Below are positions 1 through 64,000 of a stretch of DNA of 64,000 bases, piece after piece. The stretch comes from Thermoprotei archaeon (GTDB taxonomy: Archaea > Thermoproteota > Thermoprotei > Thermoproteales > B15-G16). The DNA is taken from the NCBI GenBank assembly GCA_003649205.1, contig QMRC01000004.1:1-64000 (forward strand). Reading direction: 5' to 3'. Numbering within the stretch: position 1 is the first letter of the stretch; every line of letters begins with the position of its first letter. The notes under the pieces were generated by a model that saw nothing but the letters and a program-made list of their open reading frames with translations, did not search any database and had not been told where the DNA came from. The position numbers were made by a program, and so were the translations under genes.

Positions 1-1
1 A

Positions 2-202
2 GGTCATCAACTAGCTGAAGAAGATGAACTACTGAATTGGTACAGAGATCCGAAGTGGATGAAGATGAATGAGTTAATAGGTAGGTGGCATCTATTGGAA
101 GTAGCTAAGTTATTGAGAAGAGCAAGCAGGCTAAGGACCCTACTTCAGAGATCTTTGGTAAAATCTTACGAGGTGAAAGGTAGTGTAACGAGGAAATATT
201 AG
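2..202 (+). CDS. C-terminal end of an unrecognised protein (5' partial)
   Basis: An open frame runs from the window edge to a TAG at 200-202 and gives 66 residues without a stop. The segment is charged and helical-looking (Leu, Arg and Lys rich, with several Trp) and has no recognisable motif. Codon use resembles the neighbouring plus-strand genes, which is the main reason to treat it as real. It ends 7 bases before the 3' end of the oppositely oriented tRNA-Glu, so the two are convergent. The N-terminal part lies outside the window and no function can be given. Confidence 0.5.
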   Translation, partial: GHQLAEEDELLNWYRDPKWMKMNELIGRWHLLEVAKLLRRASRLRTLLQRSLVKSYEVKGSVTRKY

Positions 203-209
203 AAGTTGT

Positions 210-287
210 TGGTGCCCCGGCCGGGATTTGAACCCGGGTCACGGGCTCGAGAGGCCCGCATACTTGACCGGGCTATACGACCGGGGC
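210..287 (-). tRNA. tRNA-Glu (CTC)
   Basis: On the minus strand a 75-nt cloverleaf starts at 287. The acceptor stem pairs GCCCCGG with CCGGGGC, the anticodon stem is CGGGC/GCCCG, the loop is CTCTCGA with anticodon CTC, and the T arm contains GGTTCAAATCC. The discriminator is A and CCA is encoded (210-212). No intron is present. It decodes GAG. A T-rich gap of about 50 bases separates it from the next gene. Confidence 0.95.
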
Positions 288-340
288 GACTCTGTCTTGT
301 TCTTGATGTGGAGGTTTCTTATGTCTTTCTCTATTTCTAC

Positions 341-1099
341 TTAGGGTGGTTTGAAGCTACATACTAGGTTGCTCATGCATTTTCCACAGCAATCAACTTC
401 CTCCTCTACCTTCAGTAGCTTCTTATAGGTTCTCGATACTTCCTGTAGCATTCTAAAGCACTTCTCTCTTCCACCTTTCTCCCAGTTCTTCAATGCATTT
501 AGTGGGCATCTCTCTATGCAAGCACTGCACTCTATTCCTCTCTTAGCTAGACAGTACTCTTCCTTAATTGGTTCTCCACTTGGTCTTACTCTTGCTGTTG
601 TTACTAAGGTACCTAGCCTAACTGAGCAACCTATCTTCGTTATTATGAGTCTGTGCTTCCCGAGGGTACCTAGTCCAGCCAGGTAAGCTATGTATCTGTG
701 ACTCCAGTTGCTGTGTACTGTCCCGTGTAGTGTTACTTCGGGTACTGCTGCCTCGTATCCTCTAGCTCTTAGGTAATTGCTCAGTATGTGAAGTAGTTGC
801 TTGAGCACTTTGTTTAGGAGTACGTACTCTCTAGCGTAGCTTAGTGCAATTTCTTTCTCTCTAGCGTTCCGGAGTATAGCATCTACGCTATGTGGTACAG
901 CAACCACTATGACTGATCTAGCTCTCGGTAGTATGGTCTCTGGATCTAAGTGATTTATCTCCCTAATGCTTTTTCTCAAGTTCTTCACTACACATGAGCT
1001 GACCAGCGGTTTTGTTCTGAGCTGTATGTGGTATCTATGGTATAGTCTCGCTACTGTGTCCTGTACTACCGTGTCTAGTTCATCGAGTTCAATACTCAT
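341..1099 (-). CDS. QueG-like iron-sulfur protein
   Basis: A 252-residue protein. Residues about 140-165 hold the Gly-rich GLGTLGKHRLIITKIG stretch typical of epoxyqueuosine reductase-like proteins. This is followed by a ferredoxin-like cluster CxACIERCPL around residues 191-200 and more cysteines near the C-terminus (CCGKC, then C). QueG proper is a cobalamin-dependent reductase of queuosine synthesis, but archaea make archaeosine, so the substrate here is unknown. It lies directly downstream of a small zinc-ribbon gene (2-base gap), so the two are probably co-transcribed. Confidence 0.7.
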   Translation of the reverse strand: MSIELDELDTVVQDTVARLYHRYHIQLRTKPLVSSCVVKNLRKSIREINHLDPETILPRARSVIVVAVPHSVDAILRNAREKEIALSYAREYVLLNKVLKQLLHILSNYLRARGYEAAVPEVTLHGTVHSNWSHRYIAYLAGLGTLGKHRLIITKIGCSVRLGTLVTTARVRPSGEPIKEEYCLAKRGIECSACIERCPLNALKNWEKGGREKCFRMLQEVSRTYKKLLKVEEEVDCCGKCMSNLVCSFKPP

Positions 1100-1101
1100 C
1101 T

Positions 1102-1284
1102 CTACTCAGGTTTTATCTCTATGTCCTTCGGTACTAATCCTTCCTGCTTCATTCTGATGAATTGTTCGTAAAGTTTCTTCCTTATTACCTTGCTACCACA
1201 TCTATAGCAGTAGTACTTGCCTTCGATTAGTGCAAGGACATCTCTACTACCGCATATGCAACACTTGATCTCTTCTCCTGACAT
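1102..1284 (-). CDS. small zinc-ribbon protein
   Basis: The 60-residue form begins at ATG 1284. A longer in-frame GTG start at 1338 exists, but the likely TATA box (1312-1317) would then lie inside the coding sequence, so the shorter form is preferred. Two CxxC knuckles (CCICGS and CYRCGS), about 18 residues apart, suggest one bound zinc. A basic helix follows. It is probably a nucleic-acid-binding adaptor and forms a short operon with the downstream QueG-like gene. Function is not recognised. Confidence 0.65.
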   Translation of the reverse strand: MSGEEIKCCICGSRDVLALIEGKYYCYRCGSKVIRKKLYEQFIRMKQEGLVPKDIEIKPE

Positions 1285-1310
1285 ACCGTTTACTATCGTC
1301 ACTATGTGGG

Positions 1311-1320
1311 GTATATACTT
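1311..1320. promoter_or_regulatory. TATA box likely shared by divergent genes
   Basis: GTATATACTT lies about 30 bases upstream of the minus-strand ATG at 1284 and about 45 bases upstream of the plus-strand ATG at 1360. It is preceded by GGGG, matching the G/C tracts that abut several other TATA boxes in this window. Assignment rests on spacing and sequence only. Confidence 0.45.
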
Positions 1321-1359
1321 ATTCCTGATCTCGTCCACACATAATCTGGGGGGTTTGTC

Positions 1360-1848
1360 ATGGCTAGGCTGTACGTAGTGCCTGTAGTGGGTGATTACGT
1401 GTGCTTGACTAGGTTTGGTGGTGTTCTGTGTTTTCCAGGTTCTAGGTTTGATGTTGGTTCTGTGATTGTGGACTGTGTTAATGATGTCTTAAGTGAGTTT
1501 GGTGTTGAAGGTGTGGAGTCTCTACGTGAGGTTGTTGTGATTGAGGGTTTTGGTGATGTTGATGTTGATTATGCTCGTAAAGCTGTTGTGAATCCACCGA
1601 GAGTTGGTCTTCACTTTGTGTTCATGGGTGAGTTCGATAGAGTTCCTAGCCCTCATTTTCCTGATCATGAGGTTTCGGTGTATGTCCTCTGTTTGTGTAG
1701 GGAGGTTAGTGGTGAGTTGATTAGGTATGGGTTTAGGGAAATACTGGATAGATTTCAAGATCTCAGTATTGAGCCTTGGTCTTTGCTCTTGCTCAAGGTC
1801 TTACGTGCTGGGTATGTACCTAAGTCCTGGTTGAGAGTACTGCGGTGA
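1360..1848 (+). CDS. unrecognised 162-residue protein, possible degenerate Nudix-like fold
   Basis: The ATG at 1360 follows a GGGGGG tract. The N-terminus (beta-strand, Gly-rich turn, CFPGSRF near residue 24) recalls the start of Nudix domains, but the Nudix box GX5EX7REUXEEXGU is absent, so that assignment is weak. The coding strand is strikingly rich in G and T (codons ending in GT dominate), unlike the radical SAM gene that follows. It is divergent from the zinc-ribbon gene. No membrane segment or signal peptide is visible. Confidence 0.6.
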   Translation: MARLYVVPVVGDYVCLTRFGGVLCFPGSRFDVGSVIVDCVNDVLSEFGVEGVESLREVVVIEGFGDVDVDYARKAVVNPPRVGLHFVFMGEFDRVPSPHFPDHEVSVYVLCLCREVSGELIRYGFREILDRFQDLSIEPWSLLLLKVLRAGYVPKSWLRVLR

Positions 1849-1912
1849 GCTTTATCTGCGTGCAACTTATTACTTATTTCTGTTATGGAGTTACTTGGGT
1901 TTTGGTGATTTC

Positions 1913-2986
1913 ATGGAGGTTAGTACTGAGTTTCCTGATGTAGTTAAGCTTGTTTTCAGGAAGTACCTTAGTGTGTTAGAGGGTAAGGACTACCCACTTC
2001 ACTACGTAGTTAAGTCTATAGAGGTTGAGTTCAAGCCTGATGACTCGCTTAGAAGGTTGTGGCAACTTCATGACGTAGCTCTTCAGGAGATGTGGGACTT
2101 AATCAGTGAGCAGAGATCTGGAGAGATCATTGGTTTGAGACCCAAGCAATCATTGTTAGACCTCAAGATCTGTATTGCTGAAAACATAGTGAGGTCATGT
2201 CACTTTTGCGAAAATAGGTGTAGGGTAAATAGGTTTGCTGGTCAAGTAGGTAAGTGTAGATGTCCCTACAGAGTTGTTGTGCATAGTGCATTTACACACT
2301 ACGGTGAAGAAAGCTTCGTATCACCATCGTTCACTATATTCACTCTTGGGTGTAATTTCCACTGTGTCTATTGTCAGAACTGGCGTATTAGTCAGTGGTA
2401 CGATGAAGGAACTAACCTAGACTACAGCTACATGGCGTACCTAGTTGATGAAGCATTTGATAGAGGTGCGAGAAACTTAAACCTCTATGGAGGAGAACCA
2501 ACACCTTGGATACACGAGTGGTTGAAGGTAATAAAGGAGATTAAGAAACCCATACCAATACTCTTCAACTCAAATGGCTACTTCACACCTGAAGCACAGA
2601 AAATACTTGAAGGAGTTGTAGACATAATGAAGATAGACCTAAAGTACGGAAACGATGACTGTGCACGTAAGCTATCAGGAGTAGAGAACTATTGGGACAT
2701 AGTCACTAGAAACACCAAGGCATGTGTAGGTAAGTTCATGCTTCTCCTAAGACACCTAATATTACCAAATCACGTAGAGTGCTGCTCCGAGAAGATACTC
2801 AAGTGGTTGAGCCAAGAAATTGAACCAGATAAGTACGTACTCAACATAATGACACAGTACCAACCTGAATACCGAGTTCTCAGAGGAGAATTTCCAGAAC
2901 TAGCTAGACACGTCAACAAGGATGAAGTGGAAAAAGTAGTGAAGCTAGCAAAGGACCTAGGTCTAAGCTACATAGTGGAGAGATAG
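1913..2986 (+). CDS. radical SAM protein, PflA-like / AmmeMemoRadiSam type
   Basis: The start is set at ATG 1913 because GGTGAT lies 5 bases upstream; a TTG at 1895 is also in frame. The 357-residue product has the radical SAM cluster motif CNFHCVYC near residue 150, the Gly-rich NLYGGEPTP motif, and a preceding cysteine group (CHFCENRCRVNRFAG, then CRCP) typical of the pyruvate-formate-lyase-activating-like archaeal family. These enzymes use a 4Fe-4S cluster and S-adenosylmethionine to make radicals. The target protein or substrate is unknown, and no glycyl-radical enzyme is nearby. Confidence 0.8.
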   Translation: MEVSTEFPDVVKLVFRKYLSVLEGKDYPLHYVVKSIEVEFKPDDSLRRLWQLHDVALQEMWDLISEQRSGEIIGLRPKQSLLDLKICIAENIVRSCHFCENRCRVNRFAGQVGKCRCPYRVVVHSAFTHYGEESFVSPSFTIFTLGCNFHCVYCQNWRISQWYDEGTNLDYSYMAYLVDEAFDRGARNLNLYGGEPTPWIHEWLKVIKEIKKPIPILFNSNGYFTPEAQKILEGVVDIMKIDLKYGNDDCARKLSGVENYWDIVTRNTKACVGKFMLLLRHLILPNHVECCSEKILKWLSQEIEPDKYVLNIMTQYQPEYRVLRGEFPELARHVNKDEVEKVVKLAKDLGLSYIVER

Positions 2987-3149
2987 ACCACCCTCACTTT
3001 CACCTTACCCTCTATCTCCACTATCGAGACAGTACCTAGAACGAAAGCGGTACTAAACCCAGAGCACAGCTAGATTACCGTAACGAGGAAACATACCATG
3101 GCAAAGAGCACAAAAACCCAATCAACAGCACAAGCACACGAGGATTACC

Positions 3150-4061
3150 ATGAGCTACCTGTACTGTACAGAATGTGGTGGGAAAGTCATCAGAAACGAA
3201 AGTGGCGAGCTAGTGTGTACGCAGTGCGGATTAGTACACAACGAAATCATACTGCCAGAGTACGGTAGTGGAAAGAGGGTAGAGGTACCAAAGGAGTTTC
3301 AGATACCTGAAGTGCACAACCAGAACATACGTCAAGAGTACGCGCACTTAATGAAGATAGATAGGATCATAAGATCAACATCGAGTAGCTACCAAAGAGC
3401 ACTACAGTGCCTACTCAAGATAGGTGAGAAGCTAAACATACCTAGAGAAGTCATAGAATACGCCTACAACCTATACCTCAAAGCAGTTAGACACGACCTA
3501 CACAAGGAAAAAGACATAACACACTACAAAGTAGCACTAACCTGTCTACTCATAGCAATCAAGAAATTCATGAGAAATCCAGTTAGCATAAAGGAATGTC
3601 TAAGAGTATTCAGAGAAGAAGGACACAGGATAACCTTAGGTGACATCTCGAAAATAATTGTAGCACTAAGGAGGGTCCTCCAGCTAGAGACAGTAGTGCT
3701 AGACCTTAGACAGTACATCGTGAGAATAGTGAACGAACTGTACTCAAACCCATACATAGAGATGTACATACTGAAGAAGAGCAAGTACCTATATCCACAG
3801 TCACTGAGAGGAGCAATTCTGCAGGAAGCGCTCAAGATAAGTGAGAAGATTAGTCCAAGTATTAGAGCAGGTAAGAATCCACAGATCCTAGCTCTAGCAA
3901 TAGTATATGAAGCAGAGAGAAGAGTTAGGAGGAGATTTGGTATAACCAGGATCTATACACAGAATGAAATTGCTAGGAGATTTGGATACAGCGTTCACAC
4001 ACTTCGTGAGTACGTGAAGTTGATTAGGAGCTTACAGCAATTTCATGAGGTAAGTCCGTAA
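3150..4061 (+). CDS. tfb: transcription initiation factor B paralogue
   Basis: A 303-residue TFB. The N-terminal zinc ribbon (CTECGG at residue 6, CTQCGL at residue 24) is followed by a B-linker and two cyclin-like repeats (about 95-190 and 200-300), ending in a helix-turn-helix (NEIARRFGYSVHTLREY) of the BRE-reading type. TFB bridges TBP and RNA polymerase at promoters. The repeats look diverged, and many archaea carry several TFBs, so this may be a secondary one. The 3' end overlaps the convergent prepilin-like gene by 38 bases. Confidence 0.85.
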   Translation: MSYLYCTECGGKVIRNESGELVCTQCGLVHNEIILPEYGSGKRVEVPKEFQIPEVHNQNIRQEYAHLMKIDRIIRSTSSSYQRALQCLLKIGEKLNIPREVIEYAYNLYLKAVRHDLHKEKDITHYKVALTCLLIAIKKFMRNPVSIKECLRVFREEGHRITLGDISKIIVALRRVLQLETVVLDLRQYIVRIVNELYSNPYIEMYILKKSKYLYPQSLRGAILQEALKISEKISPSIRAGKNPQILALAIVYEAERRVRRRFGITRIYTQNEIARRFGYSVHTLREYVKLIRSLQQFHEVSP

Positions 4062-4938
4062 CATTCCAGTTAAAGTAAGCGACAACAGTAACTGGGACCT
4101 TAACCGTGATCTTCCTACTCAATACCTTGAAGTCCTTAACGAGGTACTTACCTTCGGGATCCTTAACATCGACTTTAAGCCCTATCTTACCGATGTACTT
4201 TGCGGTAGTCACATTGCCATTACTCGATATGCTGTAAAGACTTAATTTACCTCTAAACGAATACCTAATCCATAGATCTAGAGAGCTAGCTCTCTTCTTT
4301 AGCGTTGTACTCAGTGCTTTCCTAATGCATCTAGCTATGGCACGAGCTATGTCATCACTAAAGACTTCTGATGTGAAGTTAACCTCTCGTCGTATCTTGA
4401 GCTTGTGAAGGAATGATGTGTAGAGGTCAATAGCTTTAACTCTGTACATTAGGGTCACTGTGCTATCGATGTCTTTGGTGTAGCGGTAGAGTTTCTTACC
4501 GATCTTGAACCAAGCTCTGAAGACTAGGTTTGTGCATACGGTAGGTCTACCCTCTGGATCTAAGTTCACCACTACGTTGCTTTCTGTTAGTACGACTTCA
4601 ATACATAGGTTTGATTTTGTGAGTACAGTGTTGTACTTTTGGATGTAATTTAGTACTTCTCTCTTCACGTACTTAGCTAGGTCACTGAATTTCCACGTGG
4701 TATTAGTTAGGTAGTTCAGTAGTGCTTTATCGCACGCCACCATTGCATACACGTGAATTGCTCTACTTATTGACCTTTGGAGCGTAATTGTTTCAATTGC
4801 TCGTTTGTAGATTGTTGTTGCTGATATCAAACCAGTTATGACCTGTGTCGCTACTGAGGATGCGAGTAAGATAACGACTAAGTACAGTAGTGCTATGTAT
4901 GTGAAGACTTCCCCTCTACTTCTTGATGATCTGTACAT
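4024..4938 (-). CDS. prepilin-like surface protein
   Basis: The N-terminus has a class III (type IV prepilin) signal: basic residues, then SRG followed by EVFTYIALLYLVVILLASS. Cleavage would follow the Gly. The start at ATG 4938 is chosen over ATG 4959 because GAGGAGGGT precedes it and it shortens overlap with the upstream gene. The rest (about 270 residues) is beta-rich and extracellular, with cysteines. It is the last of three co-directional genes and belongs with the divergent ATPase. It may be a minor pilin or pseudopilin; no close family is recognised. Confidence 0.6.
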   Translation of the reverse strand: MYRSSRSRGEVFTYIALLYLVVILLASSVATQVITGLISATTIYKRAIETITLQRSISRAIHVYAMVACDKALLNYLTNTTWKFSDLAKYVKREVLNYIQKYNTVLTKSNLCIEVVLTESNVVVNLDPEGRPTVCTNLVFRAWFKIGKKLYRYTKDIDSTVTLMYRVKAIDLYTSFLHKLKIRREVNFTSEVFSDDIARAIARCIRKALSTTLKKRASSLDLWIRYSFRGKLSLYSISSNGNVTTAKYIGKIGLKVDVKDPEGKYLVKDFKVLSRKITVKVPVTVVAYFNWNVTDLPHEIAVSS

Positions 4939-5236
4939 AGAGTACTCTACCCTCCTCATCTAGGACAGGTACTAGAAGCGTAGCATTGCTACACACCTCT
5001 GTACTCACTAGTATTAGTGCGTGGTCTGTACTACTGACACTAATGAGCTGTGAAGTGCTGTAGTTACCTAGAACTACATCAACGACAACATCAGGTACGT
5101 ACTTACTAACTGCATGCGCTATGGCGCACTCATTAACTAGCTCCTCAACCTTGCTGCTTGGTATGTATAGGGGTAGGTACGTAGCTGGAATCAGTACGGT
5201 TATCAGCAAGAGAACCTCAAGTAGGTACCACCTCAC
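4916..5236 (-). CDS. small exported protein of the pilus-like locus
   Basis: A 106-residue protein with a hydrophobic N-terminal segment (LLEVLLLITVLIPATYLPLY) that could be a signal anchor or prepilin-like helix. A short domain outside the membrane contains two cysteines. Its start codon shares one base with the upstream stop at 5236, and its 3' end overlaps the next gene, indicating tight translational coupling. No family is recognised. Its role as a pseudopilin is inferred from position only. Confidence 0.5.
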   Translation of the reverse strand: MRWYLLEVLLLITVLIPATYLPLYIPSSKVEELVNECAIAHAVSKYVPDVVVDVVLGNYSTSQLISVSSTDHALILVSTEVCSNATLLVPVLDEEGRVLYVQIIKK

Positions 5237-5604
5237 TACTTCATCACCCCAAGAAACTTCTCCATGATTAGCACTAGGTGCTTCAGCACTGTTGTGAGTA
5301 GTGTTGTTACTACACTCATTAATGCTACTATCACCAGTGCGTAGGTCACTGTAATTGCTAAGTAGATGAGTGATCCCCTTCTAGATCTCCTGGATAGCCT
5401 TTTGAAGATGGTGTAGGAGGGTACTATCGTGAATCCACTATCTATTAGGTACTCATGTAGTGTAGCGTTGACTTCTCGGTACTTCTTTATCAGGATTACG
5501 AGATTTAGTATTGTTGTTAGAGTTGTGAACAGGATAATAGCTGCTAGGATGCAGGATACTAGTAACCATAGTACACTAGCTGTAGATTCCTCAAATAGCT
5601 TCAT
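5236..5604 (-). CDS. small two-span membrane protein of the pilus-like locus
   Basis: A 122-residue protein with hydrophobic segments at about 8-38 and 76-105 and a basic stretch (FKRLSRRSRRGS) between them. That suggests two membrane spans with a cytoplasmic loop. It is the first gene of the minus-strand trio and is divergent from the ATPase gene across a 98-base gap. It could be a small platform or anchoring subunit. No homologous family is recognised. Confidence 0.5.
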   Translation of the reverse strand: MKLFEESTASVLWLLVSCILAAIILFTTLTTILNLVILIKKYREVNATLHEYLIDSGFTIVPSYTIFKRLSRRSRRGSLIYLAITVTYALVIVALMSVVTTLLTTVLKHLVLIMEKFLGVMK

Positions 5605-5660
5605 GATGTTCGCTAGAGGTGCTTCAATTAGGAATTTAAGGAGTACTAGCCATGTTGATT

Positions 5661-5673
5661 ACCCCCTTATAAG
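5661..5673. promoter_or_regulatory. TATA box next to a C5 tract in a divergent gap
   Basis: ACCCCCTTATAAG sits in the 98-base gap between the minus-strand pilus-like trio and the plus-strand ATPase. CTTATAAG is self-complementary and lies 33 bases before the GTG at 5703, fitting a near-leaderless plus transcript. In the minus direction the box reads TTATAAGGGGGT, the same TATA plus G-tract arrangement seen at other promoters here. Confidence 0.5.
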
Positions 5674-5702
5674 TTATTGAGACTCAACACTTGGGTGCTT
5701 AG

Positions 5703-7460
5703 GTGCTTAAGCTAACTCCAGGTGCGTTAAAAGGTGGCTTAGCGAAGTTAGTGAAGGTATTGAGTAGCGAAGTTACTCGTGATGAAGCTCCGGTATGGGA
5801 GCAAATACTTCACTTAGTAGATGCTGTACAGCGATGTGTCTACACTACCTGCTTGTTCAGGTGTGAGAAGTGTCCGTTGACGTGTGATAGGTTCTTGATG
5901 ATTAGGGAGCATTTGAAGCTATACCCGTGCTCTGGTACGCTAATTCTCGATCCTAGAGCAGTGAGGGTTGAGGACATTACCTGTAGTAAGTTCCCAAAGA
6001 TTTGGCTTAATGAGATCAGGCACAGGTTAACTAAGCTACAGACAGCCTTCTCCTCTGTGGTGGTTCAGAGACAAGCTCTCGGTGATATGCATGTTCATGA
6101 GAGAGATACCGAGTTTATCTCTGGTTCCGAGACTTACAGGGTTAATATCTTCTTAGTTGTGGTGAGTAGAGAGAGGTTGAGTTATTGTGCTAAGCCATAT
6201 CTTCCAGTTTTCGTAATTAGACAGCTTGAGAAGCACTTAATTCCTGTGCTTCAGTCCATTATTGTGGAGAGGCCACAGTACTACACTGAACGTTTACTAA
6301 GGTATCGTAGGTTCATCTGTACGTACTTACTACTCACGAGAATCGATATGGATTTAGAGCAGGAGTTGATCAGTGACTTGAGTACTTATCTTGTGTTGAG
6401 ATCCTGTGGCCTTAAGTACTTAATACCGCCACTTCTCGATGCTAGAGTTGAGGATTTGTTTGCTAGGAGTTCAAGCAACTACGTCTACCTAGCGCACTCT
6501 ATAGGTGCTAATCTCGCGTATAGAGTGAGGAATGTGGTTTCAGAGCTACGAGCACTACTTAGGTTAGCTAAGTTGAAGGGTTTGGCATTAGATGAAGAGC
6601 GACCTTCAGGTAAGTGTGATATCAAGTTATTTAATCACAGCTTGAGGTTGGTCTTTGATACTCATCCCTATACGCCTAATACCATGTCGATTAACATTAG
6701 GAAGCTAGATAGGAGTTACTTCTCGCTGACGAGGCTAATTCAGTATGGTTGTCTAAGTGTTAAGGATGCGGCTTACCTACTAACTACGTTACTTCTCAAA
6801 CGTGAGAGCATTATGATTGTTGGTGAGGTTAGTACTGGAAAGACTACGCTGCTTAATGCTCTTGACCTAGCTCTACCACATAACTTGAGGAGGGTGTATA
6901 TTGAGGAAGCTGAAGAGACACCACGTGTACCGTATCTGAATCAGGTTAAGTACATTGTTGAGCCTTACGAGGTGAGTGCTAAGGCTAGGTATCTAGAGGT
7001 CATTAAGTTACTTCACAAGAGACCAGACATAGTGATCTTTGGTGAAGCTAAGGGATACCTACACTTCAAGGCCCTGTACCATGCTGTTATTACAGGTATA
7101 CGGTGTCTCGCTACAGCACATGCACCGTCAGTAAGTGCTCTCCTCATGAGATTGCTCAACATATACAAGATTCCTCCAGAAGTCATTACTCAGGTACCTG
7201 TAGTCGTAGTCATGTGTAGAGAGGGTACTGTACGGAAGGTCCGTGGTATCTATAGATTGATTCAGAAGGGTAGTGAGGTACTGCCTATAAACTACGATAT
7301 TGTACTTGAGTCTGAGGATAGTGAGTACCTGAAGTACATGGACTTAATAGCTACAGCACTTGAACACGCACTCATCAGGCATGTGTTGTCACCTACCTTA
7401 CTCTCATTCTACCTAGATGAGTTCTACAGGAGGTGTGGTCTCTATGAGGTACCTAGATAG
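5703..7460 (+). CDS. type II/IV secretion (GspE/VirB11-like) ATPase of the pilus-like locus
   Basis: A 585-residue protein. The C-terminal half has a Walker A GEVSTGKTTL near residue 377, an acidic EEAEETPR stretch, a Walker B-like PDIVIFGEAKG near residue 442 and an Ala/Gly-rich His motif (ATAHAPS), as in secretion and pilus assembly ATPases. The N-terminal part is unusual: a cysteine cluster around residues 45-62 (C-x4-C-x3-C-x2-C-x3-C) that could bind zinc or an iron-sulfur cluster. The two following small membrane proteins overlap it or each other. It probably powers assembly of the prepilin-like proteins encoded divergently. Confidence 0.75.
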   Translation: MLKLTPGALKGGLAKLVKVLSSEVTRDEAPVWEQILHLVDAVQRCVYTTCLFRCEKCPLTCDRFLMIREHLKLYPCSGTLILDPRAVRVEDITCSKFPKIWLNEIRHRLTKLQTAFSSVVVQRQALGDMHVHERDTEFISGSETYRVNIFLVVVSRERLSYCAKPYLPVFVIRQLEKHLIPVLQSIIVERPQYYTERLLRYRRFICTYLLLTRIDMDLEQELISDLSTYLVLRSCGLKYLIPPLLDARVEDLFARSSSNYVYLAHSIGANLAYRVRNVVSELRALLRLAKLKGLALDEERPSGKCDIKLFNHSLRLVFDTHPYTPNTMSINIRKLDRSYFSLTRLIQYGCLSVKDAAYLLTTLLLKRESIMIVGEVSTGKTTLLNALDLALPHNLRRVYIEEAEETPRVPYLNQVKYIVEPYEVSAKARYLEVIKLLHKRPDIVIFGEAKGYLHFKALYHAVITGIRCLATAHAPSVSALLMRLLNIYKIPPEVITQVPVVVVMCREGTVRKVRGIYRLIQKGSEVLPINYDIVLESEDSEYLKYMDLIATALEHALIRHVLSPTLLSFYLDEFYRRCGLYEVPR

Positions 7461-7845
7461 GTTGTGTAGGAAGTATGTTGATGAGGTACATCCTCCAAGG
7501 GTCTCACTTCAGCTACCTACAGGTACTACGTTACTTCGTGTTAAGAGGTTCCTAAAGGGTTGTAATGATCTTGGTATTGAGGCTAAGGTTTCTAGAGTTA
7601 TATCTGAGTCACGTATTAGAGCTAATGAATTGTTGCAGTTAGAAATTGCGTCGTCTGCCACAGAGAACTGGATTACTCTCATGCTGGGTTCTATAGCGAT
7701 GACTCCAGTCATCATTGTTGTCGTTGCTGTAGTTACGAAGTCCTCATACTTAGCTTTAGCTGCATGCCTAAGCGTCTGTGCTGTTGTCCCAATTCTCTTC
7801 TACAAGGTACGGAGAAAAGTTCGTGAGGTGATTAGTGTTGGGTAG
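7444..7845 (+). CDS. small membrane protein, possible half of a split platform protein
   Basis: The start is set at ATG 7444, preceded by GGAGGTG; earlier in-frame starts lie inside the ATPase gene. The 133-residue product has a soluble N-terminal part of about 80 residues and two hydrophobic segments near the C-terminus (about 82-103 and 106-122), then basic residues. It overlaps the ATPase by 17 bases and the next gene by 8. Pilus loci normally encode a large TadC/GspF-type membrane protein, and this gene with the next may supply that role in two parts. That is inference. Confidence 0.55.
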   Translation: MRYLDRLCRKYVDEVHPPRVSLQLPTGTTLLRVKRFLKGCNDLGIEAKVSRVISESRIRANELLQLEIASSATENWITLMLGSIAMTPVIIVVVAVVTKSSYLALAACLSVCAVVPILFYKVRRKVREVISVG

Positions 7846-8395
7846 TGAGGTGGATGAATTTTTCCTGAAGTACAGTGAGAAGTGTGAGAAGTTAGGACGA
7901 CCCATACAGGCTATGGCTGCTACTGATGCTCCAAGAGCATACCTCACTACGAAGAGGTATCTCCAGGGTACACTACGTCGTCGAGATTGCTCTACTACCT
8001 CGCTAATCGTGTTGAGTAGTGAGTTTAGTGATAGTCGAGGTCTTGAACTAGTTGAATTAGCAACCAAGTTTAGAGCTGATGCGTATCTAGTACTCCGCAA
8101 AGTGAGGTATGTTTTCTCATCCATGTCGATTAGGTTATCTCTTATAATGAAGTTATTTTCCCTAACGATGCCAGTGGTTTTGTCAGTATTCTGTGTCCTA
8201 CAATGTCGTGAGTATGAGTCAATGGTCTATCAGTTCCTCACTGCTATCTTAGTTCTTCAGTTGGTGACTTCTCTTCTCGATGTAAGGAGGAAAGGAGTGA
8301 ATGCTATCTTACAGGTGGTATCTTCCCTAATCTTTAAGCTACTGTACTCAATTGTTGTTTTAGTGCTGGTTGTTTCATTGGCTTCGAGCCTGTAG
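7838..8395 (+). CDS. small membrane protein, possible second half of a split platform protein
   Basis: GAGGTGAT at 7825-7832 points to TTG 7838 as the start (GTG 7835 is also possible). The 185-residue product has a soluble N-terminus of about 95 residues and hydrophobic spans around 105-125, 132-150 and 163-184. Its layout (soluble part then membrane pair) resembles the preceding gene and a TadC half-module, but no signature motif was found. It ends 8 bases before the stop of the convergent cysS. Confidence 0.5.
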   Translation: MGSEVDEFFLKYSEKCEKLGRPIQAMAATDAPRAYLTTKRYLQGTLRRRDCSTTSLIVLSSEFSDSRGLELVELATKFRADAYLVLRKVRYVFSSMSIRLSLIMKLFSLTMPVVLSVFCVLQCREYESMVYQFLTAILVLQLVTSLLDVRRKGVNAILQVVSSLIFKLLYSIVVLVLVVSLASSL

Positions 8396-8403
8396 ACCAT
8401 AGA

Positions 8404-9897
8404 TTATATATTTCTTCTCCATTTCCAGTAGCTCTTTAGTCTATAGTCGCTCACAGCAATACCTAGTTCACTTAATTTTGCTCTAATCTTATCAGCTAAT
8501 TCCCATAGCTTGATCTTTCTCAAGTCACTTCGTATCTCGAGTACTAAATCTATGAGTTCGTGAACTAGTTTCTCGTAGTTTACTGGTGGTGTTACCTCAT
8601 TTAGTACGCCAAATACGTTACAGAGATCTAGGTATGTGCTGTATATGTAGGATAGTACTTCTGTACTTAGCTTTTCCTCACTTGTTACTATGGTTGTTAT
8701 GATATACTTAGCTAGTGATATCAGTGTTGAGAGTGCTTTTGGTGTGTTGAAGTCGTTGTTCATGTATTTCTCAAATTCCTCTACGTAGCTATTGACCTTG
8801 ACTACAGCATCTCTTTCCCTATCGCTTAATCTATCTGGGTCTATGCTGGTTACTGTTCCTCGTTCCTTGATTACTTCCTTTAGGTAGTCATGTGCTGTGT
8901 AGAGTGTATCGAGTATTGTTCGATATTGCTCGAGGTGCTCCATAGCGAAGTCCAGTGGTTTCCTGTACTGTGTTGATGCTATGTACAGTCTAAATACTTC
9001 AGGATTGTACTTAGCCAAGACGTCTTTCACGAGTACGATGTTCCCTAGTGACTTCGACATCTTTTCACCCTTAATCGTTACGAGACCTACGTGCATCCAA
9101 TACCTAGCAAATGAGCTAGGTCCATGTAGTACCCTAGCTATGGCTAGCTCATTTTCGTGATGAGGAAACACTAGATCTTGTCCACCACCGTGAATATCAA
9201 ATACCTGTCCAAGGTACTTCGTAGCCATGACGACACACTCGAGGTGCCAACCAGGTCTACCAGGTCCCCAAGGTGTTTCCCACCATGGTTCACCAGGTTT
9301 CCTACCTTTCCAAAGTGCGAAGTCTAGTGGATTTCTCTTATATGGTTCTGGTTCTACTCTGGCACCTGCAATTAGCTCCTCTATCTTCTGATGCGATAGT
9401 TCTCCGTAGTTAGGTACCTTAGTTACATCGAAGTAAACTGAGTGATCTGGTGTTACATATGCGTAACCTAGCTCTATGAGCTTCTTTATTGCATCTACCA
9501 TGTCCTGTATATGCTCCGTCACTCTCGGATTTTTGTATGCTGGCTTTATGTGGAGCTTCTCACAAACCTCGTAGTAGTCCTTAATATAGGTCTCAGTTAT
9601 CTCTCTCCAATCTCTACCCTCTGACCTAGCTCTATTTAGTATCTTATCATCAATATCTGTGAAGTTGACTACGAGCTTAACCTCGAGGCCTAGGTACTCG
9701 AAGTACCTCCTAACGATGTCGAAGAATACGTAGACTCTAGCATGGCCGACATGTGTGTAGTCGTAAGGTGTAGGGCCACACACGTATATCTTAACTGTAC
9801 CTGGTTCGGTTAGGATTAACTTCTCTAGTTGTCGAGAAGCAGTGTTGTATATGAGTATGGGTGTCTCTCTTTCCCCTCTTAAACTACCTCTGAGCAG
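8404..9897 (-). CDS. cysS: cysteinyl-tRNA synthetase, probable CTG start
   Basis: Class I synthetase charging tRNA-Cys. It has the HIGH-type motif HVGH, zinc ligands (CGPT, WHLEC, HHENE) and the KMSKS loop. The ATG/GTG/TTG-initiated frame would begin only at GTG 9783, just before CGPT, and lose the conserved N-terminus. The frame is open upstream to a TAA at 9931-9933 and encodes that N-terminus (IYNTASRQLEKL, EPGTVKIYVCGPT). The only plausible initiator is CTG 9897, 8 bases after GAGGTG (9906-9911), itself placed about 25 bases after a TATA box. With this start the protein has 497 residues, a normal length. Confidence 0.85.
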   Translation of the reverse strand: MLRGSLRGERETPILIYNTASRQLEKLILTEPGTVKIYVCGPTPYDYTHVGHARVYVFFDIVRRYFEYLGLEVKLVVNFTDIDDKILNRARSEGRDWREITETYIKDYYEVCEKLHIKPAYKNPRVTEHIQDMVDAIKKLIELGYAYVTPDHSVYFDVTKVPNYGELSHQKIEELIAGARVEPEPYKRNPLDFALWKGRKPGEPWWETPWGPGRPGWHLECVVMATKYLGQVFDIHGGGQDLVFPHHENELAIARVLHGPSSFARYWMHVGLVTIKGEKMSKSLGNIVLVKDVLAKYNPEVFRLYIASTQYRKPLDFAMEHLEQYRTILDTLYTAHDYLKEVIKERGTVTSIDPDRLSDRERDAVVKVNSYVEEFEKYMNNDFNTPKALSTLISLAKYIITTIVTSEEKLSTEVLSYIYSTYLDLCNVFGVLNEVTPPVNYEKLVHELIDLVLEIRSDLRKIKLWELADKIRAKLSELGIAVSDYRLKSYWKWRRNI

Positions 9898-9905
9898 ATA
9901 GTCAA

Positions 9906-9940
9906 CACCTCTGTCTGTAGCTCCTTCTAGTTACTTATAA
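9906..9940 (-). promoter_or_regulatory. cysS promoter and ribosome binding site
   Basis: On the minus strand TTATAAGT (9933-9940) is followed about 25 bases later by GAGGTG (9906-9911), then 8 bases and CTG 9897. The transcript would start almost at the ribosome binding site, giving a leader of about 15 bases. This geometry is the main support for the CTG start. Confidence 0.6.
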
Positions 9941-9962
9941 GGTTGTCGATGCGCATTGTCGA

Positions 9963-10021
9963 GTATCAGCTAGGGAGGCCTTCAATCACTAATCATCAAG
10001 GGTGTGTAGTCATCACCATAC
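9963..10021 (-). ncRNA. C/D-box sRNA candidate
   Basis: On the minus strand: terminal stem GTAT/ATAC, box C GTGATGA (10010-10016, perfect), first guide CTACACACCC, degenerate D' TTGA, C' GTGATTG, second guide ending GGCCTCCCTAG, and box D CTGA (9966-9969). At 59 nt it is the usual size of an archaeal 2'-O-methylation guide. It lies in the gap between cysS and the upstream zinc-finger gene, upstream of the cysS TATA box. RNA targets were not assigned. Confidence 0.65.
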
Positions 10022-10091
10022 CTAACCGTATTGAAGTAGGGATTTAAGTATTCACCTACACTTCCCAGATGAGGTCTCTTCGTGATGAGCC

Positions 10092-10670
10092 TTAGGACAG
10101 CTGATTAGTTGATGAGTTAACCCGTTGCTGACTAGACTCAATACACCTGGTCTCAACATCTACTAGTGAGAGGATTTCTCCACACTTCGTACACATCAGG
10201 TAACACCTAATAGTTGACTCCGTAAGTAGTTGGTACCTGATCCGTATATGCTCTATGTGGCTTACGTGTGTACTTACTCTATTACCTACCGAGTAAACTA
10301 GCTCACGATATACCTCTGAGCCACGTATTACATACCTTCTACTAGCTTTGCTGGTGTGGGATCCAAGTACTAGAGGGATTATTCTATGGAATATTTCTTC
10401 GTGACAAAACACGACAATTAGCTCACTGTTCTCGAGAATATACGTATTGAATCCAACTACATAGTTTCCAAACAAGGCTATGTTCTGGGGGAGGGGTGAG
10501 AGCAGTATTGGTGGATCACCTAGTTTAGAGAAGCCACAGCTCGGTGATGTCGGTATGGAGAGGTGCTGACACCTTGGGCATGAGGTTACGGCTACGTAAT
10601 CACTTATGAGGAGTATGGTCACTTTTTCGTAACCACAGCAATAACATCTGTACCTACCTTCACTTTCCAC
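10092..10670 (-). CDS. unrecognised cysteine-rich protein
   Basis: A 192-residue protein starting at GTG 10670 after GGTGAGGTCAC. The N-terminus has CYCCG and CPRC (residues about 9-35), and a second CTKC with a later Cys lies near the C-terminus, so one or two zinc sites are likely. The middle is beta-rich without a recognised motif. It lies 10 bases downstream of the ATP-pyrophosphatase gene and is probably in its operon. A nucleic-acid or RNA-modification role is possible but unsupported. Confidence 0.6.
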   Translation of the reverse strand: MESEGRYRCYCCGYEKVTILLISDYVAVTSCPRCQHLSIPTSPSCGFSKLGDPPILLSPLPQNIALFGNYVVGFNTYILENSELIVVFCHEEIFHRIIPLVLGSHTSKASRRYVIRGSEVYRELVYSVGNRVSTHVSHIEHIRIRYQLLTESTIRCYLMCTKCGEILSLVDVETRCIESSQQRVNSSTNQLS

Positions 10671-10680
10671 GTGACCTCAC

Positions 10681-12009
10681 CTAACTTGACCTAGATTTGA
10701 AGTACTCCTCAGCAATATCCAATTCCCAGCAACGATATGCTGGACATATGTAGCATCCAATTCTGTAGAAACCCTCGAGGTAGAGGGGGTTCAGTGGTAC
10801 TCCATTCTGAAGTAGATAGAGTTGCACCATAGCCGTTGACCAGAACTTAATTGGAGCTACCTGTACGTAGTTTCCATGTGGTCTAACAGGTGGTCTAAAG
10901 AGTCTAAGCAGTGACTCTGTATCACGATCACCAACAACTATCAGTGGTCTCTCAGCTACCTTCTTGATTGCTCTGTATAGTGCTGCTATCTTGAGCTTAG
11001 TGCACCACCTATTTTCATGTGTAGGCAACTCAAATCCCCTACGTTCCCACTCAACGTCAATACCTGCGTACTCAACCTCATAACTAATTCCCAAGATCTT
11101 AGCAACATCATTAACGTACTTATACACCTCATCTATCTCCACTCCAGTATCCACGAAGATGGGAACCACGTGATCACGTGAAAAGACCTTTAGTGCAAGA
11201 ACTAGAGCAGCTGTACTATCCTTACCACCACTCCACGGAACGATAACTCGATCATAATCGTAACTCTCAGCAACTGACCTCAGTAGGTGTACAGCTATCT
11301 CTTCATGAATTTCCATCTTATCTCTATTAACCTCAATAGTCTTCTCAAACACATGACTAACATCCTCCACCCTATGACAGACCTCAAGAACCCTACTAAC
11401 ATCGACATCAGGTATAATCACTGAACCAACCCTCACAGACCCAACATACACCTCATGTACATCGTGAATTAGCTTCACTATGAGTGGTATAGCTCTAATC
11501 TCCACACCAAGTAACCTACTCCATCTCTCAACATGTCTCTGACCAATAGCGAAGTACATATCGTGAAGCGGGTGAGGCTGTACAGGAACCTTAGTACCAC
11601 GTAAGCACTTACCAAGTACGTAGTGGTCCTCAATCCAGGAAATCCTCAACCTAATCAGTGATAGAGCCTTCATAAAGTACCTAAATATCATACTCGGTCT
11701 ACAGTTCCTAACCTTAGCCCTCGGTAAAGTCACTGAAACCACATTATCGGGTAGAATCTCATCGATACCGCTTAAACCATCCTCCTTACCGAGTAACACC
11801 ACGTAGTACCTCCATGGCTTAACCTCAACCATCTCATGTAGTATCTTACGAGCTTTCTCTAATTCTCGAGTACCATGTAATGTAGCTACCTCAATTCTCC
11901 ACCACTCGTGATACTGCTTAAAGTGAGAATTCAGGGTAGCCAATACAGCATCTCTATCCTTCTTGGATCTAACAACTATAGTCACTACTGGCTCGTACTC
12001 TATGACCAC
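10681..12009 (-). CDS. PAPS-reductase-family ATP-pyrophosphatase
   Basis: The central PP-loop motif VPWSGGKDS and following FVDTGVE mark an N-type ATP pyrophosphatase of the PAPS reductase group. The C-terminus has a cysteine set (YRIGCYICPAYRCWEL) typical of archaeal members with a metal or iron-sulfur site. These enzymes adenylate a substrate for sulfur or amide transfer; the substrate here is unknown. The longest frame starts at TTG 12060, but a TATA box (12034-12041) lies within it, so a leaderless GTG start at 12009 (442 residues) is preferred. It is divergent from the small helical gene at 12081. Confidence 0.75.
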   Translation of the reverse strand: MVIEYEPVVTIVVRSKKDRDAVLATLNSHFKQYHEWWRIEVATLHGTRELEKARKILHEMVEVKPWRYYVVLLGKEDGLSGIDEILPDNVVSVTLPRAKVRNCRPSMIFRYFMKALSLIRLRISWIEDHYVLGKCLRGTKVPVQPHPLHDMYFAIGQRHVERWSRLLGVEIRAIPLIVKLIHDVHEVYVGSVRVGSVIIPDVDVSRVLEVCHRVEDVSHVFEKTIEVNRDKMEIHEEIAVHLLRSVAESYDYDRVIVPWSGGKDSTAALVLALKVFSRDHVVPIFVDTGVEIDEVYKYVNDVAKILGISYEVEYAGIDVEWERRGFELPTHENRWCTKLKIAALYRAIKKVAERPLIVVGDRDTESLLRLFRPPVRPHGNYVQVAPIKFWSTAMVQLYLLQNGVPLNPLYLEGFYRIGCYICPAYRCWELDIAEEYFKSRSS

Positions 12010-12033
12010 ACGACGTAGGTAGCTTGAAGGAAC

Positions 12034-12041
12034 TTTATAAA
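12034..12041. promoter_or_regulatory. palindromic TATA box serving divergent genes
   Basis: TTTATAAA is self-complementary. It lies about 28 bases before GTG 12009 on the minus strand, which would be leaderless. On the plus strand it lies about 25 bases before a start site near 12062, just ahead of GAGGTGA (12070-12076) and TTG 12081. Both distances fit archaeal promoters, so one box may serve both genes. Confidence 0.6.
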
Positions 12042-12080
12042 TGTAGTGAAGGTATGTCAAGTACTACGAGGTGAAGGATC

Positions 12081-12362
12081 TTGAGCAATAGGTGGTTGAG
12101 GTTAATCGATGAAGCTACGAAGCAAGGTAATGAGTACCTCGTTAGGAAGTTCAGGGAGAAGCTGATAGCCAGCATTGCGTACGCTATACAGCAAGCTGCA
12201 GCAGAGCTGGATAAGCATAGACTCCAGCACTTACTCAATAAGGCTAAGGAGCTAAGAAGTAAGTTTGGTCTTACTGAGCTAGATCTCTACATTGAGTTAG
12301 GTGAGAAGGAGCTCAAGAGGATTACTGAATTGAGAAAGAAACAGGGTAGCGGTTTAAGTTGA
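12081..12362 (+). CDS. small all-helical protein of unknown function
   Basis: A TTG start is supported by GAGGTGA 6-8 bases upstream. The 93-residue product is charged and predicted almost entirely helical, with Lys/Arg/Glu-rich segments (LDKHRLQHLLNKAKELRSKFG) that could form a helical hairpin or coiled coil. No motif is recognised. It is followed after 10 bases by the UDP-sugar dehydrogenase, suggesting co-transcription. Confidence 0.65.
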   Translation: MSNRWLRLIDEATKQGNEYLVRKFREKLIASIAYAIQQAAAELDKHRLQHLLNKAKELRSKFGLTELDLYIELGEKELKRITELRKKQGSGLS

Positions 12363-12372
12363 GGTGGCTTCA

Positions 12373-13770
12373 TTGCTCATATACCTCAGTGAGGATGAGG
12401 TGAAGAGGAGATTACGTAGTGGTGAGCTAACTGTTGCTATCTACGGTATGGGTTACGTAGGCGTCCCTCTAGCATGTGCTTGGTTGAGAGCTGGTGCTAA
12501 GGTCATTGGCGTTGATGTAGATGAGGAGAAGGTTAGGTTGTTAAATGAGGGTCGATCTCCGGTTCCTGAACCTGGAGTAAGTGAGGTAATTAAGCACTAC
12601 CTATCGATTGGTAAGTTCAGAGCAACAACTAATGGTGTTGAAGCATCGAAACTAAGTGATGTGAAGATAGTTACGGTTCCCGTATCGCTTAGAGGTGAAG
12701 GTGGTGAGAAAGCACCTGATTTTACTAACTTGATAGCAGCTATTCGTGATATCGCTAAGGGTCTTAAGCGTGGTGACTTAGTCATAATTGAGTCCAGCGT
12801 CCCACCTGGAACTACCTTAGAAGTCGTTAAGCCTATACTTGAGGAAGTTAGTGGTCTTAGAGCCGAGGAGGACTTCGGCTTAGTATACAGTCCTGAGAGA
12901 GTAGCAGAGGGTAGGGTACTGTATGATATTGAGGAGGCTTATCCCAAGATCATTGGTGGTGTAGGTACCAAGAGCACGAGAACTGCAAAAGCACTCTACG
13001 AGGTCATAGCTAGGAAGGGAGTTATCGTAGTGTCATCACCTACAACTGCTGAGTTTGAGAAGCTAGCAGAGGGTGTGTATAGGGACGTAAACATAGCACT
13101 TGCAAATGAGTTAGCGACATTAGCTAGAGCACTTGGAGTAGATTTCCACGAGGTACGTGTAGCAGCAAATAGTCAACCCTACTGTCACCTACATACTCCT
13201 GGTACTGGTGTGGGAGGAATGTGTATTCCTGTGTATCCGTACTTCATGATGTGGGTAGCTAGGAAGCTAGGTATTGAGTTGAAATTGACGAAATTAGCTA
13301 GAGAAATCAATGAACTAGCTCCAAAGACTGTCATAGACCTAGCTGTGGAGCTATGTAAGTTGGCTGGTTTATCCATTGAGAGGTGTAAAGTAGCTATTTT
13401 AGGTCTAGCATTTAGAGGTGACATTGCTGATTCAAGAGCTAGCCCCACATATGACCTAATCAAGTACCTCAGAAGATTCAACGTTAGAGAGGTAGTAGTT
13501 CACGATCCCTTGATAACGTTCGATAAGGAGCTAGATAGGTTAGGAGTACCACTAGTGAGCGACATCTCAGCAGCTGTGAAGGGCGCTCAAGTAATCATTG
13601 TCTCAACAGATCACACAACATATAGGAGAATTTCCCTAAAGTGGCTCTTGGACATGTGCAGTGTTGAACCACTTGTCGTTGTCGATGGTAGAGATGTCCT
13701 AGATATAGCTACGGTACCGAGTGGGAAGGTGTACTACGTTGGTATCGGTCGTGGGTTCAAGATTAGGTAG
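12373..13770 (+). CDS. wecC: UDP-sugar dehydrogenase, WecC-like
   Basis: GAGGTG at 12361-12366 points to TTG 12373; an in-frame GTG at 12364 overlaps that site. The 465-residue protein has an N-terminal NAD-binding fold (GMGYVGVPLA near residue 25), a central helical domain and the catalytic cysteine motif GTGVGGMCIP near residue 275. Sequence style fits UDP-N-acetylmannosamine dehydrogenase, which oxidises C6 of the sugar to a uronate for surface glycans. UDP-glucose dehydrogenase is an alternative. No glycosyltransferases adjoin it; a nucleotidyltransferase lies at 59.2 kb. Confidence 0.85.
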   Translation: MLIYLSEDEVKRRLRSGELTVAIYGMGYVGVPLACAWLRAGAKVIGVDVDEEKVRLLNEGRSPVPEPGVSEVIKHYLSIGKFRATTNGVEASKLSDVKIVTVPVSLRGEGGEKAPDFTNLIAAIRDIAKGLKRGDLVIIESSVPPGTTLEVVKPILEEVSGLRAEEDFGLVYSPERVAEGRVLYDIEEAYPKIIGGVGTKSTRTAKALYEVIARKGVIVVSSPTTAEFEKLAEGVYRDVNIALANELATLARALGVDFHEVRVAANSQPYCHLHTPGTGVGGMCIPVYPYFMMWVARKLGIELKLTKLAREINELAPKTVIDLAVELCKLAGLSIERCKVAILGLAFRGDIADSRASPTYDLIKYLRRFNVREVVVHDPLITFDKELDRLGVPLVSDISAAVKGAQVIIVSTDHTTYRRISLKWLLDMCSVEPLVVVDGRDVLDIATVPSGKVYYVGIGRGFKIR

Positions 13771-13866
13771 TTGACTTGTCGCTGTACTGGATGAACGAGT
13801 AAAGTTTATCTACTTAAATACCTCCACAGCTATAGACCTAGGTACGGCAGTTTGGGGTAGATCTGT

Positions 13867-15021
13867 ATGTCAACCCCACTGGAAGTCTTGAAACCACTGT
13901 CTGTAGGTCAGGAAAGACTACTGAACGTACTGATGGATAAGGAGTACGAGATAGTTGGTGTATTTGGTCCTACAGGTACAGGTAAGAGCTTGTTCTGTTG
14001 TGCATATGGCATTCACTGTGTGCTCAAGGGTGAGTACAAGAGGTTCATCATAGCTAGACCTGTTGTGGATGTGGTTACAGGTAAGGAGATAACAACATCT
14101 GAACTAGGTGAATTGTACTACAGGATAGCATCTACCTACCTGGAGGACATTTTCTCAGGTATCATGCCACTAGAGGATCTCCAGAAGTTGATTAAGGAGG
14201 AAAAGGTCATAATAGCTGACATACACTACCTAAGAGGTAGAACATTCGATGACTCCATAGTGTTCCTAGATGATGCACAGGCAGTACCACCAGAGAGTGC
14301 TGCTGAGATCCTCATGAGAATTGGTAGGAATGCAAGGCTCCTCATAGCAGGTGATCCAGTATTTCAGAAACCTGTTGAGTTGGAGAAAGATGGAGCAACA
14401 TTACTGAGAGAAATTTTACTTGGTGAGGAGAAGGCAGCTGTAGTAGATCTCGGTCTCAAGGACATAGTTAGACCTGGTGCTAAGAGGGGTATCAAGATAA
14501 CTCTAGAAATGAGAATGAGGAAGAGACCACTCTCAGAATCTGAAGCAAAGATAATGGAGTCCATCAGAATTCATGCACCAGATGCAGATGTAGTCACTGT
14601 CATAGAGTTTAAGAAGGAAAAGGAGCAGTTTGGAATTCCCGATGAGACAACACCAGATGCGCTAGCCATAGCTAAGGAGGGCTACCTCGGTAGGTTAGTG
14701 GGTAGAGGCGGTGAGAGAATCAGGAATGTTGAGAGCGAAACAGGTTTCAGAATTAGATGCGTTGAGTTAACTCTCGACTTAAAGAGGCTAATCACAGCAA
14801 TACACCCAGTATCGTGGATAGGTAAGCACATTAAGGACGTAGACTTTGCAGGTCCTGAACTACTAGTAACCGTTAAGAGAGCAGAATTTGGCGCATTTGT
14901 AGGTCAGAGGGGAAGCTACATAAGGTTCGTGGATAGAGTAATTCGTAGACTAATCAATGTAGGAGTTAAAGCTATGGAAGCTGAGGAGGAAGAGGAAGAG
15001 AGTAGGAGGAAGAGGAGGTAA
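13867..15021 (+). CDS. PhoH-like ATPase with C-terminal KH domain
   Basis: The 384-residue protein has Walker A GPTGTGKS near residue 34 and Walker B IVFLDDAQ near residue 137, in the order and spacing of PhoH ATPases. At residues about 275-360 are RNA-binding KH features (GRLVGRGGERIRNVE, then GAFVGQRGSYIR). The C-terminus is a charged Glu/Arg tail. PhoH-KH fusions occur in archaea, and an RNA-dependent ATPase role is likely but unproven. A TATA-like CTTAAATA lies around 13813-13820. carS follows after 9 bases. Confidence 0.85.
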   Translation: MSTPLEVLKPLSVGQERLLNVLMDKEYEIVGVFGPTGTGKSLFCCAYGIHCVLKGEYKRFIIARPVVDVVTGKEITTSELGELYYRIASTYLEDIFSGIMPLEDLQKLIKEEKVIIADIHYLRGRTFDDSIVFLDDAQAVPPESAAEILMRIGRNARLLIAGDPVFQKPVELEKDGATLLREILLGEEKAAVVDLGLKDIVRPGAKRGIKITLEMRMRKRPLSESEAKIMESIRIHAPDADVVTVIEFKKEKEQFGIPDETTPDALAIAKEGYLGRLVGRGGERIRNVESETGFRIRCVELTLDLKRLITAIHPVSWIGKHIKDVDFAGPELLVTVKRAEFGAFVGQRGSYIRFVDRVIRRLINVGVKAMEAEEEEEESRRKRR

Positions 15022-15030
15022 GTCAAGGAC

Positions 15031-15573
15031 TTGAGTAGAGATCTACCAAACCTCATTCTCCAATCACTAATCTTTATCCTACCTGCCTATACAGCAAATG
15101 CTACCCCAGTCATCACATCTAAACTCCTACGAACATCAACACCTATAGACCTCAGAAAGAATTTCATAGATGGTCGTAGGATATTTGGAGAGGGAAAAAC
15201 AATTGAAGGATTTCTCTCAGGTCTCATAGTAGGTACACTAGTGGGTATAGCAGTAAGCGCAACACCGCTAAACACTATACTCCCTCAATCACTAAAACTA
15301 ACCCCACTCAAGAGCTTCGTACTCTCACTAGGTGCACTCCTAGGTGATCTCCTAGGTTCATTCATCAAGAGAAGACTAGGTATACCACGAGGAGCACCAG
15401 CACCATTACTTGACCAACTAGACTTCCTCCTAGTAGCACTCCTCCTCTACGTACTGATCTTCGGCACAATAGACTTATCATACATAGCAGTACTAGTACC
15501 ACTAACAGTAGTTCTCCACATAGCTACAAACTACATAGCGTACAAGCTAAGACTAAAGCCCGTACCCCTATAG
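15031..15573 (+). CDS. carS: CDP-archaeol synthase
   Basis: A 180-residue integral membrane protein with about five hydrophobic segments and the family signature AYTANATPV near residue 19, followed by the FIDGRRIFGEGKTIEG loop. CarS joins CTP to unsaturated archaetidic acid (2,3-di-geranylgeranylglyceryl phosphate) to make CDP-archaeol for ether-lipid head-group attachment. The start is TTG 15031, 9 bases after the PhoH-KH stop, so the two are likely co-transcribed. The A/C-rich plus strand here differs from the preceding gene. Confidence 0.85.
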   Translation: MSRDLPNLILQSLIFILPAYTANATPVITSKLLRTSTPIDLRKNFIDGRRIFGEGKTIEGFLSGLIVGTLVGIAVSATPLNTILPQSLKLTPLKSFVLSLGALLGDLLGSFIKRRLGIPRGAPAPLLDQLDFLLVALLLYVLIFGTIDLSYIAVLVPLTVVLHIATNYIAYKLRLKPVPL

Positions 15574-15642
15574 TGGTTACAGAGCATAAACCTCGCAATT
15601 CCCCACGTAGATACCACACTTCAAGTCTCGAGAGGAGTAGAC

Positions 15643-16455
15643 ATGATACACGTACTAGAGCTTGAGCTAAGGTTCTTCACATCATCAGTCATAGAGTACT
15701 TTACCGGACTCTTCACACTAAAACTACTTCTCAAGCTAATAGCACTTAGAGATCACGATCTAGCGAGAAAACTACACAACATGAAGAGGGTAAAGCCATA
15801 CTCCTGTACAGCCCTAATGCTTGGAAACAAAGTACTGAGTAATAGAGTCACAAAACTACTACCCAACATAACCTATAGAGTAAGGTACGTACTTGTACTC
15901 GACGAAGTATTCAGGACATTAATTACATCGATATCCACACACATAGGTGAGAAACTAACTGTAGAAAACGTAGACCTAACTATTACAAACGTGAGATACA
16001 CAGCTATTTCACACATTGACTTACCATCGAGACCAAGCCCAAAGATAACAATAGAGTTCCTCACACCAACACGATTCGTGGTCAAGAGAACAGTTAAGAA
16101 GAGAAAACCAAAGTATAGGCTCTTCCCACTTCCAGAAACAATAGTGCACAACATACTTCATCACTGGAATGAATATGCGCCACCAGACGTGAAGTTAGAT
16201 GAGAAACCAGTACTTGAGTGGGTACTCAATAACGTATACGAAACGCAATACCACCTAAAAAGAGCAACCTCAACACTAACCCGTGGTAGGTTATTGATTG
16301 GTTTCGTTGGTTGGTGTACCTACACAGTCGAAGATCTTGAGAGTCACTGGTCGAGAATCTTCATGAGGTTACTCAGGTATGGGGAGTTAGTCAATGTGGG
16401 TAATTCCAAGAGTATGGGCTTAGGTATGGTACGTATACTAACTACCGAATCCTAA
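15643..16455 (+). CDS. cas6: Cas6-family CRISPR RNA endoribonuclease, no cas neighbours
   Basis: A 270-residue protein with Cas6 hallmarks: an N-terminal RRM-like half with [19 protein letters not shown] (His followed by KPY), the central [11 protein letters not shown] strand, and the C-terminal Gly-rich loop [14 protein letters not shown]. Cas6 cuts CRISPR repeat RNA to make crRNAs. No repeat array or other cas gene was seen in this window, and its neighbours are housekeeping genes. The 3' end overlaps the convergent eL37 gene by 14 bases. The catalytic His is a candidate only. Confidence 0.75.
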
Positions 16456-16630
16456 CCTTGTTGACTTTCTTATTCTGCCAGCTATATCTCCTCATCCTAG
16501 AGCTTCTACCGAAACCACAGGCAGCACAGTACTTCTTCCTAATGTGGTATGCGTGTCTACCACATCGTCTACAGCGTATATGTGTCTTTCCTTTACTCAT
16601 CTTACCGAAGGAGGTCGTACCCTTGACCAT
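16442..16630 (-). CDS. rpl37e: large-subunit ribosomal protein eL37
   Basis: The 62-residue protein matches L37e in length and motifs: [20 protein letters not shown], then two CxxC zinc knuckles (CRRCG and CAACG) and a basic tail. It lies 10 bases downstream of the Sm-like gene, an arrangement (snRNP plus L37e) common in archaea. Confidence 0.95.
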
Positions 16631-16640
16631 GATTCACACC

Positions 16641-16871
16641 TCAGGTAACAGGACTTATCAACATTACATTATCTCCCCTTATAACTATTGTTCCTAGCTT
16701 TCTAATCTGATTGTTTGGTCTAATTTCCTCAGCCTGTTCTAGGACTAGGTTTAGGTGCTGATCAAAGCTACGTAGTATACCCCTTACCTCTCTACCACCT
16801 TTGAGTTTCACTAGGACTGTTGTTCCAATACTCTTTGCTAGTTCTTCAGTCATAGAGGGCATTACAGACAC
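16641..16871 (-). CDS. Sm-like archaeal protein
   Basis: A 76-residue Sm fold with Sm1 ([31 protein letters not shown]) and Sm2 ([15 protein letters not shown]) motifs. Archaeal Sm proteins form heptameric rings that bind U-rich RNA. Starts at GTG 16871, ATG 16862 or ATG 16853 are all possible; the first is kept. A TATA-like TTATAATA on the minus strand around 16897-16904 gives a short leader. Confidence 0.9.
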
Positions 16872-16908
16872 ACTCCGGTCTTAAGTTAATCACGAGTTAT
16901 TATAAGCT

Positions 16909-18828
16909 TTATCTCAACCTCATTGCATCCAAGTTCGCTAATACAGCTGTCTTAATTCTAAACAACCTCTCAATAGCTATTGAGAGGTCAAAGATCTTAC
17001 TTCTCTCCCCATGGCACAGCACTATTCTCTCAGGTTTAGGCTCGATGTTCTTAACGTAGGCTAGTAACTGTGACCTATCGCTATGTCCTGAAAATCCATC
17101 AACCTTATGCACCTCCATCCTAACCTTGATTACCTCTAACTTACCTTCAGGACTCATCATGTGAACTTCCCTAAGACCATCGAGAATTCTCCTACCAAGA
17201 GTACCCTCAATCTGGTAGCTAACGAAGATAATGCTATTCCTCGGATCATCTGCGAGATACCTGAAGTACTCCATAACAGGACCACCGGTTAGCATTCCGG
17301 AGGTAGCCATGATGATACAGGGTTCCTTCTGCTGAGCTATCTCAATTCTCTGACTAGGGGAAGTCACTGCTGTGAAGTACTCAGAGACGAAGGGATTCTC
17401 ATCTCTGTAAATCTTCTTCTGCAACTCCTTACTGAGGTACTCCGGAAAAGCTGTATGTATTGCAGTTGCCTCTATGAGTAAACCCTCGATGAATACAGGT
17501 ACTGCAGGCAGCTTACCACTCTTCATAGCTTCATCGAGAACCACCATTATTTCCTGAGCTCTACCAACACTGAGGACAGGTATGAGCACCTTACCACCAC
17601 GTTCAAGGGTCCTCCTAACGATGTCGATAAATGTACGCTCAGTCTCCTCTCTAGATGGCATCTTATCCTCTCTACCACCGTACGTACTCTCCATTATGAG
17701 AACCTCAACTCTTGGAAATTGATAAGCAGCCTTATCTAGCAACCTTGTTTTACCGAACTTGAAGTCACTGGTGTACACTATGTTGCATAGGCCATTACCT
17801 ATGTGTAGGTGGGCTATAGCTGATCCAAGTATGTGCCCAGCTGGATACAGCGTCAACTTAACGTCAGGTGCTACATCAGTTACCTCACCATACTCAAGAG
17901 GTATCACGTGAGCTAGTGCATCCTGTACATCCCTCTTACTGTATATCGGTACCTTACCCTCCTTCTCAGCAACCTCAACGTAGTCATTTAGTGCGAGTGC
18001 CATGAGGTAGAGAGTTGGTTGTGTACAGTAGACCGGTCCCTGATAACCATACTTGAAGAGGTACGGTAGAAAACCACAGTGATCTAGATGTGCATGCGTT
18101 ATGACTATTGCATCTATTTTATCTAGATCGAACTCCTCAACATCTATGTACGGGTACTCCTCAGTATATCCAGGCTTTATACCACAGTCGAGGAGTATGT
18201 TACTCTCCTTCGTCTGAACAAGTATCATACTCCTACCAACTTCTTGAAAACCGCCAAGAGCAACAATCCTAACACGGTAATCCCTAAGCAACACTAGATC
18301 CCTATGAATTCTGTGCCCCAACCTCATCAACATGTCCTTCCTCTCATCAGCTCTAGAGTAGAGGAGTTCCCTAACCTGTCTCACGATCTTAGACTCAAAA
18401 GCAGCAGCTCTCAATACCTTCGGTCTCCAATTAGTTATCGAAGCAATTTGCTTCAGAATCTGTCCGCCCTTACCTATAACAGCACCGACTTTGAGGGCTT
18501 CAATAATGACCTCACCGGTGGTCTTATCAAAGAACATGTTAACAATACCTGCATCTGAAGGAACTAGCTCCCTAATGATCTTCTCGGCTTCCTTCTCACT
18601 CATTCTAAACCTTGGATCAGCTCTAACGACCAACCTCTTCTTGAAGTCCTTAGCTAACTTCCTAATAACCTCGTCATTCTCCATGAAGTAAGCTAGCTTT
18701 GTTGTGTAGATAGCTATGACAGGCCCCTCAAATTCAATACTAGTAACCTTGACATCGCTGGGTAGTGAATCAATTAAAGACTTATACAGCTGCTTAACTA
18801 ATTCTTGCTTGCTAATCACAGTATTCAC
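16909..18828 (-). CDS. aCPSF1/FttA: KH-domain beta-CASP ribonuclease, transcription termination factor
   Basis: A 639-residue protein. The N-terminal 150 residues hold KH domains (AVIGKGGQILKQI). Then comes a metallo-beta-lactamase domain with THAHLDHCG and a beta-CASP domain with MESTYGGR, ATSGMLTGG and GFSGHSDR. In archaea this family cleaves nascent RNA after U-rich tracts and terminates transcription. Length and motifs are complete. A TATA-like GGTTTTAATTT lies upstream near 18890 on the minus strand. Confidence 0.95.
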   Translation of the reverse strand: MNTVISKQELVKQLYKSLIDSLPSDVKVTSIEFEGPVIAIYTTKLAYFMENDEVIRKLAKDFKKRLVVRADPRFRMSEKEAEKIIRELVPSDAGIVNMFFDKTTGEVIIEALKVGAVIGKGGQILKQIASITNWRPKVLRAAAFESKIVRQVRELLYSRADERKDMLMRLGHRIHRDLVLLRDYRVRIVALGGFQEVGRSMILVQTKESNILLDCGIKPGYTEEYPYIDVEEFDLDKIDAIVITHAHLDHCGFLPYLFKYGYQGPVYCTQPTLYLMALALNDYVEVAEKEGKVPIYSKRDVQDALAHVIPLEYGEVTDVAPDVKLTLYPAGHILGSAIAHLHIGNGLCNIVYTSDFKFGKTRLLDKAAYQFPRVEVLIMESTYGGREDKMPSREETERTFIDIVRRTLERGGKVLIPVLSVGRAQEIMVVLDEAMKSGKLPAVPVFIEGLLIEATAIHTAFPEYLSKELQKKIYRDENPFVSEYFTAVTSPSQRIEIAQQKEPCIIMATSGMLTGGPVMEYFRYLADDPRNSIIFVSYQIEGTLGRRILDGLREVHMMSPEGKLEVIKVRMEVHKVDGFSGHSDRSQLLAYVKNIEPKPERIVLCHGERSKIFDLSIAIERLFRIKTAVLANLDAMRLR

Positions 18829-18917
18829 CTAGGAGTAGCTAAGCCTGTACTAGGAAGTAGCTCAAGGAATTCACGTAGTCGAGAAATTAAAACCTTTCAT
18901 CTAGATTCAGGTACACC

Positions 18918-19613
18918 CTACCTACTCCTCTTTATTTTCCTAATGAACCCTTCAGTTTCAGAGTCACTCAACTCGACATACCCCTTATCGTAGCTTATGT
19001 AGGCAACATCAACACCCTCACCACTACCTGGATCCCTCCTCATAGCTGAGTACACAGCTCTAATAGCTAACTCAATAGCTTCCTTAATACTCATATCAGG
19101 ACTATACTGATCCTCAAGAACACCAAGTGCGGTTGGCGAGCCAGAGCCAGTAGCTATGTAGTCTCTCTCCTCAGTTACAGTACCAAACCAATCAACAGTG
19201 TAGATCTGTGGCCCTATGTCATCTATACCAGCAATTATTATGTGACTGAGCAGTATGGATGGTCTAGCTGAGAACAGTAATAAAGAGGCGAGAGATGCAA
19301 GAGACTTAATTCTTATTGGTCTTCTATTCACTAGCCTATAGTACTTAGACTCAGCTGTTAACCTATCAAGTATCTTCTGTGTATCAGCTACAGCACCAGA
19401 CATGGTAGCTGCTGCGTGGTCATCTATCTTCCAAATCTTCTTACCTTTCTTATGAGCTATGTAGAAACCACTGGTAACCCTTCTATCAGTAGCAAGGACA
19501 ACACCTTCCTTACACTTGATACCCACTGTTGTAGTTCCAGTCTTCAGAATCCTATCTAGATCACGAACACGAATCAAGTTCAGCACCCAAGATGTGTGAG
19601 ACATGTTAACCAC
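18918..19613 (-). CDS. psmB: 20S proteasome beta subunit
   Basis: A 231-residue beta subunit with a propeptide of about 26 residues, KTG preceding the catalytic threonine in TTTVGIKC, a conserved Lys (ATDRRVTSG region) and the GSGSPTALGVLEDQYSPDMS motif. Self-cleavage would expose Thr27. Starts at GTG 19613 or ATG 19604 are both possible. Only this beta subunit is in the window; a PAC2-type protein lies at 50.9 kb. It is divergent from the UPF0179 gene. Confidence 0.93.
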   Translation of the reverse strand: MVNMSHTSWVLNLIRVRDLDRILKTGTTTVGIKCKEGVVLATDRRVTSGFYIAHKKGKKIWKIDDHAAATMSGAVADTQKILDRLTAESKYYRLVNRRPIRIKSLASLASLLLFSARPSILLSHIIIAGIDDIGPQIYTVDWFGTVTEERDYIATGSGSPTALGVLEDQYSPDMSIKEAIELAIRAVYSAMRRDPGSGEGVDVAYISYDKGYVELSDSETEGFIRKIKRSR

Positions 19614-19641
19614 TTAAAAGTGTATTGGAGTTATCTACAGC

Positions 19642-20103
19642 GTGAGAGTTAGGAGATTAATTACGCTTATCTCTGAAGAAGTTGCCGTAGAGGGGTACAG
19701 ATTTAGGTTAACAGGTACAGTACCAAGTGAGTGCAGGAGCTGTAAGCTGTATAGAGTGTGTATCGGTAATCTGAAGCTAGGGATTGAGTACATGGTAGTT
19801 GCTGTCAGGAGAGTAAAGCACTACTGCCCACTACTAGGTAGCTACGTTAGAGTTGTTGAAGTTGAACCACAACCAATTGAGTTAGCTGTTGAAGATAGTA
19901 TGGCAGTTCAAGACATTGTCTTTACCTACAGAGCGAAGGGGTGTAGAGATAGTTCATGCCCTGCGTACAGATTGTGTAACAATAGATTGATTGAAGGTAC
20001 GAAGTTGAAGATAATTTCTGTGAGTAGTGAGAAATTTAGCTGTAGATACTACGGTCTAGTGAGGAAAGTCCTTTGCATACCAGTTGATTACCTACTCAGC
20101 TAA
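19642..20103 (+). CDS. UPF0179 family protein
   Basis: A 153-residue cysteine-rich protein with CRSCKLYRVC (residues about 33-42) and a second set CRDSSCPAYRLC (about 118-129), the layout of the archaeal UPF0179 family. Two metal or iron-sulfur sites are plausible. Function is unknown. The start is GTG 19642. Its 3' end overlaps the convergent FKBP gene by 12 bases. Confidence 0.8.
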   Translation: MRVRRLITLISEEVAVEGYRFRLTGTVPSECRSCKLYRVCIGNLKLGIEYMVVAVRRVKHYCPLLGSYVRVVEVEPQPIELAVEDSMAVQDIVFTYRAKGCRDSSCPAYRLCNNRLIEGTKLKIISVSSEKFSCRYYGLVRKVLCIPVDYLLS

Positions 20104-20781
20104 AGGCACCTTCTCAATAAATGTTATCTCAGTTACATCCTTGATGTACTTCTTGACATCCCTAATGAAGAGTCTGAGTACTGCACCTAAGTTATCCACG
20201 TTTACCGCTGTCCTAGGTAGCTCTATCGTTACCTTACTACCCTCAATCTTCACACCTATGTCCTCCCTCTTAAGTGAGGTAGCCCACCTATGTAGTAACT
20301 CCTTCAACTTCTCACTCAAGTCCTCAATCTTCTTGACAATCCTAACCCTAAACACCAAGGTCTTACCTGCTAGTGGATGGTTGAAGTCAAGTAGTACACG
20401 ACCACCTGTAATAGCTCTCACAATAGCTTTCTGACCATCAATTTCAACAACCTCATTAATTCTCGGAGTTATGTTCCTACGTAGGAGTTCCCTCAGAGGA
20501 ACAACCCTAACCTTATTTGGATCCCTAGGACCAAAGGCTTGTTCAGGAGGGACCTCAACAACTACTTCCTGACTGACATCAGCTCTCTTCAACGCCTCTT
20601 CAACTGGTTTAAGTAATGTACCCTCACCAAGTATAACTAACTTAGCACCATATTCCTCATCAGGACTATATATACCAGCCTTCTTAGCTTCTTCCTCACT
20701 CGTTGTATCAACCACCTTACCATCTTCCTTAGTAGTTACTGTGTACTCGATAAGTAGGAAGTCACCCTCACTAAACGGCAC
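20092..20781 (-). CDS. FKBP-type peptidyl-prolyl isomerase, SlyD-like
   Basis: A 229-residue protein starting at GTG 20781, 5 bases after GGAGGTG. The FKBP half (residues 1-85) contains the archaeal pattern LILGEGTLLKPVEEAL and VPPEQAFGPRDP, interrupted by the insert-in-flap (IF) chaperone domain, with FNHPLAGKTLVFRV completing the fold. A C-terminal domain of about 75 residues is typical of archaeal long FKBPs. It catalyses prolyl isomerisation and acts as a chaperone in the cytosol. Its 5' leader contains a C/D-box-like element. Confidence 0.88.
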   Translation of the reverse strand: MPFSEGDFLLIEYTVTTKEDGKVVDTTSEEEAKKAGIYSPDEEYGAKLVILGEGTLLKPVEEALKRADVSQEVVVEVPPEQAFGPRDPNKVRVVPLRELLRRNITPRINEVVEIDGQKAIVRAITGGRVLLDFNHPLAGKTLVFRVRIVKKIEDLSEKLKELLHRWATSLKREDIGVKIEGSKVTIELPRTAVNVDNLGAVLRLFIRDVKKYIKDVTEITFIEKVPLAE

Positions 20782-20797
20782 ATTCCCACCTCCGACA

Positions 20798-20845
20798 TCA
20801 GATGGGGACTGCTCTTCACCGATCTAAGCAGGTCAGTTTCATCAT
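20798..20845 (-). ncRNA. weak C/D-box-like element in the FKBP leader
   Basis: Minus strand: box C ATGATGA (20839-20845, perfect), 12-nt guide AACTGACCTGCT, very degenerate D' TAGA, 3-nt spacer, C' GTGAAGA (one mismatch), 11-nt guide GCAGTCCCCAT, box D CTGA (20798-20801). The element spacing matches the stronger sRNAs, but there is no terminal stem. It sits between the FKBP TATA region and its ribosome binding site. A chance match is possible. Confidence 0.3.
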
Positions 20846-20891
20846 TCACGTACCCCTAATCCATTCAAGTATATAAGTTTACTCAGGTACT

Positions 20892-21179
20892 CTACTCAGG
20901 TCCTGAACCTGCTGTAGCTCCTGAAGAGACCTCGGGACCAGTGATTCCCGACCCAGCTTCGATGGCTGCTCTCTCCTCAGCTTCTCTAGCTCTCATCCTC
21001 AGCTTAACTAGGTGAGTTATGTAGCCAGCAACCCTATTTCTTAACTTCTTTGACCTTATATCAGTGAGTAACTGAACTAACCTCTTATTCGTCTCGAAAT
21101 CTGTCGTGAACCTATCCGGATACAGCTCGAGAAGTTCCTTAGCTATGTTCTTAATTAACTTAGGCCTAACCTTACCCAT
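20892..21179 (-). CDS. rps17e: small-subunit ribosomal protein eS17
   Basis: The start is ATG 21179 ([18 protein letters not shown]), which matches the family; a longer frame to 21221 is an extension through the promoter. The 95-residue protein has the S17e core ([24 protein letters not shown]) and a Gly/Ser-rich acidic tail of about 25 residues. A TATA box abutting G5 lies at 21207-21218. Confidence 0.93.
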
Positions 21180-21206
21180 GGAGACACCGAAACCAATGAG
21201 TAGTAA

Positions 21207-21218
21207 CCCCCTAAAATA
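21207..21218 (-). promoter_or_regulatory. eS17 promoter: TATA box abutting G5
   Basis: On the minus strand TATTTTAGGGGG lies about 36 bases before the eS17 ATG. The identical 12-mer occurs at 55267-55278 upstream of another minus-strand gene. Related TATA plus G-tract arrangements occur at 1311, 5661 and 53719. Confidence 0.5.
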
Positions 21219-21256
21219 CACTTACTCAACTAGTCCACAGCAAACAAACAGAAAGG

Positions 21257-21305
21257 TTTAAATAGAAGCGCTAGAGCACGTTCGTGGAGAATGAGATAAG
21301 GTGAT
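21257..21305 (+). promoter_or_regulatory. thermosome promoter and ribosome binding site
   Basis: TTTAAATA at 21257-21264 is followed by a leader of roughly 25 bases and GGTGAT at 21300-21305, 5 bases before ATG 21311. This is a textbook archaeal arrangement for a highly expressed chaperonin. Confidence 0.7.
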
Positions 21306-21310
21306 TAGGT

Positions 21311-22963
21311 ATGTCCGCCTCGCAACCACAACAAGCAACACTAGCTCAAATCGGTGGTGTACCAGTACTAATCTTAAAGGAAGGTACACAGAGAACGTTC
21401 GGTAGAGAAGCACTGAGAGTAAACATCATGGCAGCGAGAGCAGTAGCCGAAGTACTAAGAACGACACTAGGACCAAAGGGTATGGACAAGATGCTAATCG
21501 ATAGCCTAGGCGACATAACGATAACCAATGACGGAGCAACGATCCTAGATGAGATGGATATCCAGCACCCAGCAGCAAAGCTACTAGTTGAGGTAGCTAA
21601 GGCACAGGACGATGAGGTTGGTGATGGTACAACAACAGCAGTAGTAATAGCTGGTGAACTACTGAAGGAAGCAGAGAACCTACTAGCAAAGAACATACAC
21701 CCAACACTCATAATCCATGGATACAAGAGAGCACTAGAGAAATCGATTGAGATACTGAAGAAGATAGCTATACCAGTCAGCAGAGACGATACAGCAATGC
21801 TAAAGAAAGTAGCAATGACAGCAATGCACGGAAAGGCAATAGCAGGAGTTAGAGATTACTTCGCAGAACTAGCAGTAAATGCAGTTAGAGAGGTAGCAGA
21901 GCAGAGAGGTGATAGGTGGTTCGTAGATCTAGACAACATACAGATAATAAAGAAGCACGGTGGAAGCCTACTAGATAGCAAGCTAGTTAATGGAGTCATA
22001 ATCGACAAGGAGGTTGTTCATCCTCAGATGCCTAAGAGGGTTGAGAAGGCTAAGATAGCTCTACTAGATTGCCCACTAGAAGTAGAGAAGACCGAGATCG
22101 ATGCAGAGATCAGAATCACGAGTCCAGATCAGATGAAGGCATTCCTAGATGAGGAGGAGAGAATACTGAGGCAGATGGTCGAGAAGATAGCTAGCGTAGG
22201 TGCGAACGTAGTCTTCACGACAAAGGGCATCGATGATCTAGCTCAGCACTTCCTAGCAAAGAAAGGCATACTAGCAGCTAGAAGAGTGAAGAAGAGTGAC
22301 ATCGAGAAACTAGCTAGAGCAACAGGAGCAAGAATCGTAACGAGAATCGAGGACCTATCTGAGGCAGATCTAGGCTACGCAGAGCTAGTTGAGGAGAGAA
22401 AGGTTGGCGATGAGAAGATGATATTTGTTGAAGGGTGTAAGAACCCAAGATCAGTAGCAATCCTGATAAGAGGCGGTCTAGAAAAGCTAGTTGACGAGGC
22501 GGAGAGGAACCTCGAGGATGGTCTAAGCGTAGTAGCTGACGTAGTTGAGGAGCCATACATAGTACCAGGTGGTGGTGCACCAGAAGTAGAGATAGCTAAG
22601 GCATTGAGACAGTACGCAACACAGGTAGGTGGTAGAGAACAGCTAGCAATAGAGGCATTCGCCAACGCAGTCGAGGTAATACCAAGAGCACTAGCAGAGA
22701 ACGCAGGACTAGACCCAGTAGACATCCTAGTAGAGCTAAGAGCAGCACACGAGAAACCAGATGGATGGAAGTACGGTGTGGATGTCTTCACAGGTAAGGT
22801 AGCAGACATGGTAGCATTAGGCGTAGTAGAGCCACTAGTAGTCAAGATAGAGGCATTAAAGGCAGCAGTTGAAGCAGCCTCAATGATACTGAGAATCGAC
22901 GACATAATTGCAGCATCAAAACTAGAAGAGAAAGGAAAGGAGAAGAAAGAAGAGGAGAAATAA
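21311..22963 (+). CDS. thsA: thermosome (group II chaperonin) subunit
   Basis: A 550-residue chaperonin subunit with the ATP-site motifs [17 protein letters not shown] and GDGTTTAVV in the N-terminal third. It has [13 protein letters not shown] near residue 420, and the C-terminal tail is charged (Glu/Lys). It assembles into a double-ring ATP-dependent folding machine in the cytosol. Whether it is the alpha or beta subunit cannot be told from one sequence, so the symbol is tentative. Confidence 0.95.
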
Positions 22964-23117
22964 CAACTTAAGCTCTACTTAACTAAGTTTTCCTCCTAAC
23001 CTTCTCAAGAACTTTAAAGATTTTTGAAATATTTTCTTTCCCACTTTGCTACGAGTAACATAAATCTTTAGAACATTTTAATTCATCTCCTCAGTAACTA
23101 CTAACTTAGGTGTTGAA
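22964..23117 (+). terminator. T-rich intergenic region after the thermosome gene
   Basis: The 154-base gap contains several T runs (TTTTCCTCC near 22989, ATTTTTGAAATATTTTC around 23019-23035), which fit archaeal U-tract termination for the thermosome transcript. A TTTTAATTC near 23076 may be the TATA box of the next gene. Confidence 0.45.
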
Positions 23118-23558
23118 ATGGAAATTATCAAGAATCTGTATGAAGCACTTCAACGAATCAAGGGGGTAAAGCCAAGGTTTGTAATAGCTTTTATAGGTGA
23201 TGAGCCACTAGCAATATACCCAGAGAGTGAGGAGGTAGATCCAAGACTATGTGCATTGGTCTACAGCAGCTACGTAGGACTCGAAGCAACAGTAAAGGAC
23301 ATAGCTACAGTAGAGAGCGTAGGTAGTGGCGAAAATCCACCAATGTTGGAGGAGGTCATGGTGACACTATCTCGAGGAAGCTCAGAAATGTACCTCTGCA
23401 TATACGGTTCAAAGACTAGTCTAGGGCTGCACGTACTACTCGGTGTACTAGTTGAGGGCAATCTACACACAGTACACAAGGCCATGATAAGGACAATAGC
23501 TAGAAACTACATGGTTAAGCTAGTGAACTACGTAGAGACTGAGTACGTAACTAAGTAA
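23118..23558 (+). CDS. unrecognised protein, possibly roadblock/LC7-like
   Basis: A 146-residue protein of alternating strands and helices (FVIAFIGDEPLAIYPE; MYLCIYGSKTSLGLHVLLG; a C-terminal helix). The length and the pattern of an early hydrophobic strand with a Gly turn recall roadblock/LC7 domains that regulate small GTPases, but no diagnostic motif is present. It is convergent with, and overlaps by 8 bases, the small GTPase gene, which is the second reason for the suggestion. Confidence 0.55.
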   Translation: MEIIKNLYEALQRIKGVKPRFVIAFIGDEPLAIYPESEEVDPRLCALVYSSYVGLEATVKDIATVESVGSGENPPMLEEVMVTLSRGSSEMYLCIYGSKTSLGLHVLLGVLVEGNLHTVHKAMIRTIARNYMVKLVNYVETEYVTK

Positions 23559-24144
23559 ACTTACTCAACTCAGCACACTTCCTAATGAAATCATCAACCC
23601 CACGTCTGTACAGTGCACTTGTCTCAACGTACTCCTGAATACCTAATCTCTTAGCAATCTCAGCACCTGGAAGAGCATTAGGTAGATCCTGCTTATTAGC
23701 AACAAGGAGAAGAACCTTGAACCTCACCTTCTCACTAACCTCTTTCAAAATCTTCTTACTGGCCTCAATACTTCTCTCATCACCTGAATCCACGACAAGA
23801 GCTACGACATCAACCTCCTTAGCACTAGTACTCAAGACTATGAGTCTCTGATGCCTAAACCTCTCATGACCAGGCGTACCAATGAACTTAATCTTCAAAA
23901 ACCTATCTGGCTCACCACTAGCTTCAGGAGGTACATAGCTAGTGTACCTACCTGTCTTAAGGTCGTAGATGATGATCCCTACATCCATGAATATCGTTGC
24001 ACCACTAGGCGCATTAACACTCTTAGCCCTCTCATCAATAGCGTGAATTAACGTAGTCTTACCAGCACCTGTAGGACCAGTGACCAATACCTTAACCTCC
24101 TTCAACCTAGTGAAGAACTTGATAGCACCAGCGAACTTTCTCAC
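23551..24144 (-). CDS. small Ras/Arf-like GTP-binding protein
   Basis: A 197-residue GTPase. G1 is GPTGAGKT near residue 23, G3 is FIGTPGHERFR near residue 89, and G4 is ANKQDLP near residue 151. The G3 Ala/Gly-Gln position is PGHER, so the usual catalytic Gln is His-flanked as in MglA/Gtr-like archaeal GTPases. It probably acts as a cytosolic switch. Its ATG overlaps the stop of the upstream gene (24141-24144), so the two are translationally coupled. Confidence 0.85.
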   Translation of the reverse strand: MRKFAGAIKFFTRLKEVKVLVTGPTGAGKTTLIHAIDERAKSVNAPSGATIFMDVGIIIYDLKTGRYTSYVPPEASGEPDRFLKIKFIGTPGHERFRHQRLIVLSTSAKEVDVVALVVDSGDERSIEASKKILKEVSEKVRFKVLLLVANKQDLPNALPGAEIAKRLGIQEYVETSALYRRGVDDFIRKCAELSKFT

Positions 24145-24788
24145 CTATATACCCTCAGAATACCTTTATCGATCAACTGTAGTAAATAGTTAACGAATTC
24201 CCTCCTAGGAATAGCTATCACAACCTCAAAGAACTTCCTAGGTAAAGTAACGAGAACCTTCTCCCACTCCTCAAGGAATTGAGGGACAGTAGCAGCGAGA
24301 ACCAACCTCACGTACGTGATGGGATCTCTCTTAGCCTCCTCCTCAGCAAAGTCAAGAACATACGTACTGTACTTAATTGCTCTAGAATCGAAATCCCCAT
24401 CGAGGTACTCAATAGGTACAAGGTGTTCACTACATAGCTCACCCTCCTCATACAGCTTCCTCAACACCTTAAGGTACTCAAATACGCTATCCCTGGAAAA
24501 CGGTATGTCATCCCTCCAAATAGCTAGAGCTAAGTCATCACCGAGGTAGAGAGCAAACTTCCTACCACCCAACTCAACGAGACAATACCTCTCAGAGCTA
24601 AGAGCAGCTATACTGAGACAGTTAGTAAATATGACCTGAGTCAACGTAGCCTCTCTCTCAAGCTCAAGCTCATCAACTATACTAGAGCTAAAGAAAGCTA
24701 CCAAGTCCGTAGTCTCAACATCACCACGAGGGACGTGAAAGAGCGCAACAACCAAGGAAACTTCACCTACCTCAAGAACTGGTGTCAC
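24141..24788 (-). CDS. unrecognised GTPase-linked protein
   Basis: A 215-residue acidic protein without signal peptide or membrane segment. It has a beta-rich first half (VGEVSLVVALFHV; FALYLGDDLALAIW) and a helical second half. It shares the ATGA overlap with the small GTPase, which strongly suggests a functional pair such as GTPase plus effector or regulator. No family was recognised. Confidence 0.6.
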   Translation of the reverse strand: MTPVLEVGEVSLVVALFHVPRGDVETTDLVAFFSSSIVDELELEREATLTQVIFTNCLSIAALSSERYCLVELGGRKFALYLGDDLALAIWRDDIPFSRDSVFEYLKVLRKLYEEGELCSEHLVPIEYLDGDFDSRAIKYSTYVLDFAEEEAKRDPITYVRLVLAATVPQFLEEWEKVLVTLPRKFFEVVIAIPRREFVNYLLQLIDKGILRVYR

Positions 24789-24803
24789 ACTAGGAAATAA
24801 AAG

Positions 24804-25889
24804 CTAAACTGAAGTACCGAAACTGTAGTGATACATCTTACCTAGGAACAACACCTCACCAGAAACACCAACACCACCACCACGCTTACCAGCACAGAAA
24901 CTAAGCGATGAGTGAGACATCAAGTTACACAAAACCTTCCTCTCAACACGAAATACCTCACCAACCCCCCTAAACTCATACTCCGAAACACAACCACAGA
25001 ACTCAGTAAACAACTCAAGAAGAAGCTCAAGAACAGTAACCCTACCCCTCGAGTACAGGGAACAGAGATTAAACCACCGCCCCCCACTACACAACAACTT
25101 AAACACACAACCAATGAAGTTAAGCCTAACATCATGAGGTAACCAATGCAGAAAACTAGACGAAACAACACAATCAAACCTACCACACCAATCACGAGCA
25201 TGAACAAAATCACTCAACTCACCAAAACCACACACCTCATACTCAATAGAGGAGAGGTAGCTCTCAGGAACACCAAACTCACCACACCACCTCTCAACAA
25301 CACCCCACCACTCACCACAAAGCTTCTCACTAGGGAGAACAGCAACATACCTAAACCTACCAACACCAGCACCACGAAGCATACGAAGAACAGCAACAGT
25401 AGCATCACCGTACGGAACACCAACAAACTCAACAACAGCAACCCCATCCCTAGGCTTAAAACCAAGGTAAGACAGCAAGGACTCCCTAGTGTAGAACATA
25501 GCAGGACACGCATGAAGCACGTTAAACACCATGAGGTAGAAACTCCTATCGAGAAGAGCACTAACCCTATCCTCACTCGACCTCAACCTATCGACAAGAC
25601 GCCTAACAAGAAAATCAACAGCAAGAGCAAAGTGAGGAGAGAACTCCCTGAGATCCCCAGAACTAGGAGGTTCAACACCCCTAACAACCAACCTACCACC
25701 AACCCACCTAAACACACCAGCAACCTCAAGAGCCTCAACAACCCTATACAGAAGATCACGATCAAGACCAAGCCTCCTAGCAACCTCAGAAACCGAGACA
25801 CCAGACTCAAGAAGAGAAACAACACCAACCTCCCTAAGAACATCAACCAACCTACAAACTAAGTAAGAATCAAGAACACGACAAAACAC
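24804..25889 (-). CDS. HTH plus O-methyltransferase-like protein
   Basis: GGAGGTG at 25894-25900 points to GTG 25889 as the start (361 residues), which matches the usual first helix (RVLDSYLVCRLVDVL); longer frames reach 25988. Residues about 25-70 form a winged-helix dimerisation-like domain (VSEVARRLGLDRDLLYRVVEALE). The rest resembles a SAM-methyltransferase fold (VAVVEFVGVPYGDA, then FDCVVSSSFLHWL), with a degenerate SAM loop. The coding strand is extremely G/T rich. A long open frame on the other strand is low-complexity and rejected. Confidence 0.65.
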   Translation of the reverse strand: MFCRVLDSYLVCRLVDVLREVGVVSLLESGVSVSEVARRLGLDRDLLYRVVEALEVAGVFRWVGGRLVVRGVEPPSSGDLREFSPHFALAVDFLVRRLVDRLRSSEDRVSALLDRSFYLMVFNVLHACPAMFYTRESLLSYLGFKPRDGVAVVEFVGVPYGDATVAVLRMLRGAGVGRFRYVAVLPSEKLCGEWWGVVERWCGEFGVPESYLSSIEYEVCGFGELSDFVHARDWCGRFDCVVSSSFLHWLPHDVRLNFIGCVFKLLCSGGRWFNLCSLYSRGRVTVLELLLELFTEFCGCVSEYEFRGVGEVFRVERKVLCNLMSHSSLSFCAGKRGGGVGVSGEVLFLGKMYHYSFGTSV

Positions 25890-26136
25890 ATGACACCTCC
25901 GACCACCAAAAAGACCAATAGGCACAGCAAACCCCAACAAAACAAATAGCAAATCCAGTACTTTAACATTACACCATAACACAGACACAACACAGATCAG
26001 AGCTGCAGACCCACATCACCAATCAGCAACAGAAACCACATCACCACAAAACAACCCACAGAACCAAAATAAAAACACAACCCAACAAAGAGAAAACCAT
26101 AAATTAACCCAAACAAAACCACAAACACGAGAAACA
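25890..26136. other. A/C-rich intergenic region upstream of tRNA-Trp
   Basis: About 250 bases with very few G on the plus strand and many CAACA/ACCA runs. No gene, repeat unit or palindrome was found. CATAAATTA around 26097-26106 could be the TATA box of tRNA-Trp, about 30-40 bases before its 5' end. The composition continues that of the adjoining methyltransferase-like gene and switches at the tRNA. Confidence 0.5.
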
Positions 26137-26304
26137 GGGCCCGTAGCTCAGCCAGGCAGAGCGTCGGACCGCCCCGCTCGCCCCTGTTACAGGAATTGTT
26201 TGGGCGGGCGGGGTGGGACGAAGCTCCAGATGCTAGAACTCGGGTCTAAGGACCGATGACTGGGAGAGACCCGAAGGTCGGGGGTTCAAATCCCCCCGGG
26301 CCCA
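26137..26304 (+). tRNA. tRNA-Trp (CCA) with two introns
   Basis: The mature 74-nt tRNA is 26137-26167 + 26223-26229 + 26269-26304: acceptor GGGCCCG/CGGGCCC, D stem GCTC/GAGC, anticodon stem TCGGG/CCCGA, loop CTCCAGA (anticodon CCA), T stem GGGGG/CCCCC, discriminator A, no encoded CCA. Intron 1 (26168-26222, 55 nt, position 30/31) has a bulge-helix-bulge with helix CGTC/GACG, bulges GGA and AAG, and a 15-bp GC-rich inner stem. Intron 2 (26230-26268, 39 nt, position 37/38) has helix CTCC/GGAG with bulges AGA and AGA. Both cuts fall at the standard second bulge position. Confidence 0.93.
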
Positions 26305-26406
26305 TCATTTACTCATTCTAAGAGTGCCAATTTCAGTAGAGTTTACACATGTTTTCTTGAGTTCTCTTAATATATTCCTGTCTCTTCTTGTGTGTGGGGG
26401 TTTGTT

Positions 26407-26835
26407 GTGCCTCGTTATGCTATTGTCTTGCCTATCAAAGACATTAAGCCTGTTACTGTTAGTTTTGTTGCTGAAGTTCCCTTCATGGTTTCCTGTAGTA
26501 TTGAGGTTCCTAGAGAGGTCATTGAGAAGTTGATCAAGGAGGAAGTACCTGAAGGATACCCGGTACATGCATACGCTCTTCCTCTAGAATATGTCAAAGA
26601 TCTTGAAGCTAAAGGTGAAAACACATTATTCTATGGAGTGCCTTTAGCTGCTTGGTATGAATTTAGTAAGGATCTCAAGCTCCATATCGATGAGTTTACA
26701 TGGGAGATGATATATCACGGCTGTAAGGAGTACCTCAAGGACTTGAGGAAAGGAGATCCCATTCAGCTCAGAATAGTACTTCACACTGGTCTATTCATAT
26801 CGTACACAGATGAGGAAGATGAGAAGAAAAGGTAA
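26407..26835 (+). CDS. unrecognised 142-residue protein
   Basis: A TATA-like TTAATATATT at 26367-26376 predicts a start site near 26397, so GTG 26407 (MPRYAIVLPIKD) is preferred to GTG 26392. The protein has paired beta-strands at the N-terminus and a charged helical C-terminal part with a Lys/Glu-rich tail. No motif, membrane span or signal is visible, and the function is not recognised. It follows tRNA-Trp and is convergent with the nuclease-like gene. Confidence 0.65.
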   Translation: MPRYAIVLPIKDIKPVTVSFVAEVPFMVSCSIEVPREVIEKLIKEEVPEGYPVHAYALPLEYVKDLEAKGENTLFYGVPLAAWYEFSKDLKLHIDEFTWEMIYHGCKEYLKDLRKGDPIQLRIVLHTGLFISYTDEEDEKKR

Positions 26836-26856
26836 GGTCGTTAAAGGGGAAGGTGC

Positions 26857-27333
26857 TTAATCCTGTAACTCAATGATCTCGTACTGTAGCAGCGATCTGT
26901 ATAAGTACTCTGTACCAAGTATCTCCACCCTATCAGTCATCACTATCGCCATAACGACTACGTGATCTACACTGTAATCTCGTGCATGTCGCTTAGCTTC
27001 CTCTACACTCAAGTCAATGAGTTTCTTCAAAGTCTTCATTGCTTCCTCAGCTACTTCAAACCTAGTCTTGACCTCTGCAATAGCTCTTACAGTACCACTA
27101 GCCTTGTCTAGTATTAGGAAATCTGGTTTTCCTGGCTTACCTACCGAGACTACTCTGTAATCAGCTAGACCTAGTGCTCTTGCTATGTATTGCTTCACCG
27201 CTTTATACTCAAGTAACTTAAGAGCTATCTGCTCTCCAATATATCCCCGTGCTACAGTACTTAACGTTAGGTACTCATTCACCAGCTTCGGCTTTACGTA
27301 GAGCTTAATTCCCTTCTCGACCTTCTCAATCAC
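26857..27333 (-). CDS. PD-(D/E)XK nuclease-like protein, upstream reading frame open without a start
   Basis: Residues about 60-95 hold the restriction-endonuclease-like pattern KPGKPDFLI followed after about 15 residues by AEVKT, i.e. the PD and EVK catalytic signature, with a preceding helix (ARGYIGEQIALKLLE). GTG 27333 is the first usable start. However, the frame stays open to 27507 and encodes a protein-like charged stretch there with no ATG, GTG or TTG. The upstream membrane-protein gene ends inside that stretch in another frame, so the two may once have been, or still be, one protein. Confidence 0.6.
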   Translation of the reverse strand: MIEKVEKGIKLYVKPKLVNEYLTLSTVARGYIGEQIALKLLEYKAVKQYIARALGLADYRVVSVGKPGKPDFLILDKASGTVRAIAEVKTRFEVAEEAMKTLKKLIDLSVEEAKRHARDYSVDHVVVMAIVMTDRVEILGTEYLYRSLLQYEIIELQD

Positions 27334-27482
27334 TATGTACTTCTCAATGTTTTCTAGCTCTAGTTTTGTTTCGTGTACCTTGAGCTTTGTTTCGTTTAGT
27401 AGGTACGTTACCTCTCCTACCTTTACGTAGTTTCCAATTACTGTTATTGCTTTTGTGGAGTCCTTGGTCTCTAGGTAGGTCT

Positions 27483-27737
27483 CTAGTACTTGGTTGCAGG
27501 TTGTTGGTTATATCCTGGGTACTTGAGTGCTAGGTATGTTGTGGATATTGCTAGTCCTATTACTAGTGCTCCGAGGAGTTTTCTTAGTGCCCTATCGTCT
27601 ATGAGGTACCTACCTAAGAAGAGCCATAGTAGGATTGTTGCTAGTGGTAGTGGTGCTTTGACTACTATTCCGATGATTGCTGATGCTATTGTCAGTAAGA
27701 TCAGGATTAATCTAATGAGTTTGGTAATTAGCTTCAA
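27483..27737 (-). CDS. small membrane protein, possible N-terminus of a frameshifted membrane-nuclease
   Basis: An 84-residue protein from TTG 27737 with hydrophobic segments at about 7-45 and 55-72 separated by a basic loop (GRYLIDDRALRK), so two or three spans. It ends at a TAG that lies within the open upstream extension of the nuclease-like frame. A -1 shift between 27483 and 27507 would fuse them. No ribosome binding site is obvious. Function unknown. Confidence 0.5.
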   Translation of the reverse strand: MKLITKLIRLILILLTIASAIIGIVVKAPLPLATILLWLFLGRYLIDDRALRKLLGALVIGLAISTTYLALKYPGYNQQPATKY

Positions 27738-27842
27738 CTACGTCCCGTGAGTTTTGTGTACTAAATTCGTTATGGGGTATTCGTGGTAGTACGTAGTTAC
27801 TTATGTATGGATTATGTGTTCTCTATGTGTGCTCTACTTGAT

Positions 27843-28325
27843 CTAGCTAAATACCATCTTGAGTAGGATGCCTATGACAGCTACTAGTATCGGTACGTTA
27901 AACGCTATGAATATCTTCACTAGTAATGCTAGCTGTCTCTCAATACCAGTTAACCTCTCCTTAATTGCTGTTACCTCCTTCCATAGTGCTCTTACCTCAC
28001 TCCATAGCTTATCTACCTCTGCTCTTAACTTACTTAATTCACTTCTGAACTCATTTCTCAACTTCTCCATTTCGCTCCAGAATTCTCTTCTTAGCTTCTC
28101 ATTTCCTTCTCGAAATTCACTTCTAAATTTCTCAAGGTCTAATCTCGTAGCTTCTCTCAACTTCTCGATATCTGACTTAAGAGCTACTTCCCTGAGAACA
28201 GCATTAATGATAGCTAACCTAATCTCAGGTTCAGCGATGAGGAGTTCAGCTAACCTTCTTCTCGCTCTAACATCCTTCTCAAATAGCTCGACAATTTGCT
28301 CTGCTGTTATACTCACCTCACTCAT
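27843..28325 (-). CDS. coiled-coil protein with C-terminal membrane anchor
   Basis: A 160-residue protein (ATG 28325; GTG 28328 also possible). Residues about 45-130 are a long heptad-type coiled coil rich in Lys, Glu and Arg with repeated FRSEF/LRREF/LRNEF units. A hydrophobic anchor (LLVKIFIAFNVPILVAVIGILL) follows. It resembles archaeal coiled-coil proteins often found near PD-(D/E)XK nuclease-like genes, but its role is unknown. Confidence 0.65.
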   Translation of the reverse strand: MSEVSITAEQIVELFEKDVRARRRLAELLIAEPEIRLAIINAVLREVALKSDIEKLREATRLDLEKFRSEFREGNEKLRREFWSEMEKLRNEFRSELSKLRAEVDKLWSEVRALWKEVTAIKERLTGIERQLALLVKIFIAFNVPILVAVIGILLKMVFS

Positions 28326-28411
28326 CACCTACATTAATCGCCTACTTCTCCAGTATTTAGCTCTACTCCATGACTGTAGCTACACTCTAAATCCTCGAAA
28401 CTACACTAAAC

Positions 28412-28612
28412 CTACCTCTTCTTCGCTACTACGATTAATCTAGGACTTGTTGCCCTGTACTCACTCATCCTGTAGTCACCATACAGCTTCTCAACCTCGA
28501 GATCGTACCTACTGAGTAGATCGATCAGTTCCTTAGGCATGTACACTCTAATCGATGATCCTCTTACAGCAACTACCTTACCTGTCTCCTTATCTATGAA
28601 CATCCTCTTCAT
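28412..28612 (-). CDS. small unrecognised protein
   Basis: A 66-residue basic protein from ATG 28612 (FIDKETGKVVAVRGSSIRVYMPKELIDLL...). Codon use looks coding, and a beta-hairpin plus helix is plausible, as in small archaeal DNA- or RNA-binding proteins. It lies between the coiled-coil gene and a methyltransferase pseudogene. No family is recognised. Confidence 0.5.
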   Translation of the reverse strand: MKRMFIDKETGKVVAVRGSSIRVYMPKELIDLLSRYDLEVEKLYGDYRMSEYRATSPRLIVVAKKR

Positions 28613-28635
28613 TAGGTACCTAGCTGAGACTAGGT

Positions 28636-29089
28636 CTAACCTACCCTTCCTCTAGAACCCTGTAGGTAGTAGCTAGCTACGAAGAGTGGTACAGGATTTA
28701 ACTGATCTATCAGCAACTTCCACCTCTCTTCAGTAGGTTTGCTACGTTCTCAATAATTACCTCATTCTCCTCATCTGTGAAGTATCCAAATGTTGTGAAG
28801 AATGTATACACTGCATCGAAGTGCTGTCTAAGTCTTGTCTAATCAAGTCGAGTAGGTTCTGTACCTGGTACTCACGTTCTCTCTCAAGTGCTTTAGCTAG
28901 TAAGTACTTACTTAGGTCAAGACCAACTACTCCACAACCCATCTTAGCTAGGTACGTTACGTGTCTACCGTAGCCACAACCTAGGTCGAGTACTCTCGAC
29001 TCTGATCTCAGCTCTAGTGCCTTAGCTATGATCTCTGCTTCCTGTCGATTCCTGTCTTCAGGTTCATGTAGTCTGTAGGTTTCGTGCAC
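28636..29089 (-). pseudogene. frameshifted SAM-dependent methyltransferase remnant
   Basis: The 5' part from GTG 29089 encodes a clear class I methyltransferase start (SRVLDLGCGYGRHVTYLAKMGCGVVGLDLS). Around 28825-28840 the sense continues only in another frame (FDAVYTFFTTFGYFTDEENE, then IIENVANLLKRGG). Around 28720 it shifts again (KLLIDQLNPVPLFVASYYL) and stops at 28636. Two separate indels and a missing C-terminal third mean a decayed gene; the intact prefix alone would be 110 residues. Sequencing error could explain one shift but not the truncation. Confidence 0.8.
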
Positions 29090-29157
29090 AGTTCATCAGG
29101 AGAAGTCTAGAAACTACTCGCTGGTATCTCGTACCTCGTCACCATAAAGGTACTCAA

Positions 29158-30366
29158 TTACTCGTATCTTAAGGCTTCTGCTGGTCTCAATCTAGCTGCT
29201 CTCCAAGCTGGGTACACCGACGCCACTAGTGCTGATGCTATTGCTAGTACTGTGGCTAGCGCTATGTACTCAGGTGTGAACACTGGCTTGAATACTAATC
29301 CTGGCCCCCTCGCTCTATGTGGTGCTCCTGGTACTGATACATAGCTAGATAGTATAGCATTTAGCATGTACGCACATGCTGCTCCAAGTGGTATTCCAAC
29401 CGCAGCACCTAACATACCGAGTATTAGTGCCTGAACTACGTATATGAGTAGTACTGCTGTATCTGTCATCCCTATTGCCTTCAACGTACCTATCAACCTA
29501 GTTCTCTCGAGAACTGATATAGTCATCACGTTTGCTGTACCAAAGGACGCTGCTATGAATGCTGTTACCGCTGCGCTCAGCCCAAATACAGTAATTGCAG
29601 TTAGTACACTAGTTACCTGAGTTGCTATGAATTTCAGCGATATTACCTGTACATTCCTACCGTAGAGGATCTTTATCATCTCCGTAACCTCATCTACGTG
29701 GTCAGTACTATCTACCTTCACTATGATTAGATCGTATACGGGTCTCCGCCTTAGTGAGAGGAGGTACTTTAGTGGTACGAAGATACTGTCATCAGGTGAT
29801 ATGAAGGGTGCTGCACCGTACGTACTCAGTATACCGATAACTGTTAGCGGTATTGTGTGTGACCCTTTCCTAGCTATTAAGCTCTGTGCTACAGCTATTC
29901 TCTTCTCACCTGTAGTTACGTCAAAGGCTATGTTGTACCCAACTAAGGCGGCGGGTATAGGTGCATCTACGTACGTGCTACCCTCAACTAGCTTAACCTC
30001 ACCAAGTACAGAACCTAACTTATCTGAGTCTATCCCTACAATTGTGGTAGATATGGTGTCAGAACCTACAACAACTGTGATACGCTCAATTATGATGGGA
30101 ATTACCTCCTTTACGTGCTCTATAGTACGTAGCTTAGCAACATCAATACTTGTGAGGAAGTACCTAGGGGTAGGTCGAATGAGGATTGTTGTCGGCCCTA
30201 ACTTCTCAAGAATTGAGAGCACGTTAACTTTCAAACCCTCAACCTGAGCAGCAACAGCTACAACAGCTACAACACCTATCGAGATAGCTAAAACTATGAG
30301 AGCTGACCTAAGTTTTCTCTCGCTTAATTGCTTCCAGGATATGTACGCAACATCGCTAAGTCTCAT
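29158..30366 (-). CDS. ABC transporter permease, MacB/FtsX-type
   Basis: A 402-residue protein with an N-terminal membrane span (LRSALIVLAISIGVVAVVAVAAQ), a periplasmic-like domain of about 210 residues and three C-terminal spans, ending with the FtsX-type YPAWRAARLRPAEALRYE. These permeases act as mechanotransmission or export units rather than importers. It is the last gene of a three-gene operon. Its start overlaps the upstream stop by four bases (30363-30366). Confidence 0.88.
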   Translation of the reverse strand: MRLSDVAYISWKQLSERKLRSALIVLAISIGVVAVVAVAAQVEGLKVNVLSILEKLGPTTILIRPTPRYFLTSIDVAKLRTIEHVKEVIPIIIERITVVVGSDTISTTIVGIDSDKLGSVLGEVKLVEGSTYVDAPIPAALVGYNIAFDVTTGEKRIAVAQSLIARKGSHTIPLTVIGILSTYGAAPFISPDDSIFVPLKYLLSLRRRPVYDLIIVKVDSTDHVDEVTEMIKILYGRNVQVISLKFIATQVTSVLTAITVFGLSAAVTAFIAASFGTANVMTISVLERTRLIGTLKAIGMTDTAVLLIYVVQALILGMLGAAVGIPLGAACAYMLNAILSSYVSVPGAPHRARGPGLVFKPVFTPEYIALATVLAIASALVASVYPAWRAARLRPAEALRYE

Positions 30367-32003
30367 TTCCTTCTCCTCCTAAGTAGGAGTAAGTACAGTA
30401 ATGCGAGAAGTACTACAGCAACCACTATGGATACTCCAACCATCAGTGGAGTTTGTGGGGTAGGTGATGATCTAGCTTCTTTACCTACACTGTGTTGTGT
30501 GTGCTGTGGTGCTATAGATACTTTGATTGGTATGGTAATTGTCGTATTGTGCTCCATCCTGAGATTATCCATGTACGTAACTACTAGAGGTAACGTAGCT
30601 ACCCCTCCTCTGGGCATCTTCTCTATCATGAAGCTTATTGTGAATGTAGTTGGGGTATTTACCTGCACATTACCTATGAAGGTAGACCTAGTTAGTGGTC
30701 TTACGTACTCTGTCTCAACTGGGATTATGTAGGTTGCGGTAGCTGTCGTAGTACCTACATTGACTAACGTTATAGTTACAGAACCAGGTTTACCAACTGA
30801 AACTACCTCAGGCATCTGAACAATATCGACAACCTTAAACTCAACTAAACCCACCAAAATGAAGGCTATGGACTCACTATGTGTACCAACAATACCTAAC
30901 TCCTCATCCAGGTACCTCACAGTAACGTGTAGGTAACCTACCTGAACACCTGTTGATGGTACGTAGATTTTCACGAGAATTCTCCTACATTCACCACCAC
31001 GTAGATTATCAAATATGTGAACTTGCTTGGTAAGTAGCTGTAGAGGTGAAGTTGCTGATATGGTGACTTGAACACACTTTAGCAATCGAGAACCAATGTT
31101 CTCTACAGTCAATACTACGGCGTTCTCCTTACCCATGTATAGTCTAGTGGCATTTACAGAGATACGTAGTGGGGATGTGTAGTGAATTGGCTTAACAGAA
31201 ATAGCTACAACTCTACTCGATGTCATGAGATTACCTAGAACATCTCTGTAGCGAATAAGTAGGTTTAGACACAATGTGCCCCTTCTCTCCTGTCCCATAG
31301 CAACAACAGGTACTCTAACTACCTTCTCCTCACCAGGCTCCAGGATACCGATAGCGAATTCAGTACATCCAATACATGAGCCACCTACTGACGATGATAC
31401 AGTAACCTCAACACCATAAGCTGGCGCCGTACCTACGTTCCTTACAATTAAGGTCACGTTCTCAACCCTGTATGGAGTAATCTCTTCTGTAGCTGAAATT
31501 ACATCCACGATAGCTCTACCATAGAGTGGAATAGCGACACCAAGTACATGGGTGCTCTCACCAGTTCTCGTATAGCATTTCAGCACCAACGTACCGTAGT
31601 ACGTACCAGGCTTAACACCACTACCCACTAAGATATTGAACTTCAAACTGAAGATAGAGCCAAGTGATATAGGTACCGAGTAGTAGCTGATAGCTGTGTC
31701 ATTACCATCAACGGAGGAGAAGCCACTAGGTAACCTCAACTCAGCAACAATAGAGTGTATGAGAGAATAACCAACATTCCTAAGAACAACCTCGAGAACC
31801 CCTGAATCACCAGGACCAACACAACTCAACCACCTAACACAAACAACATCAATAGGGTACTTTGGAGTTTTCTCCCTAATCTTCTTAGGTATCTTCTTCA
31901 CGTACTGATCCAGACAAAGAATTGACGTAGTGAAAACGGTTAAGAGAACCAGTAGCAGAATAGAGATCACCAAAGTGATTTTACCCCAACGCACCATCCT
32001 CAC
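30363..32003 (-). CDS. membrane-anchored extracytoplasmic protein with repeated CARDB/NEW3-like domains
   Basis: A 546-residue protein with an N-terminal signal or anchor (ITLVISILLLVLLTVFTTSILCL), about four Ig-like beta domains with recurring patterns such as VTLIVRNVGTAPAYGVEVTV and VVLTVENIGSRLLKCVQVTI, and a C-terminal span followed by RRRRK. Such domains occur in archaeal surface proteins. Lying between the permease and ATPase genes with ATGA overlaps on both sides, it is probably the extracellular partner of this ABC system. Confidence 0.75.
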   Translation of the reverse strand: MRMVRWGKITLVISILLLVLLTVFTTSILCLDQYVKKIPKKIREKTPKYPIDVVCVRWLSCVGPGDSGVLEVVLRNVGYSLIHSIVAELRLPSGFSSVDGNDTAISYYSVPISLGSIFSLKFNILVGSGVKPGTYYGTLVLKCYTRTGESTHVLGVAIPLYGRAIVDVISATEEITPYRVENVTLIVRNVGTAPAYGVEVTVSSSVGGSCIGCTEFAIGILEPGEEKVVRVPVVAMGQERRGTLCLNLLIRYRDVLGNLMTSSRVVAISVKPIHYTSPLRISVNATRLYMGKENAVVLTVENIGSRLLKCVQVTISATSPLQLLTKQVHIFDNLRGGECRRILVKIYVPSTGVQVGYLHVTVRYLDEELGIVGTHSESIAFILVGLVEFKVVDIVQMPEVVSVGKPGSVTITLVNVGTTTATATYIIPVETEYVRPLTRSTFIGNVQVNTPTTFTISFMIEKMPRGGVATLPLVVTYMDNLRMEHNTTITIPIKVSIAPQHTQHSVGKEARSSPTPQTPLMVGVSIVVAVVLLALLYLLLLRRRRK

Positions 32004-32689
32004 CTCCTAACAACTTCAATACCAATAACCTTACCATCACGAAGCTTAATCACCCTATCACAGAACCTAATTAGCTCAAGGTTGTGAGTAACCATGACAA
32101 TGGTCTTACCGAGATCATCACACAACCTCCTAAACAACGAAACAACAATCTCAGTATTCTTAACATCGAGATTACCAGTAGGCTCATCAGCGAGAATAAT
32201 GGGGGGATCATTCATGAGGGCTCTAGCAATAGCAACTCTCTGTTGCTCACCAGAAGACAATTCAGTAGCTCTCTTATGAGCCTTATCACCAAGACCAACG
32301 ATCTCAAGAAGCTTGAGAGCACGTTCCCTCCTAATACGTCTAGGTACACCGGCAATAGCAGCAGGTAACTCGACATTCTCAACAACAGAGAGGTAAGGAA
32401 CTAGGTTAAAGGTCTGAAATACAAAACCAATAGTCCTATTCCTAAACACACTCAACTCCTTAGAGCTAAGTCTAGGAACCTCAACACCAGCAACGTAAAC
32501 AGTACCCTTCGTAGGCTTATCAAGACCACCAATGATATTCAGGAGAGTAGTCTTACCAGAACCGGAAGGGCCAACAACAGCAACAAACTCACCCTCATCA
32601 ACCGAGAAACTAACACCCTTAAGAGCAGGGTACTCAAAGCGACCAGATCTATAGATCTTCCAAACATCCTCAACCACTATAATGGGCAT
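32000..32689 (-). CDS. ABC transporter ATPase, LolD/MacB-type
   Basis: A 229-residue ATPase with Walker A GPSGSGKTT near residue 39, Q-loop (VFQTFNLVPYLSVVENV), signature LSSGEQQR, Walker B ILADEPTGNLD and the switch His (MVTHN). The order and the NLVP Q-loop fit the LolD/MacB/FtsE group. It is first in the operon with the surface protein and permease; ATGA overlaps (32000-32003, 30363-30366) suggest fixed stoichiometry. Confidence 0.92.
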   Translation of the reverse strand: MPIIVVEDVWKIYRSGRFEYPALKGVSFSVDEGEFVAVVGPSGSGKTTLLNIIGGLDKPTKGTVYVAGVEVPRLSSKELSVFRNRTIGFVFQTFNLVPYLSVVENVELPAAIAGVPRRIRRERALKLLEIVGLGDKAHKRATELSSGEQQRVAIARALMNDPPIILADEPTGNLDVKNTEIVVSLFRRLCDDLGKTIVMVTHNLELIRFCDRVIKLRDGKVIGIEVVRR

Positions 32690-32838
32690 AGAGACCGAAG
32701 TTAGTCAAGACTCGTGAGGAATTATAAGTTTTGCGAACCTCAGGTACATACACGTAACACAAAACCAGTATGTGCAATACACCACAGGTAAACTATTTAA
32801 ATTGTAGTACAGAATTCTGATGCAGACGTAGTACAGAG

Positions 32839-33078
32839 GTGATAAGTATCAGTACTACAGTATCCTTCCGTATACCTAGGGAGCTAAAGAGGAGAATGGA
32901 CGCTCTAAGCAATGTAGTTAACTGGAGCGAGGAAGTTAGGAAGTTCTTGGAGAGACGTGTTAAGGAGTTAGAGCAGCTTAAAGCTATTGAAGAACTCGAG
33001 AACTTGATCAAGAGGCTACCGAAGTTACCGAAGGGTACTGCTACCAGATACGTGAGGGTGGATCGTGATAGTTATTGA
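32839..33078 (+). CDS. vapB: VapB-type ribbon-helix-helix antitoxin
   Basis: The product has a short beta strand and RHH pattern (TTVSFRIPRELKRRMDALS), then a helical toxin-binding tail. It binds operator DNA and neutralises VapC. The start is doubtful: GTG 32839 lies inside the ribosome binding site GAGGTG (32836-32841). The codon at a normal distance from it is ATC 32848, which would give STTVSFRIP directly after the initiator. TATTTAAA near 32792-32799 is the probable TATA box. The 3' end overlaps vapC by 14 bases. Confidence 0.8.
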   Translation: MISISTTVSFRIPRELKRRMDALSNVVNWSEEVRKFLERRVKELEQLKAIEELENLIKRLPKLPKGTATRYVRVDRDSY

Positions 33079-33475
33079 TGCATCAGCACTAGTTAAGTAC
33101 ATCCTACACGAAGAGCATTGGGAAGACATCAGCAAATTCATTAGAGAGAAGAGACCTCTCTACTCAGTTGATCACATAGCTAAGGAAGTTGGTAATGCAC
33201 TGTGGAAACACTACATTCGTGGCATTGTGAATAGAGGTATCGTACTCAAGTTGATGAAGTCCTTCATGAAGCTAGTTCAGACCGAGGTAATAATCCTGGA
33301 ACCTGAGTACAAGTACCTGTACACAGCACTTGAGATAGCTATCGAGCATAAACTTCCCCTCTACGACACACTGTACATAGCTCAAGCAAAGCACTACGGT
33401 GAACTACTTACAAGTGATAAAGAGCAGGCAGAAGTAGCTAAGGGACTAGGAATTGAGGTCTACCTCGTAACGTAG
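33065..33475 (+). CDS. vapC: VapC-type PIN-domain ribonuclease toxin
   Basis: A 136-residue PIN domain with the acidic residues in place: VIDASALVKY (Asp5), EVGNALWKH (Glu), and LPLYDTLYIAQA plus LTSD near the C-terminus. VapC toxins cleave tRNA or rRNA using Mg2+. The gene overlaps the antitoxin gene, the standard arrangement for coupled expression. Both appear intact, so the system may be active. Confidence 0.9.
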   Translation: MIVIDASALVKYILHEEHWEDISKFIREKRPLYSVDHIAKEVGNALWKHYIRGIVNRGIVLKLMKSFMKLVQTEVIILEPEYKYLYTALEIAIEHKLPLYDTLYIAQAKHYGELLTSDKEQAEVAKGLGIEVYLVT

Positions 33476-33611
33476 CATACATTTAATCAAATACATAAAC
33501 AATAACATTGCTGAGAGGTGTATTGCTCAATAGATAGTTGAATCACACAAATGAAATGATGGGGAAACCTTAAAATCACACCTAAGACTTGTGAGAACTC
33601 GGTGAACTTAC

Positions 33612-34406
33612 GTGAGAGAAGTACTCGAGATGTGGAAGTACTCGAGGATGATTGCTAGCTTCGTCCTAGCTGCTGCAGTCTACGCAGTAGTTCTCTGGGT
33701 CTTCGCACCACTGTGGATAATACCAGGTGTAACAGGTATCAGAATAGCAAACATACTGCCACCAGTCTTCAGCCTGCTCTTTGGACCAGCAGCTGCTTGG
33801 GGTATAGCCGTTGGTAACCTCATAGGTTACGATATTCTTGGTGGAGCACTTACCATAGGTAGCATAGGTGGCTTCATAGGTAACTTCCTACTTGGCTACA
33901 TGCCGTACAAGATATGGCACAGAATGTTCAGAGAACCACCACACTGCAGAACACTATCTAGCGTACTGAAGTTTGAGTTCGTAACGCTAATTCACGCAGC
34001 AGTATGCGCACACGTGATATCACTTTGGTGTGAAGCAGTTGGGTTCGTGCCATACACACCGCTAGCCTTCATAATATTCACGAACGACTTCTTAGCACCA
34101 GCCATAGCAGGTCCAATACTCATGGCACTGCTCTACGATAGAGTTAGGAGAGCAGGGTGGCTCTGGACTGACGTCATGAAGGGCTACGAGTACTTACCAA
34201 CAACGGTGAAGAAGAGGTGGGTCATCGGCACAATACTCGTAACCATAGGCTCAGTCATCGGTCTCGTAGCAACGATAGGTGTTGGTCTAGGACTAGGACA
34301 GCCACTATTCTTTGGACCTGGACTAAAGTTCATCGGTACACCACTGGTAGCAACAGGTCTAGTATTCCTCATCATATGGATCATAGGCGTTGCACTTCTC
34401 GAGTAA
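33612..34406 (+). CDS. ECF transporter substrate-binding (S) component
   Basis: A 264-residue membrane protein with about six spans and the S-component style start (FVLAAAVYAVVLW, then IRIANILPPVFSLLFGPAAAWGIAVGNLIGYD), close to QueT-like families. GGTGA at 33601-33605 supports GTG 33612. It binds a vitamin-like or nucleobase substrate and delivers it to the EcfAAT module encoded directly downstream. The substrate cannot be read from sequence. CCTTAAAATC near 33569 may be the promoter. Confidence 0.75.
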   Translation: MREVLEMWKYSRMIASFVLAAAVYAVVLWVFAPLWIIPGVTGIRIANILPPVFSLLFGPAAAWGIAVGNLIGYDILGGALTIGSIGGFIGNFLLGYMPYKIWHRMFREPPHCRTLSSVLKFEFVTLIHAAVCAHVISLWCEAVGFVPYTPLAFIIFTNDFLAPAIAGPILMALLYDRVRRAGWLWTDVMKGYEYLPTTVKKRWVIGTILVTIGSVIGLVATIGVGLGLGQPLFFGPGLKFIGTPLVATGLVFLIIWIIGVALLE

Positions 34407-34478
34407 GGTGAAGTACTTTTCACTAACCTCACTACCTTTTTCTCCCCCACAAGCTCTGATTAACTACGTGAAGTAGCT

Positions 34479-36155
34479 ATGTCAACACTCATAGAGCTAG
34501 ATGATGTCTGGGTCAGGTACAGAATGGCTAGAGATTACGCACTTAGAGGTATATCGCTCAAGATTAGAGAAGGTGATGTAGTCGGTATCATAGGACCTAC
34601 AGGAGCAGGTAAGTCAACACTCGCTAAGGTCATGTGCGGTATAGTACCCAACCTAGAGCCCTGTGATGAATTTCGAGGCTACGTATCGGTCTGTGGCCTA
34701 GATACGAGAGAAGTCCCCGTAGGCATAATCTGCAGGAGGTGCGCAATGGTGTTTCAAGACTACGAAGCACAGCTCTTCAGGACATCTGTCGAGCTTGAGG
34801 TAGCCTTCGGGCCTGAGAACCTAGGACTTGAACCAAGTGAAATCGAGAGGAGGGTTAAGTGGGCTCTAGAGCTAACAGGTCTAGTAGGTCTCGAACGCAG
34901 GTACACCTACGCCTTAAGTGGTGGACAGAAGCAGAGACTCGCAATAGCATCAGTACTCAGCCTCCAACCAGATGTCCTGGTACTAGATGAAGCAACCAGC
35001 GACCTAGATCCGAGAGGTAAGCTAGAGCTATTTCAGGTGATCAAGAAGTTAATTGAAGCAAGAATAATTAAGGCAGCTGTGATAATAGACCATCACCTCG
35101 ATAAGCTAGCACAGCTAGCAAATAGAATAGTGGTTCTCAAAAATGGTGAGGTAATAGATGAGGGAACCCCAAGAGAAGTACTGACCAAGGTAGAGCTACT
35201 GAAATCACTTAAGTTAGAACCACCTCAAGTAACTGAACTCTTTCACAGACTAGGTCACACAAGAGATAAGCTACCACTCACCATAGATGAAGCTCTAGAG
35301 CATACCAAGAACCTCAGAGCTAGAAAACCAGAGAGGACAGAGGTGTCTAAAGTAGATAAGGTACTATCCCTAAGAGATATCTGGTTCTACTACGTACCAA
35401 GCGAATGGGTTCTCAAGGGAATCAACCTAGATGTGTACAGAGGTGAGTGCCTAGGCATAATAGGTCAAAACGGTAGCGGTAAGACCACACTAGCAAACAT
35501 CATAATGGGCATACTGAAGCCAATTAAGGGTAGAGTAACCCTACTAGATCAAGACGTAACAGAGAAAGGACCAACAGCAAGAATCGGTATAATAGGTTAC
35601 GTACTACAGAACCCTGACTACCAAATATTCAACAGAACAGTATACGAAGAACTCGCATTCGCACCAAAGCACATGAACTTACCACCAGACGAAGTCGATA
35701 GGAGGGTCAAGCACGTAGCTAAGCTCGTCGGTATAGAGCACTTACTAGATGAAGACCCATTCTTCCTCAGTAAAGCAGATAGACAGAGAGTAGCAGTAGC
35801 ATCAGTACTCACAATGTACCCAAAGATCTTACTACTCGACGAACCAACAACAGGATTAACACCAGGAGAAACTAGAGACCTCATGGACTTAGTAATGAAG
35901 TTAAATAGAGAACTAGGAATGACAGTCATAGTCATCACACACGACATGAACGTAGTTGCTAGGTACTGCACAAGAGTAGTACTCATGAAGAGTGGAGAAA
36001 TAGTAATCGACACAGACACCAGAACACTATTCAAAAACATCGAATTACTGAGACAAAACTACATAGAACCACCACAGATCATAGAGTACACGGTAAGAGC
36101 ACTCGGAGAACCATACCTAACAGTTGACGAACTCATACAGCACCTAGAGAGGTGA
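34479..36155 (+). CDS. fused two-domain ECF transporter ATPase (EcfA-EcfA')
   Basis: A 558-residue protein with two ABC ATPase domains. The first (residues about 1-245) has GPTGAGKST, LSGGQKQR and LDEATSDLD. The second (about 290-530) has GQNGSGKTT and LLLDEPTTGLT, but its signature is FLSKADRQR in place of LSGGQ. The composite ATPase therefore likely has one standard and one degenerate site. It energises uptake with the T and S components on either side. A 4-base gap separates it from ecfT. Confidence 0.92.
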   Translation: MSTLIELDDVWVRYRMARDYALRGISLKIREGDVVGIIGPTGAGKSTLAKVMCGIVPNLEPCDEFRGYVSVCGLDTREVPVGIICRRCAMVFQDYEAQLFRTSVELEVAFGPENLGLEPSEIERRVKWALELTGLVGLERRYTYALSGGQKQRLAIASVLSLQPDVLVLDEATSDLDPRGKLELFQVIKKLIEARIIKAAVIIDHHLDKLAQLANRIVVLKNGEVIDEGTPREVLTKVELLKSLKLEPPQVTELFHRLGHTRDKLPLTIDEALEHTKNLRARKPERTEVSKVDKVLSLRDIWFYYVPSEWVLKGINLDVYRGECLGIIGQNGSGKTTLANIIMGILKPIKGRVTLLDQDVTEKGPTARIGIIGYVLQNPDYQIFNRTVYEELAFAPKHMNLPPDEVDRRVKHVAKLVGIEHLLDEDPFFLSKADRQRVAVASVLTMYPKILLLDEPTTGLTPGETRDLMDLVMKLNRELGMTVIVITHDMNVVARYCTRVVLMKSGEIVIDTDTRTLFKNIELLRQNYIEPPQIIEYTVRALGEPYLTVDELIQHLER

Positions 36156-36159
36156 AGTA

Positions 36160-36954
36160 ATGAAGTTCGTACTGTACGTAGATGCCAACTCACCAATACA
36201 CAGACTAGACCCAAGAACAAAACTCTACTGGGTACTCTGCGTCTTCATATGGTCAATGACCTTCAACCACCCACTCTACACAGCAGCAATACTAGGAATC
36301 GTACTAGCAACACTACTGATGAGCAGAGCAATTAAAGGAGTGAAATTCGCAACAATACCACTGACAATACTCATAGCAATGTGCATCGTACTGTGGCCAC
36401 TCTTCAGAAGAGAAGGAACAACCGTACTACTCTCCCTAGGACCACTAAACATATACTACGAATCACTACTCTACGCAGTAGCTGTTGGATTTAGACTAAC
36501 AGCAATGGTCCTAGCAGGACTCACACTACTCGTAACAACCAGAATAGAGGAACTAGAAGCAGCACTAGTCAAGCTCAAGCTACCCTACCCAATAGCATTT
36601 GGAGTATCAGCAGTATTCAGATTCATACCAACACTCATGGGAGATGCACACATGGTAATAGCAGCACAGAGAGCAAGAGGAGTAGACCCCTTGAGAGGTA
36701 GCTTAGTAACCAAGATCAAGAACTCAGCATTGATAGTAGCGCCGATATTCATGACATCAATGAGAAGACTATCAACACTACCACTAGCAATGGAATCAAG
36801 AGGATACACACCAACAGCAAAGAGAACATACCTCATACAACTCAAGATGAGACCAGTAGACTACATCTACATAGCACTCTCCACAGCACTAACAGCAACC
36901 TTCATCTACATGAGACTAAACGGAATAGGAGTCATATACCCACACTACATCTAA
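36160..36954 (+). CDS. ECF transporter transmembrane (T) component
   Basis: A 264-residue protein with about five hydrophobic segments and the EcfT coupling motifs: AQRARGVD near residue 168 and the second Ala-Arg-type motif ESRGYT near residue 212. It links the ATPases to the S component. GAGGTGAAGT precedes ATG 36160. The plus strand is strongly A/C rich, in contrast to the pilus genes after 38 kb. Confidence 0.9.
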   Translation: MKFVLYVDANSPIHRLDPRTKLYWVLCVFIWSMTFNHPLYTAAILGIVLATLLMSRAIKGVKFATIPLTILIAMCIVLWPLFRREGTTVLLSLGPLNIYYESLLYAVAVGFRLTAMVLAGLTLLVTTRIEELEAALVKLKLPYPIAFGVSAVFRFIPTLMGDAHMVIAAQRARGVDPLRGSLVTKIKNSALIVAPIFMTSMRRLSTLPLAMESRGYTPTAKRTYLIQLKMRPVDYIYIALSTALTATFIYMRLNGIGVIYPHYI

Positions 36955-37275
36955 GAAAACACAAACAAACTCAAAACCTCCTCAACAACACACTCAATCC
37001 ACTACCAACTCCCCCTTCCCAAAAGACAACACATAGATAGATACCCCAACTACGTAGAGTATAGTGAACACGATAACCTACATAGAGCTACCACACACAT
37101 AACACATGTATAGAGAAGCGACGAAACAATAGAACTGTACACTGTATACACGTTAAACACCTCAAACCACAGTTCAAGACAGGCTGCAATGTAGAGTATA
37201 CGTAGTTAAATAATTTGAACTAATCAAATGTATATAAACCATTCACTCAATATAAAGACCACAGAGGTTGGGAAT
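36955..37275 (+). promoter_or_regulatory. intergenic region with pilin promoter
   Basis: The gap after ecfT is A/C rich with short direct motifs (ACACACATAACACATG) and no gene. Near its end TATATAAA (about 37231-37238) is followed by a leader and GAGGTTGGG just before the pilin ATG at 37276, so this is the promoter of the 10-kb pilus operon. No operator or origin-like repeats were identified. Confidence 0.55.
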
Positions 37276-37812
37276 ATGAGGAGAAGTAGGAAAGGTATGA
37301 CCGCAATACAAGCAATTGTAATCGCAGTAGTAGCAATCGTAATTGCAGGAGTAGCAGCATTCGTAATCTGGAGAATGACAGCAGCTGCAGCAGCGCAATT
37401 CAAGCCAGAGGTACTGGAGAGCAAGGCAGTATATGATGAAAGTGATGGATCACAGGCAATCTATATTGTGCTTAGAAATGGAGGTACGAAACGCGTAAGG
37501 CTCATAGCGGTTGATGTTGTGACATCTGGTGGTAAGAAAACTGCCCCACCATCTGGTGGAGCTGCAGCAATAGAACCGGGATTAACGTATGTGATAAAGA
37601 TAAATCCTGCTTCACTGGGCATTGCAATGACACCAGCAGAAACAGTAACTGTTAACTTAAGGTTTGATGACGGCACAACAGTACCAGTTAGTATAGAGAG
37701 CGAAAGTGGTTCTATAAGCGATACCGAATCGTACATAGCTTCGGCCTTCTACGGTCAGGACAGTATACCTACCAATTACCTAATTATAGTGGGTGGGACA
37801 ACTGGTGTATAG
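37276..37812 (+). CDS. major type IV pilin-like protein
   Basis: The start at ATG 37276 follows GAGGTTGGG. The class III signal MRRSRKG precedes MTAIQAIVIAVVAIVIAGVAAFVIW; cleavage after the Gly would leave the hydrophobic assembly helix. The remaining 150 residues form a beta-rich head (VYIVLRNGGTKRVRLIAVDVV type). At 178 residues it fits an archaeal pilin or adhesion pilin. It is first in the operon and has its own strong TATA box, as expected for the most abundant subunit. Confidence 0.82.
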   Translation: MRRSRKGMTAIQAIVIAVVAIVIAGVAAFVIWRMTAAAAAQFKPEVLESKAVYDESDGSQAIYIVLRNGGTKRVRLIAVDVVTSGGKKTAPPSGGAAAIEPGLTYVIKINPASLGIAMTPAETVTVNLRFDDGTTVPVSIESESGSISDTESYIASAFYGQDSIPTNYLIIVGGTTGV

Positions 37813-37835
37813 TATTATATAGTGGGGTAACAAAC

Positions 37836-39623
37836 TTGCTCCGTAGTAGTGTTTTTTTCAAAGTTCATCAATTTATATCTAACTTCCTAAACTCACATCC
37901 TGAAGTTAGCAGTAAACTTAATGATCTATTGCTTAGGGCTGGTATTCACATTCCTGCCGATGTCTATGTGTCCAATGCAGTTATTTCTTCAATGCTCACG
38001 TTCCTTGGATCTATGGCCCTTAGTATATTGCTTCTTACACTAATGAACTTACCTCCTAGCTTCACTATACTGTTCATATTTCCGGTACCTGTAATAACTT
38101 TCCTTTTCTTCCTATTCGTTATTCCACTTGTGAAAGCTAGTTCCATTAGGTCGAGACTTGATGTTGAGCTTCCTTTCTTTACTGCTTTTCTTTCTATGGT
38201 TGTTGCTAGTGGTGTTTCTATTGCTAGGGGTATTCACTATGTTGTTAAGAGACCTATCTTTGCTGAAACGAGTAGGTTCCTTAGGCAAATCTACATTAGG
38301 TTTATGTTCTATGGTAGGTCTGTTTTTGATGCTATTACTGAGGTTTGTAGGTTTATTCCTCATGAGAGGTTGAGGGCTATACTGAGTGGTTATGTTACGA
38401 CTGTTCTCACGGGTGGTGATGTTGTTCACTACATGGATCTCGTGACTAGGGATGTCATTAACTATAGATCGGCTACTGTTCGTTCAACGGTTAGCTTCGT
38501 TATTAACTTCATTACTGGTTTGACTGTTGGTGTTTTGATGATAATTGTCATGCTTGAGATTGTTGCTTATCTACCTGTCTTGGGTGTTGGTATTCAGGTT
38601 CTATCTCCTGAGGAGCTTGATGTGGTTTTCATGCTTCTCATGTTCTCTCCACTTCTCTTCATTGTCTTTGGGGCAACTACTCGTGGTATATACTCTGGAT
38701 CCATGAAGTATAGGGGGAGGCACTTCGTGTATGTAGCTGCGTTGTTTGGTATTGGTTGTCTCTGTGGTCTTGCTCTCTACCACTTACTACCTAGTGAGGT
38801 CGCTATTCAGCTTGGTTCTGTGTCTTCTGTTGTTAAGAAGGATCTATCTGTTCTCGTTATGTTGGTTATTCTCTGTGGTTGTCTTGCTGCTGGTGCTTGG
38901 TATGATCGTATTTATCGTGAGAGGATTAGTCTTGAGCGTGGTTTTGTAAGGTTTCTCGTGGATCTTGCTGAAGCTAGGAAGACTGGTCTCTCTGTTGAGA
39001 GGTGTTTTGAGTTGCTTGCTGAGAGGGATTACGGTGCTTTTACGAAGATTCTTCGTGATGCTGCTAGGCAGCTTAGGTTGGGTGTTTGGATTGGTAGGAT
39101 AGTGGATATGGTTGTGTCTAGGAGTACGTCGACTCTCGTGGATACCTACATGAGGTTGCTCATGTCTAGTATTGAGTTTGGTGGTGGTCATGTTAAGTCT
39201 CTTGAGTCGTTAGCTACCTTCGCAACTACTATGATGGGTATTGAGGATGAAGCTCGTAGGTCAGCTAAGCAGATTCTCATTATTGCGCTTATGGCTGTTG
39301 TCACCCTGCTCATTACTGTGATCTTCATGAATATCCTGTCTGTTGGTACTATTCAGTTCGTATCGTCTCCTGTCGCTGCTGGTGCTGGTGGTTACACATT
39401 TTCTGTCTCTAAGGAGCATCTAGCTATGTTGTCTGAGTTGAATTCACGTATCATCCTATTCGTCATACTGTGTTCAATTGCTCTCGGTTTCTTAGCTGGT
39501 AGGGTGTGTTACGGTGATGTTCTTCAGTCCTTTAGGGCTATTGCTCTGTTGTCTGCTGTCTCGCTTGTGCTGTATGTATTCTCTCCTGTTGTTCAGAGTA
39601 TTGTGCTTGGTATTGGTGGTTGA
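37836..39623 (+). CDS. pilus assembly platform membrane protein, TadC/GspF-type, two modules
   Basis: A 595-residue integral membrane protein from TTG 37836. Two similar modules are visible, each with a soluble helical bundle (SRFLRQIYIRFMFYGRSVFDAI...; DLAEARKTGLSVERCFELLAERDYGAF...) between membrane spans. This is the layout of archaeal FlaJ/TadC-type proteins. It anchors the pilus ATPase and the growing fibre. From about 38.15 kb the plus strand is very G/T rich. Confidence 0.88.
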   Translation: MLRSSVFFKVHQFISNFLNSHPEVSSKLNDLLLRAGIHIPADVYVSNAVISSMLTFLGSMALSILLLTLMNLPPSFTILFIFPVPVITFLFFLFVIPLVKASSIRSRLDVELPFFTAFLSMVVASGVSIARGIHYVVKRPIFAETSRFLRQIYIRFMFYGRSVFDAITEVCRFIPHERLRAILSGYVTTVLTGGDVVHYMDLVTRDVINYRSATVRSTVSFVINFITGLTVGVLMIIVMLEIVAYLPVLGVGIQVLSPEELDVVFMLLMFSPLLFIVFGATTRGIYSGSMKYRGRHFVYVAALFGIGCLCGLALYHLLPSEVAIQLGSVSSVVKKDLSVLVMLVILCGCLAAGAWYDRIYRERISLERGFVRFLVDLAEARKTGLSVERCFELLAERDYGAFTKILRDAARQLRLGVWIGRIVDMVVSRSTSTLVDTYMRLLMSSIEFGGGHVKSLESLATFATTMMGIEDEARRSAKQILIIALMAVVTLLITVIFMNILSVGTIQFVSSPVAAGAGGYTFSVSKEHLAMLSELNSRIILFVILCSIALGFLAGRVCYGDVLQSFRAIALLSAVSLVLYVFSPVVQSIVLGIGG

Positions 39624-39625
39624 GA

Positions 39626-40036
39626 ATGAGTATGGATGTTAGGTTTTTCTCGAGTTTTCAGGAAGCTTTGGAATTCTTTGAGCGTGAGCGTGAGAGGTTA
39701 CGGTCTAGGCTTGAGGAGCTTAGGGTTGTTGTTAAGGAGTTTGAGGAGCTTCGTAGTAATCCAATCTATGAGGAGGTTGAGGAGCGTGTTCAGGAGTTTG
39801 AGAGTGTCTTTGGTAAGATTCGTATAGTGATTTCTGAGCCATTGTCGAAGTTATTGGAGAGGCTTCACTCTATCTTAAGTGATCTCGAGGTTGCTGTTAA
39901 GAATCTCGATGAGACGATCAGTACTCTCCGTAAGGCTCTCGATCAAGATCCATCCCTTAAGAATGTTAAGGGGACAGTGATTGTTGTTCTTGAGAATTAC
40001 CTAGCTAAGAGGGTTATTGTCGTGCTTGCTCCTTAG
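39626..40036 (+). CDS. coiled-coil protein of the pilus operon
   Basis: A 136-residue protein (ATG 39626; TTG 39620 and ATG 39632 also possible) that is nearly all helical, with Glu/Arg-rich heptads (residues about 15-110). It has no membrane span. It overlaps or abuts the platform gene and is followed closely by a membrane protein. It may be a cytoplasmic accessory or scaffold of the assembly machine, an inference from position only. Confidence 0.6.
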   Translation: MSMDVRFFSSFQEALEFFERERERLRSRLEELRVVVKEFEELRSNPIYEEVEERVQEFESVFGKIRIVISEPLSKLLERLHSILSDLEVAVKNLDETISTLRKALDQDPSLKNVKGTVIVVLENYLAKRVIVVLAP

Positions 40037-40046
40037 GGGTGAGTGC

Positions 40047-41033
40047 ATGCTGAGTACTCCGCTAGATGTCTCGTGGTTTATTAAGTTACTTGTCGTGTGC
40101 GTATCTGAGTACAGTCTGTACTTAACTCTCGCATCCTTAGTAGTGGGTGTAGTTCTTGTTGTTCTTGATAGGGTGTCTATTGGTGTTGCTATACCTACTT
40201 CACTTGTCGTGCTGGGAGCTACTCTACATCTACTGTATCCAGGTGATGTTCCTCTTAACTCACTTATCAACTATCTCTTTGCTCTTCTCTTGACGATTAC
40301 GGTGCTTGTTTGCTATGATCTCTTGAGGTTGATTATGGAATCTAGGTCTAGTGTCTCGGAAGAGGGTTCTAAGGAAGTACCTACGGAGAGACGTGGGTTT
40401 AAGGTACGTATTCTCGGTCGGAGAGTGAAGGAGGTTAAGCACGTAGTTCCTTCTGAGAAGCTTGATTCAGTGATTAAGGAGGTGTTACCTACTCTTAGGC
40501 CTCTAGCTTCGTCTCTTATACCTGTATCAACTTCATCGCTTGAGTCTTCAACTAGGAGCTTATCCGCTAGTGGGGATGTTAGGGGGAGATTGAGTAGGGT
40601 ATTGTCTCTTGTTAGGGGGAGGTGTATGTGTGTTATTCTTGGTCGTGGATTAGAGGATTTTGCTGAGAAGCTTCGTGAGTTTGAGACTTACCTCAAGTTC
40701 GAGATTTCACGTCTTAGGGCTAAGAGGTTGCAGGTAGAGAACTTGCTTAGGTTGGTGTCTCGTGGTGTTAAGGCTTCTCACGTGATCAAGAGGTTTAGTG
40801 TTGGTGGTTGTAGTTTTGAAGTTCTTGATTTCTACGATAAGTCTATTCTCGTACTTCTTGAGGATAAGGTACGTAGAGATGTCATCCTCCTTTCTCAGGT
40901 ACGTGAGATCCTCGATGAGCTTGAGAGGGGTTCGCTACAGAACATTATCTCTCGTGATGATTTGTTGATCCTACCAGTACTGTACTCATCGTGTGGTGAT
41001 GTACTTGTTCTACATAAGGTTTCCAGGAGGTGA
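40047..41033 (+). CDS. membrane protein of the pilus operon
   Basis: GGGGTGAG just upstream supports ATG 40047. The 328-residue product has three or four hydrophobic segments in the first 100 residues, a Ser-rich linker, and a cytoplasmic helical region (about 185-320) with charged coiled-coil character. No family is recognised. Its place between the platform and ATPase genes suggests an assembly component specific to this pilus type. Confidence 0.6.
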   Translation: MLSTPLDVSWFIKLLVVCVSEYSLYLTLASLVVGVVLVVLDRVSIGVAIPTSLVVLGATLHLLYPGDVPLNSLINYLFALLLTITVLVCYDLLRLIMESRSSVSEEGSKEVPTERRGFKVRILGRRVKEVKHVVPSEKLDSVIKEVLPTLRPLASSLIPVSTSSLESSTRSLSASGDVRGRLSRVLSLVRGRCMCVILGRGLEDFAEKLREFETYLKFEISRLRAKRLQVENLLRLVSRGVKASHVIKRFSVGGCSFEVLDFYDKSILVLLEDKVRRDVILLSQVREILDELERGSLQNIISRDDLLILPVLYSSCGDVLVLHKVSRR

Positions 41034-41039
41034 TTATGG

Positions 41040-42623
41040 GTGAGGTTATTTAAGCTACGTCGTGGTGAGAAGGCGGTTCAGGAGCAAGTTTCAGAATCGG
41101 AGACTACGTACATTACGACGTACCCCGGTATTAGGATAATCCCATTTACTGAGGAGTACAGGGTTATTGAGAGGTATCCACTGATTGAGCCATTTGCGTA
41201 TGCTGTTATTGGTGAACACCTTGAGACAGGTAACTACCTGTACTTCGTTGATGAACCATCGCTCACAGGTAGAGCGTATAGAGTCTACAAGACGCTTCTA
41301 GACTACCTACTCATTGAGGTACCTGAGATCAAGGTGGAGGCTGTTAGTAGCTATAGGGAATTACTTGAGGAGATGTATGTCCATGTAGAGAACATAATTC
41401 GTAAGTACAAGCTAGTTATTGGTGAGTTATCTGACTGGGAGTGGGCTACGGTACTGTACTACATAATTCGCGACTTAATTGGTTACGGACCTATTGAGCC
41501 GGTTATGAGGGATGACAATATTGAGGATGTATCATGTGATGGTGTTGGTAAGCCAATATATGTATGGCATAGGAAGTACGAGTCACTACCTACGAACATA
41601 GTGTTTGAGAGTGAGGAAGCTCTAGACGAGTTCGTCACGAAGTTAGTCCATAAGAGTGGTAGGTCGGTATCGGTAGCTACACCAATTGTTGATGCTCAGT
41701 TACCGGATGGTTCACGACTCTGTGTTACGTATAAGAGGGAAGTATCTGTGGAAGGTTCTACCTTCACGATACGTAAGTTCAGGAGGAAGCCCTTTACATT
41801 TGTTGAGTTGATTCAGTATGGTTCAATCTCGCCAGAGATCGCTGCTTACTTCTGGCTCTTGCTGGAGCATAAGAGGTCTTTCTTAGTGATTGGTGTTACA
41901 GGTTCAGGTAAGACGACTCTACTAAATGCTCTAGCAACCTTCATACCACCCTACATGAAGATCATAACTGTTGAGGAGGTTCCTGAGATTAATTTACCTC
42001 ATGAGCACTGGGTTAGGTTGGTATCTAGATCTGCATTTGCTGCATCGGGTGAGAAGGTTGCTGAGATCACACTCTTTGACCTCGTTAAGGCTACATTACG
42101 AATGAGACCTGACTACATTATCGTAGGTGAGATTCGTGGTGAAGAAGCGTTCGTACTATTTCAAGCAACATCGACAGGACATGGAGGTATAAGCACGATG
42201 CACGCAGAGGACTTTCACAGTGCTGTTCGTAGGTTAGAGTCACCGCCAATGAACATACCACCACACTACATACCGACAATGAACGTCATGCTACATATAA
42301 AGAGAATTAAGCTAGGTGATAGAACAGTTAGGAGAGTTGTCGAGGTTGCTGAGGTCATTAGCGATAGAGAGTTCAACACCGTCTTCAAGTGGAACCCAAG
42401 AACTGATGAACATACGTCATTCATAGAGAAATCAAAATTACTGAGAGACATATGTGAGGAGACCGGATACGATTTCACTGAGTTACTGACTGAGGTATAC
42501 ACACGTAAAAGAATCATCGATTGGATGGTGAGGAATAACATATCTGACTTCAGTGATGTAGCTAAGGTCGTAACTCAGTTCTACCGTAGGAGAGAGAAAG
42601 TGCTTAAGTTGGTGAAGCTATGA
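41040..42623 (+). CDS. pilus assembly ATPase, GspE/VirB11/TadA-type
   Basis: A 527-residue secretion ATPase with an N-terminal domain of about 200 residues, Walker A GVTGSGKTTL near residue 285, the Asp-box region (VEEVPEINLPH), Walker B DYIIVGEIRGEEA and the His box (STMHAED). All are well conserved, unlike the divergent ATPase at 5.7 kb. It hydrolyses ATP on the cytoplasmic side to drive pilin extraction and assembly. Its 3' end overlaps the next gene by four bases. Confidence 0.92.
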   Translation: MRLFKLRRGEKAVQEQVSESETTYITTYPGIRIIPFTEEYRVIERYPLIEPFAYAVIGEHLETGNYLYFVDEPSLTGRAYRVYKTLLDYLLIEVPEIKVEAVSSYRELLEEMYVHVENIIRKYKLVIGELSDWEWATVLYYIIRDLIGYGPIEPVMRDDNIEDVSCDGVGKPIYVWHRKYESLPTNIVFESEEALDEFVTKLVHKSGRSVSVATPIVDAQLPDGSRLCVTYKREVSVEGSTFTIRKFRRKPFTFVELIQYGSISPEIAAYFWLLLEHKRSFLVIGVTGSGKTTLLNALATFIPPYMKIITVEEVPEINLPHEHWVRLVSRSAFAASGEKVAEITLFDLVKATLRMRPDYIIVGEIRGEEAFVLFQATSTGHGGISTMHAEDFHSAVRRLESPPMNIPPHYIPTMNVMLHIKRIKLGDRTVRRVVEVAEVISDREFNTVFKWNPRTDEHTSFIEKSKLLRDICEETGYDFTELLTEVYTRKRIIDWMVRNNISDFSDVAKVVTQFYRRREKVLKLVKL

Positions 42624-43375
42624 AGTTGGTACTGAGAAGCGATAGCGTTGAAGTATTTCGTAGATCTCATCTTAAGCAACTCTATGTGGAAGCTTACTTC
42701 CTGAGAAAGGTAGTTATGAGTAAGTTACCTGAACTCAGTAGTGAAGGTTATAGGAGAATGGATGTGAATGGGTGTATATTCGAAGTAAATCCATCAAGTG
42801 AAGTAGTGCTTAAGCTCTTGAAGAGTAGGCTCGAGAAGATTACTAGATTCACATCGCTGTTCACTAGAGCACTTGACATTATTGAGAAGGAGTTGGGTAG
42901 TGCTCGATCTAGTTCCTACGTATTGTTTCTACGTGATGACTTACTGGAGATACTGCTCTACGTTCTGACTCAAATACCTAATGTAATACCGTGTGATCTA
43001 CAGCCAAATGATGTTGAGGCTTTGAAAGTTCTCTACGATACTTCTCCAGAGGCGTGTGAGAGTGAAGATGCTATTAAACCCATTACTGAGCACATCAAGG
43101 GAGCTGCGGTTGGGGTAGAGAGGAGGGGTGTGGAACCTACTCACTACCGTGAAGTACGTGACGTAGATAGGAGTGAGGTAATGAGGTTGGTGGTTTACCT
43201 TGCTTGCAAGAGGTCCACTACTTTGAGTGAGTTACGGAGTAAATTTGATCAATCCCTAATCGATGAGGTACTAGCTATTGGTAGGTCTCTTGGAGTTCTC
43301 GAGGTTGAGGGTGAGAAAATTCGTGTTCGTGATGTGAATGAGCTAAAGAAGCTGATAAAACATCTGCTGAGGTAG
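42620..43375 (+). CDS. unrecognised cytoplasmic protein of the pilus operon, possible C-terminal winged helix
   Basis: A 251-residue soluble protein coupled to the ATPase by an ATGA overlap. The first 150 residues are helical with no motif. The last 70 (VMRLVVYLACKRSTTLSELRSKFDQSLIDEVL... then a beta-hairpin-like ending) look like a winged helix and could sense or regulate. No membrane segment is present. Confidence 0.55.
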   Translation: MKLVLRSDSVEVFRRSHLKQLYVEAYFLRKVVMSKLPELSSEGYRRMDVNGCIFEVNPSSEVVLKLLKSRLEKITRFTSLFTRALDIIEKELGSARSSSYVLFLRDDLLEILLYVLTQIPNVIPCDLQPNDVEALKVLYDTSPEACESEDAIKPITEHIKGAAVGVERRGVEPTHYREVRDVDRSEVMRLVVYLACKRSTTLSELRSKFDQSLIDEVLAIGRSLGVLEVEGEKIRVRDVNELKKLIKHLLR

Positions 43376-43380
43376 GGGTA

Positions 43381-43974
43381 ATGGTGTCTAGACGCAGGGG
43401 TCAGTTATCGATTGAGGCTATACTGATTACACTAGCTGTGTTAGTAGCTGCGTCTGTAGGTGCGTATGTGTATCTTAGGTACGTATCGAGGGGATTATCG
43501 GAGATAAACTTTCAAGCAATTAAGTTTAGTATTCAGATGCACTACAGCTGTAAGTACGTTGCTCTCTCTCCAAAGTACTTAGCAGTTAAGCTAATACTAA
43601 ACAAGGTACCGACAACACCTAGTATTCAGGCTTTCGTATTTACGATCTATGTAGTGGATTTGGAAACAGACTCAATACTCTACATAATTGACCTAAATTC
43701 AACAAGCATAGTGGGTCCGTGTAAGCTCTATACCATTGAGGAAGACTTCACAATACACTTCCTAAACGGTACAACTAGGTCGAGACACATGAAGGTTTAT
43801 GTGCTTGTTCCCCAGATGTCACCTGAAACAATAGATATTGTTCTAGATCTTGAGGCCTTGAAACCTATTCTTACTTCAGCTAGTAATCCTGCTATAGTTA
43901 CTTCGTTTTGGGTTGTGAGGGGTGGTGATCTATATGAGGTGGGTAGGTATGAGTACCCGGTTAAGGTCGTGTAG
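43381..43974 (+). CDS. prepilin-like protein
   Basis: A 197-residue protein whose start MVSRRRGQLSIEAILITLAVLVAASVGAYVY is a class III prepilin signal with cleavage expected after RRRG. It has a beta-rich extracellular part with two cysteines. It is probably a minor pilin or initiator. Its 3' end overlaps the next prepilin gene by 26 bases. Confidence 0.7.
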   Translation: MVSRRRGQLSIEAILITLAVLVAASVGAYVYLRYVSRGLSEINFQAIKFSIQMHYSCKYVALSPKYLAVKLILNKVPTTPSIQAFVFTIYVVDLETDSILYIIDLNSTSIVGPCKLYTIEEDFTIHFLNGTTRSRHMKVYVLVPQMSPETIDIVLDLEALKPILTSASNPAIVTSFWVVRGGDLYEVGRYEYPVKVV

Positions 43975-45712
43975 TAGGGTTAAGAGGTATGGGCAAGCTG
44001 TAACGGCACTAATACTTATGATAGCTTTCATCGTGTCTATAGTGGCTTTGACAACCTACATGCTAACGTACATGAGGACTATACAGGGAGCTATTGAGGC
44101 TAGAGGTCAGGAGCAAATACTTGAGCAACAGGAAAAGCTAATTGTGAATGTGACTGCTGATGGTGTTATGGAGTTGTACACAAATTCAACACCTATACAC
44201 CTAGTCAGGATCTGGATTAAGAACAAGGATACAGGTGAAGTTAAGTCCTACACCTTAACTGTCGATAGCGACTTAACAGCTCTCTTCGACGAGGTGCTAG
44301 ATGAAGTAACGGTTAAGGCTGGAAGCGCATCCATAACCATAACATCAGGTAGCTGTGAAGAACTTAAGAAGTATGCACTACTCACGTTAGGTATCGTACT
44401 CGAGTTACACTTCAAGACGGATCTAGTGGGTAAGGTACAGGTAGCTTTTGAATCCTATAGAAAGTTCTATGGTTGGTACGATCTAGAGTACAGACCACTG
44501 ACTGGAGAGTACATGTTAACTACAACACCTGGTCTCGCAGGTAGTATACTTAGCATAACATTTAGCGACATAGTAGTACCCAAAGATCTGGACAAGTACT
44601 TTGAGATGTTAGATGAGAATGACGATCCAGAAGGTGGTCGGAAAGCATTTGAGGAGAGCGGTATTGAGGGTTGTGAGGGTTATGTTCTGGAGCAACAAGC
44701 ACTACTAGATGACCCTGGTACTGGAAAGTACTATCAAATTGAGGTCTACAGAGAGCATCAATATGCAGTTCCCTACTCAGTGCTAGCTATAGGTAATGAC
44801 TTGAGGTATGGTGGAAAGGTGATTGTGTTAGGTATTGGAACTGGACCATCCTCGTCCGGCCCAGCGCATATAACCAATGTTAAGGTATATGTAGTAGCAC
44901 CAGATGGAGCGCAGTACCTTTACACGCTTGAAACTGGTGAGAAGATCGTAATTCGTGGATTTAGAGGCACAATCAAGGTATTTCCATCAATGAATTACGA
45001 AGTTGATAAAGAGGGTAAGAACATAACGGCAGTATGCGCAATGTTCTTTTACAAATACTACAGAGATGAGAGCACTACCTATGACGAAGCGGCAATATGC
45101 ATCACAGGTAGAGCTAAGGTAATCGAGGTGTACAAGCATGTGTACAAGGAGTACACAGGTTATAGAAACTACATGTTTGTAGGTGACTTCGACGGTAATG
45201 GTCTCAATGAGATAGTCTTCAATACAATACATATCTGGTATGGTGGGAAGAGCACAAAGGGTAATGATTGGGATGCAAACATTCACAGAGACGAGAAGTC
45301 CGTAACTGAGTTGAAGTTGGTGCTGAAGGACTATGGCGGTAAACCGTACATTACAGGCGCTAAGTTCATTACCGTGTACATAAAGTTCTACTTCCTCGAT
45401 AATGCAGGTGATGACTGGGATGAGCTAGATGCTAATGAGTGGATATTCTTCGTAGCACTCTACGAGGTGACGTCTGATGGGAAGTACGTTGAGTACATGA
45501 GGAAGGAGTGGAAGTATCAGCAACTAATGACACTTGAAGATACTTACCCACCAAGTATGTCATCGATAACCGAATCAGCATCATTCCCATGCGATCCAAA
45601 TAAGAAGTATGTCGTTGTTGTAGGTATTCAAGATCCATATGGTAATGATAGTTTAGGTGATGCTGACATAGTCATAGGTATAGAGTACCTAGGTATAACG
45701 TACTACGTCTAG
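43949..45712 (+). CDS. large prepilin-like surface protein with acidic calcium-binding-type loop
   Basis: ATG 43949 lies 5 bases after GAGGTGGG. The N-terminus (KRYGQAVTALILMIAFIVSIVALTTYML) is prepilin-like, but the protein has 587 residues, several times the usual pilin size. Around residue 415 is VGDFDGNGLNEIVF, a DxDxNG-type loop as in FG-GAP or dockerin-like calcium sites, and acidic clusters recur (LDNAGDDWDELDANE). It may form the pilus tip or an adhesin. Confidence 0.65.
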   Translation: MSTRLRSCSRVKRYGQAVTALILMIAFIVSIVALTTYMLTYMRTIQGAIEARGQEQILEQQEKLIVNVTADGVMELYTNSTPIHLVRIWIKNKDTGEVKSYTLTVDSDLTALFDEVLDEVTVKAGSASITITSGSCEELKKYALLTLGIVLELHFKTDLVGKVQVAFESYRKFYGWYDLEYRPLTGEYMLTTTPGLAGSILSITFSDIVVPKDLDKYFEMLDENDDPEGGRKAFEESGIEGCEGYVLEQQALLDDPGTGKYYQIEVYREHQYAVPYSVLAIGNDLRYGGKVIVLGIGTGPSSSGPAHITNVKVYVVAPDGAQYLYTLETGEKIVIRGFRGTIKVFPSMNYEVDKEGKNITAVCAMFFYKYYRDESTTYDEAAICITGRAKVIEVYKHVYKEYTGYRNYMFVGDFDGNGLNEIVFNTIHIWYGGKSTKGNDWDANIHRDEKSVTELKLVLKDYGGKPYITGAKFITVYIKFYFLDNAGDDWDELDANEWIFFVALYEVTSDGKYVEYMRKEWKYQQLMTLEDTYPPSMSSITESASFPCDPNKKYVVVVGIQDPYGNDSLGDADIVIGIEYLGITYYV

Positions 45713-45733
45713 AGCAGCATCTCGGTGATGTGG

Positions 45734-47410
45734 ATGAGAGGGGTTGATAGCTCGAGAATAGCTAAATTGCTACTCATACTACTTCTACTCACGTTAACAA
45801 CATCGTTAACACCGGTACTACCACAGGAACGTAAGGAAGTAGCAAAACCTGAGAGTGAATGGAGTTGGAGGTCTGTAATCTACAACATAAACGGTACGTA
45901 TGTGGAGATCAGCCTAAAACTACCATATTACCTACACTACGGCTGTACTTACAAAGTACCTGTAAGGTTGAGAATACTTAAGATTCCTAAGCACGTAGCT
46001 GAGGTAAAGATACTAGGTATTGTACTCTGGATAAGTGAGCTAAGAATCGAGTATCCACTAAAGGAGCCAATAACAGCTAGTGAAGCTGGTAGTGAATACG
46101 AGTTCACAATAGACCTACCCATAATGTACCTAGTACTGAGTTACCCACCTGGAACAGTAGTCTTCGAGAAACTCTACGTAGTACCTCTCTTCGAGCTCAA
46201 GCTAGAGGAAGGTACGGAGGTTACTGAGCAAGAGATATCCGTTGAGCCGAAGTACATAAACATTGCGATAGCTACCCTACCAGCGAACCTAGTTGTTAAT
46301 GCATCAACGAAATTTATCTACTTAAGTGAGGAGAGGAAGTACTACTGCTACGTAACCCTAAACATATCGAATGTCAATGCTAGAGAACGCTTCGATAATG
46401 TCAGGGTAGTTGTAAATGAGAAAGAAGGTAAGTACAAGCTAGATATAGCAGCTAGAGAGCTAGTACTTGGGTCACTAGACGTGAATGAAAGTAAGTCAAT
46501 AGCGTTTCTCATAAACCTAACATTGGTACCAAGTGATTACCTAGGGAAGGAGATCTACATAACGATAGATGTACAGGCAAGACACATGAGTGGTTACGTA
46601 ATGCACTACTACTTCGACTTACCTATCAAGATAAAGAAGAGACGTGAAGTAAGTGTTGCGCTACCTGCAACGAATCTCGTGCTAGGTATGCCGTATAGTG
46701 TAACGATATCGACAACACCACTAGAGAAAGGTGAGAGAGTACAGCTACAGATTAGGGAGAATGGTAAGGTAGTAGCATCGTACACCATCACGTCAACTAC
46801 ACAGGCAATTACCTACATCCCTAGAACTACAGGTGAAGTTAGACTAGACTTCGTACTATCTGAAACACCTGAGTACGCGAGTGCCCTGTGGACGACAAAG
46901 ATCTACGTAGCTGAGATACCACCTAAGGTAACTACGTACGTAGCGGTAAGCGATAACACTGTAACAGTACATGGATCAGCAACGCCGTACTACGGTGGTG
47001 GTTTCAGCGTGAAAGTAGTAGACAGCAGGACAGGTACAGTAGTCTACAGCAAGTTCATACCAGATACAGAGGTCCGTAAGGTAACTAAGACCATTGAGTT
47101 CGCTGAGAAGAAGTTCCTCTGCACCTCTGGATCATTTACACATACATTCACACTCAATAGAGGTACCTACATACTGGAGGTAACTCATAGAGGCGTTACA
47201 GCTAGATACACATTCACCGTAGTGAAAGCACGTGGACTACTACCGTTCAAGATACCAATTATTAGCGAACTAGGACCAGAGTATGAGCTACTGTTCCTAC
47301 TAGTAATTGCCATTACAGTAATACTGCTGATCTACGTACTAGTGGTGCTAAGAGCTAAAAAGAGAGGGAGACCTGGTACAGAGGCTGGGTATGGCGTAGC
47401 TACGCTCTAG
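45734..47410 (+). CDS. exported surface protein with C-terminal anchor, pilus operon
   Basis: The start is ATG 45734 after GGTGAT (GTG 45725 and ATG 45728 also in frame). The 558-residue product has a signal peptide (KLLLILLLLTLTTSLTPVLPQ), several beta-sandwich domains (the last two Ig-like), a C-terminal span (LLFLLVIAITVILLIYVLVVL) and a basic tail. It is the last gene of the operon and may tether the pilus to the cell surface. No family is named. Confidence 0.6.
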   Translation: MRGVDSSRIAKLLLILLLLTLTTSLTPVLPQERKEVAKPESEWSWRSVIYNINGTYVEISLKLPYYLHYGCTYKVPVRLRILKIPKHVAEVKILGIVLWISELRIEYPLKEPITASEAGSEYEFTIDLPIMYLVLSYPPGTVVFEKLYVVPLFELKLEEGTEVTEQEISVEPKYINIAIATLPANLVVNASTKFIYLSEERKYYCYVTLNISNVNARERFDNVRVVVNEKEGKYKLDIAARELVLGSLDVNESKSIAFLINLTLVPSDYLGKEIYITIDVQARHMSGYVMHYYFDLPIKIKKRREVSVALPATNLVLGMPYSVTISTTPLEKGERVQLQIRENGKVVASYTITSTTQAITYIPRTTGEVRLDFVLSETPEYASALWTTKIYVAEIPPKVTTYVAVSDNTVTVHGSATPYYGGGFSVKVVDSRTGTVVYSKFIPDTEVRKVTKTIEFAEKKFLCTSGSFTHTFTLNRGTYILEVTHRGVTARYTFTVVKARGLLPFKIPIISELGPEYELLFLLVIAITVILLIYVLVVLRAKKRGRPGTEAGYGVATL

Positions 47411-47417
47411 TATACAC

Positions 47418-48830
47418 CTACTCAATGAAGGGTTCTAATTTCGCTGGTACATACTTTATCAATGGTATTAGATCTCTTGGTATTGGCTTGTAACCCCATA
47501 GATCTAGTGCTTCCTTGAGTTCAGGTACCTGCTTAGCGTACTCCCTCAAGTCTATACCCTTTAGTATAGCCTCTAGTGCTGCTCTAGCGGCTACTGCACC
47601 TGCTCTCGTACCTCTTGGATGACCGTGAATTCCACCACCCATATTACACACTACGTCAGGTCCTAGCAGTAGTACGTTCCAGTGCAGATTACCTGGGTGT
47701 ATCCCACCTGATGCTACTGGCATGGTGCTCTTCAGGTGTAACCAAGGCTTTGTTAATGATAGGTTTATTCTCTGGATCTCGGTTATGACACCGTGCATCT
47801 TACCTGCTGCAGTGCCTGTATGTAGTTGGTCACCACCTGCTAACCTAACTAACTTAGCTATTACCATCATTGTTATTCCATGTTTTGGATTTCTCGTAAA
47901 TGCTGCGTGCCCTGCTCTATGACAGTGTATTACTACCTTTCCTCTAACTGATGGGTCTTCAGCTACCATTCTGAGCGTGTCTAGTCCAGCCCATATGAAG
48001 TCAATCATTATGCAGTTAGCTCCGTGCTGAATTGCCCTATCAGCTAGCTCAAGTATCTTGTCAGGTCTAGCTGTTACATTTATTGCATAGAGTACTCTCC
48101 TTCCTGTTTCCGACTTCACTCTATCAAGTGCCTCAGCTGCTAATGAAGCTCTCTCCTCAATTCTACTGTATGGTGGATTTACAAGTAGCTCATCGTCCTT
48201 CACGAAGTCAACTCCACCAATAGCTGCATTGTACACCACATCTATATGTTCCTTAGCTGGTAAGCCGTAGTCAGGTTTCACGATGGTACCTAAGTGTGGT
48301 CTCCTGCTCTTCTCAGTACCTACGAACTTCCTAACACCTTCAACACCAAATGCCGGTCCCTTGAACGACTTGACAAATTCCTTAGGTAAGTACACATCGA
48401 GTAGCCTTACGTTTGCTAGATCACCTATGCCGAAGAGATTTCCAGCTATGTGGACCATTAGCTGTGTTAGACCGAGGGTGTCTGGATCAAACGTATCTAC
48501 AGGCCAAGCTATGTCAACAATCCCTGCATTGAGGTCAGGTATCTTGAGTACGGTTATTACTTTAGCTGCGTACTTCTTTCTGACTTCAGGGGTTTCCTTC
48601 TCAACAGGTGTCCAAGTGCCTGTACTCTGCTCAGCCGCTATGTGCTCAGCTGCTAGGTCGAGAGCTATACCCTCTTTCGGCTCTACGTAGTACCTAGCAA
48701 TTACGTACTTATCTGGATCAACGAGTATTGTGCTTTCCCAAGTTTCTCTAAGTCTCATTTCATCGGTAAAGTACATCCACATTGCATGTTGGTCAAAGTG
48801 CTCGATTACTCCCTTCTTAGTGATGGTCAT
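47418..48830 (-). CDS. rbcL: form III RuBisCO large subunit
   Basis: A 470-residue protein with RuBisCO motifs: GTIVKP (Lys185), GGVDFVKDDE with the carbamylated Lys211, HRAGHAAF, loop 6 GTAAGKMHG, SGGIHPG and GGGIHGHPRG. In archaea form III fixes CO2 onto ribulose-1,5-bisphosphate derived from nucleotides. The residue two after Lys185 is Asp (KPDYG) where plant and form II enzymes have Lys. It lies 55 bases downstream of R15P isomerase, its pathway neighbour. GAGGGTC precedes the ATG. Confidence 0.93.
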   Translation of the reverse strand: MTITKKGVIEHFDQHAMWMYFTDEMRLRETWESTILVDPDKYVIARYYVEPKEGIALDLAAEHIAAEQSTGTWTPVEKETPEVRKKYAAKVITVLKIPDLNAGIVDIAWPVDTFDPDTLGLTQLMVHIAGNLFGIGDLANVRLLDVYLPKEFVKSFKGPAFGVEGVRKFVGTEKSRRPHLGTIVKPDYGLPAKEHIDVVYNAAIGGVDFVKDDELLVNPPYSRIEERASLAAEALDRVKSETGRRVLYAINVTARPDKILELADRAIQHGANCIMIDFIWAGLDTLRMVAEDPSVRGKVVIHCHRAGHAAFTRNPKHGITMMVIAKLVRLAGGDQLHTGTAAGKMHGVITEIQRINLSLTKPWLHLKSTMPVASGGIHPGNLHWNVLLLGPDVVCNMGGGIHGHPRGTRAGAVAARAALEAILKGIDLREYAKQVPELKEALDLWGYKPIPRDLIPLIKYVPAKLEPFIE

Positions 48831-48885
48831 ATGCTTGACCCTCAGTACCTAGTCTTACCTCTAAAAGACTCAAGAATTTTTCTCT

Positions 48886-49893
48886 CTATTCCCTATCGTC
48901 TTCTAGCTCCTTACTCAACTTCATTACCTTCTCCTGTATTGCCCAACCGTAGTGCTCTCTGAGAATTAGTATTGCTGCTTGTGGCGGTATTACTCCGTAC
49001 TCGGTGATTATTGCTGTTATGTATTCTGGTGGTGTGACGTCAAACGATGGATTTCTAACGGTAATCCTCGGGTTTCTCTTCAGGTAGTCTTCTGGTACTA
49101 CCTCTGTCGGGTCTCTCTCCTCGATGATAACTAGCTCACCTGTTACGGTTGCTGGGCTGAACTTATAGGTTTCTGCAGCTACGTAGAAGGGTACACCTGC
49201 TTCCTTAGCTGCTAGTGCTATCAGCGATGTACCTACCTTATTTATCACAGCTCCGTTAGCTGCTACAGTATCGGCACCTACAACAACTTTCGTTATCTTC
49301 TTCATGAAGTACCTAACAGCTGAGTCAGGTATCAGGTGAACTCTCAATCCAGCTTCTATCAACCACTGTGTTGTTATGTAGCCTTGAAACTTAGGTCTTG
49401 TCTCAGTTGCGTAGACTCCAATTCTCTTACCCTCTCTATGAGCTTGAACTATGACTGCAACAGCTGCTGCGGAGTTGCAATGTGTAAGCACTACATCACC
49501 ATCCTCAATCAACTTAGCACCTATCTCACCTATCTTCTTTGTTGCCTCTTCACTATACTTAATGAACTCGGTTGCTGCCTTGATAACCACATCAATTAGC
49601 TCGCTCGTGGATTTACCCTGTTCATATGCTGTCTTGAGTCTATACATGACGTAGGCTATTGCGTTTGGTAGTGAGACAGCTGTTGGTCTAGTACTGAGCA
49701 GTATGTTGCTGCAGTACTCCATGTACTTCATGAGCTCGTTCCTGTCACTGATACTGCACTTCTCAGCTGCGATCATGAGTGCTCTCGCAGCTGCTCTAGC
49801 AATTCTACCTGCACCACGTACTCTCATCGACCTTATGTCATCCGCTATCTTTAGAACCTCACTCGGTACCTCAAACCTTCTCTCAACACCCAT
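48886..49893 (-). CDS. ribose-1,5-bisphosphate isomerase
   Basis: A 335-residue member of the eIF2B-alpha/MtnA fold. It keeps the residues known to be catalytic in the Thermococcus enzyme: Cys139 in LTHCNSAA and Asp208 in VVGADTV, each offset by six from Cys133 and Asp202 there. The enzyme converts ribose-1,5-bisphosphate to ribulose-1,5-bisphosphate, the RuBisCO substrate. The start overlaps the upstream paralogue by 11 bases, and rbcL follows, giving a compact pathway operon. Confidence 0.9.
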   Translation of the reverse strand: MGVERRFEVPSEVLKIADDIRSMRVRGAGRIARAAARALMIAAEKCSISDRNELMKYMEYCSNILLSTRPTAVSLPNAIAYVMYRLKTAYEQGKSTSELIDVVIKAATEFIKYSEEATKKIGEIGAKLIEDGDVVLTHCNSAAAVAVIVQAHREGKRIGVYATETRPKFQGYITTQWLIEAGLRVHLIPDSAVRYFMKKITKVVVGADTVAANGAVINKVGTSLIALAAKEAGVPFYVAAETYKFSPATVTGELVIIEERDPTEVVPEDYLKRNPRITVRNPSFDVTPPEYITAIITEYGVIPPQAAILILREHYGWAIQEKVMKLSKELEDDRE

Positions 49894-50860
49894 ACTTCCT
49901 CAACTCCTCAAGCAATGTGAAGATCTCCTCAAATCTCCTAGGTGGCCAACCATATAGTTCACGAACAATGAATATTATGGCTTGTGGTGCAACTAGTCCT
50001 CTCTCGGTAATTATCGCGTCGATGTACTCCGGTGGTGTGACGTCGTACAGTGGTGCATGTACCTCAACCTTACCTGCCCACATACTCAACTTCTCAGGAG
50101 GTATGAATGACTCTGGTCTCTTCTCAGCAATTTTCACTAATTCACCAAATACAGTTTCTGGACTTATCTTCCAGGTAATAGCTGCTACGAAGACTCTAAC
50201 TCTTGCTTCGTGTGCAGCTAGCGCGATCTGTGAGGTACCTACCTTATTTATCACAGCACCATTAGCGGCAACGGCTTCACTACCAATAAGGACCTTATCT
50301 ACCTCCTTCATGAAGTACCTAGCCGCTGAGTCAACTATGAGCACGGTCTCGATACCTAGTGACGCTATGTCCTCAGCCATCTTATGACCTTCATTCCCTG
50401 GTCTAGACTCAGTGACTATGACTCTAATTCTCTTACCTTCAGACACTATGTACTTCATTGCCTCGAGGACAACCCTGCTGTATGAGTGAGTCATTATCGT
50501 ATCTCCATCCTCAACCCTCTTAGCCATGAATTGAGCTACTAAGGTATTCGCATTCTCTATGTTGTTGATGAGGTTCTGCACCGTACTCAGTATGGTATTC
50601 CTGACTTCACTTAACCCCCTACCCTCTCTGAGGGTAGTTAGCGTAGCTCTAACAACTTCCCTAATACCGTTTAGTAGTAGTGCTGATGTTGGTCTTGCCT
50701 CAATAGCTAACTTCGAGAATGTATAGAGTTCACGTACAAGATCCGTGATCTCTCTAGCCTTCATCGCAATTTCTCTAGTAACATTCATTACTGTGTGAAA
50801 CGCATCAGTAGCGCTGTAGATATTGAGCTTTAAGTCTTCGATAATCCTCCCGTACGACAT
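49883..50860 (-). CDS. eIF2B-like paralogue lacking the R15P isomerase catalytic residues
   Basis: A 325-residue paralogue of the next gene. At the catalytic positions it has Ser126 (MTHSYSRVV) in place of Cys and Glu195 (IGSEAVAANGA) in place of Asp, a pattern closer to eIF2B-alpha-type regulatory proteins (HSYSRVVL). It is therefore unlikely to be the isomerase and may be a nucleotide-sensing partner, or a translation-factor-like protein. It is the first gene of the RuBisCO operon; a TATA-like TTAAATAC lies at about 50885-50892. Confidence 0.8.
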   Translation of the reverse strand: MSYGRIIEDLKLNIYSATDAFHTVMNVTREIAMKAREITDLVRELYTFSKLAIEARPTSALLLNGIREVVRATLTTLREGRGLSEVRNTILSTVQNLINNIENANTLVAQFMAKRVEDGDTIMTHSYSRVVLEAMKYIVSEGKRIRVIVTESRPGNEGHKMAEDIASLGIETVLIVDSAARYFMKEVDKVLIGSEAVAANGAVINKVGTSQIALAAHEARVRVFVAAITWKISPETVFGELVKIAEKRPESFIPPEKLSMWAGKVEVHAPLYDVTPPEYIDAIITERGLVAPQAIIFIVRELYGWPPRRFEEIFTLLEELRKYGC

Positions 50861-50928
50861 AGGTCTCCACTATACATGGGTTGTATTTAAGTTTGGGTTC
50901 GTCGTATCTAATTATAAGGGTCTTACCC

Positions 50929-51651
50929 ATGAAGCGGATCAAGATAGTGCTCGAGAACCTACCTGAAAGTGATGATCTAATCTTCATAACTGGTTTTCAC
51001 GGTATAGGTTACGTTGGGTTTCTAGCAACTAGGTACTTAGTGACTACGCTTAAGGCTAAGAAAATAGGGTACGTTGAGACTAGTATAGAACCGCTCTTCA
51101 CTTCATCAACTCAAAGTGGTGGTGTGTATGTACCTTTCGAGATATATTGTTTTGAGAATATGGTGTTCTTCTGTGCTAATTATGGATTCACTAGTAGAGT
51201 TGAGTTGAGGGTTCTTGATTACATTGCTAAGTGGGTTTCATCAATGCCCTTTACCTGTGCTATAATGTTTGGTGGTTTAGATAGTCGATTGAGGAAGTCT
51301 CAAGATGTTGATCTTAGGTTAGCTGCGACAAGTGAATTCATTAGGAGATTTAGGGATTGGATTAGAGCACCACTTCTTGAGGAGGGTCTATGGATTGTGG
51401 GTCCACTTGCTCGTTTACTTGTTAGATTTGAGGAGTACTTGTTCCCTGCTGTAGCTATACTACCGTACGCAGAGATTATGAGACCGGATCCCTATGCAGC
51501 TTCAGTAGGTATAAGTTACCTGAAGGATATACTGAAGATAGAGGTCGATCTATCTAAGCTACTTGAGTCCGCTGAGGCTATTGAGCGTGAAATTGAGGAG
51601 CTTAAGAAGCGTTGGGAGAGATTGCAGACGGAGAAGATGACGTACATGTAG
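50929..51651 (+). CDS. PAC2 family protein (proteasome assembly chaperone-like)
   Basis: The start at ATG 50929 gives 240 residues; a longer frame from 50881 runs through the promoter. Motifs fit archaeal PAC2/PbaB-type proteins: FITGFHGIGYVGFLATRYL at the N-terminus, then a C-terminal helix pair (IEREIEELKKRWERLQ). These proteins assist proteasome assembly or ATP-independent degradation. It is divergent from the RuBisCO operon and ends one base before the stop of ArcTGT. Confidence 0.8.
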   Translation: MKRIKIVLENLPESDDLIFITGFHGIGYVGFLATRYLVTTLKAKKIGYVETSIEPLFTSSTQSGGVYVPFEIYCFENMVFFCANYGFTSRVELRVLDYIAKWVSSMPFTCAIMFGGLDSRLRKSQDVDLRLAATSEFIRRFRDWIRAPLLEEGLWIVGPLARLLVRFEEYLFPAVAILPYAEIMRPDPYAASVGISYLKDILKIEVDLSKLLESAEAIEREIEELKKRWERLQTEKMTYM

Positions 51652-53274
51652 CTATCTAGTGCTAGTGGAGATCTCCTTCAAATACTTCCTAACTCTCTCA
51701 GCAAGCAACCTAGGGTCTAGATCATGAACTTCGATATCCAACATACTAAGCTTCTTTGTTAGTGCATCACCTAAATACCTATGAGTTACCTTTCCAACAA
51801 CTAGTACCTTCCTATACCTCTGACAGAACTTACGTAGGTACCTAGCTAGTGTATCAATAGCTCTTTTGGTGTCAGGTGACACTATGGATACATAGCTCTC
51901 ATTTTGAGAGAGTGGATATACGTCATCTACCTCAAGCGGTATCGGTCCAAAGGGTGGGTAGAATACAAGTACATGTACTCTATTGAGAGCACCTACCCTA
52001 CTTAGTTCACTTAGTATCTTCCTAACTGAGGGATCTATGTGGAAGGGCTTCTTCTCTACGTCAGTTACTACGATGAGGACATCTCTAGCTGGTGGTTCGT
52101 AGAGGTTTAATACTCTATAGCGATGTCTCTCAACCTCTGGTCTAAAGTAGCTAGTTCCCTCGTAGAGAAAAATCCCTCTAATTTCCCCACCAGTTACTGG
52201 ATCTAATTCTTCAATGTACTTACGGTACTTACGCAACTTCTTCAACGCTCTATAGAGGCCGGGGTGTGACCTACATCGAACCTCTAGTAACTCCCACAAC
52301 CTACCCTCATATATTGCCTGCTTTATGCTATCTAGCTCGTACTTCAGTACGTAGAGATTGTGCTTTGCTAATTCTCTCTCCCTCTCATGTGAAGGTAGCT
52401 CCAGGAGGTCTTCTACTGTGTACTTCCTGCACACTGGACAATTACAGGGTAGTACCTTCAACTCACTTAACCTATACGTTCCATGAGGTGTCATGTACCT
52501 ACCATCACGTGCATAGAGTATGTAGGAAGCTGAGTCAAAGAGGTCGCAACCAAGAGCTACGGCTAGTGCTAACATGATTGGGTGCCCTGCACCGAAGAGG
52601 TGAACTGGTTTACTTAGAGGTACTTCGCTCTTGACAGTCACTATCATGTCGACAACCTTACTGAACTCGTACTCAGCTAGTAACCTTGTTGGACTACCTA
52701 CAGCATATATGTCGAAAGGTAGCTTACTCATCTTCCTAGCTGAGTACCTCAGTATATCTAGGTGAGTACCACCCTGTATGGGACCAACTAGTAGTGTGTC
52801 ACTACCAACACTACTCTTTACTGCTAGTGCTCTCATAGCTCTTCTAATTGTCTCCTCAACTTCTAACCAAACTGCTCTCCTACTGCTCTCTGGTCTCGTA
52901 GGTATATCGAGGATAACAGCTATGTCACTACCGATATCTAGCTGATACAGCAGTATCTGATCTGGTGAAACATCAATGTAACCGTACTCCATTAACTGAT
53001 ATGCACCTGAGTCAGTCATGATCACGACATCACTACTAGTACCGAGTATACTATCTAGCTTAAGCTCCTTACCTAGCTCACCGTACCTCCTCCATATGAT
53101 GTAGGCATTCGTTATTACGAACTTGAAACCAATTTCCTCAATTTCCTTAATGGAAATAGTTGATTTGAAGGGATTGACCACGGGTGCGAGTGCTGGAGTC
53201 TCCAGAGTACCCTTACGAGTTCTTAATCTACCTACTCTACCAGCTAAGTCCTTAGCTACTACCTCGAAGCTCAT
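51652..53274 (-). CDS. tgtA: archaeosine tRNA-guanine transglycosylase
   Basis: A 540-residue enzyme that exchanges guanine-15 of tRNA for preQ0. It has nucleophile Asp in MTDSGAYQL (residue about 93), the VGPIQGG motif, the second catalytic Asp region DSASYILYARDGRY, and a zinc site CNCPVC plus a later His. The C-terminal 180 residues carry Rossmann-like segments. A clear PUA domain is not obvious, so it may be encoded elsewhere, as in some crenarchaea. Six bases separate it from the SmAP3-like gene upstream. Confidence 0.92.
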   Translation of the reverse strand: MSFEVVAKDLAGRVGRLRTRKGTLETPALAPVVNPFKSTISIKEIEEIGFKFVITNAYIIWRRYGELGKELKLDSILGTSSDVVIMTDSGAYQLMEYGYIDVSPDQILLYQLDIGSDIAVILDIPTRPESSRRAVWLEVEETIRRAMRALAVKSSVGSDTLLVGPIQGGTHLDILRYSARKMSKLPFDIYAVGSPTRLLAEYEFSKVVDMIVTVKSEVPLSKPVHLFGAGHPIMLALAVALGCDLFDSASYILYARDGRYMTPHGTYRLSELKVLPCNCPVCRKYTVEDLLELPSHERERELAKHNLYVLKYELDSIKQAIYEGRLWELLEVRCRSHPGLYRALKKLRKYRKYIEELDPVTGGEIRGIFLYEGTSYFRPEVERHRYRVLNLYEPPARDVLIVVTDVEKKPFHIDPSVRKILSELSRVGALNRVHVLVFYPPFGPIPLEVDDVYPLSQNESYVSIVSPDTKRAIDTLARYLRKFCQRYRKVLVVGKVTHRYLGDALTKKLSMLDIEVHDLDPRLLAERVRKYLKEISTSTR

Positions 53275-53280
53275 GTAGCT

Positions 53281-53715
53281 TTACTTCGCTCTTCTCTCCC
53301 TCAAATATTCTTCAAATATCCTCCTCACTCTCTCAGCAACAGGACCTGTACCCTCAACACCCTTCTCAGTAACCTTTATCCTATCCATGATCACGATGAC
53401 TCTAGCATCCTCAATGTACTTAACCATCTGTGGGAAGTGCCTCTCCAGAATTGACGCTAGCTCTCTTAGGTCTATAATCTCCTCCTTCGTTGTTATCTCA
53501 ATAATTGCGTGACCATAGATGAAAACCCTCGTGTACTTCTCACCCTTATCATCAACAGCATCCGCTAGACATATGCTCTGTGAATTTGGGTCGTAACCAA
53601 ATAGCTTACCTTCGTACCTCTTACCAGCGCTGGTCACTACACTTACAGTCTTATCAAGTAGCGACATTATTTCCGACTGATACCTCCTAGCTGGTAGCAG
53701 TAATGAACCAGCCAC
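53281..53715 (-). CDS. Sm-like protein with C-terminal domain (SmAP3-like)
   Basis: A 144-residue protein. Residues about 15-80 form an Sm fold (VSVVTSAGKRYEGKLFGYDPNSQSICL, then VFIYGHAIIEI), followed by an alpha/beta domain of about 65 residues (LERHFPQMVKYIEDARVIVIMDRIKVTE), the layout of Pyrobaculum SmAP3. GTG 53715 lies at the transcription start predicted by TTTTA at about 53741, so it may be leaderless. Confidence 0.8.
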   Translation of the reverse strand: MAGSLLLPARRYQSEIMSLLDKTVSVVTSAGKRYEGKLFGYDPNSQSICLADAVDDKGEKYTRVFIYGHAIIEITTKEEIIDLRELASILERHFPQMVKYIEDARVIVIMDRIKVTEKGVEGTGPVAERVRRIFEEYLRERRAK

Positions 53716-53718
53716 TTC

Positions 53719-53742
53719 TACCCCCCTACTCTATTGGGGGTA
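53719..53742. promoter_or_regulatory. TACCCCCC-GGGGGTA inverted repeat between divergent genes
   Basis: TACCCCCC at 53719-53726 and GGGGGTA at 53736-53742 are separated by 9 bases, in the gap between the SmAP3-like gene and rpo8. The repeat overlaps the region between the minus-strand TATA-like TTTTA and the GTG start. The same arms, with a 3-base spacer, occur upstream of the SpeD gene at 55315. Confidence 0.5.
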
Positions 53743-53792
53743 AAACGTTAATACGCTTTTACGAGCCTAGCCTATGCTAGAGGTAGGTATGT

Positions 53793-54158
53793 ATGGAGTT
53801 TGAGGTCACTGTGAAGAACATATCGGAAACACCAATTAAAGGTGTTGTTCTTATTGAGTGTGAGAGCAAGGATGGTAGGTTTTCAATATCGTTTGAGTAC
53901 CCAAGACACGTACTTGGTAAGTACGTAGACTTCAGTGTCGGTGATGAGCTACTACTTGCTCTGCATAAGGAGAAGACTAGTGAGCTAGATAAGTGGGATG
54001 TGTACATGCATGGTATGGTATACCACGTGAGGGATATAGGTGAGGGTCGTAAGGTGTTCTACATCTCGATATGGGGGTATCAAGTTAGGCTCTGTGCACC
54101 AGAGCAACTACTAAACCTCTACGATAAGGTGTATATCGGCATTAAGAAGCTTAAGTAG
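53793..54158 (+). CDS. rpo8: DNA-directed RNA polymerase subunit Rpo8
   Basis: A 121-residue protein matching crenarchaeal Rpo8 (RpoG) by pattern: FSISFEYPR, a basic strand, DKWDVYMHGMVYHV (compare the DDF-x-GHGYIVTE motif of Sulfolobus), ISIWGYQVRL, and the ending NLYDKVYIGIKKLK. It is an RNA polymerase subunit restricted to part of the archaea. GAGGTAGG precedes ATG 53793. Its 3' end overlaps the convergent M14-like gene by 8 bases. Confidence 0.85.
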   Translation: MEFEVTVKNISETPIKGVVLIECESKDGRFSISFEYPRHVLGKYVDFSVGDELLLALHKEKTSELDKWDVYMHGMVYHVRDIGEGRKVFYISIWGYQVRLCAPEQLLNLYDKVYIGIKKLK

Positions 54159-55200
54159 CTGTGAGGTACGGTAGTAACTCCGTAAGCAGTAACTTAGGTA
54201 GCCCCCTCTTCGATAGCTCAGTATTGAGTACATGATCCTCATTAACGAGTACTTCAGCAAATGGGTGAACTACGTGTACAACCACATTACACCCATTACA
54301 CTCAAAGGGAATACCGTGTAACCTCAGGAACCATGTACATCGCCTAACATCCTCTTCACAACTGAAATCAAGCTTTACCACTCTACTAGGTACCTCGTGT
54401 CTGCAGGTAGAACTCCTCTCCAAACCACGTAACAACAACAACGAGACATGGCTAGCAACCTCAATTACACCACCCCTATCATCACTCCCAATAGGTAACT
54501 CCACAGCAATCGTCGGTACATCCTCCAATGTGAAGTGCGTTAAGTAATCACTGGGGACCTTCACTAAATTAACCTCCTTCCTAAGCTCTATAGGTAGCTC
54601 AAGTACATCACATACATTACCGAGAAAACTCATGACATCGTTAAGGAACTCAACAACCCAATCACGACACCCCACTACACACCGAGCAGTAACACGAACA
54701 GCATCTACATGAGACGGAATCAAGAAGACAAGAGCTAGTGGTCTCAAGTCATTAACCACACGGTGAATGACTTGAGTCTCTAACTGAGTTAGGAACAAAA
54801 AGTCATGAACTAAATCAACACCAGCAGCATTCCTACTACAGTACTGTCTCTCACTAACCACATAACCCTCAGGATTAGCTACAGGAATTACAGCTATCTC
54901 ACCACAACCAAGTAAGTTACCCACAAAAAGAGGATACCTACTGTATACTGGATACCGAAGCAGGTACACCGCATAGAGTAAGGTAGCAACAGATAGGGCA
55001 TCACCAAAAATACCACCAACATAGACGACCTTCTCCCTACCTGAGCCAAGCCTAGCAAGTAAGATCTCCCTACCCAACCTAGTCCTTCCAACAACCTCAA
55101 GTCCATCTGAGAGAAATTGAAGAACATTGCTAACCAACTTCAGAGGTACATCACAGCTAAGGAGAACCCTACGAAGCACAGACCTCGAGAGGCTCATCAA
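54151..55200 (-). CDS. M14 carboxypeptidase-like protein without the zinc ligands
   Basis: A 349-residue protein. M14-family landmarks are present: IPVANPEGY, RNAAGVDL followed by a Phe, and VPTIAVELP with the catalytic Glu. However, the HxxE zinc motif is replaced by GIFGDA at the expected place (residue about 60), and the third ligand region is only SHVD. It may be a pseudoenzyme that binds peptides or a non-zinc relative of aspartoacylase. It is unusually rich in Val and Leu. TATTTTAGGGGG lies upstream at 55267-55278. Confidence 0.65.
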   Translation of the reverse strand: MMSLSRSVLRRVLLSCDVPLKLVSNVLQFLSDGLEVVGRTRLGREILLARLGSGREKVVYVGGIFGDALSVATLLYAVYLLRYPVYSRYPLFVGNLLGCGEIAVIPVANPEGYVVSERQYCSRNAAGVDLVHDFLFLTQLETQVIHRVVNDLRPLALVFLIPSHVDAVRVTARCVVGCRDWVVEFLNDVMSFLGNVCDVLELPIELRKEVNLVKVPSDYLTHFTLEDVPTIAVELPIGSDDRGGVIEVASHVSLLLLRGLERSSTCRHEVPSRVVKLDFSCEEDVRRCTWFLRLHGIPFECNGCNVVVHVVHPFAEVLVNEDHVLNTELSKRGLPKLLLTELLPYLTAT

Positions 55201-55303
55201 ACACCGCCTTCCTCACCTATTCGGACGTGTCACCACCAATCATCGCCAATATATGGGGTGTACGATCCCCCTAAAATAGACACTGCACAATTAAGAGCGA
55301 AAA

Positions 55304-55364
55304 CCTTAAATAAATACCCCCCATAGGGGGGTACGACAAGAATCCCGTCTCCTTGGGGAGGGAT
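55304..55364 (+). promoter_or_regulatory. SpeD-gene control region: TATA box, palindrome and start-codon hairpin
   Basis: CCTTAAATAAATA (55304-55316) is the TATA box. It runs into the inverted repeat TACCCCCCATAGGGGGGTA (55315-55333), a candidate operator at or near the transcription start. Further on, bases 42-48 of this block pair with 58-64 (ATCCC at 55342-55346 with GGGAT at 55360-55364, extended by TC/GA across one bulge). The GGGGAGGG ribosome binding site and ATG 55363 are thus inside a hairpin. Both elements suggest tight control, possibly by polyamines. Confidence 0.55.
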
Positions 55365-55773
55365 GGCGGGGAAAGCTAAGATCAAAACTCATGTTCGAAC
55401 AGCAGCAAAAGTAGTTGGAAAGCACGTATACGGAAATCTATATGGTTGCAACCCCCTTCTCCTATCCGATGAAGAGTACCTGAAGAAGGTTGTTGTAGAG
55501 GCTGCAGTCATCGGGAACATGACTCTATTGAATGTAATCTCGTGGAAGTTCGGTGGTGGCGGAGGAGTCAGCGTAGTAGCTATAGTTGCTGAGAGCCACA
55601 TATCAATACACACCTGGCCAGAGTACTCATACGCTACAGTCGACGTATATACTTGCGGCGAGAAGTGCGATCCGGAAAGAGCCTTCCACTACATAGTTAG
55701 CTGCCTTCGACCAAAGAAATACACGTATCACTTCGTAGATAGGTCATTGAAACCTGAAGATGAAGAGTATTGA
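55363..55773 (+). CDS. pyruvoyl-dependent SpeD-family decarboxylase (S-adenosylmethionine or arginine decarboxylase)
   Basis: A 136-residue proenzyme with the self-cleavage site Glu-Ser in VAESHISIHTWPEY, which yields the pyruvoyl group, and the following YATVDVYTCG with its Cys. The N-terminal GKHVYGNLYGCN and overall style lean toward the crenarchaeal arginine decarboxylase branch rather than SAM decarboxylase, but sequence alone does not settle this. The product feeds polyamine synthesis. Confidence 0.85.
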   Translation: MAGKAKIKTHVRTAAKVVGKHVYGNLYGCNPLLLSDEEYLKKVVVEAAVIGNMTLLNVISWKFGGGGGVSVVAIVAESHISIHTWPEYSYATVDVYTCGEKCDPERAFHYIVSCLRPKKYTYHFVDRSLKPEDEEY

Positions 55774-55825
55774 CTTATAACCTATAACCTAACTACTTAG
55801 TATTTTTCCCCTCCTCACCTACTCA

Positions 55826-55874
55826 TCAGCATATGGGACTCACATCACCTCTCAGTGGATAGGCGCATCATCAC
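55826..55874 (-). ncRNA. C/D-box sRNA
   Basis: Minus strand: box C GTGATGA (55868-55874), 12-nt guide TGCGCCTATCCA, box D' CTGA (55852-55855), 3-nt spacer, C' GTGATGT, 12-nt guide GAGTCCCATATG, box D CTGA (55826-55829). Three boxes are perfect, C' has one mismatch, and both guides have the ideal length. The flanks can form a 3-bp stem (TTA/TGA). It lies alone in the 226-base gap between the SpeD-family and kinase-like genes. Targets were not assigned. Confidence 0.8.
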
Positions 55875-55999
55875 TAATACACACCAGAGGGGTAGTACCT
55901 AAATGCGTTCCTAATGTACTTAGGAGTAGCATCTCTTAGCAGTGATGTAGCCACTTAGTAGCGTCCACACGACCTATTATCTCACCTACTATGTTGCCA

Positions 56000-56998
56000 T
56001 TACTCTAGCAATCTGGCTACTAGCTCAGCAAAGGTATCTGGTGGACCCTTAACTAGGTACCATTCTGTTCGATCAAGCAATGACCTTAGTAGCTCATTCT
56101 GCCTTTCTTCTAGCTCCGTAACGTCTATGAATGGTCTATGGAAGAAGTATAGGAGTAACGGTGTGTCGTAGTGAGTTCTATGCATTTTAGCTGTTGTCAC
56201 TAACTTCCTCCACATAATAGTCTCATCCCTAACTCTTTCAACTCTCCTCATTTGACTAAGCTCCAGAAACACCAGCTTAGAAACCCTACATTCCTTAGCA
56301 AAATAGTGTTGAGGAAATATCACTTCTGGCGGCACTTCCTGACATGAGGACAGCAACTTCCCTAGTAGAAGCTTACTCAAGTACTTTCGTACCCTAAGTG
56401 ATAGACTAAGTCTAGAGGAGAATAATCCCTTCAGTACTTGAGTATGCTTGTAATGAATTGTCAATGGAATAGGGTATGAGAGTGCTCTAGCATTAGGCCC
56501 CAATACACACATGTCATCCGCTAAGAATAGTAGCTTCTTCTCAAGCACTAACCACAGTACTGTCAAGGTCTTTCCGGTATTAGGTGGTGCTAGTAGCATC
56601 ACTCCTTCATCTCCATGCGCGATACATCCTGCATGTACGAAGGTAAAACCTTTCTGAAGCAACTTAACCTCCAAAATCTCGAAGAGGAGCCTCAAAATCT
56701 TAGGCCTTAACTTCCTCACTACTCTATACCGAAGACTAGCTAGGTACACCCTAGCTCTACCCTCTAGATTCTCAACCATGAGTCCAGAACCTAGGAATCC
56801 TCTAGAGAGGACTACAGCCCCCTCGACTTCACTAGGTATTCGAGGTAGTCGAGATAGGGAGTGTATGCTGAGATCAGTACACTTCTCAGCACTAGCTCCA
56901 CTAGTAATGAAGTATGGCGGTAGCACCTTAGACAAAGTCTCTGGTGGATACTCACTACGTACTGTGAGTATGCTGTGTATGTCGTAGTAAACAGGCAT
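56000..56998 (-). CDS. HPr-kinase/PEPCK-like P-loop protein
   Basis: A 332-residue protein with a P-loop APPNTGKTLTV near residue 137 and LLFLADDMCVL after about 20 residues, as in the HPr kinase fold and archaeal relatives. The N-terminal 100 residues and the C-terminal 120 are unassigned. There is no phosphotransferase system in the window, so the substrate is probably not HPr. A small-molecule or protein serine kinase role is possible. It stands alone with its own upstream gap. Confidence 0.65.
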   Translation of the reverse strand: MPVYYDIHSILTVRSEYPPETLSKVLPPYFITSGASAEKCTDLSIHSLSRLPRIPSEVEGAVVLSRGFLGSGLMVENLEGRARVYLASLRYRVVRKLRPKILRLLFEILEVKLLQKGFTFVHAGCIAHGDEGVMLLAPPNTGKTLTVLWLVLEKKLLFLADDMCVLGPNARALSYPIPLTIHYKHTQVLKGLFSSRLSLSLRVRKYLSKLLLGKLLSSCQEVPPEVIFPQHYFAKECRVSKLVFLELSQMRRVERVRDETIMWRKLVTTAKMHRTHYDTPLLLYFFHRPFIDVTELEERQNELLRSLLDRTEWYLVKGPPDTFAELVARLLE

Positions 56999-57411
56999 TC
57001 AGCCCCCCAAGTAATAACTACCCAAGGGTTAAAAGTGTAGTATGATAGCGCACTACCAACACGATACCCCACAGACCTTACGTTAACTAAAAAGTGGTCA
57101 ATTCCATTAAAGCAGGTAACAGTAAGGTAGAGCTATCAATGTGCTAGGATCTAAGTTCAAGAATCAACATCCATAGATCCTTAAGGTACTCTCATCAATC
57201 CCCTCGTATTCAACCACGTTGATCGCTCACTACAGCATGTAATCCTCCAACCTTAGTCACGTACTTAGTGAGCTTAACCACATAAGCCTCATCGAGGAAC
57301 TCAAGATTAATGAGGTTAGGACTCGAGTACACTCCTAGCAAAGCTAATGTATACACCATGCGTGGAACTACATAGGTACAGTAACGTAGGAGCGTTGTGG
57401 ATATGTTTGTG
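56999..57411. other. intergenic region with an 8-bp inverted repeat
   Basis: About 410 bases without a convincing gene. A minus-strand TTTTAACCCTTGGG and a GGGGGG just before the kinase-like ATG form its probable promoter. AGGATCTA (57146-57153) and TAGATCCT (57174-57181) are a perfect inverted repeat with a 20-base loop. Small frames of 49-84 residues on the minus strand (57210 upward) read from or next to tRNA-Ala and resemble no known family. Confidence 0.45.
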
Positions 57412-57488
<77 letters not shown>

Positions 57489-57555
57489 TTAACCTCGACA
57501 TTCACTCTCTATGTTGATTTTTTAAAGGTTTACTTCATAATTCATGTAACCTCTC

Positions 57556-58197
57556 CTACGTTATCTCCACTCCAAGAATTTCCTTAATTTGCTCCCGTTT
57601 TATTGGCCCTTCTCTGACTACTCTCGGTGGTTGTGTTGTGAGGTCTATGACTGTTGATGGTATTCCTCCAGGGCAGGGTCCTGCATCGATTACTACGTCT
57701 ACTTCCATCCCTATTTCTCTCATTGCTTCTTCTGCAGTTCTGGGTGCTGGGTGACCTGATATGTTTGCACTTGTACCGATGAGGTACCCTCCACAGTACT
57801 CGATCAGCTTGATTGTTAGCTCCATGTTTGGCTGTCTTACTCCTAGTGAGTTTCTACCTGCTGTCAAGGTACTTGGTACGTGTTCTCTCTTCCTGAGTAC
57901 TATCGTGAGTGGACCTGGCCAGAAAGCTCTCATTAGCTTCTCAGCTTCTGGTGTTACGTAGACTAGCTCTCTTGCTCTCTCTATGCTCGATACTAGTACT
58001 GGTAGTGGTTTCTGTTCTCTTCTCTTGACTGCGTATACTCTTCTTATTGCCTGTTCATTTAGTGGATCTGCACCCAGTCCATACACTGTATCTGTTGGGT
58101 ATATGATTAATCCACCTGACTTAACTACTTGAGCTACTTCCCTAAGTACTTCGTCACTCAGTATACCTGCAGCAACCTTAATTACTCGTGGTTTCAC
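57556..58197 (-). CDS. threonylcarbamoyl-AMP synthase (Sua5/YrdC)
   Basis: A 213-residue protein with YPTDTVYGLGADP at the N-terminus, KRREQKPLPVLVSS, FWPGPLTIVL and GTSANISGHPAP, the complete YrdC core. It makes threonylcarbamoyl-AMP from threonine, bicarbonate and ATP, the first step of t6A37 modification of ANN-decoding tRNAs. The C-terminal Sua5 extension is absent, so it is a short form. tRNA-Ala lies just downstream. Confidence 0.92.
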   Translation of the reverse strand: MKPRVIKVAAGILSDEVLREVAQVVKSGGLIIYPTDTVYGLGADPLNEQAIRRVYAVKRREQKPLPVLVSSIERARELVYVTPEAEKLMRAFWPGPLTIVLRKREHVPSTLTAGRNSLGVRQPNMELTIKLIEYCGGYLIGTSANISGHPAPRTAEEAMREIGMEVDVVIDAGPCPGGIPSTVIDLTTQPPRVVREGPIKREQIKEILGVEIT

Positions 58198-58233
58198 GTG
58201 TAGTGATTCACGAGTGGTTTAGGTTTAAGTATT

Positions 58234-58284
58234 GTGATGATTCGGCGCTTAGCTGATTTCAGTGATGTGTCAATTCCGAGCTGA
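58234..58284 (+). ncRNA. C/D-box sRNA
   Basis: Plus strand: box C GTGATGA (58234-58240), 12-nt guide TTCGGCGCTTAG, D' CTGA (58253-58256), 5-nt spacer, C' GTGATGT (58262-58268), 12-nt guide GTCAATTCCGAG, D CTGA (58281-58284). C, D' and D are perfect. The terminal stem is weak. It occupies the gap between the Sua5 and SPL-type radical SAM genes, antisense to neither except at its last bases. A degenerate similar guide (AATTCCGAG) recurs near 63765. Confidence 0.78.
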
Positions 58285-59169
58285 TCAAGGTATTAGGTGT
58301 GAGCCATCGCAGGTAGGTGCTTTGAAGTAGGTTTCTGATGTTAGTCCCTCTCTACACACAGCATAGGTAATTCCTCTGGCGCTAGCTACCTCAACTACAG
58401 GTTTTAGGAGTTTCTTCCTTAATTCAGGACTTAGGTACCAGTAACCGTGTATCCAGGAACCTCCCTCTACGTATAGTCTCTTCCATCTCTGTGCTAGGTC
58501 TGGGTATGCTTGACACATTCTAGCTAGGTTATCTGGTTTTGCCTTGTAGGTTGAGGTTACTACGTGTCTTGCACCTAGGTCAATTACTGTCTTCACTAAT
58601 TCACGTAGTTCATCTGGTTCATCGTTTAGGTACGGTATTATTGGATCTATCCTAACACCTACCGGTATACCTCGTTTCGCTAATTCCTCAATAGCATGTA
58701 GTCTCTCTCCTGGTGATGGCGCTCCTGGCTCTAGTACTCTAGCTAGGTTACTATCTAGTGTTGTCACGGTTATCATGACTGCCACTCTACCTCTAGCTAT
58801 TACCTCGAGATCTCTCGTGACTAAGCTACTCTTCGTCGTTATCAGTACCCTACACCCTGCATTGATCAGCATCCTAAGTACCTCTCTCGTTAATTTGTAT
58901 TCAAGTTCTTCAGGTGGGTAGGGATCGCTACTTGTTGAGAGATTTATGTGGTACTTCTTGTCTATGTACTTTAGGTCGTGTAGTAGGTTTCTCAGTAAGT
59001 TCTTCTTTGGTGTGCTTCTACCTCTCCCAATGTATGAGGTTGCGTAGCAGTATAGGCATTGGTGACTACAGCGTGTGTAGGGTTGTAGACTGTACTTAGG
59101 TGGGCAGGTACATAGTGGACTCTTCCATGGATCAAATACTCTAATAACTCTTAGATCTCTTGTCTTCAC
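58285..59169 (-). CDS. SPL-family radical SAM protein
   Basis: A 294-residue protein with the radical SAM motif CSHQCLYCYA near residue 34, preceded by CTCPPKYSLQPYTR, then SSSDPYPPEE and TTKSSLVTRDLEV, the pattern of spore-photoproduct-lyase-like (Rv2578c-type) proteins. The reaction is unknown; DNA repair or modification is often suggested for relatives. ATG 59169 overlaps the nucleotidyltransferase stop by four bases, so the two are co-translated although the functional link is unclear. Confidence 0.82.
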   Translation of the reverse strand: MKTRDLRVIRVFDPWKSPLCTCPPKYSLQPYTRCSHQCLYCYATSYIGRGRSTPKKNLLRNLLHDLKYIDKKYHINLSTSSDPYPPEELEYKLTREVLRMLINAGCRVLITTKSSLVTRDLEVIARGRVAVMITVTTLDSNLARVLEPGAPSPGERLHAIEELAKRGIPVGVRIDPIIPYLNDEPDELRELVKTVIDLGARHVVTSTYKAKPDNLARMCQAYPDLAQRWKRLYVEGGSWIHGYWYLSPELRKKLLKPVVEVASARGITYAVCREGLTSETYFKAPTCDGSHLIP

Positions 59170-59861
59170 TTCCTCATGGACCTAAGTAGCTTCTCAGCTT
59201 CCTCTATGTCCTTAACCGTATCTATTGACTTCCACATGACGTTCCTGTACTTAACTGCTTTGAGTTTCTTCTCCTCAGCTAGCTTTGGGAATGCAGTTAC
59301 CTCTATATCGCCTCTAGCTGGTAGATACTCGAAGATCTCTGGCTTGAAGCAGTAGACACCAGCATTTATCCAGTAGTTCACTAGCTCTGGCTTCTCTCTG
59401 AATTTAATTATGAATCCCGCTTCATCTATGTCCAGTATACCGTATGGAGATCTAAGAGGTACTGCTGCTATAGCTCCTATAGCATCACTTTCCTTTATTG
59501 CTTCGACCAATAGTCTTGGATCGAGGTTTGTGATGATATCTCCGTTAAGTACTAGGAATGAATCTTCATTCTTCAGTAGGTGTTCTGCGTTCTTAAGTGC
59601 ACCACCTGTACCTAGAGGCTCTGGCTCAACTACGTAAGCTACCTTTATACCGTACTTCTCACCATTACCAATTTCCTCAATTATCTTCTCCTTAAGGTAC
59701 CCAACGCATAGTATTATACAGTTAATACCATAGCTCTTCAACCACTCAAACTGATGTACTAGAATGGGCTTACCACTTATTGGGATTAGTGGTTTTGGTC
59801 TCTCAAGGGTTAGAGGTCTCAATCTCTTTCCATAACCACCACAGAGTACAACAGCTTTCAT
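59166..59861 (-). CDS. NDP-sugar pyrophosphorylase (nucleotidyltransferase)
   Basis: The start ATG 59861 follows GAGGTGATCC, a perfect match to the archaeal anti-Shine-Dalgarno. The 231-residue enzyme has the signature CGGYGKRLRPLTLERPKPLI at residues about 6-25, LVLNGDIIT, and EPLGTGGALKNAE. It makes NDP-sugars such as GDP-mannose or dTDP/UDP-glucose from sugar-1-phosphate; specificity cannot be read. It may feed surface glycosylation together with the UDP-sugar dehydrogenase at 12.4 kb. Confidence 0.88.
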   Translation of the reverse strand: MKAVVLCGGYGKRLRPLTLERPKPLIPISGKPILVHQFEWLKSYGINCIILCVGYLKEKIIEEIGNGEKYGIKVAYVVEPEPLGTGGALKNAEHLLKNEDSFLVLNGDIITNLDPRLLVEAIKESDAIGAIAAVPLRSPYGILDIDEAGFIIKFREKPELVNYWINAGVYCFKPEIFEYLPARGDIEVTAFPKLAEEKKLKAVKYRNVMWKSIDTVKDIEEAEKLLRSMRK

Positions 59862-59994
59862 TCGGATCACCTCATGTTTTAAACTCCGTATTCTGTTAGG
59901 TACCTAATTCTGTTAGTTACCTGTCCAAGTAAATAAAGTTGGGTCATGTTTCATTGAGTGAGTACTCGATCACTACGTACCTACATCTACGTAC

Positions 59995-60375
59995 TCACTT
60001 ATCTTCCCTACATTGAAGGTACTTAACTACTTCACTAACTACAGCTTCTACACTACACCCCTGAATAACATTAATGCCTAGTCTAGTTAGTAGTTCTCTC
60101 GCCTCTTCCTCAACACTATTCGCAACAACTATATACTCACTTTCCGTATCCATTCTAGCTGCAAGTATGTTAAATACGTCACTAGAGCTAACACTATCTT
60201 TAAAGAGTAGAGCTATTATCCTACTACCTCTCCTACATATAGCTACATCACATATGAAGTCACTACCGGATAGTCCTCTAATAGGTGCTCTACACCTAAT
60301 TTCATACCCTAGAGGTTGTAGGTACTTCTTCAACTTCTCAATTAGCTCACGGAGTGCTGTGTTGTTGATTTTCAT
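59995..60375 (-). CDS. unrecognised KaiC-partner protein, endonuclease-like fold possible
   Basis: A 126-residue protein whose ATG overlaps the KaiC-like gene's stop by four bases. The central pattern (FICDVAICRRGSRIIALLFKD, then SEYIVVANSVEEEARELLTRLGINVI) has the strand order of restriction-endonuclease-like folds, but the expected Glu of the D-x-E-x-K set is missing. It may be a degenerate nuclease-like adaptor acting with the ATPase. No named family. Confidence 0.55.
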   Translation of the reverse strand: MKINNTALRELIEKLKKYLQPLGYEIRCRAPIRGLSGSDFICDVAICRRGSRIIALLFKDSVSSSDVFNILAARMDTESEYIVVANSVEEEARELLTRLGINVIQGCSVEAVVSEVVKYLQCREDK

Positions 60376-61745
60376 ACCTCGAGCTTCCTCAAGTGTAGTT
60401 TTCTATCACTGAAATATAATAGATACTCAATGGGGTCGGACCACCTTAGCTTGTTCTTCAATACCATCAATGTTCTTACTAGTCCTCTCTTCACTTTTCT
60501 AAATCTCAACCATATGATGTTATCAGCTATTGCTGATACTGCTGGGTCCTTACCTGGTTTCTCATCTGTTGTAAATATCGTGGTTATTCCGTAGGCCTTC
60601 AGTATCTTACATAGGTCACGTATTGTGTGTACGTACAGTTCTCTACCTATTACTCTCCTTATGGATGATATACCGTCGAATATCACTAGGTCAGGTAGTG
60701 TATCTCTTCTAACGAACTTACTCACTATAGCACTTGGTGTTATGGACTTAGGATCTACGAACAGTATCTGTAGGTATGGTCTTAGCTTGTCTACTGGGTA
60801 CGATAGGGTTTCTAGTGTTTGCTGAAGTTGTTCAGTAGGTTCTTCAAAACTTATGTACAGTACCTTCTTTCCCCTCATTGCGTTTTCAGCAGCTATTATT
60901 AGTGATAGTAATGTCTTTCCTGTCCCTACATGTCCCTGAAGTAGTGTTACAGAGCCCCTGTAGAGTCCACCACCGAGGACTTCATCTAGCTCGCTTATGT
61001 ACGTTTTAAGCAATTCCCTATAATCTACGTTTGCTCTAACTTCAAGAGGTACTGGATTGAGTACAGTAAATCCTTCAGGTGGTCCAATTACGAATTGATA
61101 CACAACTTGCTCTACTGGTCTACCTCTCATCTTCCTAATCTCCAAGTACCTTACTGGTATTGTCCAAGCTTTACCTCTTCTCTGGTATAGTACTACTACG
61201 GCATCAACCATGAATTCCTCTATTCCAAGACCTATGACCTGTGCTCCATAGGGTAGCTCAGCTATTAGCAGTGTTACAGCACCTAAACCCTTCGATATCG
61301 TCTTAAGTACATTCCTTATCAGTGTTCTTGCTTTTGCCTCACCTAATTCCCTAATGAATGGTGTTATCGAATCTATGACAACTCTCTTCGCATTGAGAGA
61401 TACAACTGCTTTAACTAGTTTATCAGCTAGAACATCAATTGATTCAGTACCCAGTGGTGGTAGTAGCTCTATGTACTTAAACACTCTTCTCTCCTCTAGC
61501 TCTCTGAAGTCCATTCCTAGATCCTTCATGTACATGTAGAACTCTTCTCTTGGCTCATGGAGACTGATGTACACTCCTGGCTCACCAAATCTCTTCGCAC
61601 CTTCATACACGAACTTAGCTGCAAACGTAGTCTTTCCAGAACCTGGATTACCCGCTACGAGAACTACTGTTCCCGGTGTAAATCCTCCACCAATAGCTTC
61701 ATCAAATCCGGGAATTCCCGTTGGTACTTTCTCCATCTTTCCCAT
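60372..61745 (-). CDS. dual-domain KaiC-like ATPase
   Basis: The start at ATG 61745 follows GAGGTATC; a longer frame to 61790 covers the leader. The 457-residue protein has two RecA/KaiC domains. The first has PTGIPGFDEAIGGGF, Walker A AGNPGSGKTT near residue 32 and VVIDSITPF. The second has ISELDEVLGGGL, Walker A GHVGTGKT near residue 265 and VIFDGISS. Archaeal KaiC-like proteins act in signalling rather than circadian timing. It is translationally coupled to the small partner downstream. Confidence 0.88.
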   Translation of the reverse strand: MGKMEKVPTGIPGFDEAIGGGFTPGTVVLVAGNPGSGKTTFAAKFVYEGAKRFGEPGVYISLHEPREEFYMYMKDLGMDFRELEERRVFKYIELLPPLGTESIDVLADKLVKAVVSLNAKRVVIDSITPFIRELGEAKARTLIRNVLKTISKGLGAVTLLIAELPYGAQVIGLGIEEFMVDAVVVLYQRRGKAWTIPVRYLEIRKMRGRPVEQVVYQFVIGPPEGFTVLNPVPLEVRANVDYRELLKTYISELDEVLGGGLYRGSVTLLQGHVGTGKTLLSLIIAAENAMRGKKVLYISFEEPTEQLQQTLETLSYPVDKLRPYLQILFVDPKSITPSAIVSKFVRRDTLPDLVIFDGISSIRRVIGRELYVHTIRDLCKILKAYGITTIFTTDEKPGKDPAVSAIADNIIWLRFRKVKRGLVRTLMVLKNKLRWSDPIEYLLYFSDRKLHLRKLEV

Positions 61746-61764
61746 AGTCGATACCTCACATGCA

Positions 61765-61812
61765 TCAGCCGGTGTTGGCCTCTTCATCAATCGTTCGTGA
61801 GACAGTCATCAT
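61765..61812 (-). ncRNA. weak C/D-box-like element in the KaiC-like leader
   Basis: Minus strand: box C ATGATGA (61806-61812, perfect), 15 bases with no clear D', C' TTGATGA (61784-61790), 15-nt segment AGAGGCCAACACCGG, box D CTGA (61765-61768). It lies between a TATA-like GGTATAAGT near 61840 and the ribosome binding site. The missing D' and the long guide weaken the case. Confidence 0.25.
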
Positions 61813-61870
61813 CCTTGCCTAACCGTTTCCATACCCCAATACTTATACCTTTCTCGTTACCACAATAGAA

Positions 61871-63472
61871 CTAGCTCTGTCTTCTCTCTAGGTACTCAAT
61901 TACTACTGTTCCATAGCTACTTGTGCTAGGTACCTCAAACAATCTGAATACTCTCGGAATGTACTTCAGTAGATCTGTTGCAGTTATCCTACCTCCCATC
62001 TCTCTAACTGCTAAGTCACCTGCAAGTCCATTTATAAACGCCGCAACCGCTGCAGCTCTTACTGGTGTACTCCAGCACAGGAGTGCTGCTACTAGACCTG
62101 TAAGTACGTCACCTGTACCACCAACTGCCATTGCTTGATTACCCGTTGCGTTTATCTTCAATACCTTACCGTCTGTGACTATGTCCTGTGGTCCCTTGAT
62201 GAGTAGCGTACATCCTAGCTTTCTTGCCCACTCAATAGCTACTTCACATCTCTCCTCTAGCTTATCTGGTGGAGGTAGTTCTTGACCTGTAAGTATTCGG
62301 AATTCTCCAGCATGTGGGGTCACCACAGCTTTTTCATAGAGTAGATCATGTCTTTCTCTAAGCACTTTAATGCCATCTGCATCGATAACCACACTTTTTC
62401 CCGATTCCTTTAAGTACTTCATCAGTTCTGTAACCGCATCGCGTACATCATCCACCGTAGTTAGTCCTGGACCTATAGCTACCACATCAGCCCTGTTTAC
62501 TAGCTCTAGAAGTGTGGGTATGTGTCTTGGTGATACGTAGTCACCGGGTAGTGCTTTAACTATGAGATTTGGTGAGTAAGACCTCACAACACTTGCTACG
62601 GTTGATGGTGTAGCTACTATGACTAAGTCGACTCCAGCACTTAATGCTGCTAGAGCTGTTAGCGCTGGTGCACCACTGTACTCAACTGAACCACCAATAA
62701 CCAGTACCCTTCCTCTATCACCCTTCTTTACATAAGGACTCCACTTCGGTAGTGTATACCTCGCATCACCGGGACCTACGAGTAATTCAGCTTCCGGTGG
62801 TATACCTATGTCAACTACAATCACGTCACCACTGTACTCCTTAGCTTTCAGTAGACCTTCCTTAACCTTGTGAAAGGTAACGGTTACAGTAGCTTTGATA
62901 GCTTGTCCAAGTACTTCACCTGTATCTGCACTTAATCCACTAGGTACATCAACAGATACGATAGGTATCTTCCTCTCCTCTCGAATGCTATTGATTAACT
63001 CAATGCATTTAGCGTAGATACCACGTACAGTACCTCTCACACCTATACCGAGAATAGCATCTACCACGCAGTCAGTACTCATCAGGAGAGACCTCAGCAC
63101 CTGTAGATCATCCACCTCCTTGATAACTACCTTTTCGATACAGTTCATTAGCTGGAGAGTAGACCAATTTCTCCTAGCTTCGTCAGTCCTTATGTCCTTT
63201 GGATCTCCAAGAAGAGCAACTGAGACATCATACCCTCTACAGCTGAGGTACCTTGCAGCTACAAACCCATCACCACCATTATTACCTAAGCCGCACACAA
63301 CAACTACCCTCTTTCCACACCCAACGTACTTAGTAACTACATCAGCTACAGACCTACCAGCTACCTCCATCATCTGTAGACTGGATATCCCAAGTGCTCT
63401 AGCATTTTCCTCAGCAATGTACATGTCACGAACTTTAATGACTTGAGGAAGGTACTTCAGGAGCTTTCTCAC
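61871..63472 (-). CDS. nnr: bifunctional NAD(P)HX epimerase / ADP-dependent dehydratase
   Basis: GGAGGTGA ahead of GTG 63472 sets the start (533 residues); a longer frame reaches 63508. The N-terminal YjeF-type epimerase has GLGNNGGDGFVAARYL near residue 63. The C-terminal ribokinase-like dehydratase has GDRGRVLVIGGS, VVTPHAGEF and NATGNQAMAVGGTGDVLTG. Together they repair hydrated NADH and NADPH, a damage form promoted by heat. It stands alone, with the sRNA cluster upstream. Confidence 0.93.
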   Translation of the reverse strand: MRKLLKYLPQVIKVRDMYIAEENARALGISSLQMMEVAGRSVADVVTKYVGCGKRVVVVCGLGNNGGDGFVAARYLSCRGYDVSVALLGDPKDIRTDEARRNWSTLQLMNCIEKVVIKEVDDLQVLRSLLMSTDCVVDAILGIGVRGTVRGIYAKCIELINSIREERKIPIVSVDVPSGLSADTGEVLGQAIKATVTVTFHKVKEGLLKAKEYSGDVIVVDIGIPPEAELLVGPGDARYTLPKWSPYVKKGDRGRVLVIGGSVEYSGAPALTALAALSAGVDLVIVATPSTVASVVRSYSPNLIVKALPGDYVSPRHIPTLLELVNRADVVAIGPGLTTVDDVRDAVTELMKYLKESGKSVVIDADGIKVLRERHDLLYEKAVVTPHAGEFRILTGQELPPPDKLEERCEVAIEWARKLGCTLLIKGPQDIVTDGKVLKINATGNQAMAVGGTGDVLTGLVAALLCWSTPVRAAAVAAFINGLAGDLAVREMGGRITATDLLKYIPRVFRLFEVPSTSSYGTVVIEYLERRQS

Positions 63473-63562
63473 GTACTCACCTCCGTAGAGCGCATGGAGG
63501 TACCTCAAGCTCTAAGGTACTTAGGTAAGTTTTTAAGTTGTATTAACGGACTCTACTCCTGG

Positions 63563-63611
63563 ATGATGTAGGAGGTGATCTCGGATAGGTGAAGAGGATA
63601 GCAGATGCTGA
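63563..63611 (+). ncRNA. C/D-box sRNA candidate
   Basis: Plus strand: box C ATGATGT (63563-63569, one mismatch), 12-nt guide AGGAGGTGATCT, D' CGGA (one mismatch), 3-nt spacer TAG, C' GTGAAGA (63589-63595, one mismatch), 12-nt guide GGATAGCAGATG, box D CTGA (63608-63611). The spacing is exactly that of the perfect sRNA at 55826. It lies 17 bases before the next sRNA. The terminal stem is only two pairs. Confidence 0.5.
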
Positions 63612-63625
63612 CTCTCAACTACTGG

Positions 63626-63684
63626 TAGCGATGAGGAGGAGGCCAGTGGGCTGATCTCTGATGAACGGCAAAAGCTCTGAGCTA
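63626..63684 (+). ncRNA. C/D-box sRNA
   Basis: Plus strand: terminal stem TAGC/GCTA, box C GCGATGA (63628-63634, one mismatch), guide of 16 nt ending GGCCAGTGGG, D' CTGA (63651-63654), 3-nt spacer, C' CTGATGA (63658-63664), 12-nt guide ACGGCAAAAGCT, D CTGA (63677-63680). Both D boxes are perfect. It sits in the 330-base gap upstream of nnr on the opposite strand. Targets not assigned. Confidence 0.72.
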
Positions 63685-63704
63685 TGATCTCTCTCGAGTA
63701 TACC

Positions 63705-63790
63705 TGGATGAAATACATGGGATATTCAGATAGGTGAAGAAGCTCGGGCAATATCAATTGATTAATTCCGAGCTATTTTCGAGGAAAAAT
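63705..63790 (+). other. possible degenerate C/D RNA and hairpin
   Basis: TGGATGA (63705), CAGA (63727), TAG spacer and GTGAAGA (63734-63740) repeat the D'-C' module of the sRNA at 63563: a shared GATAGGTGAAGA occurs at 63584 and 63729. The rest has no proper D box. AGCTCGG (63741-63747) and CCGAGCT (63768-63774) form a 7-bp hairpin followed by A/T-rich sequence, which could be a decayed sRNA or a processing or termination structure. Confidence 0.3.
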
Positions 63791-63799
63791 AAGGGGTTT

Positions 63800-64000
63800 T
63801 TACTTAACCTCCTCCAGTACCTTCTTCAGCTCTCCTAGACTCTTCTCTAGCTTAGAGACGTAGCTCCTCAACTTATCCAGCTCATTTTTAAGTGAGTCAT
63901 TTTCCTTAGTTAATTCCTCAACTCTTCTCCTAAGTTCATCTCTTTCCTCTGTTACTTTCTTCAGCTCCTCTCTCAATCTCTCTGCTTCTGATCTAGCTTC
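63800..64000 (-). CDS. C-terminal end of a coiled-coil protein (5' partial)
   Basis: The minus-strand frame is open from the window edge to TAA at 63800-63802 and gives 66 residues. All are charged heptads (LREELKKVTEERDELRRRVEEL... LKNELDKLRSYVSKLEKSL), so this is a long parallel coiled coil ending close to the C-terminus. The N-terminal part lies outside the window, and candidates such as Rad50/SMC-like, prefoldin-like or signalling proteins cannot be separated. Confidence 0.7.
   Translation of the reverse strand, partial: EARSEAERLREELKKVTEERDELRRRVEELTKENDSLKNELDKLRSYVSKLEKSLGELKKVLEEVK

Follow-up and report, generated by a model that had tools for sequence, protein, structure and literature searches.

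Positions 3150–8395 of the window (the whole stretch of DNA analysed, 64,000 nucleotides) hold what appears to be an early branch, by now partly dismantled, of an ancient type of locus. In loci of this type, a TFB paralogue of their own would control a type IV pilus-like machine that assists DNA uptake or exchange, a reading to which we assign a probability of roughly 0.55. Judged from sequence comparisons, the most likely function is that of a TFB-controlled pilus aiding DNA uptake or exchange. Since the pilus machine is accompanied by its own TFB in many archaea, among them relatives of eukaryotes, and lies beside a DNA-import motor in some lineages, a role in DNA exchange may have been overlooked.

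Gene content and organization of the locus

All six genes described in the original prediction were intact open reading frames (ORFs). The reverse strand encodes P1 (4024–4959, 311 aa), a prepilin-like protein with an archaeal class III signal motif (RG|EV...) and an N-terminal transmembrane (TM) segment; P2 (4916–5236, 106 aa), with one predicted N-terminal TM segment; and P3 (5236–5604, 122 aa), with two predicted TM segments. P2 and P3 are minor-pilin-like by position only. The forward strand encodes P4 (5703–7460, 585 aa), a divergent pilus-assembly ATPase of the T2SSE/TadA type with an intact Walker A motif; P5 (platform A; 7417–7845, 142 aa), putatively the N-terminal part of a TadC-like platform divided between two genes; and P6 (platform B; 7835–8395, 186 aa), presumed from position and TM topology to be the C-terminal half. 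According to the ORF coordinates, P1–P3 and the ATPase operon diverge from a 98-bp intergenic region (5605–5702), presumably a promoter region shared by both blocks. Operon-like overlaps were found between P1 and P2 (44 bp), P4 and P5 (44 bp), and P5 and P6 (11 bp). The earlier description of a minimal, divergent pilus-like machine holds in that the locus is reduced and divergent and has a two-gene platform, but it overlooked a seventh gene: a TFB (TFIIB-like) paralogue (3150–4061, forward strand, 303 aa) with a Zn ribbon and cyclin-type repeats, predicted to be a dedicated regulator.

Scanning the 76 window ORFs for the class III signal motif returned three proteins, namely P1 and the two prepilins encoded at 37228 and 43381. 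Thus, among the three prepilin-like or membrane proteins placed opposite the ATPase, P1 carries the signal, whereas P2 and P3 are membrane proteins without the motif. The prepilins at 37228 and 43381 belong to the standard locus at 37–47 kb, which also holds an ATPase and a TadC of 595 aa bearing two T2SSF domains, and the contrast drawn with that locus is real.

Profiles built without window sequences were run against the 76 window ORFs. The ATPase was the top match of its profile (3.2e-87), as was the TFB (9.1e-54), both beyond what chance would give. The platform A profile ranked the TadC of the 37-kb locus first (3e-5) and P5 second (0.0017, a weak match). P3 was second of the 76 ORFs at an unconvincing 0.2, P2 and P6 were not recovered, and no sequence similarity between P1 and locus relatives was detected. 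P6, P2, and P3 are assigned to the machine by position only, and the position of P1 equals that of proteins of approximately 280–315 aa in two related loci (L037 and L038).

Phylogeny of the ATPase and conservation of the locus

P4 matched Pfam T2SSE (6.8e-16), identifying it as a type II/IV secretion ATPase. A profile search found ATPase orthologues in 70 of 398 Thermoproteota genomes and 102 of 119 Asgard genomes; an E-value gap parted orthologues from paralogues, although the values overlap within the window's order (g2, best 4.2e-56). Phylogenetic analysis placed the window ATPase as sister to two families of the same order, f2 and f3 (SH-aLRT 93), which we take to be of the Pyrobaculum/Thermoproteus/Vulcanisaeta type. 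The Thermofilaceae-, Sulfolobaceae-, and Desulfurococcales-type labels used below are likewise our assumption, chosen because the gene content fits.

A frequent order in the related loci was TgtA-Lsm-RpoG-TFB-(pilin-like genes)-ATPase-platform A-platform B-small pilin-CedD, with the TgtA-Lsm-RpoG flanks common to Thermoproteota and Asgard loci. The conserved core consists of TFB, ATPase, platform, and pilin, to which CedD is added in some lineages. Co-conservation of the predicted gene set was borne out, but its core includes the overlooked TFB; the six genes as one conserved unit were rejected because P2 and P3 are undetectable by sequence elsewhere.

A putative two-gene platform

The two small overlapping membrane proteins predicted in place of one large TadC were confirmed, with two predicted TM segments in P5 and three in P6. 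T2SSF domains were detected in orthologues of both halves, in 4 of 24 members of the P5 family (best 1.7e-5) and 4 of 24 members of the P6 family (best 3.1e-5). Furthermore, five loci carry long single-ORF forms of the platform.

Several comparisons would fit a reading in which no platform exists and P5 and P6 are simply small, unrelated membrane proteins: the platform B profile does not recover P6, and comparison of the platform A and platform B profiles was negative. When the platform profiles were set against a TadC alignment of two sequences and against the long single-ORF forms, the outcome was again weak or negative (probability ≤28%), although the two halves do align, in order, to the first and second parts of the long forms. 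AF2 models of both proteins were helical and of medium confidence (pLDDT 79 for P5 and 79.5 for P6; pTM 0.48–0.49); Foldseek searches with these models gave no match at E ≤ 0.001, and a VIA comparison of P6 with six chains gave no better than Z 2.2–3.8, to unrelated helical proteins; the absence of a GspF-family chain from the listing does not count against such a fold. We nevertheless regard this reading as improbable, given the rank of P5 directly after a genuine TadC, the T2SSF domains in orthologues of both proteins, the single-ORF forms, and the unchanged position and order of the two genes. A putative two-gene TadC-like platform is supported by these sequence relationships. The split is not unique to the window locus: C18, a further locus of this genome, likewise carries two TadC genes; two TadC-like genes have also been reported for clade 4B (Makarova, Koonin, and Albers 2016, PMC4858521, here and below cited from parts of that paper).

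The cysteine cluster of the ATPase

Five closely spaced cysteines were confirmed in the ATPase N-terminus (residues 45, 50, 54, 57, and 61; positions 5835–5885, forward strand). All 13 long ATPases examined from the window's order have an N-terminal C-x2-C and a further Cys column, and 9 of the 13 have a fourth Cys, the window ATPase not being among these nine. This conservation speaks for a redox- or metal-linked secretion system whose ATPase senses or uses metal through the cluster, as had been proposed. However, among the short Pyrobaculum/Thermoproteus-type (f3) ATPases, four of seven keep four N-terminal Cys and three have none, the motif is absent or otherwise arranged in most other lineages, and the conserved locus contains no redox genes. 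Because the motif is an order-level feature that some members have lost, the proposal is unsupported and we consider it very unlikely. A cysteine-rich ATPase N-terminus has already been reported for Pyrobaculum/Thermoproteus relatives (PMC4858521, in part).

The TFB paralogue and its linkage to the ATPase

The window TFB matched Pfam Zn_Ribbon_TF (3.3e-6) and the TFIIB repeat (3.7e-4). In a TFB tree from which 21 of 77 rows had been removed beforehand as near-duplicates or fragments, it formed a single clade together with the TFBs of 33 further loci (SH-aLRT 99); when three Asgard TFBs were added, the support for the locus-TFB clade was 79. Of 80 related loci from Thermoproteota and Asgard archaea, 70 had a TFB gene no farther than 7 kb from the ATPase. 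TFB3 is at most a candidate sequence orthologue of the locus TFB: the tree groups it with canonical TFBs, although a forced clade of TFB3 and locus TFBs was not rejected (p-AU 0.297).

Pilins and the relationship to subclade 4D

The pilin found in the loci of relatives is short (about 80 aa), with Glu at +5 after G/A, and is presumably similar to Flp. A pilin of this family is encoded elsewhere in the window genome (G000:C7, 6.9e-15). Within the class, the family was present in 14 genera, all of which also have the ATPase (11 by profile, g3 and g5 by locus structure, and g7 separately). The corresponding Fisher test (p = 1.3e-8; 14/0 versus 0/15) is not relied on, as it ignores kinship and the 15 genera with neither gene were defined by E-values only, which overlap those of paralogues in the window's order, with g24 lying outside the ATPase profile search.

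In the parts of the 2016 survey cited here (PMC4858521), subclade 4D is described as a two-component system with a TFIIB homologue, never found with pilins or secreted proteins. The window ATPase is placed by sequence at the base of this subclade, grouping with f2 and f3. Shared with the cited description of 4D (PMC4858521) are the divergent ATPase, the TFIIB homologue, the Cys-rich ATPase N-terminus, a possible TadC derivative with 4–5 TM segments, and RPB8 next door. The window locus departs from 4D in that it combines a full-length ATPase and a two-gene platform with a prepilin and its two neighbours. Beyond the order, the loci of relatives also contain CedD, coiled-coil proteins, and a pilin, and the lineage reaches the Asgard archaea.

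Makarova et al. suggested for 4D a transcription-related pathway (PMC4858521, in part), and a machine that no longer makes a pilus would suit both the TFB and RpoG linkage and the pilin-less loci of that survey. We judge this quite improbable for the window, where P1 bears a prepilin signal. Moreover, the full loci of relatives hold the Flp-like pilin together with pilin-like genes with an N-terminal TM segment; across 23 loci, 57 of the 73 genes on the opposite strand were counted as such, some RpoG and PAC2 genes among them. Pyrobaculum/Thermoproteus-type relatives have no pilin genes at the locus, but the locus-family pilin is present elsewhere in their genomes. Features in common with bacterial Tad/Flp pili are a TadA-type ATPase, a platform in two genes, and a short pilin; the archaeal gene set, the TFB regulator, and CedD set the locus apart from them.

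Association with CedD

CedD is a DNA-import ATPase of Sulfolobales that is essential for import and induced by DNA damage (PMC11868833, cited in part). The HerA genes of related loci had CedD as their best NCBIfam match (1.5e-73, 3.5e-71, 3.3e-70, 2.9e-39, and 2.6e-43), far ahead of CedB, which was compared through family scores; another locus HerA matched CedD at 4.7e-61 over nearly its full length. Sulfolobus acidocaldarius was the named control exceeding the CedD cut-off. In four Desulfurococcales-type loci, a single gene of 107–118 aa lies between CedD and Lsm or RpoG. CedD-like matches of the Thermofilaceae type outside the locus (L098–L104) had no TFB or ATPase neighbours and were left aside.

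The window locus itself has no CedD. No more than 22 of 80 loci had CedD at a distance of up to 7 kb from the ATPase, and among 24 Asgard loci just one did, with a weak match (L330, 3.3e-15 in NCBIfam). These counts, together with the TFIIB homologues present in many archaeal T4P loci (PMC4858521, in part), favour an ordinary, if divergent, pilus for adhesion or other surface functions that is switched by its own TFB, its proximity to CedD resulting only from a shared old housekeeping neighbourhood (RpoG, Lsm, TgtA, and thermosome). We hold this to be the less likely account, though a serious one, because CedD follows straight after the pilin in many unrelated families. In addition, the window genome encodes elsewhere a CedD-like protein of 430 aa with two N-terminal TM segments (95 bits against a family cut-off of 600), and its gene adjoins that of a coiled-coil protein that is also a component of related loci. 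Finally, Sulfolobaceae keep a short TFB (tfb3) and cedD together at the same chromosomal place as the locus, in a TgtA-Lsm-RpoG...TFB-thermosome-CedD cluster in which the TFB profile matched in six of seven loci.

Loci of this kind share with the Ced/TFB3 system the CedD-family HerA motor, present in relatives, and a TFB at the same place near RpoG, TgtA, Lsm, and the thermosome gene; the window locus is T4P-like, in contrast to the VirB4/VirB6/VirB2-like Ced. The Ups pili of Sulfolobales are also of the T4P type, act in DNA exchange, and are co-regulated by TFB3 (PMC9905601 and PMC11868833, in part), but they use a different ATPase, and Sulfolobaceae-type genomes gave no orthologue-level match to the ATPase profile (best f32, about 1e-40). 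TFB3 co-regulates the Ced, Ups, and HerA operons (PMC9905601, in part).

Proposed function and implications

In the proposed mechanism, the TFB would bring RNA polymerase to the locus in response to a specific condition; as with TFB3, DNA damage is a plausible one. P4 would then assemble processed P1–P3 and the unlinked pilin on the P5/P6 platform, the pilus would bring cells or DNA to the membrane, and a CedD-like HerA motor would pump DNA across it. In Sulfolobales, the pilus may have been lost from this place while tfb3 and cedD stayed; Thermoproteales may have retained the TFB, ATPase, and platform there, with the rest moved or replaced.

More tentatively, and with somewhat less than even confidence, we propose that Thermoproteota and Asgard archaea inherited from their common ancestor a single ancient DNA-exchange machine comprising a TFIIB-type regulator, a Flp-like split-platform pilus, and a CedD/HerA pump. 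Most Asgard archaea would then still encode at least the pilus and its regulator, and the TFB3-Ced response and the pilin-less 4D loci would be two different remnants. The findings at the window locus offer an explanation for what the 2016 census singled out as its most unusual locus (PMC4858521, in part): the pilins need not be absent, since their genes can lie elsewhere in the genome, and the TFB would be accounted for by an ancestral locus with more components. The TFB3/CedD DNA-damage response of Sulfolobales would be tied to a pilus machine that occupies the same chromosomal position, and a DNA-exchange pilus would be predicted in Asgard archaea, where 102 of 119 genomes encode an orthologue-level ATPase.

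Gene content of the window locus

The six ORFs between 4024 and 8395 lie exactly where the original prediction placed them, and the ATPase P4 (5703–7460, +) carries the cysteines it named, at residues 45, 50, 54, 57 and 61. Of the six, only P4 matched a family in Pfam and NCBIfam (T2SSE, 6.8e-16). P1 (4024–4959, −) is among the three of 76 window ORFs with a class III signal; besides it, the locus contains two further small membrane proteins, P2 (4916–5236, −) and P3 (5236–5604, −), and two platform genes, P5 (7417–7845, +) and P6 (7835–8395, +). The element that mattered most at the locus is a TFIIB-like gene (TFB; 3150–4061, +) just upstream of these ORFs, and neighbourhood comparison revealed that it accompanies the ATPase in other families too. 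The window belongs to contig C4 of a 2.07-Mb genome in 31 contigs, the only member of its family among the 81 class genomes searched; the genomes of its order presumably fit Thermoproteales. Approximately 1.8 kb upstream of the locus TFB, a 78-aa protein (1102–1338, −) has a TFIIB/Rrn7-type zinc ribbon (5e-5). The standard pilus locus of this Thermoproteota genome (37–47 kb) is adjoined by a RuBisCO large-chain family protein (47418–48830, −; Pfam 4.8e-74).

T2SSF was detected in 4/24 family members for each platform half (best values 1.7e-5 for A and 3.1e-5 for B), with platform A of genome G175 and platform B of genome G147 passing the Pfam cut-off. When the platform A profile was built from sequences outside the window, its top match among the 76 ORFs was the genuine TadC of the 37-kb locus (3e-5), with P5 second (0.0017); P6 was not recovered by the platform B profile among the same ORFs. 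We therefore graded the predicted two-gene platform separately: the sequences support it well for the family and weakly for P5, and P6 would be the other half by position only. In five loci (L147, L148, L160, L161, and L164) a single 363–469-aa protein with 6–8 predicted TMs replaces both genes. The pilus locus on contig C18 of the window's genome (L061:11498–13323) likewise divides its TadC platform between two genes, of 294 and 314 aa.

A C-x2-C motif and one further Cys column occur in 13/13 long ATPases of the window's order, four N-terminal cysteines are kept in 4/7 short ones, and the cysteines vary among other lineages. They could form a small metal site or a disulfide. The redox function proposed for the cluster is not indicated, given this variability and the 3/7 short ATPases with none.

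Conserved gene order and linkage

Outside the window's order, the genes run TgtA, Lsm, RpoG and TFB, then three or four on the opposite strand, most of whose products have a TM at the N-terminus. Genes for two small coiled-coil proteins precede the ATPase, and after it come two membrane-protein genes, a single-TM pilin of ~80 aa, and an ATPase of the HerA type that bears two N-terminal TMs. At the window locus the RpoG/TgtA context is gone, and the flanks are CysS and a radical SAM gene. The ~80-aa protein has the pattern K/R-K/R-G/A-S-P-L-x-E-E-G and, judged from its sequence, resembles a type IV pilin carrying Glu at position +5. NCBIfam identified the locus HerA as CedD (1.5e-73 and 3.5e-71; 2.9e-39 to 3.3e-70 in other members), with CedB and HerA far behind; every score was below the 600-bit equivalog cut-off.

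Annotation of 30 Thermoproteota loci again gave an ordered series: TFB, platform, pilin and CedD genes, then adenylate-kinase-like and thermosome genes. TFB lies at most 7 kb from the ATPase in 70/80 loci overall (17/19 class loci, 7/7 Pyrobaculum/Thermoproteus-type loci, 27/30 phylum loci, and 3/4 plus 16/20 Asgard loci) and CedD in 22/80. Some of the ten loci with no TFB within that distance (L035, L036, L141, L148, L163, L276, L324, L325, L332, and L333) are on short contigs.

CedD exceeded the family cut-off in 7/7 Sulfolobaceae-type genomes tested, whose loci cluster PAC2, TgtA, Lsm, RpoG, a 166–200-aa TFB, thermosome, and CedD (TFB profile match in 6/7, RpoG in 5/7); in four Desulfurococcales-type loci one 107–118-aa gene separates CedD from Lsm or RpoG. 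From this clustering, tfb3 and cedD thus occupy the place of the full locus in other lineages. The tree is against TFB3 as a sequence orthologue of the locus TFB, although the AU test does not reject this (p = 0.297). The role of TFB3 is treated in passages of PMC9905601, and the import function of CedD in passages of PMC11868833.

Distribution and phylogeny

Among 398 Thermoproteota genomes, the ATPase profile matched 70 at E ≤ 5.5e-87. After a gap, the next values are at 1e-60 or weaker, a range in which short Pyrobaculum/Thermoproteus-type orthologues are intermixed with true paralogues. The matches listed in a scan of named genomes included Asgard archaea (Heimdallarchaeota, Borrarchaeum, and Sifarchaeum), and 3/4 of the first Asgard loci contained the ATPase, two platform genes, and TFB. 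Across the Asgard phylum, 106/119 genomes matched at E ≤ 1e-40 and 102/119 at E ≤ 1.1e-67, the next value after a gap being 1.1e-55. In two of 20 further Asgard loci (L328 and L329), TgtA, Lsm, TFB, the ATPase, the platform genes, and the pilin are arranged as in Thermoproteota, with RpoG also present in L328. The locus pilin family occurs in 45/81 class genomes and 14/30 genera, and the ATPase in all 14 pilin-bearing genera. Two Borrarchaeum genomes (G406 and G407) have 11 and 12 TFB-family matches, a large TFIIB paralogue set.

In trees, all from quick searches, a single branch (SH-aLRT 99) set the 34 locus TFB rows apart; adding three from Asgard archaea gave 37 rows and a support of 79, the Asgard rows nesting within. 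The ATPase tree split 30 orthologues from 5 paralogues (support 92), with the window ATPase sister to its order's two other families (SH-aLRT 93). Two TFB copies of identical score on contig C3 of the window's genome (58824–59747 and 231682–232605) represent either a duplication or an assembly artefact.

The window locus as an intermediate

The window locus can be read as an intermediate and is the first branch of the subclade 4D group. In the relevant passages of Makarova et al. 2016, subclade 4D is their most unusual, with the ATPase, one 4–5 TM protein, a TFIIB homologue, and adjacent RPB8, no pilins, and perhaps a pilus no more. Unlike subclade 4D as described there, the window locus retains P1 with its class III signal, the small membrane proteins P2 and P3, and the two platform genes P5 and P6.

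Elsewhere in the window's genome, a 95-aa protein belongs to the locus pilin family (6.9e-15). A 430-aa CedD-like ATPase bearing two TMs at its N-terminus is also encoded there, and the gene directly after it specifies a coiled-coil protein belonging to the locus family (5.4e-8). This CedD-like gene sits in a second neighbourhood common to other Thermoproteales, which may be a part of the proposed DNA-exchange machinery that has moved from its original place. The neighbourhood (L107:5532–10802, contig C5) comprises a small protein, a helicase-like ATPase, and the CedD-like membrane HerA, common to 9/9 loci compared, with the coiled-coil protein additionally present in the window's genome. In Vulcanisaeta-type genomes the locus pilin (L339:1457–1693, L340:1629–1859) lies ~4 kb from the CedD-like gene, close to a gene with a start similar to that of CTP synthase.

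Proposed function

No description of the TFB–pilus–CedD combination was found in the open-access literature searched. Within the same literature, arCOG05557–05559 appeared only in Makarova 2016, and the passages checked of the 2019 dark-matter paper (PMC6393860) do not describe the combination. Linkage, homology, the prepilin signal, and platform halves in orthologues are direct observations. Function is the weakest link of the proposed mechanism, and adhesion alone is its main rival. In the mechanism we favour, TFB would turn on the pilus, P4 and P5/P6 would assemble it, and the pilus would act together with a CedD-type pump to take up or exchange DNA.

Follow-up and report, generated by a model that had tools for sequence, protein, structure and literature searches.

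Archaeal C/D box sRNAs carry a C box (RUGAUGA) and a D box (CUGA) with a k-turn core of GA/GA and U-U, together with internal C′ and D′ boxes separated by a spacer of 3-5 nt. Guides of ~12 nt lie flush with D′ and D, and each guide is predicted to direct 2′-O-methylation of the target nucleotide that pairs with it five positions upstream of the D′ or D box. Gene counts of 88 for Pyrobaculum calidifontis, 52 for Thermoproteus tenax, 128 for Ignicoccus hospitalis and 127 for Methanopyrus kandleri have been published (PMC4644070, PMC7994747). A significant fraction of C/D genes in archaea lie in clusters of two or three (PMC7994747), and clusters of this size as well as tRNA-sRNA dicistrons are on record from Tripp et al. 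2017, as relayed in PMC7994747, and from Nanoarchaeum equitans (PMC3491384).

The locus considered here is an intergenic gap near the end of the window, the 64-kb stretch of DNA that was analysed as a whole. On one side lies nnr (61871-63508, minus strand), which encodes NAD(P)H-hydrate epimerase/dehydratase (Pfam PF03853 YjeF_N and PF01256 Carb_kinase) and is divergent, being transcribed away from the sRNAs. On the other lies the 3′ part of a gene for a ThermoDBP-type ssDNA-binding protein (63800-64000, minus strand; PF18361 on a 316-aa ORF), which has its stop codon at 63800, is convergent with the sRNAs and runs past the window end. We estimate at about 90% the probability that the gap holds two ordinary archaeal C/D box sRNAs, RNA1 and RNA2, which probably share a promoter lying upstream of RNA1 and are probably trimmed from a joint transcript around k-turns protected by L7Ae, Nop5 and fibrillarin.

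RNA1 is a dual-guide C/D box sRNA on the plus strand at 63563-63611, exactly the boundaries that the initial annotation had given. The C box ATGATGT (63563-63569) is followed by the 12-nt D′ guide AGGAGGTGATCT (63570-63581), the D′ box CGGA (63582-63585), the spacer TAG, the C′ box GTGAAGA (63589-63595), the 12-nt D guide GGATAGCAGATG (63596-63607) and the D box CTGA (63608-63611), giving a 12/3/12 layout. The GAUG and CUGA core is intact, and in relatives the C box is the full RTGATGA. RNA2, the second dual-guide sRNA on the plus strand, had likewise been correctly recognized, with limits that shift from 63626-63684 to 63627-63680; the boxed RNAs are separated by 15 nt, where 17 bases had first been reported. 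Its slightly degenerate C box reads GCGATGA (63627-63633), with ATGAGGA (63631-63637) as an alternative, and precedes the D′ guide GGAGGAGGCCAGTGGG, which ends in GGCCAGTGGG, the D′ box CTGA, the spacer TCT, the C′ box CTGATGA, the 12-nt D guide ACGGCAAAAGCT and the D box CTGA (63677-63680). The D′ guide spacing is unusual, at 16 nt if GCGATGA is taken as the C box or 13 nt if ATGAGGA is.

For both RNAs, box scan, Rfam C/D-class matches and orthologues point the same way. Our scanner used generic box weights and guide lengths; as a null, ten 64-kb windows with matching trinucleotide statistics were simulated and scanned on both strands. RNA1 scored 30.2 and RNA2 29.5, against a best null score of 22.4. 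A covariance-model search, suggested in the initial annotation, gave no match in the gap at Rfam gathering thresholds; in E-value mode C/D classes matched at both places, independently of the box scan. RF01139 (sR2) matched 63559-63613 at 19.1 bits, under its gathering score, and RF01145 (sR14) matched 63627-63682 at 33.8 bits (gathering score 38; E 1.4e-7 for a search of 311 bases), while RF01133 (sR3) matched RNA2 at 26.3 bits, also under gathering score. Scores below gathering are explained by the sR families being guide-specific: the likeness of sR14, sR3 and sR2 to RNA2 and RNA1 is one of boxes, and the guides differ, so that the two RNAs are not members of those guide families.

A related genus, g7, has RNA1 orthologues in every one of its five genomes, with E-values of 7e-18 to 9e-17, and RNA2 orthologues in four of the five (G019, G021, G025 and G041; 7e-19 to 8e-14); the models were built from first-pass matches and contain most of the matched sequences, so these values describe fit and are not independent discovery. 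The first DNA search alone found four of the orthologues (E 2e-11 to 1e-5). In the RNA1 alignment GGAGGTGATC and GATAGCAGA are invariant, as are GCCAGTGGG and CGGCAAAA among RNA2 orthologues, and in both cases the spacer and flanks drift. The C/D motif, whose lack of conservation in relatives the initial annotation had named as a refuting outcome, is kept there with both boxes and guides. RNA1 orthologues lie 3′ of a fructose-bisphosphatase-like gene in G033 and G019 and 5′ of a ribosomal protein S13-like gene in G025 (gene names read off translations); the RNA2 orthologue adjoins a tRNA gene in G021 and a protein gene in G019 and G021. A DNA pattern scan of named genomes returned Thermoproteota/Thermoproteales MAGs and one bacterial match, attributable to chance. 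Judged by sequence, RNA1 and RNA2 are genuine C/D box sRNA genes, and they add two conserved sRNA families to the Thermoproteales.

Matching the guides to rRNA and tRNA of the same genome had also been proposed. Neither 16S nor 23S was found in this genome's assembly, 16S was absent from all five g7 genomes and 23S from those g7 genomes searched, which is perhaps a binning effect. Pairing was instead checked on the rRNA of relatives outside the orthologue-bearing genus, and gave a full match for one guide, partial matches for RNA2 and no convincing one for the D guide of RNA1. Aligned exactly in the D-5 register, the RNA1 D′ guide pairs at 12/12 positions (one G-U) with GGATCACCTCCT at the 16S 3′ end of relatives from the f2 family. 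All three 16S genes taken from that family showed the match, and a 16S from f3 showed it with a single terminal mismatch; shuffled guides matched rRNA equally well in 2/1000 cases.

The 16S 3′ end is the invariant anti-Shine-Dalgarno sequence, and the C predicted to be methylated, marked by the asterisk after it in GGAUC*ACCUCCU, is the nucleotide that we take, by our own counting, to be equivalent to E. coli C1533. The RNA1 D′ guide would then be aimed at the 16S 3′ end, a lead that we regard as worth following and as the most interesting detail of the locus. Tentatively, RNA1 may be a conserved guide that covers and 2′-O-methylates the anti-Shine-Dalgarno tail, a checkpoint that would keep immature 30S off mRNA or tune Shine-Dalgarno recognition; if true, it would join the rRNA-methylation machinery to translation initiation. 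We did not find the 16S 3′ end named as a target in the main text of PMC4644070.

GGAGGTGATC is also the Shine-Dalgarno consensus string. Outside g7, weak matches to the RNA1 model are mostly coding or unrelated, and several of those in other genera being coding sequences would suit a reading of GGAGGTGATC as a Shine-Dalgarno or antisense element and not a guide. We consider this scarcely credible: the string is flush between the C and D′ boxes, its conservation is confined to complete C/D architectures, which include a further conserved guide and lie at several unrelated genomic positions, and no ORF of at least 40 aa begins just 3′ of it on the plus strand. In G038, a genome from another family of the order, a possible C/D-like RNA (locus L007/L109, ~694-719 of L007) has the anti-16S-tail guide AGGAGGTGATCT followed by CTGA; its second half differs from RNA1.

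The RNA1 D guide, though conserved, had no convincing target in the relatives' rRNA or tRNAs tested, and none of the guides had a convincing tRNA target among 30 tRNA loci tested, of 46 matches. The two RNA2 guides gave partial matches ~30 nt apart in the relatives' 23S, at about position 420-470. In shuffle tests pairs of this quality arose in ~3% of cases with the relatives' guides and in 25% with the window's own guides. The probable RNA2 targets are two neighbouring hairpins in this part of 23S, a proposal drawn from the partial complementarity and offered as a suggestion only. In that case the organism's own 23S should contain sequences close to CCCACTGGCCTCC and AGCTTTTGCCGT, within ~50 nt of each other; the counterparts in the related genus's 23S would be CCCACTGGCTTTC and CGGTTTTGCCGG.

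A third, decayed-looking copy had been placed at 63705-63774 on the plus strand. This element, RNA3, indeed contains the D′-C′ module exactly as described (CAGATAGGTGAAGA, 63727-63740), preceded by a GGATGA-like C box; as a C/D gene it fares less well. Its score is only 15.2, which chance alone should produce several times in every 64 kb, and it has no D box at guide distance from C′, only a TTGA at 17 nt. Where the D guide and D box would normally stand there is a hairpin, GAAGAAGCTCGG...CCGAGCTATTTTC. Were RNA3 a third functional C/D sRNA, its guides would be 15 nt and 17 nt long and the unit would be tricistronic. The exact stock module and a C box of the kind also seen in RNA2's relatives speak for this; the D box missing at the normal distance, the chance-level score, the stable hairpin (z -4.15) in which the second-guide region forms an arm and the lack of both an Rfam match and an orthologue in relatives by DNA search make it unlikely. 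RNA3 is probably C/D-derived but atypical; most likely it is a relic, or an unusual C/D element, whose hairpin now precedes the convergent gene, and its status as a gene is doubtful.

Three elements on one strand within 212 nt, two of which (RNA1 and RNA3) have the 12 identical bases GATAGGTGAAGA in common, might suggest that one C/D gene was copied twice in situ and that the third copy is decaying, and local duplication was one of two origins first proposed for the tandem. The distribution of GATAGGTGAAGA points elsewhere. Nine copies occur in the genome, against ~0.25 expected by simple arithmetic and 0 for the reversed control. Eight of the nine form the D′-TAG-C′ of convincing C/D sRNAs whose guides are unrelated, seven of these RNAs lying outside this gap, and the ninth is RNA3. 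Most related genomes searched also carry it. From these contexts GATAGGTGAAGA is a stock D′-spacer-C′ module, and because it is stock in unrelated C/D sRNAs it marks the C/D origin of RNA3 and not a copy of RNA1. Moreover, CAGATAGGTGAAGA of RNA3 is identical in sRNAs on contigs C1, C2, C12 and C15, whereas the corresponding CGGATAGGTGAAGA of RNA1 differs. RNA1, RNA2 and RNA3 resembled one another no more closely than they resembled loci elsewhere. RNA1 and RNA2 have no guide in common and, adjacent here, are unlinked in relatives, where their orthologues occupy different loci; their neighbourhood is therefore lineage-specific and not the product of local duplication. A duplication array is largely refuted and in our view very improbable. 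As far as can be read from the genomes compared, RNA1 and RNA2 are both established genes, placed side by side specifically in this lineage. The recurrence of stock D′-C′ modules among unrelated guides, which this genome illustrates well, can mislead readers into inferring gene duplication.

The other origin first proposed, a polycistronic precursor, agrees better with the gap. A box-A (TATA)-like element, TTTTTAAGTT (63530-63539, plus strand), lies ~25-32 nt upstream of RNA1 and is a candidate promoter of an RNA1-RNA2 unit; comparison of the upstream regions revealed no comparable element before RNA2 or RNA3. The opposite strand of the same element, AACTTAAAAA, could serve as the nnr promoter. 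The presence of a box-A-like element solely before RNA1 fits a single trimmed precursor: one promoter upstream of RNA1 would give a joint RNA1-RNA2 transcript, and trimming of this precursor, with the k-turns shielded by L7Ae, Nop5 and fibrillarin, would leave mature RNA1 and RNA2. That the two are merely neighbours, each transcribed separately, would accord with the solo genes that their orthologues form in relatives; with just 15 nt between them and no promoter-like element before RNA2, we consider this rather improbable and favour the shared precursor.

C/D sRNAs are an abundant class in this genome. A generic C/D model returned 127 matches at E<=1, a count slightly inflated by a palindromic contig: on C3 (~291 kb) the tRNA and C/D sRNA matches are mirrored about 145.7 kb, and this contig looks like a palindromic misassembly, through which genes are overcounted and contamination is perhaps overestimated. 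Within the window, the box scan gave six further strong candidates at 10082-10131 (+), 20798-20845 (-), 25997-26044 (-), 55826-55874 (-), 58234-58284 (+) and 61765-61812 (-), and another lies just past the window end at 64827-64874 (-). At least three same-strand tandem pairs occur elsewhere in the genome (C13:9471/9550, C13:8883/8940 and C19:440/366). To describe archaeal C/D genes as usually solitary was thus too strong, given these pairs and the published clusters (PMC7994747), and with it falls the claim that the tandem is novel. The arrangement is real but ordinary for such organisms.

Two of the C/D loci elsewhere in the genome deserve description. The C19 pair lies next to a tRNA gene: at C19:366-612 this gene precedes the two C/D sRNAs, which are on its strand and 25 nt apart, a candidate tRNA-sRNA-sRNA precursor. 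On C2, eight convincing C/D genes on both strands fall within 2.74 kb (283118-285856), among them a pair at 283912-283960 (+) and 283961-284010 (-) that abut tail to tail. This cluster is denser than that of RNA1 and RNA2, and the rest of the 14 kb around it contains no C/D gene.

In known archaeal C/D clusters and dicistrons, genes on the same strand lie a few nucleotides apart and are presumed to come from a common precursor, as proposed here. There is no difference of kind between those clusters and the present one, which is set apart by its candidate promoter, the divergent nnr and the convergent ThermoDBP-type gene. The same holds at the level of the single RNAs. Like the archaeal sR families, RNA1 and RNA2 have C, D′, C′ and D boxes, two ~12-nt guides flush with D′ and D and a short D′-C′ spacer, and the D′ guide of RNA1 is complementary to relatives' 16S rRNA; they do not differ from those families in kind, and what is particular to this lineage is their guide pairs.
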